This document shows, piece after piece, positions 1 to 43,461 of a stretch of 43,461 nt of DNA. The stretch comes from a virus, in IMG/VR virus record IMGVR_UViG_3300048925_000693, positions 1 through 43,461 of that record. The stretch is one strand, 5' to 3'. The notes under the pieces are model-generated. The model worked only from the letters and a program-made list of their open reading frames with translations. It was not told where the DNA came from and made no database searches. The translations under genes were made by a program, and so were the position numbers. Every line of letters starts with the position of its first letter. Position 1 is the stretch's first letter.

Positions 1-240
1 CTAAACGCGGGTGGCTTCATGTTCCAGCTTGGCCGACTCGCGCATAGCATCAAGGTATGCGGCCACGTCCCGCAGGTCGGCATAGACGTTGCGACCCTCC
101 TTATATACAGGGACCGGCAGTTCGCCGGCAGACTTCATGTTCTGCGCCCGGTGCAAACTGACCCCCATGAAGTCGGCCAATTCGGCCAGGCTTAGCCGGG
201 GCTTCTGGTACTTCGCGAGCAGCAGGAATTCGCTGTTCAT
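1..240 (-). CDS. PrtN-like small HTH regulator
   Basis: A 79-residue protein with a helix-turn-helix core at about residues 18-45 followed by a basic segment and an AAYLD-type helix. It resembles the pyocin activator PrtN family and excisionase-sized phage DNA-binding proteins. It is the last gene of the leftward operon inside the window and starts behind a strong ribosome site (GGAGG, 245-249). A hairpin with a T-rich flank separates it from the gene upstream, so it may be partly uncoupled from the early operon. An excisionase role is possible because the integrase would be expected just beyond the left edge, but nothing here proves it. Confidence 0.7.
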   Translation of the reverse strand: MNSEFLLLAKYQKPRLSLAELADFMGVSLHRAQNMKSAGELPVPVYKEGRNVYADLRDVAAYLDAMRESAKLEHEATRV

Positions 241-249
241 ATCGCCTCC

Positions 250-275
250 AAAACGAAGCCCGCGCTAGGCGGGCT
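250..275 (-). terminator. Putative intrinsic terminator/hairpin
   Basis: A 7-bp perfect stem (AGCCCGC at 257-263 with GCGGGCT at 269-275) and a 5-nt loop. On the minus strand it is followed by TCGTTTT, which fits a moderate intrinsic terminator just before the PrtN-like gene. A closely similar hairpin lies at 9741-9761. Confidence 0.5.
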
Positions 276-323
276 GTTTCCAATACTGTCGTGTGGTCGC
301 AAGGACCGCTTCAATCGCTTCTG

Positions 324-779
324 TCATGCTAGTAACTGCTTTGCATCCTTGTAGTTCTGGTATGTCAGGCCGATGGCCGGGTCTACCTTGACGAAGTTGG
401 CCATTTGCTCCGGCAGCATGTCGGAGTCGTCATCCACGATCACGTACTTTTCGACGCCCGGATGCTCGTCCAGCCATTGCTTGATTTGGGGGCCGCGTTC
501 GCCTCCACCGCCAGGGGTGGCGCTGCTAATCACGTAGCCCAGGAAGTCGCCCAATTCGGTGGCGCGTTCTTGGTCCATCCCTATTCGCCACGTCGAACTA
601 AGCACGACGTGCGCTTCAGTCTCCGACACCAGCCGAGCCATCAGCTTGACGGCGACCTGATCGAACTTCTCCCAGTCACCCTGCATGTTCCGGTTGCGAG
701 GCCACGGGCAGCCGCCAAGGGCTGCGGCTGAACGGGTGCTGTTCAATACGCCGTCGATATCAAGAAATAGAACTTTCAC
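324..779 (-). CDS. HAD-fold phosphatase/hydrolase-like protein
   Basis: A 151-residue protein opening with the HAD motif I pattern FLDIDGVLN (catalytic aspartates D7 and D9). A second acidic motif, VIVDDDSDM, lies near residue 115. The length and the early DxDGVLN motif match the compact HAD domain of the Swiss-Army-Knife RNA-repair type (HAD_SAK_2), common in phage accessory operons. The substrate cannot be deduced; a 5'-nucleotide or RNA-end phosphatase is the usual expectation. It overlaps the upstream gene by ATGA (776-779), so translation is probably coupled. Confidence 0.75.
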   Translation of the reverse strand: MKVLFLDIDGVLNSTRSAAALGGCPWPRNRNMQGDWEKFDQVAVKLMARLVSETEAHVVLSSTWRIGMDQERATELGDFLGYVISSATPGGGGERGPQIKQWLDEHPGVEKYVIVDDDSDMLPEQMANFVKVDPAIGLTYQNYKDAKQLLA

Positions 780-1258
780 GCTTCCTCCTTCTCCGTTGTC
801 ATTGCGAGTTCTGGCAGCGCTCGAACCGCAGCACCGATCAGTGCCATGTAGCCGGGGCGCTGCTCAAATGTCGCCTCAATTGCCTCCCGAATGCGCGGAT
901 CGATGGCAACTCTCGCCAACGCCACCAGCGCATCCCGCTCGGCTCGCGATAGGGTGACCGCTTCGCCAAACGGCTTACAGCAAGTAGGCCGCTGCGCGAT
1001 GGCTTCGATTTCTTCCGGACTCATAGATGCTCCATCTTTAAGGCATTGCGGCGCCCGATGCGCCATATCTGCTACATCGACGCCGACCTGGCCAACCTCG
1101 TTGCTACCCGTGCAGGCATAGATGTGATTGCTCGCTCGCGGGCAGCGCTTGTTCCCGCACACCGGGCAGAGCACCATCCGCATATCCCCGAACGACACGG
1201 GGCGGCAGGTGGCGCACCAGCACGCGGCCGGTGCATGACGTTGGGCTGCGTGTGCCAT
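776..1258 (-). CDS. Hypothetical protein with cysteine cluster
   Basis: A 160-residue protein of unknown function. The N-terminal third holds a cluster of cysteines and histidines (CxxC at about 15-18, CPVCGNKRC at about 32-40, later C and H), which suggests a zinc-binding region. The CPxCGxxRCPxAxxHxxxCTxSNExGQ style recurs in phage hypotheticals of Burkholderiales and Pseudomonas; this is a family impression. The C-terminal half is helical and contains an MSPEEIEAI segment. It abuts the upstream gene and overlaps the HAD gene by 4 bp, so it belongs to the leftward operon. Confidence 0.65.
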   Translation of the reverse strand: MAHAAQRHAPAACWCATCRPVSFGDMRMVLCPVCGNKRCPRASNHIYACTGSNEVGQVGVDVADMAHRAPQCLKDGASMSPEEIEAIAQRPTCCKPFGEAVTLSRAERDALVALARVAIDPRIREAIEATFEQRPGYMALIGAAVRALPELAMTTEKEEA

Positions 1259-1543
1259 TTATTGCTCCTTGTTGTCGGTGGTGGCGCGGGCGGCGCGGCG
1301 CAAGTCGCGCAGGATGAGCCGAGCCAGGCGCTTATGCACGCGTACAAGGCGATCATCGTTGCCCCAGTGGTAGCCGGGGTAGGTCATGCGCCCGGACTGC
1401 TCGTATTCCGCGTCCTCGCTGGGGTACTTCTTGCCCAGCATTGCGTTGGCTTCCGCCTGCGCTGCCGAACGGGCAGACAGGTAAGTGCGACCCTTTGTCG
1501 GGGCGCGATACACCGTTCGGGTTATGGGCTCAATCCTGGACAT
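1259..1543 (-). CDS. Hypothetical basic protein
   Basis: A 94-residue protein, arginine-rich in its C-terminal third (LARLILRDLRRAAR), with aromatic residues in the middle. No recognised domain. Its start overlaps the methyltransferase 3' end by 14 bp and its stop abuts the next start, placing it in the operon. A nucleic-acid-binding role would fit the charge but is speculative. Confidence 0.6.
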   Translation of the reverse strand: MSRIEPITRTVYRAPTKGRTYLSARSAAQAEANAMLGKKYPSEDAEYEQSGRMTYPGYHWGNDDRLVRVHKRLARLILRDLRRAARATTDNKEQ

Positions 1544-2039
1544 GTCCGCCTCCGTCCGTGCGGGGGTGCTGCGGTTTCATGAACGTCATCCAGTGCGTGT
1601 CTGCGCGCTTTCCGCTGGGATGCCCGAACAGCGGCTTGTGCGGCGTCAGCGCCAGGATCTGCGACGTGGGAATCTGGATAGCGTTCCACTTGAAGATCAA
1701 GACGCCCTCCGGCTTCAGGACTCGGAAACACTCGGCGAAGCCACGCCGCAGGTCTTCCTGCCAGTCGTCGCCGAGGATGCCGTACTTGGCGCGCAGCCAG
1801 GACTGCATACCGGCCCGGCGCAAGTGCGGGGGATCGAACACCACCAGACTGAATGTGTCGGCGGCAAAAGGGATGGACCGGAAGTCCATGTTCAAGTCGG
1901 GCGTGATGTTGAAGACCCGGCCATCGCAAAGCGTGTGCTCTTCGCTGCGGATATCGCCGAACAGGGCGCGCTGGTCGTTTCGGTCGAACCACATCATGCG
2001 GCCACCGCAGCAGGGGTCCAGGACGGCCGCGTCATTCAT
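1530..2039 (-). CDS. Phage DNA methyltransferase (DPPY-like)
   Basis: A 169-residue class I SAM-dependent methyltransferase. The start at 2039 is chosen because it overlaps the upstream stop as ATGAATGA and the SAM motif begins right after it (LDPCCGGRMM, residues 7-16). The catalytic-type motif FDPPH lies at 68-72, a variant of the DPPY motif of amino-methyltransferases acting on adenine N6 or cytosine N4. The RVLKPEGVLIFKW strand (about 106-118) is typical of the fold. The longer upstream reading is arginine/proline-rich and not domain-like. Probable role: modifying phage DNA against restriction. Target base and site are unknown. Confidence 0.8.
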   Translation of the reverse strand: MNDAAVLDPCCGGRMMWFDRNDQRALFGDIRSEEHTLCDGRVFNITPDLNMDFRSIPFAADTFSLVVFDPPHLRRAGMQSWLRAKYGILGDDWQEDLRRGFAECFRVLKPEGVLIFKWNAIQIPTSQILALTPHKPLFGHPSGKRADTHWMTFMKPQHPRTDGGGHVQD

Positions 2040-3018
2040 CGCTATCCCCTTGCTCCTGCGCGGCCAACTCTCCGGAGTTTCCGGATGGTTGCGCGGCCAG
2101 GGCGGCGCTATCCTCTTTCGCTTGCTTTCGGATGATTCGCGCAGCGGCATACAGTTCGCTGGCCAAAGCGTTTTCCTGACTGTTCTGCGGGTCGTACTGC
2201 CGGGCGATTTCGATGCAGACTTTGGCCGCCGCTTCGATGGCATCGTTGTGGGTGCGCACCGCCTCGCTGGCCTGGGGCGCGGCATCCTTTCGCCTTGCAT
2301 GTTCGGGTAGCTCGATGGGCTTGCCGTTCTGGTGGAGCATCATGGCCAGGTTGCCCACGTCGAGCGGGTCGCCCTTGTACATATGCTCATACAGCAAGGC
2401 CGACAGCGTGATGTGGCTGGTGCTCTGCCAGCCGTAACGGCCCTCGGCGCGCTTCTTAGCAAGCTTGGCCTTCATGGCAGCGGCGAAGTTATCGACGGCG
2501 ATATCATCCGGGTGCTGCGCCTCCCCGGCTACAGGGGCGCTTGCCATGATGGCGCCCAACAGGGTGGAGGCTCGCCGCGCATCCTGCACAAGATCGCCGG
2601 TATCCAGTCCCGGGGCGATCTTGTCCACCAGTTCGTACAGCGCCTTTTCCAGAGGCAGCGTATCGGCTACAGGGGCGCTTGCCAGGGCGGCGCGGGATCG
2701 CCACGATGCCCAGCAAGCCCGCGTTTTGGGGTCCCAGTAATCGCCGTCGTCATGCAGCACAAAGCACGCCAGCGGCCCGTGCCGCTCAAGGTAATCAGTT
2801 TCAAACTTCGCCCGCTCGTCGCCCGCCTGCACGCCCTCCGCGCGCAGCTTGGACAGCATTTCAATAACAGGCTCCAAGGTCATGCGAACCGTTGCGCAGG
2901 GAATCGTGAATCCTTGAGAAGACCCGGAACCAGGAGGCTGAACTAGGCAGGCCAGCGGCCCGAGCATTTGGATTACCAAGTCGATAGACGGCTGGGCGGC
3001 GTTGCTTTGGTCTGTCAT
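2032..3018 (-). CDS. Large hypothetical early protein
   Basis: A 328-residue protein with no recognised catalytic motif. It contains low-complexity links, and an ASAPVA-type segment appears more than once (around 115-120 and 158-163), suggesting internal duplication. The C-terminal part is helical (a segment near 265-305) and ends in an acidic alanine/glutamine-rich tail. It resembles mosaic hypotheticals of beta-proteobacterial prophages assembled from shared segments. Its start faces the rightward zinc-ribbon gene across a 55-bp gap. Confidence 0.6.
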   Translation of the reverse strand: MTDQSNAAQPSIDLVIQMLGPLACLVQPPGSGSSQGFTIPCATVRMTLEPVIEMLSKLRAEGVQAGDERAKFETDYLERHGPLACFVLHDDGDYWDPKTRACWASWRSRAALASAPVADTLPLEKALYELVDKIAPGLDTGDLVQDARRASTLLGAIMASAPVAGEAQHPDDIAVDNFAAAMKAKLAKKRAEGRYGWQSTSHITLSALLYEHMYKGDPLDVGNLAMMLHQNGKPIELPEHARRKDAAPQASEAVRTHNDAIEAAAKVCIEIARQYDPQNSQENALASELYAAARIIRKQAKEDSAALAAQPSGNSGELAAQEQGDSDE

Positions 3019-3073
3019 ATCAATGCTCCGCGTGGGCGCTAAGATGAATGCTCACCGTGTGATGGAGAGCGCC

Positions 3074-3247
3074 ATGTGGAAGTGTCGGAACTGCGGGCTG
3101 GAAATCATGTTTTCCGCCGTTGAGCCGGAGATCGACGAGGTGGGTTGCTTCTTCAAGTGCCCGGGATGCGACCACCGGAACAAGCTGATCAACGTTGGCC
3201 CGTTCGGGGACGATGACCCGATCACGCTGGCGCAGACGGACGATTGA
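3074..3247 (+). CDS. Com-like zinc-ribbon protein
   Basis: A 57-residue protein with two CxxC knuckles (CRNC and CPGC) separated by about 25 residues, giving a four-cysteine zinc ribbon. The spacing and the KCPxCxHRNKLIN end resemble phage Mu Com, the small zinc-ribbon RNA-binding activator of mom translation. The start at 3074 is preferred over an in-frame upstream start because GGAG lies 6 nt upstream. It is read opposite to its neighbours and ends 8 bp before the convergent end of the next leftward gene. A regulatory role for the nearby methyltransferase would parallel Com/mom but is inference. Confidence 0.65.
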   Translation: MWKCRNCGLEIMFSAVEPEIDEVGCFFKCPGCDHRNKLINVGPFGDDDPITLAQTDD

Positions 3248-3255
3248 GCCAGCCA

Positions 3256-4092
3256 TCACGCATCTCCTTTGTGCTGCTGGGTGGAAAGGGCAGCTTCAAT
3301 GGCGGCGCGTGCTCGTTTCAGGGCAGGTGGAACTAGATCCAGGACGCCGCGTCTCGCATTATTGGCAATTGCCGAAGGGTGCTCATGCGCATTCACCAGG
3401 TAGATGAGCGCGTTCAGCAGCTCCAGCGCATCGCCAGCAGCGGGAGCAGCATCGACCGTTTCGGGCCAATGTTCTTTGCGCAGTTCTCTCAACTGCACCT
3501 CAAGCGCGTCCAAGCCGGCGGCGCTCGTAAACATGATCTGTCCACGGATTCTGGAATGGTCAAACGGACCGTGCTCGCCAATCTTGAGGTCACCGATGGT
3601 TCGCGTGGCGCGGTCGTGGTCCGAGGCCTGGGAAAACACGATCTGGGCCGCTTCACCGGATGCCGTGGTCTGAATGATGTATTCCCCCAAACCCAGCACG
3701 ACGCCGAGGGATAGGCGCTGCTCATCTTCCCCCGTCGCTCCGGTGGGTATAGGGTGCGAGGTAGGGGCGGGGGAGCAGTCCGGGCACGGCTCGGCGTTCA
3801 GGATGTTGCCGACTGCGCCATGACCATTGCAGGTTTGGCAGGGAGCCGCGGGCATGGGTTGCCAGTGCGAAGGGCTGACCGGCCAGCAGTTAGGCGCGTC
3901 GTCGGCCTCAACTGCGGTTTCAAACCATCCTGCCTCTGCGTCGTCCGGGTCTTCCCAGTGCTCAGCTATGTATTCGAGGGACATCCACTGTCCACGAACC
4001 GTGCGCCACTTGCCGTGGGAATTCCAGTATCCAAGCAACAGAGTGCGACCCGTCTGGGGCGCCGATTCGATAGGCTTCCATTCTGTGTTCAT
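3256..4092 (-). CDS. DUF551-like hypothetical protein
   Basis: A 278-residue protein. The N-terminal segment (about 1-75) has the WKPIESAPxxGRTLLLGYW signature of DUF551-type phage proteins, including a later PSHWQPMP motif. A CxxCxGxG...CxxC motif near residues 80-98 resembles a DnaJ-like zinc knuckle. The remaining two thirds form an unrelated helical region with no known domain, so the gene looks composite. The start at 4092 follows the upstream stop by 4 bp; a start at 4107 would overlap the small membrane-protein gene. Function unknown. Confidence 0.7.
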   Translation of the reverse strand: MNTEWKPIESAPQTGRTLLLGYWNSHGKWRTVRGQWMSLEYIAEHWEDPDDAEAGWFETAVEADDAPNCWPVSPSHWQPMPAAPCQTCNGHGAVGNILNAEPCPDCSPAPTSHPIPTGATGEDEQRLSLGVVLGLGEYIIQTTASGEAAQIVFSQASDHDRATRTIGDLKIGEHGPFDHSRIRGQIMFTSAAGLDALEVQLRELRKEHWPETVDAAPAAGDALELLNALIYLVNAHEHPSAIANNARRGVLDLVPPALKRARAAIEAALSTQQHKGDA

Positions 4093-4096
4093 GCTG

Positions 4097-4252
4097 TCAG
4101 GCTCCAAAGAAGTAGCGGCCTACGGATCGCCACAGGGCGTAAAGGATCGCGTAGAAAAAGGTCAGGCCCAAAACGAAGCCCACAAGCCCCGCACGGATTA
4201 GCAGGCGCTCAACGAAGTCATATTCAGGTTCGGGTACGTCTCTGCTATCCAT
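4097..4252 (-). CDS. Small single-pass membrane protein
   Basis: A 51-residue gene. GGAG lies 7 nt upstream of the ATG. An acidic N-terminus is followed by one hydrophobic helix (about residues 22-41, GLVGFVLGLTFFYAILYALW) and a short basic tail. Its stop lies 4 bp before the next start. Small membrane proteins of this kind are frequent in early phage operons, sometimes acting in host takeover or exclusion; no function can be assigned. Confidence 0.65.
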   Translation of the reverse strand: MDSRDVPEPEYDFVERLLIRAGLVGFVLGLTFFYAILYALWRSVGRYFFGA

Positions 4253-4321
4253 TTCGGATCTCCAGGCAATAGAAGGGCAGCCCCGGACAGACGGCGGGGT
4301 ACGGGGCTGCGGGGGGAGTGG

Positions 4322-4825
4322 CTAGCGGATGTTCAGACGAACGCCTTGACGCAGCTTGGCGCCCGGGACGTCGAATCCGTCTTTCAGAGCCTGCGCGACC
4401 AGCTTCTTATCCAACTGAGGCGGCGGCGCGGGCGGCGTGACGAAGTAGTCAGCGGGGATTTGCTTCTCATCGAACACGTCAACGGCAGCCGGGTTCTTGG
4501 CGATGCTGATGGAGAACAGCGGACATTCGATCTTTTGGATGCCGTTGTTCTGCATGGACTCCAGCACGTAGCGCTTAAGGCCGTCCACGCGGTTTTCGAT
4601 TGCCTTGCGGCGCGCTGCCATGCTGGCTTCGGCTTCCTTGATCGCTGCGGCAGTCGTTTCCAGATTGCGCAGGAAGCAGACGACGTTCTGCGCCTTCACT
4701 TCCAAATCGCCACCTAAGCTCTCCAAGGTGTCGGCCAGGGCCTTTTCGTCCAGGTCCAGGTTCTCCAGGGCTTGGAGTTGGCCGCGATACTCAGCAGCCA
4801 GGGAGTACAGGGATACGTTCGTCAT
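4322..4825 (-). CDS. Gp157-family phage protein
   Basis: A 167-residue protein matching the siphovirus Gp157 family. It has an N-terminal helical part with two long coiled-coil stretches (about 12-90), a short beta segment (KIECPLFSISIAKNPAAVDV), and the family's usual C-terminal run of proline, Ala-Leu-Lys-Asp-Gly and GVRL elements. Gp157 proteins are linked to early phage functions and were reported to confer resistance when cloned in Streptococcus. Here the gene lies directly downstream of the DUF669-like and AAA genes (3-bp spacing), so a role in recombination or replication is likely. The biochemical activity is not established. Confidence 0.85.
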   Translation of the reverse strand: MTNVSLYSLAAEYRGQLQALENLDLDEKALADTLESLGGDLEVKAQNVVCFLRNLETTAAAIKEAEASMAARRKAIENRVDGLKRYVLESMQNNGIQKIECPLFSISIAKNPAAVDVFDEKQIPADYFVTPPAPPPQLDKKLVAQALKDGFDVPGAKLRQGVRLNIR

Positions 4826-4828
4826 GGC

Positions 4829-5428
4829 TTAGTCCCAAGGATCGGCGGGGTTCTCGCTTTGCGAGCTGCTGGCGCTGGCGGCGGGGCGCGAACGGGTTTG
4901 CAGCGGCTTATCTTGCAAACCATCCAAAACCTTCGGCAGCATTTCCGGGGTGGTTTTACGGTCCAGCAGTTCGACCGCCATCAGTTCCGTTTCGGCGTGG
5001 AACGGCGCGTAGATGTTGAACTTGAAGCCAAGATCACCGTTGTTCTTCTGGTATTCCTCGCGCTGCAACAGGAGACCAATCGGACGACCTTGGAGGCCGG
5101 GGAATACAACGGCTTCTTCCTGGCCATGCTTGCCTTGGACCGTCCCCTTTTGGGGGGTCAAGGTTTTGATGCGCGCGCAGCACATCACGGCGTCCAGCAC
5201 CTTCTTGCCGTACAGCGGCTTGCCGTCTTTGTCGAACGTCCACAGCTGGAGGTAGTTGGCAGTTCGGCCATCTTCGGCCTCGAAACTGAACTCAATGCCC
5301 TCGGTGCCTTTCGTACTGATGACCTGCTTGGCTTGGGTAAACGTCCCCTTGTACTTGCCAGTGGCGTCGATGAAGTTGCTGGCGCCAGCTTGGCGGGCGG
5401 ATTCTTCGCTAAATTCGTAGTTGCGCAT
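4829..5428 (-). CDS. DUF669-like, putative ssDNA-binding protein
   Basis: A 199-residue protein. Residues 1-150 form a beta-rich domain beginning RNYEFSEESARQAG, the style of DUF669-type phage proteins thought to bind single-stranded DNA. The C-terminal 40 residues are a serine/alanine-rich linker ending in an acidic, aromatic tip (ENPADPWD), like the tail of SSB proteins that recruits partners. Placement between a RecA-like/AAA ATPase and Gp157 matches annealing or recombination cassettes. DNA binding is inferred from context and tail, not shown. Confidence 0.65.
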   Translation of the reverse strand: MRNYEFSEESARQAGASNFIDATGKYKGTFTQAKQVISTKGTEGIEFSFEAEDGRTANYLQLWTFDKDGKPLYGKKVLDAVMCCARIKTLTPQKGTVQGKHGQEEAVVFPGLQGRPIGLLLQREEYQKNNGDLGFKFNIYAPFHAETELMAVELLDRKTTPEMLPKVLDGLQDKPLQTRSRPAASASSSQSENPADPWD

Positions 5429-5439
5429 TTTCGATACTC

Positions 5440-6090
5440 TCAGGCGGGTTGGGTAAGGCCGTAAAACTCGCAGATGGCAGCGTCGACGGCTGCGAGGTCA
5501 TTGGGGATGTGCATGCCGTCAAACATGCTCGGGGGAGATTTGCAGCAGTCTTGCCCGTTGCTTTGGGTCGCAAAGACGTGCTGCCCGTTGATCTGCTCGG
5601 CGCGCAAAACGATGGTGAAATAGCCCTCGGGGACCAGCTTCTCGTCCACCATCTTCCCGACCGTCTTCATCCGGACGTTTCCGTGGTCGTCGGTCTGGGT
5701 GTGTGCCATGATGTAGACGCGCTTCTGTTCCGGTAGATCGCCTGCCGCTTGGAAAATGCTCCAGGCCCCATGGCCGATGTCTGCGAACTTCTGGAAGCCG
5801 GTCTCAGTGCTGCGGCGCATAAGTTCGTTGGTCAGAACAGCTTGGTAGTCGTCCACGATCACCACATCCCGATCCGTCTTGCGCATCGCCTTTTCAATCA
5901 GAATGCTGTCGTCGGTGACGAACCGTGCGCCGCTGGTGTTCTCCTTGGTTCGGAGTGTCCAGTCAGCAGACTTGAAAGGAAGGGGCTTCTTGATCGGTTG
6001 GATCAGTGTGACCTGGGAAGGGTCGAAGTTGCGCAGGCTGTACGACTTCCCGCTCCCTGACGGTCCTAAGACCATAACGGCGATGCTCAT
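5440..6090 (-). CDS. AAA/RecA-fold phage ATPase (Sak4-like)
   Basis: A 216-residue P-loop ATPase. Walker A GPSGSGKS is at residues 9-16 and Walker B VVIVDD at 76-81, followed by a histidine-bearing switch strand (VYIMAHTQTDD). This is the AAA_24 architecture that includes Sak4-like recombination mediators. The start at 6090 is firm because Walker A begins nine residues in and AGGAG lies 7 nt upstream. With the DUF669-like and Gp157 genes it forms a probable homologous-recombination module. A general NTPase role in replication is the alternative. Confidence 0.8.
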   Translation of the reverse strand: MSIAVMVLGPSGSGKSYSLRNFDPSQVTLIQPIKKPLPFKSADWTLRTKENTSGARFVTDDSILIEKAMRKTDRDVVIVDDYQAVLTNELMRRSTETGFQKFADIGHGAWSIFQAAGDLPEQKRVYIMAHTQTDDHGNVRMKTVGKMVDEKLVPEGYFTIVLRAEQINGQHVFATQSNGQDCCKSPPSMFDGMHIPNDLAAVDAAICEFYGLTQPA

Positions 6091-6205
6091 ATTCTTGCTC
6101 CTGAAATTCGGGCGACTTGGGTGTGATGACCGCTACTGCTCGTCCGCGCTGGGCGCGTAGGTATTGATCGGGGATGCCTGGGGCGTAGAAGTCTTCGGCT
6201 TTCAT
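5963..6205 (-). CDS. Overlapping small ORF, possibly a truncated gene
   Basis: An 80-residue frame whose ATG overlaps the upstream stop as ATGA. The first 40 residues (acidic/aromatic, MKAEDFYAPGIPDQY start) look like an ordinary phage protein. The last 43 residues run out of frame through the 5' end of the ATPase gene for 128 bp. The N-terminal half is therefore plausible as a gene whose original stop was lost or replaced when the ATPase was joined. It could also be a fortuitous frame; only the coupling overlap and residue composition support it. Confidence 0.4.
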   Translation of the reverse strand: MKAEDFYAPGIPDQYLRAQRGRAVAVITPKSPEFQEQEYEHRRYGLRTVREREVVQPAQLRPFPGHTDPTDQEAPSFQVC

Positions 6206-6372
6206 TGCCGACTCGCATATTCGGTGCCGCCGTCCTTCGCCCAGCGTTCGTTAGAAGCTTGATCGGACTGCTGAACGCTTCCCAGCACGCCGACGATGGC
6301 GCAGATGATCGAAAAAATTCCCACGGCTAGGTGGGCATCGGTTTGGAGTAGCTTGCGCAGGAGGCGGATCAT
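6202..6372 (-). CDS. Small single-pass membrane protein
   Basis: A 56-residue gene joined at both ends by 4-bp ATGA overlaps to neighbouring frames. A short basic N-terminus (MIRLLRKLL) leads into one hydrophobic helix (about 14-32) and a polar, acidic tail, so the protein is probably anchored with the tail exposed. The double coupling makes a chance frame unlikely. Function unknown. Confidence 0.6.
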   Translation of the reverse strand: MIRLLRKLLQTDAHLAVGIFSIICAIVGVLGSVQQSDQASNERWAKDGGTEYASRQ

Positions 6373-6938
6373 TGGGGGCCTCCAGCGGCCAGGAGGCGGC
6401 CGCGGATTTCGTACGCGTGTTCCTGGTCAGTGATCACGAATTGATGCTTGGCGGCCTCGGCCTTCCAGTACTGTTCGACCTTCAGCCCAGGCTGTACCAT
6501 CCGGTCGTACGTGTAGCTGCCGGTGATCCGGGCGATTTCCGGGCGCTGGATGAAGATGTCCCACTTCGCCACCAAGAACGGGCCTTTGCCGCTGGCAATC
6601 GCATCGCTGACCAGCGAAGGCTGCGGTGCGAGCGTCCATTCGGTGCGCGGCGACGGCTCGAACGTCTGCTTGCCGGTCTCTTCCCAGCCTTCCAACACCG
6701 TTCCATCCCAATTGCCGTCGCGGACGATGAAGGCGAATTCGCGGTCGCCAAAGGTCAGGATGCCTTCGGCGCGCACATTGATTGCGTCGATGCGGTCCCG
6801 GTTCAGGATGCTGACGTGCTGCGGGTGGTAGTCATCACCATATTGCGCGGTTTCGCAGATCATCTGCATGACGTCGTCGCGATCCTCGGCGGGAATGTCG
6901 CGTTCGAACGCCGCGTCAACGGTCAGAACTTCGCTCAT
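6369..6938 (-). CDS. Hypothetical early protein
   Basis: A 189-residue acidic protein of mixed beta/alpha composition, with no known motif. It has a central beta-like region (around 40-80: REFAFIVRDGNWDGTVLEGW) and ends in a helical segment (EHAYEIRGRLLAAGG). It is coupled to both neighbours by 4-bp overlaps. It resembles conserved hypotheticals in early regions of Bordetella/Burkholderia-type phages, but no family can be named with confidence. Confidence 0.65.
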   Translation of the reverse strand: MSEVLTVDAAFERDIPAEDRDDVMQMICETAQYGDDYHPQHVSILNRDRIDAINVRAEGILTFGDREFAFIVRDGNWDGTVLEGWEETGKQTFEPSPRTEWTLAPQPSLVSDAIASGKGPFLVAKWDIFIQRPEIARITGSYTYDRMVQPGLKVEQYWKAEAAKHQFVITDQEHAYEIRGRLLAAGGPQ

Positions 6939-7039
6939 GCTGATTTCCTCAGAATGGCCGCCACCTCATCACCGATGAGCGCAACCAGGTACAGGGCGGC
7001 GAACAGGCCGATTAATTGGGATAGGGTGGGGAGTTCCAT
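6935..7039 (-). CDS. 34-residue membrane peptide
   Basis: A very short gene whose stop overlaps the next ATG (ATGA, 6935-6938) and whose start directly follows the upstream stop. It has one hydrophobic stretch (residues 8-23, QLIGLFAALYLVALIG) and a basic end. A GxxGG-like element on the minus strand upstream is weak, so translation is probably coupled. The function is unknown, and a purely linking (translational-coupling) role is possible. Confidence 0.5.
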   Translation of the reverse strand: MELPTLSQLIGLFAALYLVALIGDEVAAILRKSA

Positions 7040-7312
7040 TCAGCCGTCCAACTCGATGGCTATGGCGTGCTTGATATCGCGCTGCAAGGGCAAGCACCAC
7101 TGAGAATTGCTGTTCATAACCGCGCTCAGAATCGCTATGTGGTCAGCCGGTCCGAGATTGGCGAAGAAGTCCGCATCCCCCAGCCGCTTGGCCCAGTACA
7201 GCGCGTCGTGGTTGTCTGCATCCCAGCTTGCAGGATTGCCCAGCGTCTGGCATACGTCTTGGACGGTGGCGGTCAGGACTTCGTATTGCTCGTCTCCGTG
7301 GTAACGGTCCAT
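7040..7312 (-). CDS. Hypothetical early protein
   Basis: A 90-residue acidic protein (MDRYHGDEQYEVL start), with tryptophan and histidine residues in the middle and no recognised motif. It sits directly between the 34-residue membrane peptide and the next gene in the leftward operon. Codon use matches its neighbours. Function unknown. Confidence 0.6.
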   Translation of the reverse strand: MDRYHGDEQYEVLTATVQDVCQTLGNPASWDADNHDALYWAKRLGDADFFANLGPADHIAILSAVMNSNSQWCLPLQRDIKHAIAIELDG

Positions 7313-7321
7313 GGTCGTTCC

Positions 7322-7645
7322 TTAGCCGGGCGCGTATTCGATTGCCAGCAGCGTGTTGATTTGGCTTTCAACGAAGTTGGCCTTGGCTTCAGCTTCTGCT
7401 CTGATCGACTTGACCTGTGCTTTCAGTGAATCCACCTTTGAGTTGATGATGTCGTCGACCGAAGGAATTTCCACCGTGAGGGTGGCTTCACCTAACCGTG
7501 TCCATCCTTCGGGCGCGCCATCCTTCCATTCGAAGCTGCTGAAGGTTAGTTTGCTGGCATCAATCTGTTCCGGGTTCTTGAAGTCATCCGGGGTGAGATC
7601 GCAGTACTCGGACATGTAGGCCGTGCACTTCGTTGTGATCTTCAT
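7322..7645 (-). CDS. Hypothetical protein with C-terminal coiled coil
   Basis: A 107-residue protein. The N-terminal 60 residues are beta-like (TLTVEIPS strand near 56-63) and the C-terminal 40 residues form one charged helix (SKVDSLKAQVKSIRAEAEAKANF), likely a coiled coil. AGGAG lies 6 nt upstream of the ATG. Its start also overlaps the stop of the uncertain frame upstream as ATGA. It resembles small phage proteins of unknown role. Confidence 0.65.
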   Translation of the reverse strand: MKITTKCTAYMSEYCDLTPDDFKNPEQIDASKLTFSSFEWKDGAPEGWTRLGEATLTVEIPSVDDIINSKVDSLKAQVKSIRAEAEAKANFVESQINTLLAIEYAPG

Positions 7646-8167
7646 GGTTTGCTCCTTGCGGATTGAATTGAGACGCTCAGGGCGGCGAACCCCCAGCCTT
7701 GGGTAAGGCTGACGTATGGCGTTAGGTGGGATTGGGATTCGCCGGCCTGAGCGACCGAGGGGGGGATGCTGGTTACGTCTCCAGCGCGGACTTCCACCGC
7801 CGTGTTGATTCCGCTCGTCTGCTGCGTACGCGCTCGGCGCTGCACGCTCGTTGCGGTCCTACTCGCTACATCCGCGCCGATCCCCTTTTGGACCATGTGG
7901 CACGGCATCCGCTTTCGACAACCGGACTTAACCCAGCCGGAGGATGATGACAGCCGACACGTACGAACTCCCCGCCGTTCAATGGGGGCCGTGGCCTGAA
8001 TTGGAGCGCATCGCTCCGAACTGTCCCGTACAGTCTGACGCTTGCCATCAAGGAGGGACCGGCTTGCGTCCCGATACGGAACCAGCGGTATCGCGCTGGC
8101 CCGGCCCCTTCTTGATAGCGCCGCGTTTCGTGCGGCTACGGCTGCTATGCAGCACCAGGGGGAGATG
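7642..8167 (-). other. Region without a confident gene
   Basis: About 520 bp of poorly coding sequence inside an otherwise packed operon. A leftward frame is open through the whole stretch and ends with an ATGA overlap onto the next gene. Its upstream part is arginine/serine/cysteine-rich and not protein-like. The last 88 codons, from an ATG at 7908, are more plausible but lack a good ribosome site. Other frames on both strands are no better. It may be a decayed gene, a small gene with a non-ATG start, or non-coding RNA sequence. Confidence 0.4.
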
Positions 8168-8392
8168 TCAGACGTTCGGCTGATAGTTCTCGATTCGCAG
8201 GCCGAACGCGCTCGCTTGCTGCGCCACATCCCGCGTGGTCCAGATTCCGGGTTGCCCATCCGCCTTCATGATCCCCATGTATGCATCCAGCCATGTCACG
8301 GAGATGGTCCCGTTCGGCCCTACGACATCAAAGGTCGCCGAATCGGAAGCGCCGTCATCAATAGCGCGGCGCTCGCACTCATAAATGTCCAT
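8168..8392 (-). CDS. Hypothetical early protein
   Basis: A 74-residue protein starting at 8392, chosen because GGAG lies 6 nt upstream; a frame open to 8422 has no such site. The N-terminus (MDIYECERRAIDDG) and a beta-rich middle (FDVVGPNGTISVTWLDAYMG) look like a compact folded domain. A long helix near the end precedes the terminal residues. No family recognised. Confidence 0.65.
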   Translation of the reverse strand: MDIYECERRAIDDGASDSATFDVVGPNGTISVTWLDAYMGIMKADGQPGIWTTRDVAQQASAFGLRIENYQPNV

Positions 8393-8434
8393 CTCTTCTC
8401 CTTTGCCCCTCGGGCTTATCAACGGGATGGGGGG

Positions 8435-8707
8435 TTAGCCTTCGCCAAGAGCCTTTGCCAAGGCATCGCGGCGTTTGGCTTGCTTTTCAAGCTGCTTGTC
8501 CAAGTACTGTGCGCGCTCTTCAAGCAGCTTCAGACCGCCCTGGATGGCTTCGTGCTTCGATTCGTACACATCCCGAGCGCGGTAACCCTTACCCGAGGCC
8601 ATGTGGTACCAGTCGCCCCAGATTCCGCCGGACCTGAATGTCTCAACTTCAATTTCCTTCGGCTTGTAGGAGGGCAGCAGTACCCAAACCTTGCGCGGCA
8701 ATTCCAT
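8435..8707 (-). CDS. Hypothetical protein with coiled-coil tail
   Basis: A 90-residue protein. The first 45 residues form a beta-rich aromatic domain (KVWVLLPSYKPKEIEVETF, then WGDWYHM), and the remainder is a charged helix that should form a coiled coil (LKLLEERAQYLDKQLEKQ). The start has an AAGGAG-type site upstream. It sits between the pentapeptide gene and 8168-8392 in the leftward operon. No function can be named. Confidence 0.65.
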   Translation of the reverse strand: MELPRKVWVLLPSYKPKEIEVETFRSGGIWGDWYHMASGKGYRARDVYESKHEAIQGGLKLLEERAQYLDKQLEKQAKRRDALAKALGEG

Positions 8708-8751
8708 CTCGTTCTCCTTGTTAATCGGTATGAATCCTGAAAGAAGCGGAA

Positions 8752-9432
8752 TCAGGCGGCTTCTTCCTCGGCAGGCTTCTCACCGCCAGGAACAGCGGGC
8801 GACATCGTGACAATGGTGTGCAGCACAGGCTGCCACTTCTTCCACCACGCCAGCGCATCAGAAGCCATGTCGCTGATCTGCTCGTCCGTGAAGCTCCACC
8901 ACGCTTCAAGCGTGTGCAACTGGCAGCCAATCTGCATGTGCGTGGCGGTGTAAGTGACCGAATAGGTCTCACACTGGATCGCCTTGATCTCTTTTAGGTT
9001 GCCGCTGGCGCCCCAAATACTGCGCAGTTCGCCCAGGTAGGCACCGCCCAGGTAGGCACCGCCCAGGTAGGCACCGCCCAGGTAGGCACCGCGCAGGTTG
9101 GCACCGCGCAGGTTGGCACCGCTCAGGTTGGCATCGCCCAGGTAGGCACCGCGCAGGTTGGCACCGCGCAGGTTGGCACCGCTCAGGTTGGCATCGCCCA
9201 GGTAGGCACCGCGCAGGTTGGCACCGCGCAGGTTGGCACCGCGCAGGTTGGCACCGCTCAGGTTGGCATCGCTCAGGTCGGCACCGCTCAGGTCGGCACC
9301 GCGCAGGTTGGCATCGCTGGCCACCGCCTGCTCCAGCGCTACGCGAGTAATCAGCCCGCTTTCGGTGCCCTCGGGCACATCAGCCGTGAACAGCACGGCG
9401 CCGGTATATCTGTTCTTTATCTCGTGCTTCAA
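8752..9432 (-). CDS. Pentapeptide-repeat protein
   Basis: A 226-residue protein. Residues about 40-133 are about 19 consecutive pentapeptide units of the A(N/D/Y)LxG type, which fold into a right-handed quadrilateral beta-helix. Before it lies a short N-terminal domain (about 1-39) and after it a tryptophan-rich domain (about 135-210, with EAWWSF and AWWKKW motifs) and an acidic tail. Pentapeptide proteins such as Qnr and MfpA mimic DNA and bind gyrase, but many phage versions have no known target. Near-perfect DNA repeats underlie the solenoid, so its length probably varies. Confidence 0.85.
9031..9317. repeat. 15-bp tandem repeats with 60-bp higher-order unit
   Basis: About 19 tandem 15-bp units coding for the pentapeptide solenoid. 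On the plus strand they alternate forms such as GCACCGCCCAGGTAG and GCACCGCGCAGGTTG. Sequence with exact 60-bp periodicity runs from about 9075 to 9242; the blocks 9121-9180 and 9181-9240 are identical. Synonymous positions are identical as well, so this reflects recent duplication rather than protein-level selection. Confidence 0.95.
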
Positions 9433-9489
9433 GGCTTGCTCCCTATTGCCTGCTCCCAGGCCGGTTTATGTTCACGTGTCTGCGTCCTG

Positions 9490-9735
9490 TCACGCAGCCC
9501 CACGGCCTTGCATGTAGCCAAGGGGGTACTCGTTTCGGGTCTTGCAGTGAAAACAAGAGCATTTCATGCCGCCTGCCTTCTGCCTCAACCCAGTCTCGTA
9601 TGCCTCTCGGGCAGCTGCCCGTCCGATTCGGGTTTCGCAGTACAGCCGCATGTACGCTCTCTCATCTTCGTGATACCCAGCGATCCGTATTAGGTCTAGA
9701 ACATCCTTTCTCTTCACGACCATCTCCTTGTTCAT
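9490..9735 (-). CDS. Hypothetical protein with CxCxxC motif
   Basis: An 81-residue basic protein. The N-terminal helical part resembles a small HTH-like region (KRKDVLDLIRIAGYHEDERAYMRLY). A cysteine cluster (CSCFHC, about residues 58-63) suggests metal binding. It is the first clear gene after the PL leader, and a hairpin (9741-9761) precedes its start by 6 bp, which could affect ribosome access. An alternative ATG at 9723 has its GGAG too close. An early regulatory role would fit the position but is inference. Confidence 0.6.
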   Translation of the reverse strand: MNKEMVVKRKDVLDLIRIAGYHEDERAYMRLYCETRIGRAAAREAYETGLRQKAGGMKCSCFHCKTRNEYPLGYMQGRGAA

Positions 9736-9740
9736 TCGTA

Positions 9741-9761
9741 AGCCCGCTCTAGGAACGGGCT
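9741..9761 (-). other. Hairpin in PL leader next to a start codon
   Basis: A 6-bp stem AGCCCG/CGGGCT with a 9-nt loop containing CTAG. It ends 6 bp upstream of the ATG at 9735 on the leftward transcript and has no T-tract, so it is not a standard terminator. Its sequence closely resembles the hairpin at 257-275. It could modulate translation or antitermination. Confidence 0.45.
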
Positions 9762-9786
9762 GGCGGATGAATTCCGGAGCAGCGCG

Positions 9787-9945
9787 CTACCTGGCTGTTC
9801 CCTCGCAGTTATTCGAGAAATTCGAATACCTGGTCATCGGCTCCAAGCGTCGCGCTGCTTCTTCAATCCACCGCAGGGCCAGCAGTCCAGCTGCCAGCCA
9901 AGGGATAGATAGCCTCATGCAGCGGCACCTTTTGAGTGCTTGCAT
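9787..9945 (-). CDS. Possible small membrane peptide in PL leader
   Basis: A 52-residue frame (a 43-residue form from the ATG at 9918). It has a cysteine-rich start, one hydrophobic stretch (IPWLAAGLLALRW) and a polar tail. No good ribosome site is visible for either start, so support comes mainly from its membrane-protein composition and its place as the first frame of the early transcript. Confidence 0.35.
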   Translation of the reverse strand: MQALKRCRCMRLSIPWLAAGLLALRWIEEAARRLEPMTRYSNFSNNCEGTAR

Positions 9946-10027
9946 CGTCGTCTTTGATCAGGGGAAGAGGATTGCGCCCTGGGCCTAGCCACCTTGCGGT
10001 CATCGGCCTGTTCTATCGCTTTGCTGG

Positions 10028-10040
10028 TTGTTAAAGAGCG
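10028..10040 (-). promoter_or_regulatory. boxA antitermination element (rRNA type)
   Basis: The minus strand reads CGCTCTTTAACAA, matching the bacterial rrn boxA consensus (TGCTCTTTAACA) at 11 of 12 positions. It lies about 26 nt downstream of the predicted PL start (about 10066). BoxA RNA binds NusB/S10, so the PL transcript is probably made antiterminating, as with lambda nutL. A short stem with a GCAA tetraloop follows at about 9990-10000 but is too weak to call a boxB. Confidence 0.65.
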
Positions 10041-10072
10041 GGCCTCGTCGTGATTGGTGAGGCGTTGAACAG

Positions 10073-10101
10073 ATAGTAGCGAACGCTACGCTTTAGTTCA
10101 A
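10073..10101 (-). promoter_or_regulatory. Putative leftward early promoter PL
   Basis: On the minus strand, -35 TTGAAC (10096-10101), a 17-bp spacer and -10 TACTAT (10073-10078). The spacer and -10 overlap the operator at 10076-10089, and the second operator covers the -35 edge, so repressor binding would block polymerase. It drives the leftward operon. Confidence 0.65.
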
Positions 10102-10114
10102 TAGCAAATGCTAC
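10076..10114. promoter_or_regulatory. Repressor operators OL1 and OL2
   Basis: Two 14-bp inverted repeats of the form GTAGC-N4-GCTAC: GTAGCGAACGCTAC at 10076-10089 and ATAGCAAATGCTAC at 10101-10114. Their starts are 25 bp apart. The same element occurs three times between the CI and Cro-like genes, which identifies them as the phage's own operators. Confidence 0.75.
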
Positions 10115-10176
10115 GCTTTTTTGTAACAGTGAGGCGCGATACCATTCCGCATGGCTTCGTCACTAAGGGGCAGGCA

Positions 10177-10686
10177 ATGAGATGGCTTTTGGAAGAGGGG
10201 GCATTAGCAGCCGTACTGCTAGTTGTCGTTGGTACGAGTGCCGCCTCCGCCGCGGAATTCACTAGAGAAGTGCGGGAGTTGAGCCAGAAGTACGTGCGCG
10301 CGAGTGGGCAATGCAGCCTTCATGCAAGGACTAGCCCAATCGGAAGTCGAGCTTGTGCGTCCGCTCCGATTTATGCGAAGGCTCTGGACGAAAAGGGATG
10401 GGGGGCCCAGGAGGCGAAAGAGGTGCTTTTCTCCGAATGCCGCCAGCGAGCCTCAGCGAACCAACTAGCCGCGATCTACCGAGACACTAGGCGGTCGCCA
10501 GAAGAGGCGCTTGCTCTCATTCGTCAGGAAAAGTGGATCAAGGGATCGGACGCGTATCTGAAGCAGACGGTGAACGTCGTCTACTTTGAGAGGGACTTAG
10601 CCGGGATGACTCCAATGCAGATACTTAAGGGAGTGCAGGACGCTTGCTCGTATGGGCCGGACCCGGACTGGAAGCCACTGGAGTAG
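10177..10686 (+). CDS. Secreted hypothetical protein (lysogenic-conversion candidate)
   Basis: A 169-residue protein starting at 10177, with AGGGG 6 nt upstream. The first 26 residues form a signal peptide (a hydrophobic run, then a small-residue ASAA-type cleavage site). The mature part is charged and holds several cysteines (CSLHA, ACASA, ECRQ, DACS) that could form disulphides in the periplasm. It is read opposite to CI and lies beside PL, where lambda carries lysogen-expressed accessory genes. No family recognised; a host-surface or exclusion role is possible. Confidence 0.65.
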   Translation: MRWLLEEGALAAVLLVVVGTSAASAAEFTREVRELSQKYVRASGQCSLHARTSPIGSRACASAPIYAKALDEKGWGAQEAKEVLFSECRQRASANQLAAIYRDTRRSPEEALALIRQEKWIKGSDAYLKQTVNVVYFERDLAGMTPMQILKGVQDACSYGPDPDWKPLE

Positions 10687-10690
10687 GCAA

Positions 10691-10715
10691 TAAAAAAGCC
10701 ACTCGTATGGGGCTT
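10691..10715 (-). terminator. Putative intrinsic terminator
   Basis: Stem AAGCC (10696-10700) with GGCTT (10711-10715) and a 10-nt loop. On the minus strand it is followed by six T residues. It fits termination of the leftward DUF3800 transcript before it meets the convergent secreted-protein gene. Confidence 0.45.
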
Positions 10716-10815
10716 AGAAACAGCTTGGCTCACGAGGTCTGCCGAGCTAAACTTTAGGTGCGGGACTGATCCGGTGAAGGCCGGGGTAGGTTCTGCCTTT
10801 TCTTTTGTGCGCTCT

Positions 10816-11526
10816 CTAGCGCACTATGCCGTACGGATCGTTTCGATTCGCAGACTTGAAGCAAATCGGCTCCAACAGTGCAAAATCCTCAGAAACCTCT
10901 GGAATTCTCTCCAGGGGTTTTTCTTTTCGCAGCAGGGCATATGCACAAAAGTCGACAGCCTGGATCAGGTACGACGATTCAGAATTTCGAAATACTGGAT
11001 CCTCAAGGACTCGGCTTATGGGGATGTTTTTCCCGCCGGTAGCTCCACCATCCCAAGTCCCGAATTTGCTCGGGATTGGATTGTAGGCGCCCATCTTGCG
11101 AACGAGCTTTGTGTACTCCGCCTCTTTACCTTCATCGCTAATGATGATGGCGTAGCTATCCCGGGCTTCCATCGTCCGGTTGATACGGTTCAACATTCTT
11201 TCGTAGGCCCACTGCTGATTTCTCACAGCAACATTGAAGAGAATCAATTTTTCGGGGCCAAGTTTGGCTAAGCATTTAAGGGTGTACTGAAACACGCGTC
11301 GTCGAAGATGAGCGTCTAGATGACGATCGGATGGTCTGCCACGGCCCGACATGAATTTCGTGGCATGCAGTTCCTTGTTCATGAAGATCCCAGTATGGCG
11401 TCGAAGAGCCTTGCGATAGTTGCGGATCGCATTGGAGACCTCTCGCCAGTTCTTATCCTCCACCCCCAACGCGCTGAATATATGGAGGCCGTTCTCGCCC
11501 GAGTCGTCCATGTAGAAAATGTACAA
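10816..11526 (-). CDS. DUF3800 protein
   Basis: A 236-residue DUF3800-family protein, recognisable by the N-terminal YIFYMDDSG motif (an acidic DDSG pair at about 7-10), a conserved ELHA segment (about 51-54), an IISDEGK stretch near 127-133 and a C-terminal Q-A-V-D-F helix typical of the fold. The family is predicted to adopt an RNase H-like fold, but its activity is not established. DUF3800 genes recur in prophages and defence-associated islands. Base composition looks lower in GC than its neighbours, as expected for a transferred accessory gene. A superinfection-exclusion role is plausible but unproven. Confidence 0.75.
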   Translation of the reverse strand: MYIFYMDDSGENGLHIFSALGVEDKNWREVSNAIRNYRKALRRHTGIFMNKELHATKFMSGRGRPSDRHLDAHLRRRVFQYTLKCLAKLGPEKLILFNVAVRNQQWAYERMLNRINRTMEARDSYAIIISDEGKEAEYTKLVRKMGAYNPIPSKFGTWDGGATGGKNIPISRVLEDPVFRNSESSYLIQAVDFCAYALLRKEKPLERIPEVSEDFALLEPICFKSANRNDPYGIVR

Positions 11527-11643
11527 ACGTGTTCTCCGCGCGACGTCTATATTCCATTTGCCTCTGGCTCACCGAATTGTTGACCTCTTCGGCTTTAGCC
11601 ACGCACCCACTGCCCAGCCTCATCAATGGGGACAGGTAGTCAC

Positions 11644-12054
11644 CTACGGGTACTTACGGTAGGAACGGCTTCGGCACGTGTTCTCGCCCGTTTCCAGCGA
11701 CGTCCTCGCCGCTTGTAGCTCGCCTTCGTCCCAAATGCCCACGCCCCAGACGGTGACGCTTACCTGCGAGCGGCCCTCTGCTAGTTCTTTGATGTCGATG
11801 ACCTCTAATGGCTTTCCAGACGCCGGACTGTTAACTCTCACGACGCCCGTCTTGGTGTCGTGATATAGGTTGCCTGTCACGATCTGGTCAGGTATCTGGA
11901 GGCAATGGCGAGGATAGGCGTCCGCCCTCCGATAGGTCTCTTGGTATGTGCCGGCCACTTCAAAGGTCTGGGTTGGATCGGTTCCATCGTGCGAGATGCC
12001 GAATGCACAGCCCCCAAGGCTGATCAACGCAGTACAAAGAAGCAGTTTTCTCAT
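11644..12054 (-). CDS. Prophage lipoprotein
   Basis: A 136-residue protein starting at 12054. The first 16 residues form a lipoprotein signal with lipobox LGGC (C16 would be acylated), so the protein should be anchored to a membrane, probably the outer one. The mature domain is beta-rich (TYQETYRR, GVVRV, EVIDIKEL, VSVTVWG) with a pair of conserved-looking cysteines. It lies between the DUF3800 and CI genes, reading with CI. Surface lipoproteins in this position often change phage or serum sensitivity of the lysogen; this is inferred from position. Confidence 0.7.
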   Translation of the reverse strand: MRKLLLCTALISLGGCAFGISHDGTDPTQTFEVAGTYQETYRRADAYPRHCLQIPDQIVTGNLYHDTKTGVVRVNSPASGKPLEVIDIKELAEGRSQVSVTVWGVGIWDEGELQAARTSLETGENTCRSRSYRKYP

Positions 12055-12101
12055 CTGGTCACATCCAATTTGAAAGAGGGTTGGTTCTGCTGAAGCACTA
12101 C

Positions 12102-13106
12102 TCAGTACCGTGCCCATTGTCCCGATTCGTCATCTCGAAGTCGGGCGCCAGCCCACACAACCTGACCAAGAACACGGGCAGGGTGCCCATTCTCCAGCGG
12201 GATATCCGGGTAGGCCGGGTTGAACGAACGAGCAACCCACCGCCCCGTAAGCTTGTCCTTGGCCACGGTCTTCACGATCATCTTGCCGTCATAGTTGATG
12301 GCGTAGATGCCGCCGGCAGCCAGATCGCGCAAGGTCCGGTTCTCGTTCGGGACAACGAGCAGCGCCGCTCCATCACGGATGACGGGTTCCATGCTGTCGC
12401 CTTTCGCATACACCACCACCCCTTTACCCGCGTCCGCACCCACGGACCGCAGGAACGACCTACGGAACTGGATGACGCCGGTTTGATCCTCAGCGTGATT
12501 CTCAATGCCGTCGCCGGCTGCCAGGCGGACATCTGCCAGTTCAGGTACAGGCTCGAAGCTGTCGTTGGCAGCAGCACGCGCACCCGTGGTCACGTTGGCA
12601 GAGACCAGAATCTTGCCGGAGCCCGCTGCTGGATGGTCGAGCACCTCCCGCATCGGGAATGCGTCATCAGCCGCGTGAGTATCCACCACTGAGCCACGGG
12701 CCGAACTGGTGGGCTTTTGTGCAGTTGTCGCCGCTACCTTAATCCCGATCTTCAGCTGCGCTATTGCCAGTGCCAGCGCTCCTTGCAGGGCGTTCAGCTG
12801 GGCTGGGGGCAGGGCGCGCACCTCTTGCTCTGGGATTTCAGGAAAGGGCCAGGGCGCAGGTGAGGGCGGGTTTGATGTTTCTGTGGCGCCGTCGGCGTCA
12901 AACCATCCCTTCATGCCGGGCATCGTCTCAATGGCCCAGATGGTTTTCTCAGTTACGGGCCGAATGCCAGAAATCATCTGGCGAACAAAAGCACCGTCCT
13001 TGTAGCCAAGCCGGCGTCCAAAGTCGGTTTTGTTCCCTTGCGATACGTGGTCCACGGCAGCCGCGAGGCGCGCAATCCGGAACTCGTTTAGTTCAACCTC
13101 ATTCAT
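12102..13106 (-). CDS. cI: CI-type repressor with S24 peptidase domain
   Basis: A 334-residue repressor. Residues 1-65 carry an HTH region (GNKTDFGRRLGYKDGAFVRQ is the recognition segment). A proline-rich linker and helices follow. The C-terminal S24 domain contains catalytic S238 (GDSMEP) and K279 (MIVK). Ala197-Gly198 (LAAGDG) lies about 40 residues before the serine, the right distance for the RecA-stimulated self-cleavage site, so induction by DNA damage is predicted. The ATG at 13106 is preferred over the upstream frame because the operators lie between 13107 and 13174. No ribosome site precedes it, suggesting a leaderless mRNA as in lambda PRM. Confidence 0.85.
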   Translation of the reverse strand: MNEVELNEFRIARLAAAVDHVSQGNKTDFGRRLGYKDGAFVRQMISGIRPVTEKTIWAIETMPGMKGWFDADGATETSNPPSPAPWPFPEIPEQEVRALPPAQLNALQGALALAIAQLKIGIKVAATTAQKPTSSARGSVVDTHAADDAFPMREVLDHPAAGSGKILVSANVTTGARAAANDSFEPVPELADVRLAAGDGIENHAEDQTGVIQFRRSFLRSVGADAGKGVVVYAKGDSMEPVIRDGAALLVVPNENRTLRDLAAGGIYAINYDGKMIVKTVAKDKLTGRWVARSFNPAYPDIPLENGHPARVLGQVVWAGARLRDDESGQWARY

Positions 13107-13113
13107 GCGCGGA

Positions 13114-13119
13114 AAAGTA
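13114..13119 (-). promoter_or_regulatory. Putative CI maintenance promoter -10 (PRM)
   Basis: The minus strand reads TACTTT, placing the start of transcription at about the CI start codon (13106). No good -35 lies 16-18 bp upstream, consistent with a promoter that needs activation by CI bound at the adjacent operators. Tentative. Confidence 0.4.
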
Positions 13120-13168
13120 GCATGTGCTACGGGTGCATTTGCTACTTGCGAAACGTAGCAAACGCTAC
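13117..13168. promoter_or_regulatory. Repressor operators OR1-OR3
   Basis: Three 14-bp operators: GTAGCATGTGCTAC (13117-13130), the imperfect GGTGCATTTGCTAC (13132-13145) and GTAGCAAACGCTAC (13155-13168). They lie between the divergent CI and Cro-like genes and share the consensus GTAGC-N4-GCTAC with the two PL operators. Confidence 0.75.
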
Positions 13169-13174
13169 TAGTAT
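13146..13174 (+). promoter_or_regulatory. Putative rightward early promoter PR
   Basis: -35 TTGCGA (13146-13151), a 17-bp spacer, -10 TAGTAT (13169-13174). The operator at 13155-13168 sits wholly inside the spacer. The predicted start of transcription (about 13181) coincides with the ATG of the Cro-like gene, so the mRNA is probably leaderless. An alternative -10, TACTAG at 13166-13171, has a poorer -35. Confidence 0.6.
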
Positions 13175-13180
13175 GTGCAA

Positions 13181-13447
13181 ATGGACCTGAACTCATACCT
13201 GTCTTCCCCTGGCGCCCTGACTGTGGCGCAACTCCGTGCGCGCATGGTTGAGCTTGGCTACGACGTCAAGAACGACGCGCAAATACGGCAGTGGCGCACT
13301 CGGTACAAGGACCGGCTCCCGTCTCCCGAAAACTGTGTTGGCTTGGAACTGGCCACGGCGGGCGCTATCCGCCGTCAAGACCAACGGCCGGATGACTTCT
13401 CGCGCATCTGGCCTGAGCTGGCAGGTGAAGAGGCGAGGGCGGCATGA
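13181..13447 (+). CDS. cro: YdaS/Cro-like HTH repressor
   Basis: An 88-residue DNA-binding protein. It shows the YdaS/Cro-like pattern: LxSPGALTVAQLR at the start, the recognition-helix area KNDAQIRQW (about 29-40), then ATAGAIRRQDQRPDDFSRIWPEL, typical of the family in beta- and gamma-proteobacterial prophages. It is the first gene from PR and faces CI across the operators, so it should act as the lytic-phase repressor. The ATG at 13181 is chosen over the GTG at 13175; no Shine-Dalgarno is present, in line with a leaderless mRNA. Confidence 0.8.
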   Translation: MDLNSYLSSPGALTVAQLRARMVELGYDVKNDAQIRQWRTRYKDRLPSPENCVGLELATAGAIRRQDQRPDDFSRIWPELAGEEARAA

Positions 13448-13449
13448 CA

Positions 13450-13614
13450 TCAGTGCACCGTTGCCGATTCGCGGCCGTCGGTCGCCCACGCCATGCGGTC
13501 ACGCTCGGCGCACAGCTCCTTAAAGATCTCCAGCACCGCCGTTTCGGTGGGGTCGATGAACGTCCGCTTGGCTACTGCGGCCGCGTTCTTCAAAAGCTGC
13601 TCGGTCTCGGTCAT
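13450..13614 (-). CDS. 54-residue protein antisense to the cro-cII interval
   Basis: A 54-residue gene read leftward. It starts METxQLLKN-like (MTETEQLLKNAAAVAKRTF), with helical, acidic composition and normal codon use. Its ATG overlaps the stop of the gene before it (ATGA at 13611-13614), and its stop lies 3 bp beyond the end of the cro-like gene, tail to tail. It is probably made from the same transcript as the 52-residue gene. No family recognised. Confidence 0.65.
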   Translation of the reverse strand: MTETEQLLKNAAAVAKRTFIDPTETAVLEIFKELCAERDRMAWATDGRESATVH

Positions 13615-13769
13615 TTCTTTTCGGTGTGGTCGGCGGGAACTTGGACGCCCTGCGGCTTCTCGGTCTCGCTTTCGGCCGCTTGCTCTGACGGCTGAGAGAG
13701 AAGGGTGGCATCGATGCGCGCGAAGAGGTGCGCTCGGGTCACTGGTTTGGATTCGTTGTTGTTTTCCAT
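13611..13769 (-). CDS. 52-residue protein, first gene of leftward pair
   Basis: A 52-residue gene read leftward between cro and cII. It starts MENNNESKPVTRAHLF, with an amphipathic segment near 12-25 and an acidic, disordered C-terminus. A -10-like TATAAA lies at 13779-13784 on the minus strand, putting the transcript start within about 3 nt of the ATG. No ribosome site is visible. A transcript from here would run leftward through cro and toward cI, like lambda PRE. Function unknown. Confidence 0.65.
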   Translation of the reverse strand: MENNNESKPVTRAHLFARIDATLLSQPSEQAAESETEKPQGVQVPADHTEKK

Positions 13770-13778
13770 GTGCCGAAC

Positions 13779-13784
13779 TTTATA
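13779..13784 (-). promoter_or_regulatory. Putative PRE-like -10 element
   Basis: The minus strand reads TATAAA, with no recognisable -35 at 16-18 bp. This would fit an activator-dependent promoter. The neighbouring CII-like gene is the obvious candidate activator, but no binding site has been identified. Confidence 0.4.
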
Positions 13785-13832
13785 GGCGGCGCAGAAATAC
13801 CGAAACGTTGAAATTTTGAAGGAATCAGCCCT

Positions 13833-14354
13833 ATGACCGCTCACTACACAAATACCCAGTGGCGCGACACGCTCTACAACACAGTGCGCAAGGCTGATGG
13901 TGGCGTTTCGGCAGCAGCGACGTTCCTTACTGAGCGACGTGACACGTCCATTCACCCTGAGTCTCTGCGCCGCAAGCTGAAGGGCGACGAGCAACTGGAC
14001 GTTGACGTTGCGGTGCTGCTTACCGAGTGGCTGGAACGAGACGTCACCACGTCTGACAAGTCCCGTGATTGGTTGCTGTCGCTTTGCGCGCAGGAAGGGC
14101 TGTTCGTTGATTTCGTTCCGCCGCCGCCGGCCAGCGGTCATCCGGACGAACTGGCGGCTCTCCAAGAAAAGCTGATGGAAGTCATGGCGAAGGTGGGCAA
14201 GATCGCCGCCGAGCTCCGTGATGCGATCGCTGATGGTGTGTTGTGCCAGAACGACGCCGACATGCTCGTACCGCTGTTCCGTGCAGGCCGCGTGATCTTG
14301 CATCGGATGGAGCGCAATGTACTGCGCGCGGTGTCGAAGGGACGGGCGCAATGA
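13833..14354 (+). CDS. CII-like phage regulatory protein
   Basis: A 173-residue protein of the phage CII/CP76 type. Residues 10-75 carry an HTH region (ARTLYN-like start, GGVSAAATFLTERR, PESLRRKLKGDEQLDVDVAVLLTEWL). The C-terminal half is helical (DELAALQEKLMEVMAKVGKIAAEL) and could oligomerise. It is the usual lysogeny-decision activator between cro and the replication genes. AAGGA precedes the ATG. Its stop overlaps the next ATG (ATGATG, 14351-14356). The specific promoters it controls are not identified here. Confidence 0.75.
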   Translation: MTAHYTNTQWRDTLYNTVRKADGGVSAAATFLTERRDTSIHPESLRRKLKGDEQLDVDVAVLLTEWLERDVTTSDKSRDWLLSLCAQEGLFVDFVPPPPASGHPDELAALQEKLMEVMAKVGKIAAELRDAIADGVLCQNDADMLVPLFRAGRVILHRMERNVLRAVSKGRAQ

Positions 14355-14764
14355 TGGACAAACAAGTGTTCGTCCTGTCGCACCCGTTGGCACGGCGCAA
14401 CGCTGCCTACGCTTGCTCCAACGCGCCGGAAGGCTACCGGGTTGAGATCAAGCCTCGCACACGCACGCTGGCGCAGAACGACATGATGTGGTCGATCCTG
14501 ACCGACATCAGCCGCCAAGTTGAATTCATCGTCAATGGCGCGCTCGTGAAGGTGGCGCCGGAAGAGGTCAAGGACATCCTGACGGCCGGCCTGCGCCGTG
14601 AAACACGGATGGCAATGGGCATTGACGGCGGCATGGTCCTGCTTGGCCAACGCACCAGCAAGATGACCGTGAATCAGATGACGGAACTCATCGAACTCGC
14701 CTACGCCTTCGGCAATGAGAAGGGCGTTGACTGGTCTCGTACCAGCCTTGGGAGAGATGCGTGA
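14351..14764 (+). CDS. ninB: NinB-family recombination protein
   Basis: A 137-residue NinB-family protein; lambda NinB is about 146 residues. It shows the family core: KPRTRTLAQNDMMWSILTDISRQV near residues 34-57, and the C-terminal MTELIELAYAFGNEKGVDW. NinB (Orf) is a recombination mediator that binds ssDNA and SSB and helps phage recombination in place of RecFOR. It overlaps cII's stop by 4 bp and the next gene's GTG start by 4 bp, so the operon is tightly coupled. Confidence 0.85.
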   Translation: MMDKQVFVLSHPLARRNAAYACSNAPEGYRVEIKPRTRTLAQNDMMWSILTDISRQVEFIVNGALVKVAPEEVKDILTAGLRRETRMAMGIDGGMVLLGQRTSKMTVNQMTELIELAYAFGNEKGVDWSRTSLGRDA

Positions 14765-15276
14765 TTCGCAACTCGACCCTTCAGCGCAAGACGCCCATGA
14801 AGCGCGCCAAGGCCGCCCGTAGCGAAGGGCTGGGCCGCAAGGTGGAAATCGTCATGGGCTTCTATCGCCCGCCGGGTCACAAGCTGCCGACGTTGCTTCG
14901 CAGTGAGCAGCACCGCCGCAACGTGGCCGCGCTGGGCTGTCTGGTGACCGGCAAGCCCGCGCAAGCGTGCCACGTGAACCTGGGGAAGGGCGGCGCCCTG
15001 AAAGCGTGCGACAGCCTTTGCTTCCCGCTGAACCCCGATCTGCACCGGCAGCATGACCAAGGCGGAATTCCGCGCGCTGAGCGTTGGAAGCGTGAATGGG
15101 AATACGTGGATGCAACCCGCGCTGCGTTGATGCAGTTGGGCAAGTGGCCGGCAGAAGTGGAGTTGCACTACCAGCGCGCCGTTGAACCGCTGCGCCGCCT
15201 GGTGAAGGGTGACGACGAAATAGAAAAGGCCGCTGTGACGAGCGGCCCGGGTACTACCTTGATGGAGAAATTCTAA
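14761..15276 (+). CDS. HNH-like DUF1364/YbcO-type nuclease
   Basis: A 171-residue protein that starts at GTG 14761, overlapping the NinB stop as GTGA. The centre (about 60-105) holds the metal-type residues CLVTG, ACHV, GxGxxxxACDSLCFPL and DLHRQHDQG of the DUF1364/HNH-like fold, which includes the YbcO-type nucleases next to NinB in lambdoid phages. The N-terminus is basic. Probable role: structure-specific endonuclease in recombination or replication. The exact catalytic residues cannot be fixed from one sequence. Confidence 0.7.
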   Translation: MIRNSTLQRKTPMKRAKAARSEGLGRKVEIVMGFYRPPGHKLPTLLRSEQHRRNVAALGCLVTGKPAQACHVNLGKGGALKACDSLCFPLNPDLHRQHDQGGIPRAERWKREWEYVDATRAALMQLGKWPAEVELHYQRAVEPLRRLVKGDDEIEKAAVTSGPGTTLMEKF

Positions 15277-16076
15277 TGGCACGGATCAGAACGATCAAGC
15301 CTGATTTTTGGACGGACGAGAAGATCACTGAGTGCTCCATGAGTGCTCGCCTACTGTTCATTGGCATCTGGAATTTTGCCGATGACAACGGCAATCTTCA
15401 GCGCTCCGCAAAGAAGGTGAAGATGCAGGTGTTCCCCGCGGACTCGCTGGATTGCGAACCCTTGATTCAAGAATTGATGTCTCACGGAATGCTCATTGAG
15501 TACTCGGTGAACGGCGAATTCTTCATGCATATCAAGGGGTTCAAGAAGCACCAGGTGATCAACCGCCCGTCGAAATCCGGTATTCCTCAACCACCGCTCA
15601 ACGATGAATCAATGAACACTCACGGAGTGCTCATTGACGGAAAGGAAGGGAAGGGAAAGGAAGAGGATAAAGACCCCCCTAGCCCCCCTTCGCAGGGGGG
15701 TGACGAGCCGACCGAGCCTTCGGCTGACAAACCCAAGCGCGAACGCAAGCCCGCCATCGCCCTGAAGACATTCTTGGAAAAGTGCAAGGAGCGTGGTGAG
15801 AAGGCGATCAGCGAACACGATCCCTTGCTGACGTACGTCGATGACACCGGGCTGCCGATGGAATTCGTCAACTTGGCGTGGATGGAGTTCAAGCGTCAGC
15901 ACCTCCCTGGCGGTCCGAACGAGCGCCGATTGCAGGCCGACTGGCGCAAGCACTTCGTCAACTGCGTGACCAAGGGTTGGTACAAGCTCTGGTATGCGAG
16001 CGCTGACGGCGGCTACGCGCTGACAACGGTCGGCATCCAGGCCCAGCGCCTGCACGACAAGCGGGAGGCTGCATGA
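15276..16076 (+). CDS. Lambda O-like replication initiator
   Basis: A 266-residue protein. The N-terminus (RIRTIKPDFWTDEKI, about 3-17) and the following SARLLFIGIWNFADDNGN segment are the signature of O-like phage replication proteins with a winged HTH domain (about 1-100). A disordered acidic linker (DPPSPPSQGG, about 130-140) precedes a C-terminal domain (about 155-255) likely to bind DnaB. The stop of the preceding gene overlaps its ATG by one base, and it precedes the helicase gene by a 4-bp overlap. It should load the helicase at the phage origin, whose iterons are not recognised here. Confidence 0.8.
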   Translation: MARIRTIKPDFWTDEKITECSMSARLLFIGIWNFADDNGNLQRSAKKVKMQVFPADSLDCEPLIQELMSHGMLIEYSVNGEFFMHIKGFKKHQVINRPSKSGIPQPPLNDESMNTHGVLIDGKEGKGKEEDKDPPSPPSQGGDEPTEPSADKPKRERKPAIALKTFLEKCKERGEKAISEHDPLLTYVDDTGLPMEFVNLAWMEFKRQHLPGGPNERRLQADWRKHFVNCVTKGWYKLWYASADGGYALTTVGIQAQRLHDKREAA

Positions 16077-17467
16077 GCGCCGAAGCCTTGCGCGTACCGC
16101 CGCACTCGGTCGAAGCGGAACAGGGCGTCTTGGGTGGCCTGTTGTTAGACAACCGTGCCTGGGACCGACTGGGTGATCTGCTGGCTGCTGATGACTTCTA
16201 TCGTCACGACCATCGGCTGATCTTCGAAGCTGCCGCGCGCCTGATGAACCTCAGCAAGCCGGCCGACGTCCTGACCGTTCACGACGCGCTGCAAATGCAG
16301 GGGCGCTCCGAAGCGGCGGGGGGCCTGGCCTATCTGAACGCGATCGCCCACAACGTCCCCAGCAGCGCCAACGTGCGCAGCTATGCCGAGATCGTCCGCG
16401 CGCATCGAGTCCGCCGTGACGTCCTGACCCTTGGCCACGACATTGCGGAACTGGCAGCCAACGAAACCGGCGATTCGTCCGTGTTGGTCGAGCAGGCTAC
16501 CGGGCTTGCCATGGCTCTGGCCGACACGCGCCAGGCGGGGCGAGAGCCTGTCGAGGTGGGCTTCCTGCTGCGAGAGGTTATCGAATCCCTGGAAGCCCGT
16601 GGTGAGTGTGCCGGCGGCATTTCTGGGCTTGCCAGTGGGTTCACGGATTTGGATCAGAAGACGAGCGGCTTCCAAGCTGGCGACCTGATCATCGTTGCCG
16701 GCCGCCCGTCCATGGGGAAGACCACGCTTGCGATCAACTTTGCGGAGAACGTCACCGAGGAAGAGGGCGTAGCGCTGGTGATCAGCTTGGAAATGGCGGC
16801 GGCGCAGCTGGTGGAACGGACGATCGCAAGATACGGGGTGATTGACACCCAGCGTCTGCGGACTGGCCGCCTGGAGAACAACGACTGGCCGCGGCTAACG
16901 CATGCCATCCAGAAGCTGGAAAACCAGCGCCTGATCATTGCGGACGATCCCGGGCTGGCCAATGTCGCGCGCGTCCGGCTCGCGGCTCGGAAGGTCAAGC
17001 AGCGCCAGGGACGGCTGGATCTGATCGTCATCGACTACCTCCAGCTTATGCAGGGAGATGGCAACAGTCGAAACGAAGACCTTGGCGGCATCACACGCGC
17101 GCTGAAGCTGATGGCGCGTGAGCTCGGGTGCCCGGTGATCTTGCTTTCCCAGCTGTCGCGCAAAGTCGAAGAACGCCCGAACAAGCGCCCGCTGATGAGC
17201 GACCTGCGCGAGTCCGGCGCCATCGAGCAGGACGCCGACGTGATCCTGATGGTCTACCGGGACGACTACTACCACGAAGACAGCCCATACAAGGGACTGG
17301 CCGAGATCCTCATCCGCAAGCAGCGCATGGGCCCGCTGGGTGAAGTCTTCCTGACGTTCCAGGGCCAGCACTCGCGATTCCTGGACGCCGATATTCAAGC
17401 CGTGACCGAAGCACGCAACGCCGTGCAGTTCAAACCGAAGCCGAAATACAGCCAGTTGAGGGACTGA
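16073..17467 (+). CDS. DnaB-type replicative helicase
   Basis: A 464-residue DnaB-family helicase of normal length. The N-terminal domain begins PPHSVEAEQGVLGGLLLD (about 9-26). The RecA-like core has Walker A GRPSMGKT (210-217), Walker B LIVIDYLQLM (317-326, D321), motif ILLSQLSR (357-364) and the RKQRMGP loop near 415. It unwinds DNA ahead of the phage fork, loaded by the O-like protein encoded just upstream. A DnaB homologue makes the phage less dependent on the host helicase than phages that carry only a loader such as lambda P. Confidence 0.9.
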   Translation: MSAEALRVPPHSVEAEQGVLGGLLLDNRAWDRLGDLLAADDFYRHDHRLIFEAAARLMNLSKPADVLTVHDALQMQGRSEAAGGLAYLNAIAHNVPSSANVRSYAEIVRAHRVRRDVLTLGHDIAELAANETGDSSVLVEQATGLAMALADTRQAGREPVEVGFLLREVIESLEARGECAGGISGLASGFTDLDQKTSGFQAGDLIIVAGRPSMGKTTLAINFAENVTEEEGVALVISLEMAAAQLVERTIARYGVIDTQRLRTGRLENNDWPRLTHAIQKLENQRLIIADDPGLANVARVRLAARKVKQRQGRLDLIVIDYLQLMQGDGNSRNEDLGGITRALKLMARELGCPVILLSQLSRKVEERPNKRPLMSDLRESGAIEQDADVILMVYRDDYYHEDSPYKGLAEILIRKQRMGPLGEVFLTFQGQHSRFLDADIQAVTEARNAVQFKPKPKYSQLRD

Positions 17468-17468
17468 T

Positions 17469-17873
17469 ATGACCAAGCAAAACACCAAGCCGACGATGAC
17501 TGCGAATCGCAGAGGCAACAAGCGCGTTGTGCTCGCGGCCTTGGAGAGTCAGGACTTGCAGACAATTGCCGAGATATCGGCGGCTACGGGACTTACCAAG
17601 CCCAGCGTTCGAAACGCGCTGGTTCTCCTTATGGAAGATGAAGCGGTCCATCGCCGCCCGGAAGTGAGGCAATTCGCTACCTACGAATCACACGTCTACG
17701 CGGTTGGCGCGGGCGAAGCCAAGGAAGAGCCGGAAATGCCCATCATCAACGACCGGGATCGCAAAAAGGCTCTGGAGCACGTGGCGTCGACCATCTGCTT
17801 GGTTCGTAGCGGCTACCTACCTGGGATGTTCGATCCCTTCCGCGTTCTCCGCGCGCAGGTGGGTGCGGCATGA
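17469..17873 (+). CDS. Winged-helix DNA-binding protein
   Basis: A 134-residue protein. Residues 15-70 form a winged HTH (LAALESQDLQTIAEISAATGLTKPSVRNALVLLMEDEAV, then a basic wing). The C-terminal half (about 80-134) contains a charged linker and a short helix. It begins one base after the helicase stop and overlaps the resolvase start by 4 bp. It is probably a phage transcription or replication regulator; no finer function is visible. Confidence 0.7.
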   Translation: MTKQNTKPTMTANRRGNKRVVLAALESQDLQTIAEISAATGLTKPSVRNALVLLMEDEAVHRRPEVRQFATYESHVYAVGAGEAKEEPEMPIINDRDRKKALEHVASTICLVRSGYLPGMFDPFRVLRAQVGAA

Positions 17874-18409
17874 AGCAAATGGACGTTGCTATGGACCCGA
17901 TGGCGGGGACCGCGTCTTTTCCTCTGCACACGCTGGCGATCGATCCTGGTCCGATCGAGTCCGGCTGGTGCCTAACGTTGGACGCGAGGCTTATTGACTC
18001 CGGTGTCTGCCCGAACCAGGACATGCTGGATTTCGTCCAACATCGACAGCACCAGGTCTTCCCGACTCGCTTAGCTATCGAGATGATCGCCAGCTACGGG
18101 ATGCCGGTAGGCAAGGAAGTGTTCGAAACCTGCCTGTGGATTGGCCGTTTCGTCCAGGCGTGGCACGACCCGGAGTCCGTCAAGCTCGTCTACCGCAAGG
18201 ACGTGAAGATGCACCTGTGCGGCACCACGAAGGCGAAGGACGGGAACGTCCGCCAAGCGATTATCGACCTCTACCCCGCATCGGGTGGTGGCGCAACCCC
18301 GCAGATTGGCACCAAGGCCAAACCCGGCCCCCTGTACGGGGTATCCAGCCACGCATGGCCCGCTCTCGGTGTGGCCCTAACCGTTCAAGCGCAGCAAGGA
18401 GCGATGTGA
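17870..18409 (+). CDS. RuvC-like Holliday junction resolvase
   Basis: A 179-residue RNase H-fold protein. Acidic catalytic-type residues are D25 (AIDPGPIESGW), E71 (AIEMIASYG) and D124 (KDGNVRQ). The usual final acidic residue of RuvC appears replaced by a SSHAWPALGVAL segment (H161), a variant seen in phage resolvases. It would cut branched DNA made during recombination or packaging. It overlaps the preceding gene by 4 bp and shares one base (18409) with the next gene, in a coupled operon. Confidence 0.75.
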   Translation: MKQMDVAMDPMAGTASFPLHTLAIDPGPIESGWCLTLDARLIDSGVCPNQDMLDFVQHRQHQVFPTRLAIEMIASYGMPVGKEVFETCLWIGRFVQAWHDPESVKLVYRKDVKMHLCGTTKAKDGNVRQAIIDLYPASGGGATPQIGTKAKPGPLYGVSSHAWPALGVALTVQAQQGAM

Positions 18410-18612
18410 TGGACGATCTGCGCAAGTGGGAATTCCGCGACCCCATGCAGGTGCTGATGAGCCGTCAGCAGGCCGCTCTGAAACGATCGTGCGAGGGCTG
18501 CGCGCATGCCAAGACCATCGAGACGCCATTCATCGGCGACACAATCACGCGCTGCCTGAAGGGCAAGCCCTATGGGAAGAAGTGCAGCCGGTACGAGGTG
18601 GCCAATGGATAG
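18409..18612 (+). CDS. Small zinc-finger-like protein
   Basis: A 67-residue protein with four cysteines (CEGC at about 30-33, then C at about 50 and 60) spaced like a compact zinc-binding fold. The start overlaps the resolvase stop (ATG sharing one base), and its 3' end overlaps the next gene by 8 bp. It is common in replication operons of beta-proteobacterial prophages; its role is unknown. Confidence 0.6.
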   Translation: MDDLRKWEFRDPMQVLMSRQQAALKRSCEGCAHAKTIETPFIGDTITRCLKGKPYGKKCSRYEVANG

Positions 18613-18997
18613 CAGTCTGCCGCGGTGGGTGGAGGACGAGATCCACAACTGGGCACGCTCGCAATGGGAGGGGGAGTGGCCGGGGCCTGGCCGGCCGGTG
18701 TATGACGAGCCGGCCGTTTGCGCTTTCCCCGCAGAGCCTGGACACGAGGATGACGACGAGCCGGTACGAATCCCGGTGAACCATGACCGCGCGCGCAAGG
18801 TGAACCGCCTGTATGAGGCGCTGCCTCTGGCGGAGCAGCGCGTGATCCAGGCCGAGTACACGCGCCGCAACGAGTATGGCGACTTGCCCGCGCACCTTCG
18901 CCAGGACAAGGCGTGTCGTGTGATCGGGATTCCGCTGCCGTACTACAAGGTGGCGCTGGGAAGTTTCAAGCAGCAGGTGTGGAGGATGTTCGAATGA
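18605..18997 (+). CDS. Q-like late regulator (tentative)
   Basis: A 130-residue protein. The N-terminal third is aromatic and proline-rich. The C-terminal half (about 65-130) is a helical domain with LYEALPLAEQRVIQAEY and an HTH-like RQDKACRVIGIPLPYYKVALGSF segment, close to the DNA-binding end of phage antitermination Q-type and DUF1133-like proteins. Its position at the end of the replication operon, before terminase, is the usual place for the late-gene activator. The intrinsic terminators in the late region make an antiterminator plausible. The Q assignment rests on position and pattern only. Confidence 0.5.
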   Translation: MDSSLPRWVEDEIHNWARSQWEGEWPGPGRPVYDEPAVCAFPAEPGHEDDDEPVRIPVNHDRARKVNRLYEALPLAEQRVIQAEYTRRNEYGDLPAHLRQDKACRVIGIPLPYYKVALGSFKQQVWRMFE

Positions 18998-19287
18998 AGT
19001 ACGCACACGAAGTTATCGACCTGCTTGGCGCTTTTCCAGGACGTCGGTTCAAGATGCGACAGATCATCAACCACGTGGCGCCTAGAGCTGATCAGCGCCA
19101 GCGCGCCGTGGTGCGTACCGGCGTATGGCGCGTTCTGGTCGCGCTGGAGGAATCCGGGCAGATAGCCAGCACCCGCGACGAGGTGGAAAGCCGCGTGCAT
19201 GTGGAGTACTGGTGGGAAACCATAACATCGACTTCTGGAAAAGCATTTCAGAAACCATCACAATACGTGCGGGAAATCACGTCCTGA
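18994..19287 (+). CDS. Hypothetical winged-helix-like protein
   Basis: A 97-residue protein coupled to the preceding gene by ATGA (18994-18997). Residues 10-70 resemble a winged HTH (RRFKMRQIINHVAPR, then RAVVRTGVWRVLVALEESGQIAS, then an RVHVEYWWET wing). It is the last rightward gene before the inverted putAbiC gene and could regulate late expression. No family assigned. Confidence 0.6.
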   Translation: MKYAHEVIDLLGAFPGRRFKMRQIINHVAPRADQRQRAVVRTGVWRVLVALEESGQIASTRDEVESRVHVEYWWETITSTSGKAFQKPSQYVREITS

Positions 19288-19312
19288 ATACGGCTAACCG
19301 AGACTTCGGCTA

Positions 19313-20242
19313 TCAGGCTGGGCCGGAAGTTTCTGCTATCGGCTTCACTTCACCGGACTCGAGGAGTGCAGATCTAGCGAGGTTGGAGTCGAAGCTCGCT
19401 TCCTCAAAAGGGTGAAGTCCTAAGCTGTAAGCGAGGATCACCCGGTTGTGCCCGGAGAGAGGCAGATTGTCCAGCAGCGCATATCGTTGGACATAGGCGT
19501 TGAATTTCTTCCCGTCATGAAGGAATCCGTTGAAGTAGATTACTCTCAGTTCCGGGCCCGACAGTCGAGCACGAATAATAGAGACGGCGTCCCACTTTTC
19601 CACCCAGCTCACGTTAGGGTGTGAATCCACCCATCTAAGCAGTGAATAGAGAGTTCTAATCAGTGCGCCTAGTTGCGGCTCATTAGAGACGAAGCAACGC
19701 TCCCACCACGCGACCGTAGAGCTTCTATGCGTGGCGCGAATCTCCTCCTGCTCCGTTGCGTCGACTGATTGCATCTTCGTAATCAGAGAATGGGTCTCTT
19801 CATTGCTTGGAGCACGGCCCAATCGCAGAATTTCATGTAGCGCAATGACCCCAGTGAGACGGGGGTCAAGCTCTGTGCCGCTCCCAAATTGAAGCCCTGA
19901 TATCAATTCTCGGTAGCTGCTAGTCCAACCAAAGAAGGACTGTTCGAAGGCTTGCTTAGCAAGCTGTCTGCGTTGCTCTTCTAGTTCATCTTGCTGAGAC
20001 CGCAAGGTGAGTACGAGCAGGACAATGGTCACGAGCCCGGTCACTGGGTTGACGATTCCACCAAGAAAGTCGCCGAACGTGCCCCAATCTCCCGTCTCAG
20101 AGGAGATTGGACGGTCGAAAAAATTGGCGATGTAGGCCCCCACTGCGATCATGGCGACAATTGCGGGCCATGCGGCAAAGTAGACGATCAATCGACGAGT
20201 TTTCGCGGCTCGCGACTTCTGTCTCTCAGTATTCGTGTTCAT
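19313..20242 (-). CDS. putAbiC-type abortive-infection protein
   Basis: A 309-residue protein read against the late operon. A basic N-terminus is followed by TM1 (about 18-40), a GTFGDFLGGIVNPVTG motif (54-69) that runs into TM2 (to about 80), and a coiled coil (about 82-100). The rest is a cytoplasmic helical domain with FFGW and C-terminal NGFLHDGKKF/YALLDNLPLSG segments. The G-x-FGD..GGxxNPxxG motif before TM2 is typical of the putative phage abortive-infection family (PF16872). The start at 20242 follows a self-contained promoter and excludes a 36-residue upstream frame. Lower GC than its neighbours by eye suggests an added cargo gene. Confidence 0.8.
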   Translation of the reverse strand: MNTNTERQKSRAAKTRRLIVYFAAWPAIVAMIAVGAYIANFFDRPISSETGDWGTFGDFLGGIVNPVTGLVTIVLLVLTLRSQQDELEEQRRQLAKQAFEQSFFGWTSSYRELISGLQFGSGTELDPRLTGVIALHEILRLGRAPSNEETHSLITKMQSVDATEQEEIRATHRSSTVAWWERCFVSNEPQLGALIRTLYSLLRWVDSHPNVSWVEKWDAVSIIRARLSGPELRVIYFNGFLHDGKKFNAYVQRYALLDNLPLSGHNRVILAYSLGLHPFEEASFDSNLARSALLESGEVKPIAETSGPA

Positions 20243-20272
20243 TGTGATTGTGGTAGTCCGTAACGTTGAGGG

Positions 20273-20301
20273 AATATATTGAAAATGGCGCTGACAGACA
20301 A
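20273..20301 (-). promoter_or_regulatory. Promoter of the putAbiC gene
   Basis: The minus strand shows -35 TTGTCT (20296-20301), a 17-bp spacer and -10 TATATT (20273-20278). The start would be about 20266, some 24 nt before the ATG at 20242. The -35 lies within the first codons of the terminase small-subunit gene. It allows expression in the lysogen independent of late control. Confidence 0.6.
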
Positions 20302-20851
20302 ACAGCGCCGCTTCGTGGATGAGTACCTCGTTGACCTCAACGCCACGCAAGCGGCGATAAGGGCGGGGTATAGCCAGAAGACTGCCTCATCCCAGGGCGA
20401 ACGCCTGTTGAGGAATGTTGAGGTTTCCAAGGCCGTCCAAGATTCGCAGGCGAAACGGTCGAGCCGAGTACAGGTGGACGCCGATTACGTTCTGCGCCGC
20501 CTGGTAGAGATCGACCAGATGGACGTCCTGGACATCATGCGCGAAGACATGTCGCTCAAGCCGGTGTCTGAGTGGCCCCTGGTGTGGCGCCGGTATCTGT
20601 CCGGCTTTGACCTCGGCGAGATGTTCGAGGGCCGCGGCGAAGAGCGGGAAATGATCGGCATCTTGAAGAAGATCAAGTGGCCGGACAAGGTGAAGAACCT
20701 TGAGCTGCTTGGGCGCCATGTGGGCGTAAGGGCGTTCCGCGATCAGGTGGAACACATGGGCAAGAACGGCGGGCCGATGGAATTTGCCACTCTGTCCAAA
20801 GAGGAATACCGCCAGGCCCGCCGCGAGATGCTGGCGAATGACGACTGCTGA
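20285..20851 (+). CDS. terS: Terminase small subunit
   Basis: A 188-residue terminase small subunit (Terminase_2-like). The N-terminus (LTDKQRRFVDEYLVDLNATQAAIRAGYS, about 3-30) is the characteristic HTH region, followed by a SSQGERLLRNVEV segment and a helical oligomerisation region. It binds the phage packaging site and regulates the large subunit. The start at 20285 is chosen because the only upstream codon is a TTG; no convincing ribosome site is visible. Its 3' end overlaps terL by 14 bp. Confidence 0.85.
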   Translation: MALTDKQRRFVDEYLVDLNATQAAIRAGYSQKTASSQGERLLRNVEVSKAVQDSQAKRSSRVQVDADYVLRRLVEIDQMDVLDIMREDMSLKPVSEWPLVWRRYLSGFDLGEMFEGRGEEREMIGILKKIKWPDKVKNLELLGRHVGVRAFRDQVEHMGKNGGPMEFATLSKEEYRQARREMLANDDC

Positions 20852-22301
20852 CCAGCGTGACTATGCCCGACGCCTAGAGTGCGAGGATGACGGGCTGTAC
20901 TTCGCCCGGTACTTCTTCAAGCAGCGAATGGGCAACAAGATGATCGTCGCCCCGCACCACAAAGTTATCCAGGACACTCTGGACCGGGTGGTAAGCGGTG
21001 AGATTACGCGGCTGATCATCAATATCCCGCCCGGGTACACCAAGACAGAGCTAGCGACGATCAACCTGATAGGTCGCGGCCTGGCGCTGAACAACCGCGC
21101 CCGGTTCATGCATCTGTCGTACTCGCACAACTTGGCGCTGCTGAACTCCAGCACGGCACGCGGGGTCATCAAGTCGCAGGCCTATCAGGCAATGTGGCCG
21201 ATGGCGCTGAAGGACGACGCTGACAGTAAGGCCATGTGGTGGACTGAGCATGGCGGCGGCGTGTACGCCTCGTCGGCTGCCGGCCAGGTGACGGGCTTTC
21301 GGGCTGGCCACATGGAACCGGGCTGGCAGGGCGCGCTGATCATTGACGACCCGGTCAAGCCCGATGACGCATATAGCGACACAGTGCGGGGCGGCATCAA
21401 TGACCGCTTCAACGAGACGATCAAGTCCCGCTTGGCGATCGAGACGACGCCAATGATCGTAATCATGCAGCGCATCCACTATCAGGATCTCAGCGGATAC
21501 TTGCTGCGGGGTGGTTCAGGCGAAATGTGGCACCACCTGAACCTTCCGGTGATCATTGACAACAGCGATCCGTACCCGAGCGAGAACACGCACGGTATAC
21601 CGATCGCGCACGGCCTGCCTGACGGATGGCTGTGGCCATACAAGCACAACGAAACCCACCGGACGGCGCTCTTTGCCCACCGACGTACGGCCGAAGCGCA
21701 GTACATGCAGCGGCCGCGCCGGTTCAATGCCGAGGGCGCTCTGTGGACTGAGGCGTTGATCGCCGCGGCGCACGCGATCCAGATTCGGCATGACCGAAAT
21801 CGCACGGTGGTGGCAATCGACCCGCAGGCAACGAACAGCGACGAGAGCGACGAAACCGGCATTGTGGTTGCCAGCTCCTACGGCGCAGGTGACGCGAAGC
21901 AGTACTCGGTCGACGGCGACTACAGCGGCAAGTTCTCCCCTAACGGCTGGGCAACCAAAGCAATGGGCGCCTACGACCAGCACCGCGCCGACGCCATCGT
22001 CATAGAGACGAACCAGGGCGGCGACATGGCCGAAGAGACTTTGCGCAATGCGGGTTTCAAAGGTCGCATCGTTCGCGTGCATGCCAGCAAAGGCAAGTAC
22101 GCCCGGGCCGAGCCCATATCAGCGCTGTACGAGCAGGGAAGGGTCGCCCATCAAGGCAGCCTCTACCTGCTTGAGAACCAACTTATGGAATACGTCCCAG
22201 CCACGGCGAAGAAATCGCCCGACCGGCTGGACGCAATGGTCTACGCACTCACAGAGCTCGGTGGCGCCAAGCCCATCGGCATGCTTCTCCCAGGACGGTA
22301 A
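20838..22301 (+). CDS. terL: Terminase large subunit
   Basis: A 487-residue packaging motor. The ATPase domain has P-loop PPGYTKTE (64-71, a variant Walker A), a SYSHNLA segment (95-101) and Walker B ALIIDDP (166-172). The nuclease domain begins near residue 323 with VVAIDPQ, D328 being the first catalytic acidic residue, and continues with EDETGI-type and ADAIVIETNQGG motifs. It cuts concatemeric DNA and pumps it into proheads. The start at 20838 overlaps the terS 3' end. Confidence 0.9.
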   Translation: MTTADQRDYARRLECEDDGLYFARYFFKQRMGNKMIVAPHHKVIQDTLDRVVSGEITRLIINIPPGYTKTELATINLIGRGLALNNRARFMHLSYSHNLALLNSSTARGVIKSQAYQAMWPMALKDDADSKAMWWTEHGGGVYASSAAGQVTGFRAGHMEPGWQGALIIDDPVKPDDAYSDTVRGGINDRFNETIKSRLAIETTPMIVIMQRIHYQDLSGYLLRGGSGEMWHHLNLPVIIDNSDPYPSENTHGIPIAHGLPDGWLWPYKHNETHRTALFAHRRTAEAQYMQRPRRFNAEGALWTEALIAAAHAIQIRHDRNRTVVAIDPQATNSDESDETGIVVASSYGAGDAKQYSVDGDYSGKFSPNGWATKAMGAYDQHRADAIVIETNQGGDMAEETLRNAGFKGRIVRVHASKGKYARAEPISALYEQGRVAHQGSLYLLENQLMEYVPATAKKSPDRLDAMVYALTELGGAKPIGMLLPGR

Positions 22302-22499
22302 ATGGCAATCTTCAAGGTCACGCAGCGCGATAGTGGCAAGTCCATGGTCGTGCGGGCGAAGTGCGTCTCGTGCGCGCGCACCGTGGCTGTCGAGAATGCC
22401 GGTGCCGAGGGTACAGCCGTCTGGCGTGATCCGGATCAATCGAGCGTTGAGTTGGTACGCCACGACGACAGGCCCGGCCTGATTATCAAATCGGAATGA
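22302..22499 (+). CDS. Small hypothetical head-module protein
   Basis: A 65-residue protein immediately after the terL stop, with a CxxC pair (CVSC, about 21-24) and a beta-rich, basic composition. Its stop overlaps the portal start as ATGA. A small protein at this place is common between terminase and DUF1073 portal genes, but its function is not known. Confidence 0.6.
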   Translation: MAIFKVTQRDSGKSMVVRAKCVSCARTVAVENAGAEGTAVWRDPDQSSVELVRHDDRPGLIIKSE

Positions 22500-23869
22500 G
22501 CATGTCAGACACGAACAACAGCGAACAGCTTCAGTTGGCAGTCAATGCCGCACTGAGCCAGGCGCAGATCGCTCGCGCCCGTATGGGCCTGCTGGGCGGC
22601 CAGGGGATCGACAACAAGCGGCCCCAGGCCTGGTGCGAGTACGGTTTCCCCGAAGAGATCGAGTTTTCCGAATTCTACGCGCTGTATCGTCGTGGCGGCA
22701 TCGCTCACGGCGCCATCGGAAAGATCACGTCCGCGTGCTGGAAGACGAATCCTTGGGTGATCGAGGGCGACGACCAGGACAACGCGACCGATGAGACCGC
22801 ATGGGAGCGCGGCAACAAGCAGGTCTTCACGCCGAAGTTCTGGCGCTCGGTGGCCGAGGCCGACAAACGCCGTCTGGTGGGTCGATACTCGGGCCTGCTG
22901 CTGCAAGTGCGCGACAGCGGCCGCTGGGATGAGCCCATCAAGCGCAAGGGCTCGCAACTGGTCAAGATGATCCCGACCTGGGCCGGAAGCCTCAAGCCGG
23001 CGGGGTTCAACACCAACGCTCAGGACGAGGGATACGGCACTGTCTCCAAGTGGCAGTACACCGAGTACGGAATGGAAGGGAATGCCGGGCGCAAGGTGGA
23101 CATCCACCCCGACCGCGTTTTCATTCTGGGTGATGCATCATGCGACGCCATCGGCTTCCTGGAGCCAGCCTACAACGCCTTCGTCAGCCTGGAAAAGGTG
23201 GAAGGTGGCTCGGGCGAATCGTTCCTGAAGAACGCTTCCCGGCAGCTGTCGGTGAACTACGACAAGGAAGTGGACCTGGGCAGCATCGCGCAGGCCTATG
23301 GCGTTTCGCTGGACCAGTTGCAGGCGCGCTTCAATGAGGCGGCCCGTGAGGTCAATCGCGGCAACGACGCTTTGCTGGTTACGCAGGGCGCCACGGTCAA
23401 TCCGCTGGTTACCGCCGTTGCCGACCCTGGCCCGACCTACAACGTCAATCTCCAAACCGCCGGCGCCGCGCTGGATATCCCCAGCAAGATCCTGGTCGGG
23501 ATGCAGACCGGAGAGCGCGCCAGCTCGGAAGACCAGAAATACTTCAATGCACGCTGCCAGTCTCGGCGCGCCGACCTGGGTATGGAAATCCACGACCTGG
23601 TGGAGCATCTGACGCGCATCGGCGTGGTCAAGCAAATCGCCGAATACACGGTGATGTGGGACGACCTGACCGAAGCCACGCAGGCCGACAAGCTGGGCAA
23701 CGCCAAGGTGATGAGCGAGATCAACCAGACCGCCCAGAGCTCAGGCGCAGAGGTGTTCACCACGGACGAGATTCGCGAGGCGGCAGGATACGACCCCAGC
23801 GACGACACCGAGCTATTGCCCGACGAAGACGAGGATGATGATGGCCCGATCACCGATCCTGCCGAGTAA
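22496..23869 (+). CDS. DUF1073-type portal protein
   Basis: A 457-residue portal protein of the DUF1073 (Phage_portal_3) type. An N-terminal ARMGLLGGQG segment leads to a central WxYTEYGMEG and HPDRVFILGDASCDAIGFLEPAYNAFVSLEKVEGG region, then the crown (PSKILVGMQTGERAS, about 325-340), ending in an acidic tail. It forms the ring through which DNA enters and to which the tail attaches. Automatic labels for this family sometimes say anti-CBASS Acb1; the residues and neighbours here are those of a portal. It overlaps the next gene. Confidence 0.85.
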   Translation: MSMSDTNNSEQLQLAVNAALSQAQIARARMGLLGGQGIDNKRPQAWCEYGFPEEIEFSEFYALYRRGGIAHGAIGKITSACWKTNPWVIEGDDQDNATDETAWERGNKQVFTPKFWRSVAEADKRRLVGRYSGLLLQVRDSGRWDEPIKRKGSQLVKMIPTWAGSLKPAGFNTNAQDEGYGTVSKWQYTEYGMEGNAGRKVDIHPDRVFILGDASCDAIGFLEPAYNAFVSLEKVEGGSGESFLKNASRQLSVNYDKEVDLGSIAQAYGVSLDQLQARFNEAAREVNRGNDALLVTQGATVNPLVTAVADPGPTYNVNLQTAGAALDIPSKILVGMQTGERASSEDQKYFNARCQSRRADLGMEIHDLVEHLTRIGVVKQIAEYTVMWDDLTEATQADKLGNAKVMSEINQTAQSSGAEVFTTDEIREAAGYDPSDDTELLPDEDEDDDGPITDPAE

Positions 23870-24767
23870 TCAGGCAGACCCGACAGGGGTAGATCGGCTG
23901 GAGCGGGGCGCCATGAAGGAATTTGACCGTCGCATGCGGCGGATTCGGAATGGCTACGTTGAGGCGCTGGCCCGCATTCCGGCCGAGCCGGTAGTGAACA
24001 AGCGCTATACGTTCAGGCTGGATCAGGCGTTGTTGTCGTCGATCTTCGCTGACACAGACCGCCTGGTCGACGAAATCCTGCTGGAAGGCGGGGAGCGCAA
24101 CCTTTGGCTGTTTGAGTCGTATGTGGGGGTGGCTTACCAGCGCGGCACAGCGCAGGAGTTCGCCAACCTTGGCCAGCAGTCGCCGGCCTACAAGGCGGGG
24201 CGTGACTCTCTGCAAGCGTTGCTCAGATCCGAGCCATATCAGGCGCGTCTGTCCCTAGTGCGAGCACGCCAGTTTGAAGAAATGAAAGGTCTGTCCGGTC
24301 AGGTAAAGGCGGACATGTCCCGCATCCTGTCCGACGGTATCGGCCGGGGGTTGAACCCGCGCGACATCGCCAAGAATTTGACAGAGCAGACGGGTATCGA
24401 AGCCCGCCGCGGTCACCGTATCGCGCGTACTGAAGTGCCGATGGCGCTGCGGCGTGCCCGCTGGGACGAGCAAGACCAAGCCCAGGAAGACTACGGCACC
24501 CAGGCGAAGCTGATGCACATGTCTGCGCTCAGCCCAACCACGCGGCTGACGCATGCCCGCCGGCACGCGAGGCTGTTCACCAGCGAAGAAACCCGCGAAT
24601 GGTACGCGCGCGATGCGAACGCCATCAACTGCAAGTGCGGCCAAGTATCGGTCCTGGTGGACGAGAAGGGCGAGCCCCTTGTGCCTGCGGTTGTCGACCG
24701 CGCGCGCAAGAACTACCAGGTGATGAAAGACAAAGGCAACGGCCCCTGGGCCGATGACAAGGAATAG
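23841..24767 (+). CDS. Mu gpF-like minor head protein
   Basis: A 308-residue minor head protein. The C-terminal Mu-F domain (about 150-275) has GLNPRDIAKNLTEQTGIEARRGHRIARTE, RTEVPMALRRAR, THARRHARLFTSEE and the terminal CKC pair (NCKCGQ). Such proteins accompany the portal and are thought to be ejected or to help capsid assembly. The start at 23841 is preferred because GAGG lies 6 nt upstream; two ATGs precede it in the same frame. Confidence 0.8.
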   Translation: MARSPILPSNQADPTGVDRLERGAMKEFDRRMRRIRNGYVEALARIPAEPVVNKRYTFRLDQALLSSIFADTDRLVDEILLEGGERNLWLFESYVGVAYQRGTAQEFANLGQQSPAYKAGRDSLQALLRSEPYQARLSLVRARQFEEMKGLSGQVKADMSRILSDGIGRGLNPRDIAKNLTEQTGIEARRGHRIARTEVPMALRRARWDEQDQAQEDYGTQAKLMHMSALSPTTRLTHARRHARLFTSEETREWYARDANAINCKCGQVSVLVDEKGEPLVPAVVDRARKNYQVMKDKGNGPWADDKE

Positions 24768-24769
24768 CC

Positions 24770-26008
24770 ATGCCGATGCAGGTAAACATCCGCACGCAGG
24801 TCAACAGCAAGTCCATCCGCCGCGAGCAGCACAACGGCCGTGAGCACATCGTAATCCCGAGCTACACCATGCCGTTTGACGTAGTGATGAACGGTGGCTT
24901 GTACCCGAAAGACCAAATCGTCGCCAACTACAAGAAGCTTGAGGGCACTTTGGCACCGTTGGGCCATCCCACCGTGAATGGTGCGTTCGTGTCCGCCTTC
25001 TCCCCGGAAGGTATCAATCTGGGGCATATCGGCGCCTGGAACCGCAATACCAAGCTGGTCGGCAATCGCGTCTACACGGAAAAGTGGGTTGACGTGGAGG
25101 TCGCGCAGAACACGGAAGGCGGCCGGCGCGTGATCGAGCGCGTAGAGCAGCTTGAGAAGGGAGAGGGCGAGCCGGTCCATACCAGTGTCGCCGTCTTCCT
25201 GGAGCGTGAGCCGGCCGTCAACGCCGATGGCTATGAATGGACCGCCAAGATTCATGGCATCGATCACGACGCCATCCTGCTTGACGAGCCGGGCGCCGCC
25301 ACCCCCGAGCAGGGTGTGGGCCTGATGGTCAATGCGGACCAAGCCAAGCCGCTCCATGTGAATGCCGGGGCGCTGGTGGGGGAATCCTTCCGCGAGCGAG
25401 AGAACCGCATCCAGGCCGCCGCCAAGGCCCGCTTCGCCCCGGGTGCCGAGGATTACGTCTGGGTGGCCGATTTCACCGACACCCAGGCTGTCCTGGTGCG
25501 TAACGGCGGTGTCGCCGAAGTCTACGGCTATGCCACTGAAGGCGGAAAGATCGTCTTCGATGACGTTGGCTCGCCCGTCGTCCGCCAGGAATCCTGGGTC
25601 ACCACCGTGGTGAACAGCGTCAAACGAATTTTCAACCATCAGGCTCGGCCTGATAACACTCTGGAGGGCAATATGCCTCTGACCGCTGAAGAAAAGGCCG
25701 AGCTGACCAACGACATCAGCAAAGCCGTCGCCGCCAACGTGGCGGAACAACTCAAGCCGCTGACCGCCAAGGTTGAGGGCCTGGAGACCAACCACAAGGC
25801 GTTATCCGACTCCTTGACCGCCAACGCCAAGGCCGAAGAGGCTGAAAAGCGCAAGGCCGTGGCAGCAGTGCATGGTGACATCGTCGCCAATGCGCTGTCC
25901 GGTGAGCCCCTGGACGCGATGTTCAAGGCGCTGGGCACCGCGGCGCCGATCACCAACGGCCAGGTTGCCGATTCCGGCAAGCCGCGCTTTGACGAAGTCC
26001 CGGAATAA
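24770..26008 (+). CDS. DUF2213-like prohead protease with C-terminal scaffold
   Basis: A 412-residue protein. Residues about 1-200 resemble the DUF2213-type prohead protein, with a GHPTVNGAFVS motif (H at about 66) and a later VHTSVAVF (S at about 145), compatible with a herpes-like maturation protease. A basic region with a repeated FDDVG/VVNSVKRIF segment lies around 270-290. The last 111 residues are an acidic/alanine-rich helical scaffold-like domain that is also started separately. A protease fused to scaffold is a common phage head arrangement; protease activity here is inference from motif positions. Confidence 0.65.
   Translation: MPMQVNIRTQVNSKSIRREQHNGREHIVIPSYTMPFDVVMNGGLYPKDQIVANYKKLEGTLAPLGHPTVNGAFVSAFSPEGINLGHIGAWNRNTKLVGNRVYTEKWVDVEVAQNTEGGRRVIERVEQLEKGEGEPVHTSVAVFLEREPAVNADGYEWTAKIHGIDHDAILLDEPGAATPEQGVGLMVNADQAKPLHVNAGALVGESFRERENRIQAAAKARFAPGAEDYVWVADFTDTQAVLVRNGGVAEVYGYATEGGKIVFDDVGSPVVRQESWVTTVVNSVKRIFNHQARPDNTLEGNMPLTAEEKAELTNDISKAVAANVAEQLKPLTAKVEGLETNHKALSDSLTANAKAEEAEKRKAVAAVHGDIVANALSGEPLDAMFKALGTAAPITNGQVADSGKPRFDEVPE
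25673..26008 (+). CDS. Nested in-frame scaffolding protein
   Basis: An internal ATG at 25673 (residue 302 of the longer gene) is preceded by GGAGG with 5-nt spacing, giving an independent 111-residue product beginning MPLTAEEKAELT. It is helical and charged with a coiled coil (LKPLTAKVEGLETNHKALSDSL), which fits a scaffold. The lambda C/Nu3 pair has the same arrangement. Independent translation is supported by the ribosome site but is not proved. Confidence 0.55.
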   Translation: MPLTAEEKAELTNDISKAVAANVAEQLKPLTAKVEGLETNHKALSDSLTANAKAEEAEKRKAVAAVHGDIVANALSGEPLDAMFKALGTAAPITNGQVADSGKPRFDEVPE

Positions 26009-26020
26009 GGAGCCCAGATC

Positions 26021-26488
26021 ATGGCTGTGAAATGGAACAAGATTTACCGTGGCGGCGTTCATCGCACCACGCCCGAAACGCGCGAAGTGAACGCGCCCGC
26101 CTCGGGCGCCTTTCTGCCCGGCACGGCGGTCACGATCACCTCCGCCGCCGGCGAGATGACCGTCCAAAAGGGCATTACGGGCGTGCGAGATTTCTGGTAC
26201 CTGATCGGCGAGCAGTTGCACGGCTCCGTCGACGACAACCAGGTTGGCGGCGGTTCGTCCATGCGCCTGTACACCCCGCGCTCCGCAGACCTGATGGCCG
26301 GACGTCTGGTGGCCGGTGTCGCGATTGCAGACGATGTGCCCCTGACGATCAACGCCGATGGGCGCTTCGCTCTGGCCGTCACTGACGACCCGATCCATGC
26401 GTACATCGACGATCCGGCCAATGCCTTCCCCGGCACGACCCCGACCACGTCGACGCTGGACCAGTTGGTCCCGATCAAGATCCGCTAA
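26021..26488 (+). CDS. Head decoration/DUF2190-like protein
   Basis: A 155-residue beta-rich protein located directly between scaffold and major capsid genes. It begins MAVKWNKIYRGGV and has a glycine/threonine-rich strand pattern with FLPGTAVTI. Position, size and composition fit a capsid-decoration or head-stabilising protein of the DUF2190 kind. No catalytic motif is present. Confidence 0.6.
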   Translation: MAVKWNKIYRGGVHRTTPETREVNAPASGAFLPGTAVTITSAAGEMTVQKGITGVRDFWYLIGEQLHGSVDDNQVGGGSSMRLYTPRSADLMAGRLVAGVAIADDVPLTINADGRFALAVTDDPIHAYIDDPANAFPGTTPTTSTLDQLVPIKIR

Positions 26489-26499
26489 GGAGGCCGAAA

Positions 26500-27555
26500 A
26501 TGGCTTTTTACGTAGACAAAAAGGGCCTGGAAGCGAATTCCGGCCTGAAGAAGCAGCACCAGTTCATCGTGAACGCGCGTACCGCGAACTGGGACCATGA
26601 AACCGGCCTGATGAAGGCCGCAGGCCTGGAAGTGAACGAGGCGCGCATCCCCGGCGAGGTGTGGCGTGACTTCGATACGCAGACCAAGACGCTGATGCTG
26701 TCCGATGAAGGCGGCGTCCTGCTGAACGACCTGATGCCCCTGGCGCGCAACGTCCACATCGGCAAGATCGTCAGCGAATACCGCCGCTACGGCGCGGATG
26801 AGCTGGAAGTCCGGTCCAGCATCGACGGCCAGCACCGCAAGCCCGTGAACCACGTCAGCTTCGACTATGACGGCGCGATCGTTCTGGTTCACTCCACGCA
26901 AGTCGGCCGCATCTGGCGCGAGCTGGAAGGCATGCGCTCGGAAGGCTACGACGCTCTGCTGGATGACCAAGCCGCGGCTACGCGCTTTGTTCGCAAGCGC
27001 ACCGTCGACAACTTCGTCGATGGCACGCCCGATCTGACGTACAAGAACTACCAAGCCTACGGCATCAAGAACAACCCGAACACCATCGCGTTGGACTTGG
27101 GCGCCGCCGGCCTGAACGTGGATCTGACCAGCCCGACGTTGACCTTTGCGCAGGCATGGGGCGCTTTCGTCGCCGCGCTGCAAGCGCTCCAGGGCCAGGG
27201 CAACAACGCGGTTGGCAATGTCACGTTCTACATCTCGGACGAGATCTGGTTCAATCTTCTGCGTATCGCCAACCCGGGCACCAGCAACGTCGAAACCATT
27301 CTCCAGGGCCTGCAACGCATTCCCGGTGTGGCTGGCTTCAAGCGCACGGACACGGTGACCGGCAATGAGTTCCTGGCCATCATCTTGTCCAGCGAATACA
27401 TCCGCCCGGTCGTCGGCATGCCCGTCACCACCACCCCGATCCCGCGTGTCACGCCGATGGACGATTGGCACGTGCTGGTCTGGGGCGCCTCCGGTTTGCA
27501 GGTCAAGGCTGACTCGCAGGGCCGCAGCGGCGTGCTGTACGCCAGCGCGGCATAA
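26500..27555 (+). CDS. Major capsid protein
   Basis: A 351-residue protein with HK97-type character. The N-terminal 40 residues are charged (KKGLEANSGLKKQHQFIVNARTANW), followed by a central P-loop/A-domain mix (SEYRRYGADELEVRSSIDGQHRKPVNHVSFDYDG) and a C-terminal beta-rich end (DDWHVLVWGASGLQVKADSQGRSGVLYASAA). It follows scaffold and decoration genes and precedes the connector module. A strong AGGAGG ribosome site (26488-26493, 6 nt upstream) precedes it. No long delta-domain is seen, so cleavage is uncertain. Confidence 0.8.
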   Translation: MAFYVDKKGLEANSGLKKQHQFIVNARTANWDHETGLMKAAGLEVNEARIPGEVWRDFDTQTKTLMLSDEGGVLLNDLMPLARNVHIGKIVSEYRRYGADELEVRSSIDGQHRKPVNHVSFDYDGAIVLVHSTQVGRIWRELEGMRSEGYDALLDDQAAATRFVRKRTVDNFVDGTPDLTYKNYQAYGIKNNPNTIALDLGAAGLNVDLTSPTLTFAQAWGAFVAALQALQGQGNNAVGNVTFYISDEIWFNLLRIANPGTSNVETILQGLQRIPGVAGFKRTDTVTGNEFLAIILSSEYIRPVVGMPVTTTPIPRVTPMDDWHVLVWGASGLQVKADSQGRSGVLYASAA

Positions 27556-27564
27556 GGGGGAATC

Positions 27565-27876
27565 ATGGCGAAATCCAAGTACATCCTCCTGCGCAAGATC
27601 ATTGGTGCCGAAGTGATGCTGCCCGGCGCGGTGATCGAGCTCACGCCCGAGCAGGCCGCCCATCCGCTGTATCGCACGCGCGTTCGCAAGGCCGATGACG
27701 CCGTGTCCCTGGTGCCGGCAACGCCCGGTGCAGGTTCGGGTGGTGCCGATCAGGAAAAGGGCGACGTCAAGAGCCGCCTGAAAGAGCTGGGTATCAAGTA
27801 CGACGGCCGGAAGAGCGCTGAAGAACTTGTTGCCCTGCTGCCCGACGGCGACCCGCTGAAGCCCGCCGCAAACTAA
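27565..27876 (+). CDS. Hypothetical head-module protein
   Basis: A 103-residue basic protein starting MAKSKYILLRKIIG, with a beta-rich N-terminal half, a glycine-rich linker (PGAGSGGADQEKGD) and a short C-terminal SAP/HeH-like helix pair (VKSRLKELGIKYDGRKSAEELVALL). It immediately follows the capsid gene and ends at a strong terminator. Probably a minor head component; no family assigned with confidence. Confidence 0.6.
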   Translation: MAKSKYILLRKIIGAEVMLPGAVIELTPEQAAHPLYRTRVRKADDAVSLVPATPGAGSGGADQEKGDVKSRLKELGIKYDGRKSAEELVALLPDGDPLKPAAN

Positions 27877-27899
27877 CCGCCTTCGGGCGGTTTTCTTTT
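27875..27899 (+). terminator. Strong intrinsic terminator after capsid module
   Basis: A stem AACCGCC (27875-27881)/GGCGGTT (27886-27892) with a TTCG tetraloop and a T-rich tail (TTTTCTTTT). Ends the head transcript unless antiterminated. Confidence 0.9.
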
Positions 27900-27931
27900 G
27901 GCCCTGCCTGATGGTGGGGCCGTTTCTATTT
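27900..27931 (+). terminator. Second, weaker hairpin/terminator
   Basis: GGCCC (27900-27904) can pair with GGGCC (27917-27921), followed by GTTTCTATTTT. A tandem backup to the strong terminator is likely; the loop is long, so confidence is modest. Confidence 0.45.
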
Positions 27932-27943
27932 TGAGGTCTGGAT

Positions 27944-28333
27944 ATGGTGACGATCGACCAAGCCAAGCAGTATCTGGAAGGCCAGGGGATCGTCCTGCCG
28001 GATTTCGTCCTGGCTGCGCTAGTCGCCCAGGCAAACAGCATCCAGGAATGTCTGGATGAGCATTACACGCCGGAAACGGCGCTGCTGATCCAGTTGTACC
28101 TGCTGAGCCTGATGGGCCTAGGGCAGGGGGATCGCTACATCAGCAGCCAGACGGCGCCCAGCGGCGCGTCGCGCTCGTTCCGGTATCAGGGCTTTGCCGA
28201 CCGATGGAGCGGCGCGCTGTCGCTGCTACGCGGCTTGGACAAGTACGGGTGCGCTTCCGAGCTGATCCCGCCTGATCCGACCAAGAAGGCGTTTGCGGGC
28301 ATGTGGATCGCCAAGGGCGGGTGTCACGAATGA
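27944..28333 (+). CDS. Head-tail connector (gp6-like)
   Basis: A 129-residue protein, the first gene of the connector module. It has an all-helical N-terminus (IDQAKQYLEGQGIVLPDFVLAALVAQ, then CLDEHYTPETALLIQLYLLSLM) with the typical size and composition of head-tail adaptor proteins that sit under the portal. GAGG lies 7 nt upstream of the ATG. It overlaps the next gene by 4 bp (28330-28333). Confidence 0.65.
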   Translation: MVTIDQAKQYLEGQGIVLPDFVLAALVAQANSIQECLDEHYTPETALLIQLYLLSLMGLGQGDRYISSQTAPSGASRSFRYQGFADRWSGALSLLRGLDKYGCASELIPPDPTKKAFAGMWIAKGGCHE

Positions 28334-28668
28334 GCGCTACCGCCAATTGGAGCTATACGAACATCGCGACTGTACGGCCGTTCGTGTCGATCGACATGAT
28401 GACCGGCGAAACGGTCTTCGGCCCTGAGTTCGATATCGCCTGCACCTGGACGGCAGAAAGCAAGATGGAGCGCGAGTCGGGTGGGCAGAGTGGGGCGCGC
28501 GGGGCGGAATTCCTCTCGCAGCACATCATCTTCACTGAAGACAAGCGCCCCAAGTACCTGGATCAGATCAGCTTTGACGGCTCGAACGGCTGGGAGGAAA
28601 TCCGCTCGGTGACGAACTGGGATATGTCGTTCTTCGGCGAAGAGCCGGATCTCAAGCTGGTGACCTGA
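28330..28668 (+). CDS. Head closure/connector protein
   Basis: A 112-residue beta-rich protein starting at 28330 (MSATANWSY), coupled to the preceding stop by ATGA. It has a YTNIATVRPFVSI strand, a TWTAESKMERESGG turn and a DQISFDGSNGWEEIRSV segment. Gene order (adaptor, this, gp10-like, tail terminator) fits a head-closure protein of the SPP1 gp16/lambda FII type. It is not confirmed by any specific motif. Confidence 0.6.
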   Translation: MSATANWSYTNIATVRPFVSIDMMTGETVFGPEFDIACTWTAESKMERESGGQSGARGAEFLSQHIIFTEDKRPKYLDQISFDGSNGWEEIRSVTNWDMSFFGEEPDLKLVT

Positions 28669-28669
28669 C

Positions 28670-29107
28670 ATGCCGGTCAAGGGCATCGAGCGCGTCAAGC
28701 GCGGCTTTCGGATCGCGGTCAAGGAAATCGGGGAAGGCAAGACCGAGCGTGCCGTCTACGAGACGTTATCGCAGGGCTCGGCGATGGCCGCCCAGATGAC
28801 ACCGATCGACTCAAGCAACCTGGTCAATAGCCAGTACGCACCGCAGATAGACGTGAAGGAAGGCAAGGTGTCCGGCTCGGTCGGATACACGGCTTCCTAT
28901 GCGGCGGCGGTTCACGAAGCCTCCGGAAAGCTCAAGGGAAAGCCCCGGGCCGACTTCGGCACGACGCGCGCAGGCGTGGGTTTCGGAGGCGGTACAGGCA
29001 ACGGCAACTACTGGGACCCCAACGCAGAGCCCGAATTCCTTAGCAAGGGCTTTGATCAGATCAAGGATGCGGTGCCGGCCATTCTCAAAAGGATTTACGG
29101 TGTTTGA
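28670..29107 (+). CDS. HK97 gp10-like minor tail protein
   Basis: A 145-residue protein resembling the HK97 gp10 family. An N-terminal helix (KGIERVKRGFRIAVKEIGEGKTERAVYETLSQGSAMAAQMTPIDSSNLVNS) precedes a beta-rich core with SGSVGYTASYAAAVHEA (about 75-90) and a C-terminal EFLSKGFDQIKD helix. It fits the neck/tail-completion position. It lies just before the tail-terminator-like gene (overlap 29100-29107). Confidence 0.7.
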   Translation: MPVKGIERVKRGFRIAVKEIGEGKTERAVYETLSQGSAMAAQMTPIDSSNLVNSQYAPQIDVKEGKVSGSVGYTASYAAAVHEASGKLKGKPRADFGTTRAGVGFGGGTGNGNYWDPNAEPEFLSKGFDQIKDAVPAILKRIYGV

Positions 29108-29468
29108 CGCCTTCACTGATTGGCTCAAAGCGGTCGTTGGCGACGGATATCTGTACAGCCGCGGCATGTGGATTGACAGCCCGTCCGTCAACGGGGCGTT
29201 CATCGCATCTGTGCAGCAGATGGGCGGACCGGCGCCGGACGTCGAGGACCGCGTTATTCGATTCAAAGTGATCCTGCTAGGCCCGAGAGATGGCCGCAAG
29301 CACGTGGTCGCTGTCGAACAAACCATGGAATCACTGGCCCAGGCCGCTCTAGGCGATTCGTCGCCATGCGGCGCGGCGTCCGTGCGCGCGGTCGGCGAAG
29401 CCGTTGGCCCCGCCTACACGAGCGAGAACCGCCCCTGGTACTCGCTTGATTTTGAAGTGCTTTTATAA
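29100..29468 (+). CDS. Tail terminator-like protein
   Basis: A 122-residue protein starting at GTG 29100 (AAAGGA upstream), overlapping the previous stop. The N-terminus (MFDAFTDWLKAVVGDGYLYS, helix) is followed by a beta-rich VIRFKVILLGPRDGRKHVVAVEQTMESLA region. The order just before the tail tube gene suggests the lambda gpU/gpZ-type tail terminator. Assignment by position and size. Confidence 0.6.
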   Translation: MFDAFTDWLKAVVGDGYLYSRGMWIDSPSVNGAFIASVQQMGGPAPDVEDRVIRFKVILLGPRDGRKHVVAVEQTMESLAQAALGDSSPCGAASVRAVGEAVGPAYTSENRPWYSLDFEVLL

Positions 29469-29481
29469 CTGGAGGCCACTA

Positions 29482-30480
29482 ATGGCTACTTGCAAGAACC
29501 AGAAGTATGTTGGCCGTGACGTGGTCCTGGAATACCACATCGGCTGCGGCGATCAAATCCCCGCTGAAACGGATTGGAAGCGCTTCGCCGCACTCCGAAC
29601 GAAGGAATTCACCCTCGAATGGGAAACGGCCGACGCGACCGCTGACGACTCGGTGGGTGCATTGCGCGAGAACATCGCCACGTTCCAGACGCTCAGCATC
29701 TCGGGCGACGGCACGGCCAAGGCCTCCGGTGCCGGCTCTGAAAACCTGATCGAGATCACCAAGCACGTTGCGCGCCCCGACGCCACTGGCGGCCAGCCTG
29801 TGGCCTGGATGCGCATGACGTTTCCGGATCTGACGTTCACGGCATTCATGCTGGTGTCGAACATGAGCCGCAGCGCTCCGTTTGACGACGTCGTTACGTT
29901 CAGTCTCGAAGCGAGCGCCACCGGCAGCGACTTCGGTCTGATCGTTGAAGACACGCCGAACCCGGACGCCGCGGACCCGACGAGCGTCGAGGTGATCCCG
30001 TCCACGCTGAGCCTGACGGTTGGGCAATCGTTCGACGCTGAAGCGGTCGTGATGCCCGTTGGCGCCTCGCAATCGCTGCGCTGGACGTCGTCCAATCCGG
30101 CCATGGCGACGGTGAACCAAGTTACCGGGCAGATTACGGCCATCGCCGCCGGCTCAGTGACGATCACTGCGGCGTCCACTGTAGCCCCCGGGGTTACCGA
30201 CACGGTAGCTCTGACGGTGGTCCCCTTGGTCCAAGGCATTTCCGTCTCGCCCACCGCGGTATCGGTGGAAGAGGGCGCGACGCAGGCCTTGACGGCTTCT
30301 GTCTCGCCGACTGGCGCCGCTCCGGGCCTGGTGTACGAAAGCGCGTCGCCCGCTGTGGCCACCGTTAGCAACGTGGGCCTGATTACCGGTGTCGCCGAGG
30401 GCAGCACCAGCGTCAAGATCACCAGCGCGGCTCGTCCGGCTGTGAGCGTGACAGTGCCGGTGACCGTCACGCCGGCATAA
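29482..30480 (+). CDS. Major tail tube protein with two Ig-like domains
   Basis: A 332-residue tail tube protein. Residues about 1-155 form the tube domain (KNQKYVGRDVVLEYHIG, DLTFTAFMLVSNMSRSAPFDDVVTFSLEASATGSDF). Two Big_2-type Ig domains follow: about 166-250 (SLTVGQSFDAEAV, LRWTSSNPAMATVN, ITAIAAGSVTITAAST) and about 252-332 (ISVSPTAVSVEEGATQAL, ASPAVATVSNVGLITG). Ig-like decorations on tail tubes are known, for example lambda gpV, and may bind host surface carbohydrates. GGAGG precedes the ATG. Confidence 0.85.
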   Translation: MATCKNQKYVGRDVVLEYHIGCGDQIPAETDWKRFAALRTKEFTLEWETADATADDSVGALRENIATFQTLSISGDGTAKASGAGSENLIEITKHVARPDATGGQPVAWMRMTFPDLTFTAFMLVSNMSRSAPFDDVVTFSLEASATGSDFGLIVEDTPNPDAADPTSVEVIPSTLSLTVGQSFDAEAVVMPVGASQSLRWTSSNPAMATVNQVTGQITAIAAGSVTITAASTVAPGVTDTVALTVVPLVQGISVSPTAVSVEEGATQALTASVSPTGAAPGLVYESASPAVATVSNVGLITGVAEGSTSVKITSAARPAVSVTVPVTVTPA

Positions 30481-30483
30481 ATC

Positions 30484-31113
30484 ATGATCCTGACCGAAAT
30501 TGGCGAAGTCGGTGTGTACGCGGGGGACCAGGTTGTGCGCCTACGTCCCTCGCTGTATGCAATGTCTAGACTGGGAGACCCCGTCGAGATAGTCGAAACG
30601 TTTGCCACGGTCATGGGTGGGGCAGAGGATGAGGCCCAGGCGCGCCGGTTGTTCCAGGCCGCCTTGGGCGTCATCTACGCATGCGCCAGCGAAGACGTCG
30701 ACCCCTCGTCATTGTTTGGCACGTACGAGACCATTTCCGGTTCGCTGGAATACGTGCCAGGGGCTGCGCCGGTGGAGCATGTGGTTCCGCTTGCTCGCTG
30801 CCTGCTGAAGCATGGCGTCACGGGCGCATTGCCCCCGTTGCCGAGGCGGCCGGGTGATGATGAGCCGGCGTATGTGAAGGAGTTCGTGGCCCGGGACCAT
30901 GTGGCTATGGCCATGGCTCATCTAGGCGTTTCGGAGCGAGACGCTTGGGATCTGACGATGACCGGGATGGTCGGCGCACTGCGCGCCAAGTTCCCGCCGG
31001 CCGAAAGTAACGCGCCTGGCGCCAAGGCACCAACCAAAGAACAGCATGACGCCACCATGGCGTGGTTCGACAAGATCGAAGCAAAGCGAAAGGCAGCTAA
31101 AGGGGTTCAGTGA
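30484..31113 (+). CDS. Tail assembly chaperone
   Basis: A 209-residue protein lying between tail tube and tape-measure genes, the universal place of the tail assembly chaperone. It has a beta start (TEIGEVGVYAGDQVVRLRPSLYAMSRLG), then a helical body and a C-terminal lysine-rich region (AWFDKIEAKRKAAKGVQ). Many phages make a longer frameshifted form; I find no in-frame slippery heptamer near the stop. Its stop shares one base with the tape-measure start. Confidence 0.65.
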   Translation: MILTEIGEVGVYAGDQVVRLRPSLYAMSRLGDPVEIVETFATVMGGAEDEAQARRLFQAALGVIYACASEDVDPSSLFGTYETISGSLEYVPGAAPVEHVVPLARCLLKHGVTGALPPLPRRPGDDEPAYVKEFVARDHVAMAMAHLGVSERDAWDLTMTGMVGALRAKFPPAESNAPGAKAPTKEQHDATMAWFDKIEAKRKAAKGVQ

Positions 31114-34082
31114 TGGCAGGCGGAATGAATGTCGGGTCGATCTACTACGAGGTAGAGGCCGACACGTCGAAGCTCGTCAACAGCTCCACCAGCGTCGATT
31201 CGACGTTGGACAAGATGAACAAGCGCTTTGGCCAAACGGATAAGGCGGCCAACCAAGCCCAGTTCCAAATGACCCAGACGGCTGCGGCCGTTAAGGGGTT
31301 GGGGCGCGAGGCGGCGGTTTCGTCGTCTGCGCTAAAAGGATTTTCAGGTGTACTGGCGGGGATCATCTCGCTTCAAGGCGTTTCCGGCCTGATCCAGATG
31401 GCCGAGGCATATAACGAGATGGCCGAGCGGGTGCAGATGGCCACCGCGAACGCCGCCGAGTACAACACCGTGCAGGCTCGCCTGCTTGAGACGGCGAATA
31501 AGACCTATCGGTCTTTGTCCGAGGCCCAGGAAGTCTATATCCGCACGTCTGCCGCCCTTAAGTCGATGGGTTACGACACGGAATCGGCGCTGGACGTCAC
31601 GGACTCGCTTTCGTACTCGTTCGTCAAGAATGCGACTAGCGTGGACCGCGCGAAGAGCGCCACGGATGCCTTTAGTAAGGTGCTCAACAAGGGCCGAGTC
31701 GAAGCGGACGCTTGGGAAACCATCCTGGCAGCGATCCCGACTGTTGTGGCGGACGTAGCCACGGCTACTGGGAAGACGGCGGAAGAGGTGCGCAGGTTGG
31801 GCGTGAATGGCCAACTGACCGCGCGCCAGTTGTCCGAAGGCTTGCGCACGTCGCTCGACGAGAACAAGAAAGCCGCTGACGGGATGGCCACGACCATCAA
31901 AGACGCTTTCACCGCGCTTCGGAACAACCTTTCCGCGATGGTGGGCGAGGCCAATAGGTCCACGGGCGCGACAGGTGTGCTGTCCAAGGCGGTACTGACG
32001 CTCGCCGAGAACCTGCAAACTCTCGTGACCGCGCTGCTGGCGATTGGCGCCGGCGCGATGGCGAAGTATCTCGCAGGCATCACCGCGTCAACGCTCGCCA
32101 ACGCCCGCGCGGCGCTGGGGGCTAAGGCGCAAGCGGCGGCAGCCCTTGAGCAAGCCATAGCCAACGAGAAGGCGGCGGCTGCTGCCGCAGGCCAGGCCGC
32201 AGCGCAAGTTCGGCTGGGCGGTTCGCTCGCCGCTTCCACCGCTGCTGCAAATGCCCATCGCGCGGCTCAGACCGCCCTGGCGGCTGCGCAACGCACGACG
32301 ACAGCCGCGGGGACTGGGTTGGTAGCGATGCTGGGCGGCCCAGCCGGAATTATCGGATTGCTGGCCACTGCTGCTGCCGGCGTGTATTTGTTTGGCGACA
32401 ATTCTCGGAAGGCAGCGCCCAACGTCGACGAGCTGGCGACTGCCGTAGACAACCTGACTCAGGCGCAACTAGAACTGCGGCGTGTCCAGGTGGGCGACGC
32501 GATTCAACAGATCGAGAAAGAGGCGCGCGATGCGGCTCGCAGCGTGTCCACGATTACTAAGGACATCATCGAGCTGCAAAAGGCCCAGCAGCGAGGCGCA
32601 AACTTGGGCGCCGATGGCCTGTCGAATGCCAACAAGTCGCTTGTCGAAGAGAAGGCGAATCTTGATGAAGTGAATGGTCGCCTTCAAAAGCTGTACGAGC
32701 TCCAGGAAAAGCTGGCCAACCAGAAACCGCGCGAGCGGACGAGCGGAGGGCCCAGCAAGCCGGCGGACGCAGACCCGGAGGTAGCGAAGCGCCTACAAGG
32801 AATGCGCGATGAATTGGCCCTTGCAAAGCTTACTGGAGACGCTCGGGCTCGCTTGGCGGCCATCCAGAAGCTTGGTGCCAACGCAACGAAAGGAGAGCGT
32901 GAGGAGGCGGAACGTCTAGCCTCGGAGATCTACAAGCTAGAGCAAGCCCAGAAGGCTGGTGAGTCCGGTTCGAAAAAGTCCACCGAGGCCGCGAAAGAGA
33001 ACCAGAAGGTTATCGACGGACTGGCCACCGCTCTATATGAAGCAGGATTGGCCGGCACCGAGCTGGAAGTGGTGAAGGCGAAGGCCTCGCTGAACCCCTT
33101 CGCCACTCCCGAGCAAGTGGCGCAGGTTGAAGCTCTCGCGCGCGCGATAGGCAAGGTGAGTGAAGCCGAGCAGAACAAAAAGCTGCTGGGTCAGGTCGAT
33201 CCAATTGCTGGGGCTCAGATAGAGTTTCAGGCCCAGATTGAGAATCTCCGCAAGCTCAACGAAGCCAAGCTGCTGGAAGATCAGCGATATCTAGAGTTGA
33301 AGGCGCAGGCTGAAACTGCCTATGACGAACGGGCGCGCGTCCTGCAAGAAGAGAACTTCCGACGGCAGTCCGGATGGAATGAGCTTCTCATGTCAAGCCT
33401 GGATCAGTTGGGCGCTGCCGCGACCGATACGCTCGTTGGAATTGCAACTGGCGCTACGACCGGCGAGGACGCTGTCAAGGCATTGGCAGGAGCCATTCTG
33501 AAGCAGGGCGTTAACGCGCTCGTTCAGATGGGGTTGCAGTACGTCAAGAACCTGATCATGGGCCAGACCGCCACCGCAGCAGCAACGGCGGCCGGCACGG
33601 CGGCGGCGGCCACTCTCGCTACGGCTTGGGCTATCCCCGCCGCTTTCGCTTCGCTCGCGTCGTTTGGAGCTAACTCAGCGCCTGCCATGGCGGGTATCGG
33701 CGCCACGGTGGGCCTGGCTGAAGGCTTGGCCCTGGTCGGTGGAGGTCGACAGTACGGCGGCGGAGTGGACGCCGCGAAGATGTACCGCATCAACGAGAAC
33801 GGCGCTCCAGAAGTGTTCAATGCGGCCAACGGCCAGCAGTTCATGCTGCCAAACCGACGGGGTGAGGTCGTCAGCAATAAAGACGCTACAGGTGCCAATG
33901 GTTCGATGCCTAGCGTGACAATAAATCTGATTGAGAATCGAGACCGCGCCGGCCAAGTCTCCCAAAGCCGGGATGGCGATGGCAACTTGACGGCGGATCT
34001 GTTCGTTGCCGATATACAAGGCGGAGGTGAGATGTCTCAAACTCTGGAATCCACATACGGCCTTAAGCGCCAAGGTCGGTAA
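31113..34082 (+). CDS. Tape measure protein
   Basis: A 989-residue tape measure protein. The N-terminal domain (about 1-240) has the TMP signature (VGSIYYEVEADTSKL, SALKGFSGVLAGIISLQGVSGLIQMAEAY, RLLETANKTYRSLSEAQEVYIRTS). Alanine-rich helices with hydrophobic segments at about 300-330 and 400-425 follow, then long coiled-coil regions and a C-terminal membrane-like stretch (TAAATLATAWAIPAAFASL, about 825-845) with glycine-rich end. The ATG at 31113 is chosen; a GTG precedes it by one codon. At about 0.15 nm per residue it predicts a tail near 150 nm. Confidence 0.9.
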   Translation: MAGGMNVGSIYYEVEADTSKLVNSSTSVDSTLDKMNKRFGQTDKAANQAQFQMTQTAAAVKGLGREAAVSSSALKGFSGVLAGIISLQGVSGLIQMAEAYNEMAERVQMATANAAEYNTVQARLLETANKTYRSLSEAQEVYIRTSAALKSMGYDTESALDVTDSLSYSFVKNATSVDRAKSATDAFSKVLNKGRVEADAWETILAAIPTVVADVATATGKTAEEVRRLGVNGQLTARQLSEGLRTSLDENKKAADGMATTIKDAFTALRNNLSAMVGEANRSTGATGVLSKAVLTLAENLQTLVTALLAIGAGAMAKYLAGITASTLANARAALGAKAQAAAALEQAIANEKAAAAAAGQAAAQVRLGGSLAASTAAANAHRAAQTALAAAQRTTTAAGTGLVAMLGGPAGIIGLLATAAAGVYLFGDNSRKAAPNVDELATAVDNLTQAQLELRRVQVGDAIQQIEKEARDAARSVSTITKDIIELQKAQQRGANLGADGLSNANKSLVEEKANLDEVNGRLQKLYELQEKLANQKPRERTSGGPSKPADADPEVAKRLQGMRDELALAKLTGDARARLAAIQKLGANATKGEREEAERLASEIYKLEQAQKAGESGSKKSTEAAKENQKVIDGLATALYEAGLAGTELEVVKAKASLNPFATPEQVAQVEALARAIGKVSEAEQNKKLLGQVDPIAGAQIEFQAQIENLRKLNEAKLLEDQRYLELKAQAETAYDERARVLQEENFRRQSGWNELLMSSLDQLGAAATDTLVGIATGATTGEDAVKALAGAILKQGVNALVQMGLQYVKNLIMGQTATAAATAAGTAAAATLATAWAIPAAFASLASFGANSAPAMAGIGATVGLAEGLALVGGGRQYGGGVDAAKMYRINENGAPEVFNAANGQQFMLPNRRGEVVSNKDATGANGSMPSVTINLIENRDRAGQVSQSRDGDGNLTADLFVADIQGGGEMSQTLESTYGLKRQGR

Positions 34083-34084
34083 GC

Positions 34085-34546
34085 ATGGAAACCTCGATCG
34101 ACTATCCGGCTGAGCTTCCCGCGCCCCTGTGGGCTCCGAATCAATACGCGGTCACGTCGCCCAATCAGCGCACGACAATGGATTCGGGTCGCGCGCGGCA
34201 ACGTCGGAAGTTCAGCTCTGTGCCGGTGATGCGCTCGGCCACGTGGGTTATGACGAGCGCACAAGCCCGGCTGTTCGAGCTTTGGTACAAGGCGACGCTC
34301 AAAGACGGAACCGAGTGGTTCAACATCTATCTACGGCATCCCATCGGCTATGCCGTGCGAGTTTGCCGCATTTCTGGCGTCTACAACGGTCCGATAGCCT
34401 GGGGGGCAGATCGCTGGCAGTTCTCTGCAACCTTGGAAGTGTGGGAGCGCCCACTGCTTCCTGACGAGTGGCTAATTCTGCCGAGCTTTGTGGCGAATCC
34501 AGAGATTTTTGACTTGGCGATGAACCGGGAGTGGCCGAAAGCATGA
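34085..34546 (+). CDS. Distal tail protein-like
   Basis: A 153-residue protein directly after the tape measure gene. Beta-rich, with tryptophans (FELWYKATLKDGTEWFNIYLR, WQFSATLEVWERP). The order and composition fit a distal tail or minor tail (lambda gpM/gpL-like) protein that starts the tail tip. No definitive domain is recognised. It overlaps the next gene by 4 bp. Confidence 0.6.
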   Translation: METSIDYPAELPAPLWAPNQYAVTSPNQRTTMDSGRARQRRKFSSVPVMRSATWVMTSAQARLFELWYKATLKDGTEWFNIYLRHPIGYAVRVCRISGVYNGPIAWGADRWQFSATLEVWERPLLPDEWLILPSFVANPEIFDLAMNREWPKA

Positions 34547-35025
34547 GCGCCCTTGCCGAAGTCTACGCAAGCGCGCCCGCTGGCGAGTTGATCATCTCCA
34601 CGCTGGAAATTCGCGTGGCTGGCCAGACTCCGATTCGAATCTGCGATGGATTTGAAAACCAGCTCTTAGGTGTGTCGGGCTCATTCGTCCTATTCGAGGC
34701 GGGCTCTCTTTCTGTATCTCTTCCCGCAAAGAACAACACCGGGCGTCAGACGTTGAATTTTGGTGTCGCCGGCGTATCGGCCATCGTTGATCGCTACTTC
34801 GATCTTGCGGAAGAGTCAGGGCAGCCTGTGCAGGTTATCTACCGCGAGTATCTGGAAAGCGATAAAAGCCAGCCAGCCCGAAAGCCGTATGTCATGGAAT
34901 TGCTGGGCGGCACGATTGAGGGCGATGAGGCGACGTTGAGCGCGGCGTTCTTTGACCTATTGAATCTGCGGTGGTCTCGCCAGTTGTACACGGCGACCAA
35001 TGCACCAGGTATCAAGTACCTATGA
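34543..35025 (+). CDS. DUF1833-like tail tip protein
   Basis: A 160-residue protein resembling DUF1833 proteins, which sit in the tail-tip module of many siphoviruses. It has an LAEVYASAPAGELIISTLEIR start, a central FVLFEAGSLSVSLPAKNNTGRQTL and a C-terminal RWSRQLYTATNAPG. It lies between the distal tail and NlpC/P60 peptidase genes and overlaps both (ATGA at 34543 and 35022). Confidence 0.7.
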   Translation: MSALAEVYASAPAGELIISTLEIRVAGQTPIRICDGFENQLLGVSGSFVLFEAGSLSVSLPAKNNTGRQTLNFGVAGVSAIVDRYFDLAEESGQPVQVIYREYLESDKSQPARKPYVMELLGGTIEGDEATLSAAFFDLLNLRWSRQLYTATNAPGIKYL

Positions 35026-35420
35026 ACCTGCAACGTTACCTCGCCACACGGTACGTTGCCGGTGGACGAGGCCCTGTCGAATACGACTGCTGGGGTATGA
35101 CGCGCGATGCGAAATTCGAATTCTTCGGAGGCGTCAAATTGCCAGAATGCGCAGACGCCAAACCCGGCTTGATTCCGGTCATAACGCGCGAGGTGGCGCG
35201 CGTGGCCCAGCAGTACGCCATGAACGCCACCGAGCAGCCCGAACCGGGCCACGTGGCCACCGCTTGGCATGGCCGCGTATGCGTTCATGTTGGGCTCGTT
35301 ATCCGAGATCAAGAAGGCGCTCTCAAGATATTGGAGACCGACGCGCCGACCGGGCCGTGCCTTACGCGCATCCGTCACTTCGAACAGCGATATTCAAGGG
35401 TTGTTTACTATGCGGATTGA
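35022..35420 (+). CDS. NlpC/P60-type tail peptidase
   Basis: A 132-residue protein with an NlpC/P60-like catalytic layout: C23 in EYDCWGM and H89 in CVHVGLV. It lies at the tail-tip stage, where such peptidases cut peptidoglycan stem peptides during DNA injection. The gene overlaps the previous stop and the next start. It is small for the family, so it represents the bare catalytic fold. A third polar residue of the triad is not identified. Confidence 0.75.
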   Translation: MNLQRYLATRYVAGGRGPVEYDCWGMTRDAKFEFFGGVKLPECADAKPGLIPVITREVARVAQQYAMNATEQPEPGHVATAWHGRVCVHVGLVIRDQEGALKILETDAPTGPCLTRIRHFEQRYSRVVYYAD

Positions 35421-38073
35421 CATCTACTCTGCCCCTGAGCTGGACACGCGGCTGGAGTCGATCGATTGGGCCGGCACGTTCGAGCAGTACTTAGACGCCA
35501 CGATTCCTGCCTGGCGCGACATGGAAGTTCAGCGATTCGCCGCTCACCTTGATGGCGTCAAGTGGCCACAAGACCGGTGGGGAGAGACGCTGGCGCCGGA
35601 CGCGCTCGTGCGCGTGAACACGATCCCGATGGGCGGCCTGTTCAAGATCATCGACCCGATCTTGTCAAAGCTTCTGAACGTGTTCCGCGGCAAGCGTCCC
35701 GTGACGAATCGCGAGACGCCGGAATCGCGAAACTTGGAAGCGGCAGACGGGAAGGCCAACACCGCCAAACTTGGCAGCGTGGTAGCCGAGCCGGCCGGGC
35801 GATATCGCCGCTTCGTGGACTACCTCACTCCACCGCGCCGGTACTTCGTGAACAAACGAGAACAATGGCTGGTCTTTCTGGCCAATGTTGGACCCGGAAA
35901 TTATCAAATCGCCGATGCAGACGTGCGTGTAGGTTCCACACCGCTGAGCGCTTTGGGGGATGACGCCGCCTACGGAATCTATCCTCCGGGGACGAACCTG
36001 TCTGGGCAAGTGGCCGCGCAAATTTGGCATACGGTAACGGAAGTGGGCGGCACGTCGTCGGGTTCGGCTGGCCTGGAGCTGACGACGGAACCGGCCAATC
36101 GCGTCAATGCCGACCCCGCCTCTTATGCGTTGAGCGGCGCCACCATCACGCGCAGCGATGGCGAATACCCGAGCGGGTGGGGCGTGGGCACCATCGTCGC
36201 GATCGAATACGCTCGCCTGTACGACATCGTCGATCATTTCGTTGACCCTACGGAGTCAGCTCCGGGTTATGCGATAAGTCGCTTCACGGGATACTTCGGC
36301 CACATGCCAAGCGTAGCCGTGGGCGCAGTGTTCCAAGTTGGCGCGTTCGGTTCTGATGTGAAGTGGCGCGTTAAAACCGTCGTGGCGTCACCTGGCGCAG
36401 GCGTCTACACGCTGGAGTTTGAGGAAAATACCGAGATATTCACGCCAGTCCACGTAACGGCTGGCGCAGGGGTGTCGTATACCTTTGGTGCGGATATCGA
36501 GCGCACCATAGCCGGTTTCGACCCCGCCAGCATTACCGTGTCTCCTGGCGTGTTTCAGACGGGTTCGATGACGACGTTGTTGCGGTTCGCTGGCGGCGCG
36601 GTGTATGGCGAGTGGACAAACGAGTTTATCGCCACTCCGGACGGCGCCACGACAAGCACGCTGGAACTTGACGTGTTTTTCCCGAATGGTTTGTGTTTCC
36701 TGTCAGATGGCGGCGAAGTCGAATCGCGCTCTGTTGGCGTCGAATACCAATATCGCAACGTGTCCGGAGGGCCGCGCGTTACGATAGCTCGCACCTTCTC
36801 GGATGCCACCGTGGACCAGATTGGGTTCACCGAGCAATTCGTCATCTCATCCATGGTGCCGGCCGTTCGCATGCGCCGCGTGGGCGCACAGTCTACGAGC
36901 ACGCAGGCGCAAGACAAATGCCAGTGGTATGGCCTCAAGGCGCGCATGCCGGATTATTGGGTCTATCCAGACTGGACGACCATAAGCGTGATGCTGCGCA
37001 GCGGCGGCAAGTTGGCGGCTCAGAGCGAGAACCAAATTAACGTCATCCCCGTTCGTGTACTGCCGACGCTCCTACCGGACGGAACATGGTCATCGCCCGC
37101 GCCCACGAGGGAAATAACGGCGTTCGCGCGTCATATCCTGCGATCCTCCGGCGTAGCTGACGACGCTATCGATATAGAAGAGTGGGTGCGACTTGACGCG
37201 ATCTGGAAGGCACGCGGCGACACACTAGACTTCGTGTTCGATGCGACCACGGTCAAGGAGGCGCTAGATACAACCTTCGGCGCCGGCATGGCTGAGTTTA
37301 CATGCGGTGATGGCCTAGTACGGCCTGTACGTGAGGATGTGAAGCCCGTTAACCAGTTCGAGCAATCCTACGGGCCCTTCAACATGAAGGCGCCACTTCG
37401 CCGCAATCGGTCCACGCATTCTGAGATCACCGATTACGACGGTGTAGACGTCGAGTACGTGAATTCCGAAACCTGGGTACGAGAGACGGTGCAGTGCCGT
37501 TTGCCTGGAGATCTTGGCGCCAAGGTTCAGAAGATGACTCTGGACGGGGTGACGGATCGAACGCGCGCATGGCGCATTGGTATGCGTCGGCGAGCGGCCC
37601 TCTACTACCGAAAAAAGGACTACAGCTTCACGACGGAACTGGACGCTCTCAATAGCGAATACATGGGCTATGTGGGTCTGTTTGGATATGGCCGTACCGG
37701 CTTGCTTGTTGGCATTGCGTCTGATGGTGCCGGCGGTGCAATTATGGAAAGTAGCGAGCCCGTCACCTGGAATGCCTCGGAAGGCCAGCATGTGGTCGCG
37801 TATCGCCGTCTCGATGGATCATTCGCCGGGCCATTCCCAGCCTCTGAGGGGGCCGATGAGTACCACATACGCGCTGCGGTCCCCCAGCCTTGGCCGTCAA
37901 TATCGCTTAGCCACGAGCCCCCGCACTTGTACTTTGGCCCGCTCTCGTCATTCTGCTTCCCCGCTCTCATTTCTGGCGTATCGCCCCGCGGCGATTTTGA
38001 GGTGGCAGTGACGGCGGTGAACTACGACCCTCGGGTCTACGCATTCGATAACCACTTCCCCCCCCCCACGTAA
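35410..38073 (+). CDS. TipJ-like tail tip/host specificity protein
   Basis: An 887-residue tail tip protein. The N-terminal 130 residues (MRIDIYSAPELDTRLES, ARVNTIPMGGLFKIIDPILSKLLNVFRGKR) match the start of TipJ-type host-specificity proteins. Many beta-rich domains follow, including an FDVVFDATTVKEALDT-like segment and a KKDYSFTTELDALNS motif near 735-750. It would form the central tail tip that contacts the host receptor. The 3' end carries a C10 tract just before the stop. The start at 35410 is set by the overlap with the peptidase gene. Confidence 0.8.
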   Translation: MRIDIYSAPELDTRLESIDWAGTFEQYLDATIPAWRDMEVQRFAAHLDGVKWPQDRWGETLAPDALVRVNTIPMGGLFKIIDPILSKLLNVFRGKRPVTNRETPESRNLEAADGKANTAKLGSVVAEPAGRYRRFVDYLTPPRRYFVNKREQWLVFLANVGPGNYQIADADVRVGSTPLSALGDDAAYGIYPPGTNLSGQVAAQIWHTVTEVGGTSSGSAGLELTTEPANRVNADPASYALSGATITRSDGEYPSGWGVGTIVAIEYARLYDIVDHFVDPTESAPGYAISRFTGYFGHMPSVAVGAVFQVGAFGSDVKWRVKTVVASPGAGVYTLEFEENTEIFTPVHVTAGAGVSYTFGADIERTIAGFDPASITVSPGVFQTGSMTTLLRFAGGAVYGEWTNEFIATPDGATTSTLELDVFFPNGLCFLSDGGEVESRSVGVEYQYRNVSGGPRVTIARTFSDATVDQIGFTEQFVISSMVPAVRMRRVGAQSTSTQAQDKCQWYGLKARMPDYWVYPDWTTISVMLRSGGKLAAQSENQINVIPVRVLPTLLPDGTWSSPAPTREITAFARHILRSSGVADDAIDIEEWVRLDAIWKARGDTLDFVFDATTVKEALDTTFGAGMAEFTCGDGLVRPVREDVKPVNQFEQSYGPFNMKAPLRRNRSTHSEITDYDGVDVEYVNSETWVRETVQCRLPGDLGAKVQKMTLDGVTDRTRAWRIGMRRRAALYYRKKDYSFTTELDALNSEYMGYVGLFGYGRTGLLVGIASDGAGGAIMESSEPVTWNASEGQHVVAYRRLDGSFAGPFPASEGADEYHIRAAVPQPWPSISLSHEPPHLYFGPLSSFCFPALISGVSPRGDFEVAVTAVNYDPRVYAFDNHFPPPT
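38058..38067 (+). repeat. C10 homopolymer at the end of the tail-tip gene
   Basis: Ten consecutive cytosines encode the final prolines (FPPPT) one codon before the stop. Such tracts are prone to polymerase slippage. Adding one C puts the ribosome in a frame that stays open into the tail fibre gene. Also possible is a sequencing miscount. Confidence 0.9.
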
Positions 38074-38092
38074 AGATATCGAGCATCAACCT

Positions 38093-38119
38093 AGGCCCCT
38101 TTCAAGGGGCCTTTTTTTT
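38093..38119 (+). terminator. Intrinsic terminator between tail tip and fibre
   Basis: Stem GGCCCC(TT)/(AA)GGGGCC around 38094-38111 followed by eight Ts (38112-38119). It separates the tail-tip gene from the tail fibre transcript, so the fibre needs antitermination, a nearby promoter or readthrough. Confidence 0.9.
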
Positions 38120-38129
38120 GGGCAAAAGA

Positions 38130-40493
38130 ATGACGACCTATAGAACTGGGAACCCTCTCGGAAGCGTATCCGTCAAGGATCTTTACGACAATGCCGAGAA
38201 CTTCGATACGGCCGTAAATGACCGAACCGCCGAACACTGGAACGACCGCCTTGGGGTTCGTCGTCTGTCCTGGCACGGCCTGGAGGAAGCGTTCCAGCGC
38301 TTTTTGCTCAATTCGGGCTATGAAGATCTGGGAGAGTATGCCGCCGGGATTGAGATATCTTCGCGCAACCAAATATTCCGCAAGGACGGAGAGCTGTGGC
38401 GCGCTAGCGCGAACCTGGATCTTCCGTACACGACTTCTGGGGACTGGGCGGGGGAATCTGCTTCATTCGTATCTGTGGGAGATGCCGCCTTGCGCCAGGA
38501 ACTTTCTACAGCGGGTGGCGCTGGGAAGTCAGGATTTAGCCATGATCAAGCCTACCCCGATGCAACCGTTGGGAAGAAGCTCAAACAAGGCGTGAGCCTC
38601 AAAGACGCCCCGTTCAATGGCATCGGAAACGGCGAGGACAGCAAGGCCACCGATCGCGCGGCGCTGGCAGCCATGTTCGCCTATGTCGCGCTCACAGGCG
38701 TTCCCTACACGATCCCGAAAGGCGACTGGGATCTGCCCAACTTCAATGCCCCCAGCTCGTCGACGGGTTATTTCGAGCCCGGCGCCCGCATTATTCCTTC
38801 GGAATTCTCGGCGCCCGGCGCCATCATTTCGAACGCCTCGGACGTAAACCCGTTCCGCACCGACGTGACGATCTACGGCGCTTGGGTTACTGGCGAAAAA
38901 CTCGATTTCACTGGTACGACGGGTCAGCAGGATAACGGTATTGGCTATGCACTAGGGGCTACCAGGATTCGGCTCTTTAACTTTCGCGTCGAGAATTTCA
39001 TTGCGAATTTCGACGGCCCAGGCCCTGGCGGAAAGGGTGTTGGTTTTGAGGAAGGGGTGACGGACTGCGTCGCGGCTTACGGTTATATCCGAAACTGTAC
39101 ATACGCTCTATTCGGGTCTCCAACACTGGGGAACCCAGCCAAAACCGTCTGCAATCTTACCTTCAGCCACATTACGATTCGCCAGTGTGCTGCGGTGTTG
39201 TGGGCATTGGCCGACGCAGGCACAGCCACTGTTCCAACTGGTGACCCGAGCGTCTTCAGCATGTCGCTAGACAATATCTATGCTGAAGATGTGGGTCATT
39301 TCCCTGATGTGTCAGCAGTGACTGGACGGTTCGAGAAAACAGGTGCAATTCTGCTGCATGGCGCATCGAATATCGGCGGCGGAAAGATCCGAATTTTTAA
39401 CCACGGCGACTATCCATCGGTCGCCCATCCTGCGGGCGGGACGCGCTACCCGCACGGTTACCCGAGCGTTGCTGAAGCAAGAATTGGTTCGGGCTTGTCG
39501 GGTCCCATCGGCTCGGTGATCCAGGGATGGGGCAGGAACATCAAGCTTGAAGTGGAATTCGTAGGTGACTGTGATGATGGAATCTGCATCGCGTACCCGC
39601 GGGCGCATCGCGCGAACGTCTTCAACGGCAATGTCCAGCCCGTCGGATCGTCTGGTTGGGATGTGCGGCTCAATCACCAGGGCAATAAGCTTGGGTGGGT
39701 GCGCTCCGGATACGTGGCCGGCACGTCCGGCACGCTCCAGGCCGGAGCCGCATCTACGGTGACGCTATCCACGGCGGCCTCTGAGCGCAATGGTGAGTAT
39801 GCAGGTCTGAATATCACCATCACTGGAGGCGCTGGCTCGGGTCAAACACGCCGCATCATGACCTACAACGGGACAACGAAAGTGGCCACCGTCGACCCGG
39901 TATTCAGCCCTGCACCAGACGCAACGTCCACTTTTTCGGTTTCGGGCACCACTACCGCTGTGGCGGACGGCAACATCAGTGGGTTTATTTCCTGCCGGGG
40001 TGACGCGCCGTCCGGGGGCATTGTGCACGCTTCGGCCCGGTTCCCCACCACGCTGACGTTAGAAGCCAATTCGGCTACCGGCGCGCGCGTTTCTGGGTCA
40101 ATGTTCGAAGTCTATTCGCTGAGCAACACCTTCGCAGCAGGTTCGAGCGTACGTGGAGGTTCGTGGACCCCCACGTTGTTCAACACGACGAACGTGTCTG
40201 CATCTACTGCATTCGTCTGCATGTTCACGCGGGTGGGCAATACGGTCACAGTGAGCGGCACGGTGAGCATCACGCCGGCGGGTGCCGGGACTGTGGATCT
40301 CGACATGACCCCGCCCATTCCTGCCGTCATGGCTGTCGCTACTCAAGCCGGAGGAAGCTTTAGCGATCAGGGCCGCGAGAGTGGCAGCATCATCGTCGAC
40401 GCGGCAAACAACCGCTTGCGCTTGCGGATCGTTGCTGTCTCGACGTCAAACCGAACCTTTGGATTTTCCGGCGCATACCGGATCGTGAACTGA
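38130..40493 (+). CDS. Tailspike/tail fibre protein
   Basis: A 787-residue fibre or tailspike. The N-terminal TTYRTGNPLGSVSVKDLYDNAENFD motif is the typical attachment domain of short, lyase-like phage spikes. The middle (about 130-530) has a beta-helix-like pattern (pectate-lyase-type, DRAALAAMFAYVALTGVPYTIPKGDWDL onset) probably binding or cleaving polysaccharide. The C-terminal 240 residues are beta-rich. It would decide adsorption specificity. The ATG at 38130 is preferred to an in-frame TTG at 38118. No catalytic residues can be named from sequence alone. Confidence 0.75.
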   Translation: MTTYRTGNPLGSVSVKDLYDNAENFDTAVNDRTAEHWNDRLGVRRLSWHGLEEAFQRFLLNSGYEDLGEYAAGIEISSRNQIFRKDGELWRASANLDLPYTTSGDWAGESASFVSVGDAALRQELSTAGGAGKSGFSHDQAYPDATVGKKLKQGVSLKDAPFNGIGNGEDSKATDRAALAAMFAYVALTGVPYTIPKGDWDLPNFNAPSSSTGYFEPGARIIPSEFSAPGAIISNASDVNPFRTDVTIYGAWVTGEKLDFTGTTGQQDNGIGYALGATRIRLFNFRVENFIANFDGPGPGGKGVGFEEGVTDCVAAYGYIRNCTYALFGSPTLGNPAKTVCNLTFSHITIRQCAAVLWALADAGTATVPTGDPSVFSMSLDNIYAEDVGHFPDVSAVTGRFEKTGAILLHGASNIGGGKIRIFNHGDYPSVAHPAGGTRYPHGYPSVAEARIGSGLSGPIGSVIQGWGRNIKLEVEFVGDCDDGICIAYPRAHRANVFNGNVQPVGSSGWDVRLNHQGNKLGWVRSGYVAGTSGTLQAGAASTVTLSTAASERNGEYAGLNITITGGAGSGQTRRIMTYNGTTKVATVDPVFSPAPDATSTFSVSGTTTAVADGNISGFISCRGDAPSGGIVHASARFPTTLTLEANSATGARVSGSMFEVYSLSNTFAAGSSVRGGSWTPTLFNTTNVSASTAFVCMFTRVGNTVTVSGTVSITPAGAGTVDLDMTPPIPAVMAVATQAGGSFSDQGRESGSIIVDAANNRLRLRIVAVSTSNRTFGFSGAYRIVN

Positions 40494-40494
40494 C

Positions 40495-40653
40495 ATGGAA
40501 CCTATCGCCATTACCTTCGATACCGCTAACGATCGTCTGTCGGTCACGTGGGCAGACGAGTCGACTACGACATACGAAAGATCGGACGCCGCACGCTACC
40601 TGGCCGAGGTCGAGCGTCCTGCGGATTTAGACGCTATGGGGTGGTCGGTGTGA
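40495..40653 (+). CDS. Small hypothetical protein after fibre
   Basis: A 52-residue gene beginning one base after the fibre stop. Beta-strand-like start (MEPIAITFDTANDRLSVTW), a TTTYERSDAARYLAEV helix and a DLDAMGWSV end. Its stop is overlapped as GTGA by the next gene. Probably a fibre-associated or lysis-module small protein; no function assigned. Confidence 0.55.
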   Translation: MEPIAITFDTANDRLSVTWADESTTTYERSDAARYLAEVERPADLDAMGWSV

Positions 40654-40994
40654 GCGGGGAGCGGTACTCATCCCTCGCGGGCTTGCATGAAGAGCTGAGC
40701 CAATGGCGCAAGGAAGAGCGGCTTAGTTCTGAGGCCCATCATTCAGAGAACAAGACCGAAATGGAAGCTCTGCGCCGGGAAATGCTGGCACTGTCGGCAG
40801 CGGTCAAGACTGCATTCCCGGGTGGAGATTTCGATGGGCATCGACGCTACCACGAACTTTTGATTTCTCGGGAAGAGCAGCGTCAGCAGATCCGCCGCGA
40901 GGTTATTACTCACCTATTGAAAGGGAGCACCTGGGCGATGCTGGTTGGCCTGCTGTGGATGGTATTGCGCCACGCAAAGGATTACCTCAGATGA
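40650..40994 (+). CDS. Coiled-coil membrane protein of lysis module
   Basis: A 114-residue protein from GTG 40650. The N-terminal two thirds are a charged helical/coiled-coil region (LHEELSQWRKEERLSSEAHHSENKTEMEALRREMLAL), and the C-terminus has one TM helix (GSTWAMLVGLLWMVLR, about 92-107) and a basic tail. It sits directly before the lysozyme-like gene, overlapping it by 4 bp. Possible roles are membrane-anchored holin-associated or spanin-like protein; neither can be settled. Confidence 0.55.
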   Translation: MSGERYSSLAGLHEELSQWRKEERLSSEAHHSENKTEMEALRREMLALSAAVKTAFPGGDFDGHRRYHELLISREEQRQQIRREVITHLLKGSTWAMLVGLLWMVLRHAKDYLR

Positions 40995-41494
40995 AACTGC
41001 ACGAGATCATAGACACCAGCATCAGCCCCGCGCTGGCGCTTCTCCCCTTAAAAATGGACACGTCGGCCGCGCGCGTCATGCTGCTGGCTATCGGCCTTCA
41101 GGAATCGCGTTTCGAGCATCGGCGTCAGCTTGTCGGCAATCCACCACGCCCCACAGGGCCTGCCAAAAGCTTTTGGCAGGCGGAGCAGGGTGGCGGCATG
41201 GTGCAAGGCGTCCGGCTGCACAGCTCCACCCGCGCCGCCGCCTCAATGCTGTATCAGGCGCGCGGCGTGCCTGCCAGGGACGCCGCCATCTGGGATGCTA
41301 TCGAGAACGATGACGTCTTGGCTGCTGGCCTGGCGCGCTTGCTTCTTTGGAGTGATCCTGGCCGTCTGCCTGTGGTTGGAGATTTGGACGGCGCGTGGGC
41401 GCTGTACATCCGTACATGGCGGCCTGGCAAGCCGCATCCGCAAACCTGGCCAGCGCTCTATGCGCAGGCTGTCGCCGCTGTGCAGGAGGAATGA
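40991..41494 (+). CDS. Endolysin (lysozyme-like)
   Basis: A 167-residue protein with a lysozyme/transglycosylase-like segment, AIGLQESRFEHRRQ (about 32-45, E38 in the catalytic-glutamate position), then PGPAKSFWQAEQGGG and a MVQGVRLHSSTRAAA stretch. It lacks a signal peptide, so it would need a holin. The gene order coiled-coil TM, endolysin, 3TM holin fits a lysis cassette. It is probably a muramidase or lytic transglycosylase; the exact bond cut is unknown. Confidence 0.7.
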   Translation: MKLHEIIDTSISPALALLPLKMDTSAARVMLLAIGLQESRFEHRRQLVGNPPRPTGPAKSFWQAEQGGGMVQGVRLHSSTRAAASMLYQARGVPARDAAIWDAIENDDVLAAGLARLLLWSDPGRLPVVGDLDGAWALYIRTWRPGKPHPQTWPALYAQAVAAVQEE

Positions 41495-41496
41495 AC

Positions 41497-42024
41497 ATGG
41501 CTTTCGAATGGAAAAGCGTGGTGGCCAACGTGGCGCCCATGTTGGCGACAGCTCTCGGCGGACCGCTGGCAGGTGGCGCGGTGGCGGCAATCACGAAGGC
41601 CTTGGGCCTGGGAGACGGCGCCACTGACGCGGAAATTGCTCGGAAGCTTGCTGAGGCCGACCCTGGCACGCTGCTAGAGCTGAAGAAGGCGGAGCAGGAC
41701 TTTGCCGCTCGCATGGCCGAAATGGGGTTCAAGAACGAGGCTGAACTTGAGAAGATCGCTGCTGACGACCGGGCCGACGCGCGGCATCGGGAGGCATCCG
41801 TCATGGATTGGACGCCGCGTATCCTGGCCTACCTTGTGACGGCCGGCTTTTTCACGATGCTGGGTTTCATGGTGTTTGCCGAGATCCCCGAACGCAGCAA
41901 GGACCCGATCTATATCTTGCTGGGCACCCTCGGCGGCACGTTCAGCGCGATCATCGCTTACTACTTCGGCAGCACTGCCGGCGGCCAGAAGAAGTCCGAG
42001 CTGCTGGCCAAGGGCCAGCGCTAG
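41497..42024 (+). CDS. 3TM holin-like protein
   Basis: A 175-residue protein starting at 41497, with AGGAGG 7 nt upstream (an ATG at 41491 is too close). It has a hydrophobic N-terminus (about 8-40), a charged coiled-coil middle (LAEADPGTLLELKKAEQDFAARMAEM), then two TM helices near the C-terminus (about 107-128 and 140-160) and a lysine-rich end. This matches the GTA/3TM holin superfamily (PF11351) that accompanies endolysins. A hairpin lies within its 3' end (42003-42019) with no T-tract. Confidence 0.75.
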   Translation: MAFEWKSVVANVAPMLATALGGPLAGGAVAAITKALGLGDGATDAEIARKLAEADPGTLLELKKAEQDFAARMAEMGFKNEAELEKIAADDRADARHREASVMDWTPRILAYLVTAGFFTMLGFMVFAEIPERSKDPIYILLGTLGGTFSAIIAYYFGSTAGGQKKSELLAKGQR

Positions 42025-42060
42025 CGGCTTGCCTACCGCATGTAGAATCTCGGTAAAACA

Positions 42061-43461
42061 ATGACATCAAATGCCATGACAATTACAGAAGAAAACCTCG
42101 GTTTTGCTGTGGCTGAGTTGGACGAAGACGGCCGACTTATCCGGTATGCGACGCGGTCAGGGGAATGGGTTTCACTGGTTCAGCCGCGCGAAGAGGCAAA
42201 GGGAACAGCGATTGATCCGCGCCTGTATCTACAGCGCACGGACTATATGCAGGTGCTGGTTTACGGCCAGTCGCTGCACCGCGGCGCCACCACGGGGCCT
42301 GATCCGATCACGACCACGCAGCCGTATCACAACGTGATGCTGAAATCCGGCGTGCTAGCGCGTCCGCCTTTCGCAGTCGACTATTCGGCCTTTGTGCCGC
42401 TGACAGAGCGCTACCTCGAACCGACTCAGAACGAAGCTGAGACGCCTGTTTCTTCGATGCTTAACCGCCTGGTTGAGTTGCTACTGAAGCCCGGCGAGAC
42501 GCCGAGCGATATTCGATTTGTAGGAGGAGCGCCAGGGCATGGCGGCCGGCGTATCGATCAATTGAGCCGCGGAACGGTGTTGTGGGATCAGATGCTTGAC
42601 CAGGTTACGGCGGCCAAAGCCATCGCGAACGCAGAGGGCAGTTCGTACTCGGTATGGGCCCTGGCATGGGGGCAAGGCGAAAATGACTACGCCTTGAACC
42701 CGTATACCGGAGCCGACTGGACAACTCTGGAGTACTACACCCTGTTCCGCCAGCTTGTCGGCGACTTCGCCGAAGACGCGGCGGATATCACGGGGCAGTT
42801 GTTCCCGCCGGTGACGGTCTGCTATCAGACGGCGGCGCATCGCCGCTTTTCCCGGAACCACAACAGCATTGCTATCGCGCAGTGGCGGGTTGCGCGGGAC
42901 GACCCCAGGGTCACGCTGGCCTGTCCTATGTATGCGATCCCGACCAACTGGGATAACTTGCATTTGACGGGCGACAGCTCGATCCAGCTTGGACGCTACG
43001 AGGCGCGGGCGTTGGCGCGAACGGCGCAGCACCAGGTCGCCTGGAAGCCGTTGTGGCCGACGCTGATACTGTGGCAGGGCAGGGTCATCGATATCACGTT
43101 CAACGTCCCCGACGGGGCGCTGGTGTTCGATACCGCCCTAGTGTCTGCGGCGATAAATAAGGGGTTTGACGTGTGGAGCCACGGCGCGCCAGTCACGGGC
43201 GCGATCCAAAGCGTTGAGATCGTTGGTCGCGACCGCGTGCGGATTCTCCTGCAAAACGATATGCCGCTGGGTTCGACGCTGACATACGCAAGGGGCCGAC
43301 CAGGCGATCCCGAAACGGCCGGGCCGGCATCGGGCCCGCGGGGCAACTTGCGTGACACCGAAGGCGACAGCGACAACTACGTCGACTCGACCGGCACGCG
43401 GCGCTACATGCACAATTGGTGCGTGGCTTTCGAATACAGCTATGGGGATGTTGCGCTATGA
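42061..43461 (+). CDS. SASA/SGNH-type carbohydrate esterase
   Basis: A 466-residue esterase-like protein with the SASA/SGNH layout: GQS block (nucleophile S71 in VYGQSLHRG), block III-like WGQGEND (203-209) and the Asp-His pair D298/H301 in DNLHLTG. The family removes acetyl groups from sialic acid or similar polysaccharides. After the lysis genes this could be a lysogenic-conversion enzyme or a capsule/O-antigen deacetylase carried on the virion. No ribosome site precedes the ATG, and a TAGAAT element at 42043-42048 may be a separate promoter (no -35 seen). The stop is the last base of the window. Confidence 0.75.
   Translation: MTSNAMTITEENLGFAVAELDEDGRLIRYATRSGEWVSLVQPREEAKGTAIDPRLYLQRTDYMQVLVYGQSLHRGATTGPDPITTTQPYHNVMLKSGVLARPPFAVDYSAFVPLTERYLEPTQNEAETPVSSMLNRLVELLLKPGETPSDIRFVGGAPGHGGRRIDQLSRGTVLWDQMLDQVTAAKAIANAEGSSYSVWALAWGQGENDYALNPYTGADWTTLEYYTLFRQLVGDFAEDAADITGQLFPPVTVCYQTAAHRRFSRNHNSIAIAQWRVARDDPRVTLACPMYAIPTNWDNLHLTGDSSIQLGRYEARALARTAQHQVAWKPLWPTLILWQGRVIDITFNVPDGALVFDTALVSAAINKGFDVWSHGAPVTGAIQSVEIVGRDRVRILLQNDMPLGSTLTYARGRPGDPETAGPASGPRGNLRDTEGDSDNYVDSTGTRRYMHNWCVAFEYSYGDVAL

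Follow-up and report, generated by a model that had tools for sequence, protein, structure and literature searches.

An antisense putAbiC cassette at the terS start of a temperate phage, with a candidate promoter shared with the first terS codons

Introduction

How can a gene that lies antisense at the very start of a terminase gene be expressed, and does it belong there? The question is raised by a virus record of 43,461 bases in IMG/VR, analysed over its whole length (the window), in which an earlier note, made from the sequence, had described a putAbiC-type gene with its own promoter reading against terminase. The reading that we prefer, with a probability of about 0.68 for the account as a whole, is a swappable antisense putAbiC cassette with a composite promoter and a 101-bp homology arm, which would defend the lysogen and be turned down by late antisense transcription. 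The earlier note was right about family, promoter and antisense position; it had missed the exchange hotspot and the 101-bp block with its scraps at other loci.

Results

The putAbiC gene and its neighbours

The genes on which the analysis draws are as follows.

19313..20242, minus strand: putAbiC-type gene, 309 aa, ATG start, two predicted transmembrane (TM) segments and a helical C-terminal domain
18997..19287, plus strand: conserved 96-aa gene, left flank of the cassette (phrog_20616)
20285..20851, plus strand: terS, terminase small subunit (Terminase_2, PF03592, 1e-37; phrog_51); alternative start TTG at 20279
20841..22301, plus strand: terL, terminase large subunit (PF17289, 2.3e-15; phrog_38)
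12105..13196, minus strand: CI-like repressor (phrog_4, 6.5e-28)
5443..6090, minus strand: Sak4-like single-strand annealing protein (phrog_2872, 1.3e-80), a candidate recombinase for block exchange

The putAbiC gene reads against terminase, as had been claimed. It is antisense among plus-strand genes, with 18572-19287 on one side and terS and terL on the other, and it stands head-to-head with terS. The phage is temperate, since it carries a gene for a CI-like repressor, and its relatives indicate that the host is most likely Achromobacter or a related member of the Alcaligenaceae. The window holds no tRNA, and Rfam gave no structured-RNA match at the putAbiC/terS junction.

Alignment of the protein to PF16872 (putAbiC), which the earlier note had suggested as a check, gave 41.6 bits against a gathering cut-off of 22 and placed the protein in the family. 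The match covered residues 187-262, in the C-terminal part (profile positions 2-77 of 80), and a second match, to phrog_8999, was full-length (2.9e-26). Hydropathy peaks at residues 18-36 and 60-80 (19-residue windows) agreed with AF2 helices at 3-41 and 52-115, which are followed by an all-helical C-terminal domain (mean pLDDT 79.9, input of 8 sequences), and the description of a two-TM protein was borne out. The motif said to precede the second TM segment, GTFGDFLGGIVNPVTG, was located at residues 54-69, running into the second hydrophobic segment. By eye, no clear Shine-Dalgarno sequence was seen ahead of the putAbiC ATG.

PADLOC gave no match to the window protein up to E 10, NCBIfam gave it no name, and tblastn found no relatives in isolated phages. 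There were no credible sequence relatives with known structure, and a Foldseek search with the AF2 model returned a best E of 0.19. A fold-based function was considered and rejected, with VIA-align Z scores of at most 5.8 lying at the noise level for helical bundles. PF16872, by accession or name, and AbiP together with AbiC were not found in the literature search.

Cargo at the terS start differs among phages with the same backbone

Comparison with related phages defined one further feature.

about 19276..20284, minus strand: exchangeable cassette of ~1 kb that differs among phages with the same backbone

DNA similarity between the window and four loci (L011, L015, L017 and L027) was 87-90% on the left side and ended at 19274/19275. 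It restarted at 20285 in L011, L015 and L017 and at 20260 in L027, where the promoter region is similar to the window's. To the right of the cassette, identity to the window was 92-96% in all four; in L017 similarity broke after the terS block and returned at 20746. At the cassette site L011 carries an MtlR-like gene, L015 a HIRAN-domain gene, L017 a 99-aa ORF with no assignment and L027 a different putAbiC. Because these same-backbone phages hold other cargo there, putAbiC is an interchangeable accessory gene, and different accessory genes occupy a site that keeps its two conserved phage genes as flanks, as at a hotspot.

At other terS starts, L012 and L036 carry DUF4145 genes with a weak PADLOC match to PD-T7-4, the cargo of L010, L024 and L026 is unassigned, and no antisense gene starting at terS was recognised in L014, L019, L020, L021 and L023. 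Matches to defence families among the cargo, all of them weak, comprise putAbiC, the PD-T7-4-like DUF4145 genes and AbiP/AbiC; the last came from L013 and L027, which matched PADLOC AbiP and AbiC at 1e-3 to 4e-7 over the C-terminal region.

A plus-strand ORF was also observed in the cassettes of L011 (~870-1370 nt upstream of terS) and L017 (~590-1090 nt). The two ORFs have similar start regions, DPFEEASWGALR and SPFDEDKWGALR, and are possibly a second exchangeable gene.

A 101-bp block at the terS start is common to unrelated phages

The right edge of the cassette abuts a short block of conserved sequence.

20285..20385, plus strand: 101-bp near-identical block at the terS start, common to phages otherwise unrelated around it

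Identity within the block was 94-100% with sharp edges, and fell to about 0.30 upstream, which is chance level, and about 0.47 downstream; the block is thus a short conserved joint of unrelated modules, as boundary sequences are. L021 matched the window at 100% over exactly the 101-bp block, its single match in 14.5 kb. Since the search patterns that retrieved the loci lie inside the block, its identity is partly due to this selection; nucleotides 69-101, which lie outside both fetch patterns, still averaged 95%. Retention of the same codon at comparable positions was 0.88-1.00 in the block, compared with 0.54-0.69 for the dnaB genes of those pairs; for L012, the weakest of them, p was 0.045. 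Block identity and codon retention would fit recent exchange, and would also fit constraint at the DNA level, such as a packaging site. With regard to exchange, passages of PMC5928155 describe Sak4 of phage HK620 annealing oligonucleotides up to 20% diverged.

A separate stretch of ~48 bp near the 3' end of terS (20659-20713) showed 94% identity to terS of Aeromonas and Erwinia phages, and is a possible second exchange point.

The candidate promoter combines cassette and terS sequence

The two hexamers of the candidate promoter fall on either side of the cassette edge.

20301-20296, minus strand: -35 hexamer TTGTCT, covering terS codons 4-6
20278-20273, minus strand: -10 hexamer TATATT, just upstream of the terS ATG

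The spacer between them on the minus strand is 17 nt, which agrees with the promoter in the earlier note and its -35 inside the first terS codons. By motif scan alone the promoter was weak, with 9/12 matches and 2 sites in 1.8 kb against 0.6 expected from shuffling. We then scored loci for a -10-like hexamer (at least 4/6 matches to TATAAT) at a spacing of exactly 17 nt to TTGTCT in terS. Such a hexamer was present in 10/10 putAbiC cassettes at the block, in 2/8 other cassettes and in 0/29 terS copies with no recognised cassette; two of the six non-putAbiC cassettes that lacked it had a good hexamer at 15 nt. Fisher's test gave 1.6e-9, a value that overstates the association, as the rows are related by descent and terS patterns were used to retrieve part of the loci. 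Comparison among loci is nevertheless far stronger support for the predicted promoter than the motif scan, and the cassette appears to supply the -10 while the -35 is borrowed from terS codons.

In L010, L011, L012, L022, L025, L027 and L036, which carry unrelated cargo, a GTTACAAA-like element follows the cassette -10 by a few bases, about where transcription would be expected to begin; L010 has no -10 at the usual place. The element was considered as a repressor operator and rejected: the window has no GTTAC/GTAAC palindrome, and TTTGTAAC occurs in it once only, at 10120.

Scraps of terS are retained upstream of putAbiC

In four loci (L100, L101, L105 and, in Achromobacter, L086) only ~30-45 bp of the antisense terS start remains upstream of putAbiC, and in each of them 0/2000 shuffles reached the observed match. 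The -35 hexamers of the scraps are TTGTCT, TTGTCT, TTGTCG and TTGCCT and the -10 hexamers TATATT, TATATT, TACATT and TACATT, with the spacing kept. The phage contigs L100, L101 and L105 have, by eye, a different TerS-like ORF farther off. Scrap loci and loci with an intact block are mixed in the protein tree, an interspersion suggesting repeated loss or replacement of terS with the promoter retained. The scraps give independent support, and are the best evidence, that the terS -35 would be a working promoter part and not an accident of codons.

Alternative explanations

The minus-strand promoter might still be a codon coincidence, with TATATT belonging to terS as part of a plus-strand promoter or a ribosome-binding region. 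Owing to codon use, most terS copies contain TTGTCT, cassette or not, and AATATATT is identical when read on either strand; the weak motif scan points the same way. We consider this highly improbable, given that the -10 spacing separates all the putAbiC cassettes from the controls and that both hexamers persist in scrap loci where intact terS is absent. A less easily dismissed explanation is that the block was kept as a packaging element, either pac- or cos-like or a TerS binding site at the sequence for the DNA-binding N-terminus of TerS, and that cassettes merely adjoin it. The block corresponds to the conserved N-terminal region of TerS and its first base is that of the terS ATG, there is weaker DNA similarity across its span in Pseudomonas, Erwinia and Hafnia phages, and passages of PMC9122126 place the P2 and P4 defence hotspots next to cos. 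However, a packaging element leaves the fixed -10 spacing unexplained, and L100, L101 and L105 have other TerS-like genes yet retain the promoter end of the block alone. We regard it as a real possibility that falls short of even odds, and one compatible with the promoter part of our preferred reading.

A further alternative concerns function. The putAbiC protein may here be some other membrane protein, of lysogenic conversion or phage regulation, and have no part in defence. The family name itself says 'putative', the Foldseek search was uninformative and most of the other cargo at the terS site is unassigned. Set against this are the AbiP/AbiC matches of the relatives L013 and L027, the weak PD-T7-4 match of the DUF4145 cargo, and a distant relative encoded on a Cupriavidus plasmid in the vicinity of a HEPN-domain gene and a DUF3375/DUF4194/SbcC-like gene set. 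On balance a role outside defence seems rather unlikely.

Proposed working of the locus and relation to known systems

Under the preferred reading, a moron cassette lies antisense between the conserved 96-aa gene and terS of a temperate phage, and its composite promoter would take the -10 from the cassette and the -35 from the opposite strand of the first terS codons. The 101-bp terS start would act as a homology arm for swapping cassettes or whole packaging modules, probably through the phage's Sak4-like annealing recombinase, and every such swap would re-create a functional promoter. In the lysogen putAbiC would be transcribed from the composite promoter. Its product is probably a membrane-anchored abortive-infection protein that guards the lysogen; with the helical domain facing the cytoplasm, it would sense an infecting phage by some cue and then arrest the cell. 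Upon induction, late plus-strand transcripts that extend into terS would cross the cassette in antisense, and its output could fall as a result.

More generally, the first terS codons could be a portable socket that combines the TerS N-terminus, a recombination arm and an antisense -35, such that a cassette with a suitably spaced -10 would gain a promoter on insertion and a terS scrap would be kept when the packaging module is replaced. We would give this extension even odds.

PF16872 and phrog_8999 are the closest known relatives of the window protein, which shares the C-terminal domain of the former above the gathering score and matches the latter over its full length. The family is a named one for which our searches found no characterisation; the window's branch of it is tied to terS starts. 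The likeness to lactococcal AbiC and AbiP comes through the C-terminal matches of L013 and L027, whereas the window protein itself has no match, and the relation is one of sequence.

The locus also resembles the P2 and P4 hotspots, which Rousset et al. (2022, PMC9122126) describe as likewise small, high-turnover loci, flanked by two conserved phage genes and carrying cargo of a defence type. It differs from them in lying antisense at the terS start, in its 101-bp coding block that carries the cassette -35, and in cargo whose function is putative. The noncontiguous tha/ith operon of S. aureus prophages likewise includes an antisense gene, driven by a promoter of its own, in an opposite-strand run, and in phage 80alpha antisense transcription contributes to tha-1 shut-off upon induction, as stated in portions of PMC11087260. 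The window has this layout as judged by sequence, with an antisense putAbiC and a promoter recognised by comparison; unlike at tha/ith, the genes are unrelated and no inhibitor gene was recognised at the locus, and the regulation is proposed by analogy. Boundary sequences at mosaic phage joints, mentioned in part of PMC3029335, are likewise short conserved joints of unrelated modules; the window's block, in contrast, opens an essential gene and would also serve as half of an antisense promoter. The locus thus combines features of a prophage defence hotspot and of a mosaic boundary sequence, both known, and what sets it apart is that one essential coding sequence would provide the homology as well as half a promoter. 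The literature searched, in which subscription journals were thinly covered, contained no report of a hotspot at terS starts, and an earlier description is possible.

The account is a testable one of how accessory genes could be traded at one fixed site and yet still be expressed. An antisense terS start with a -10 at 17 nt offers a handle for finding new candidate defence genes in prophages of Alcaligenaceae, and the locus allows a simple test of whether late antisense transcription disarms the prophage's own defence on induction.

Distribution of putAbiC loci

The same putAbiC/terS arrangement was found in Achromobacter prophages: PF16872 was present in 7/43 Achromobacter genomes, of which four have it at the block and a fifth beside a scrap. 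When viral contigs were searched by profile, independently of terS, 16 loci were recovered, of which 6 had an intact block, 3 had scraps and 7 lay elsewhere; close to half of putAbiC relatives in viruses thus lie away from the terS start, for example beside an integrase-like ORF.

Among 268 genomes of the wider family there were 5 more holders of PF16872. One of their loci (L111:1390-2831) has a putAbiC 28% identical to the window's, head-to-head with a TerS-like ORF that resembles the alternative TerS of L105 and is unrelated to the window terS; this ORF is followed by a TerL that shares 85% identity with the window's in the portion covered. This arrangement means that the terS-side position recurs without the 101-bp block. 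In another virus contig (L096:363-2659) putAbiC lies directly downstream of an integrase-like ORF, and this is perhaps a second favoured position of the family.
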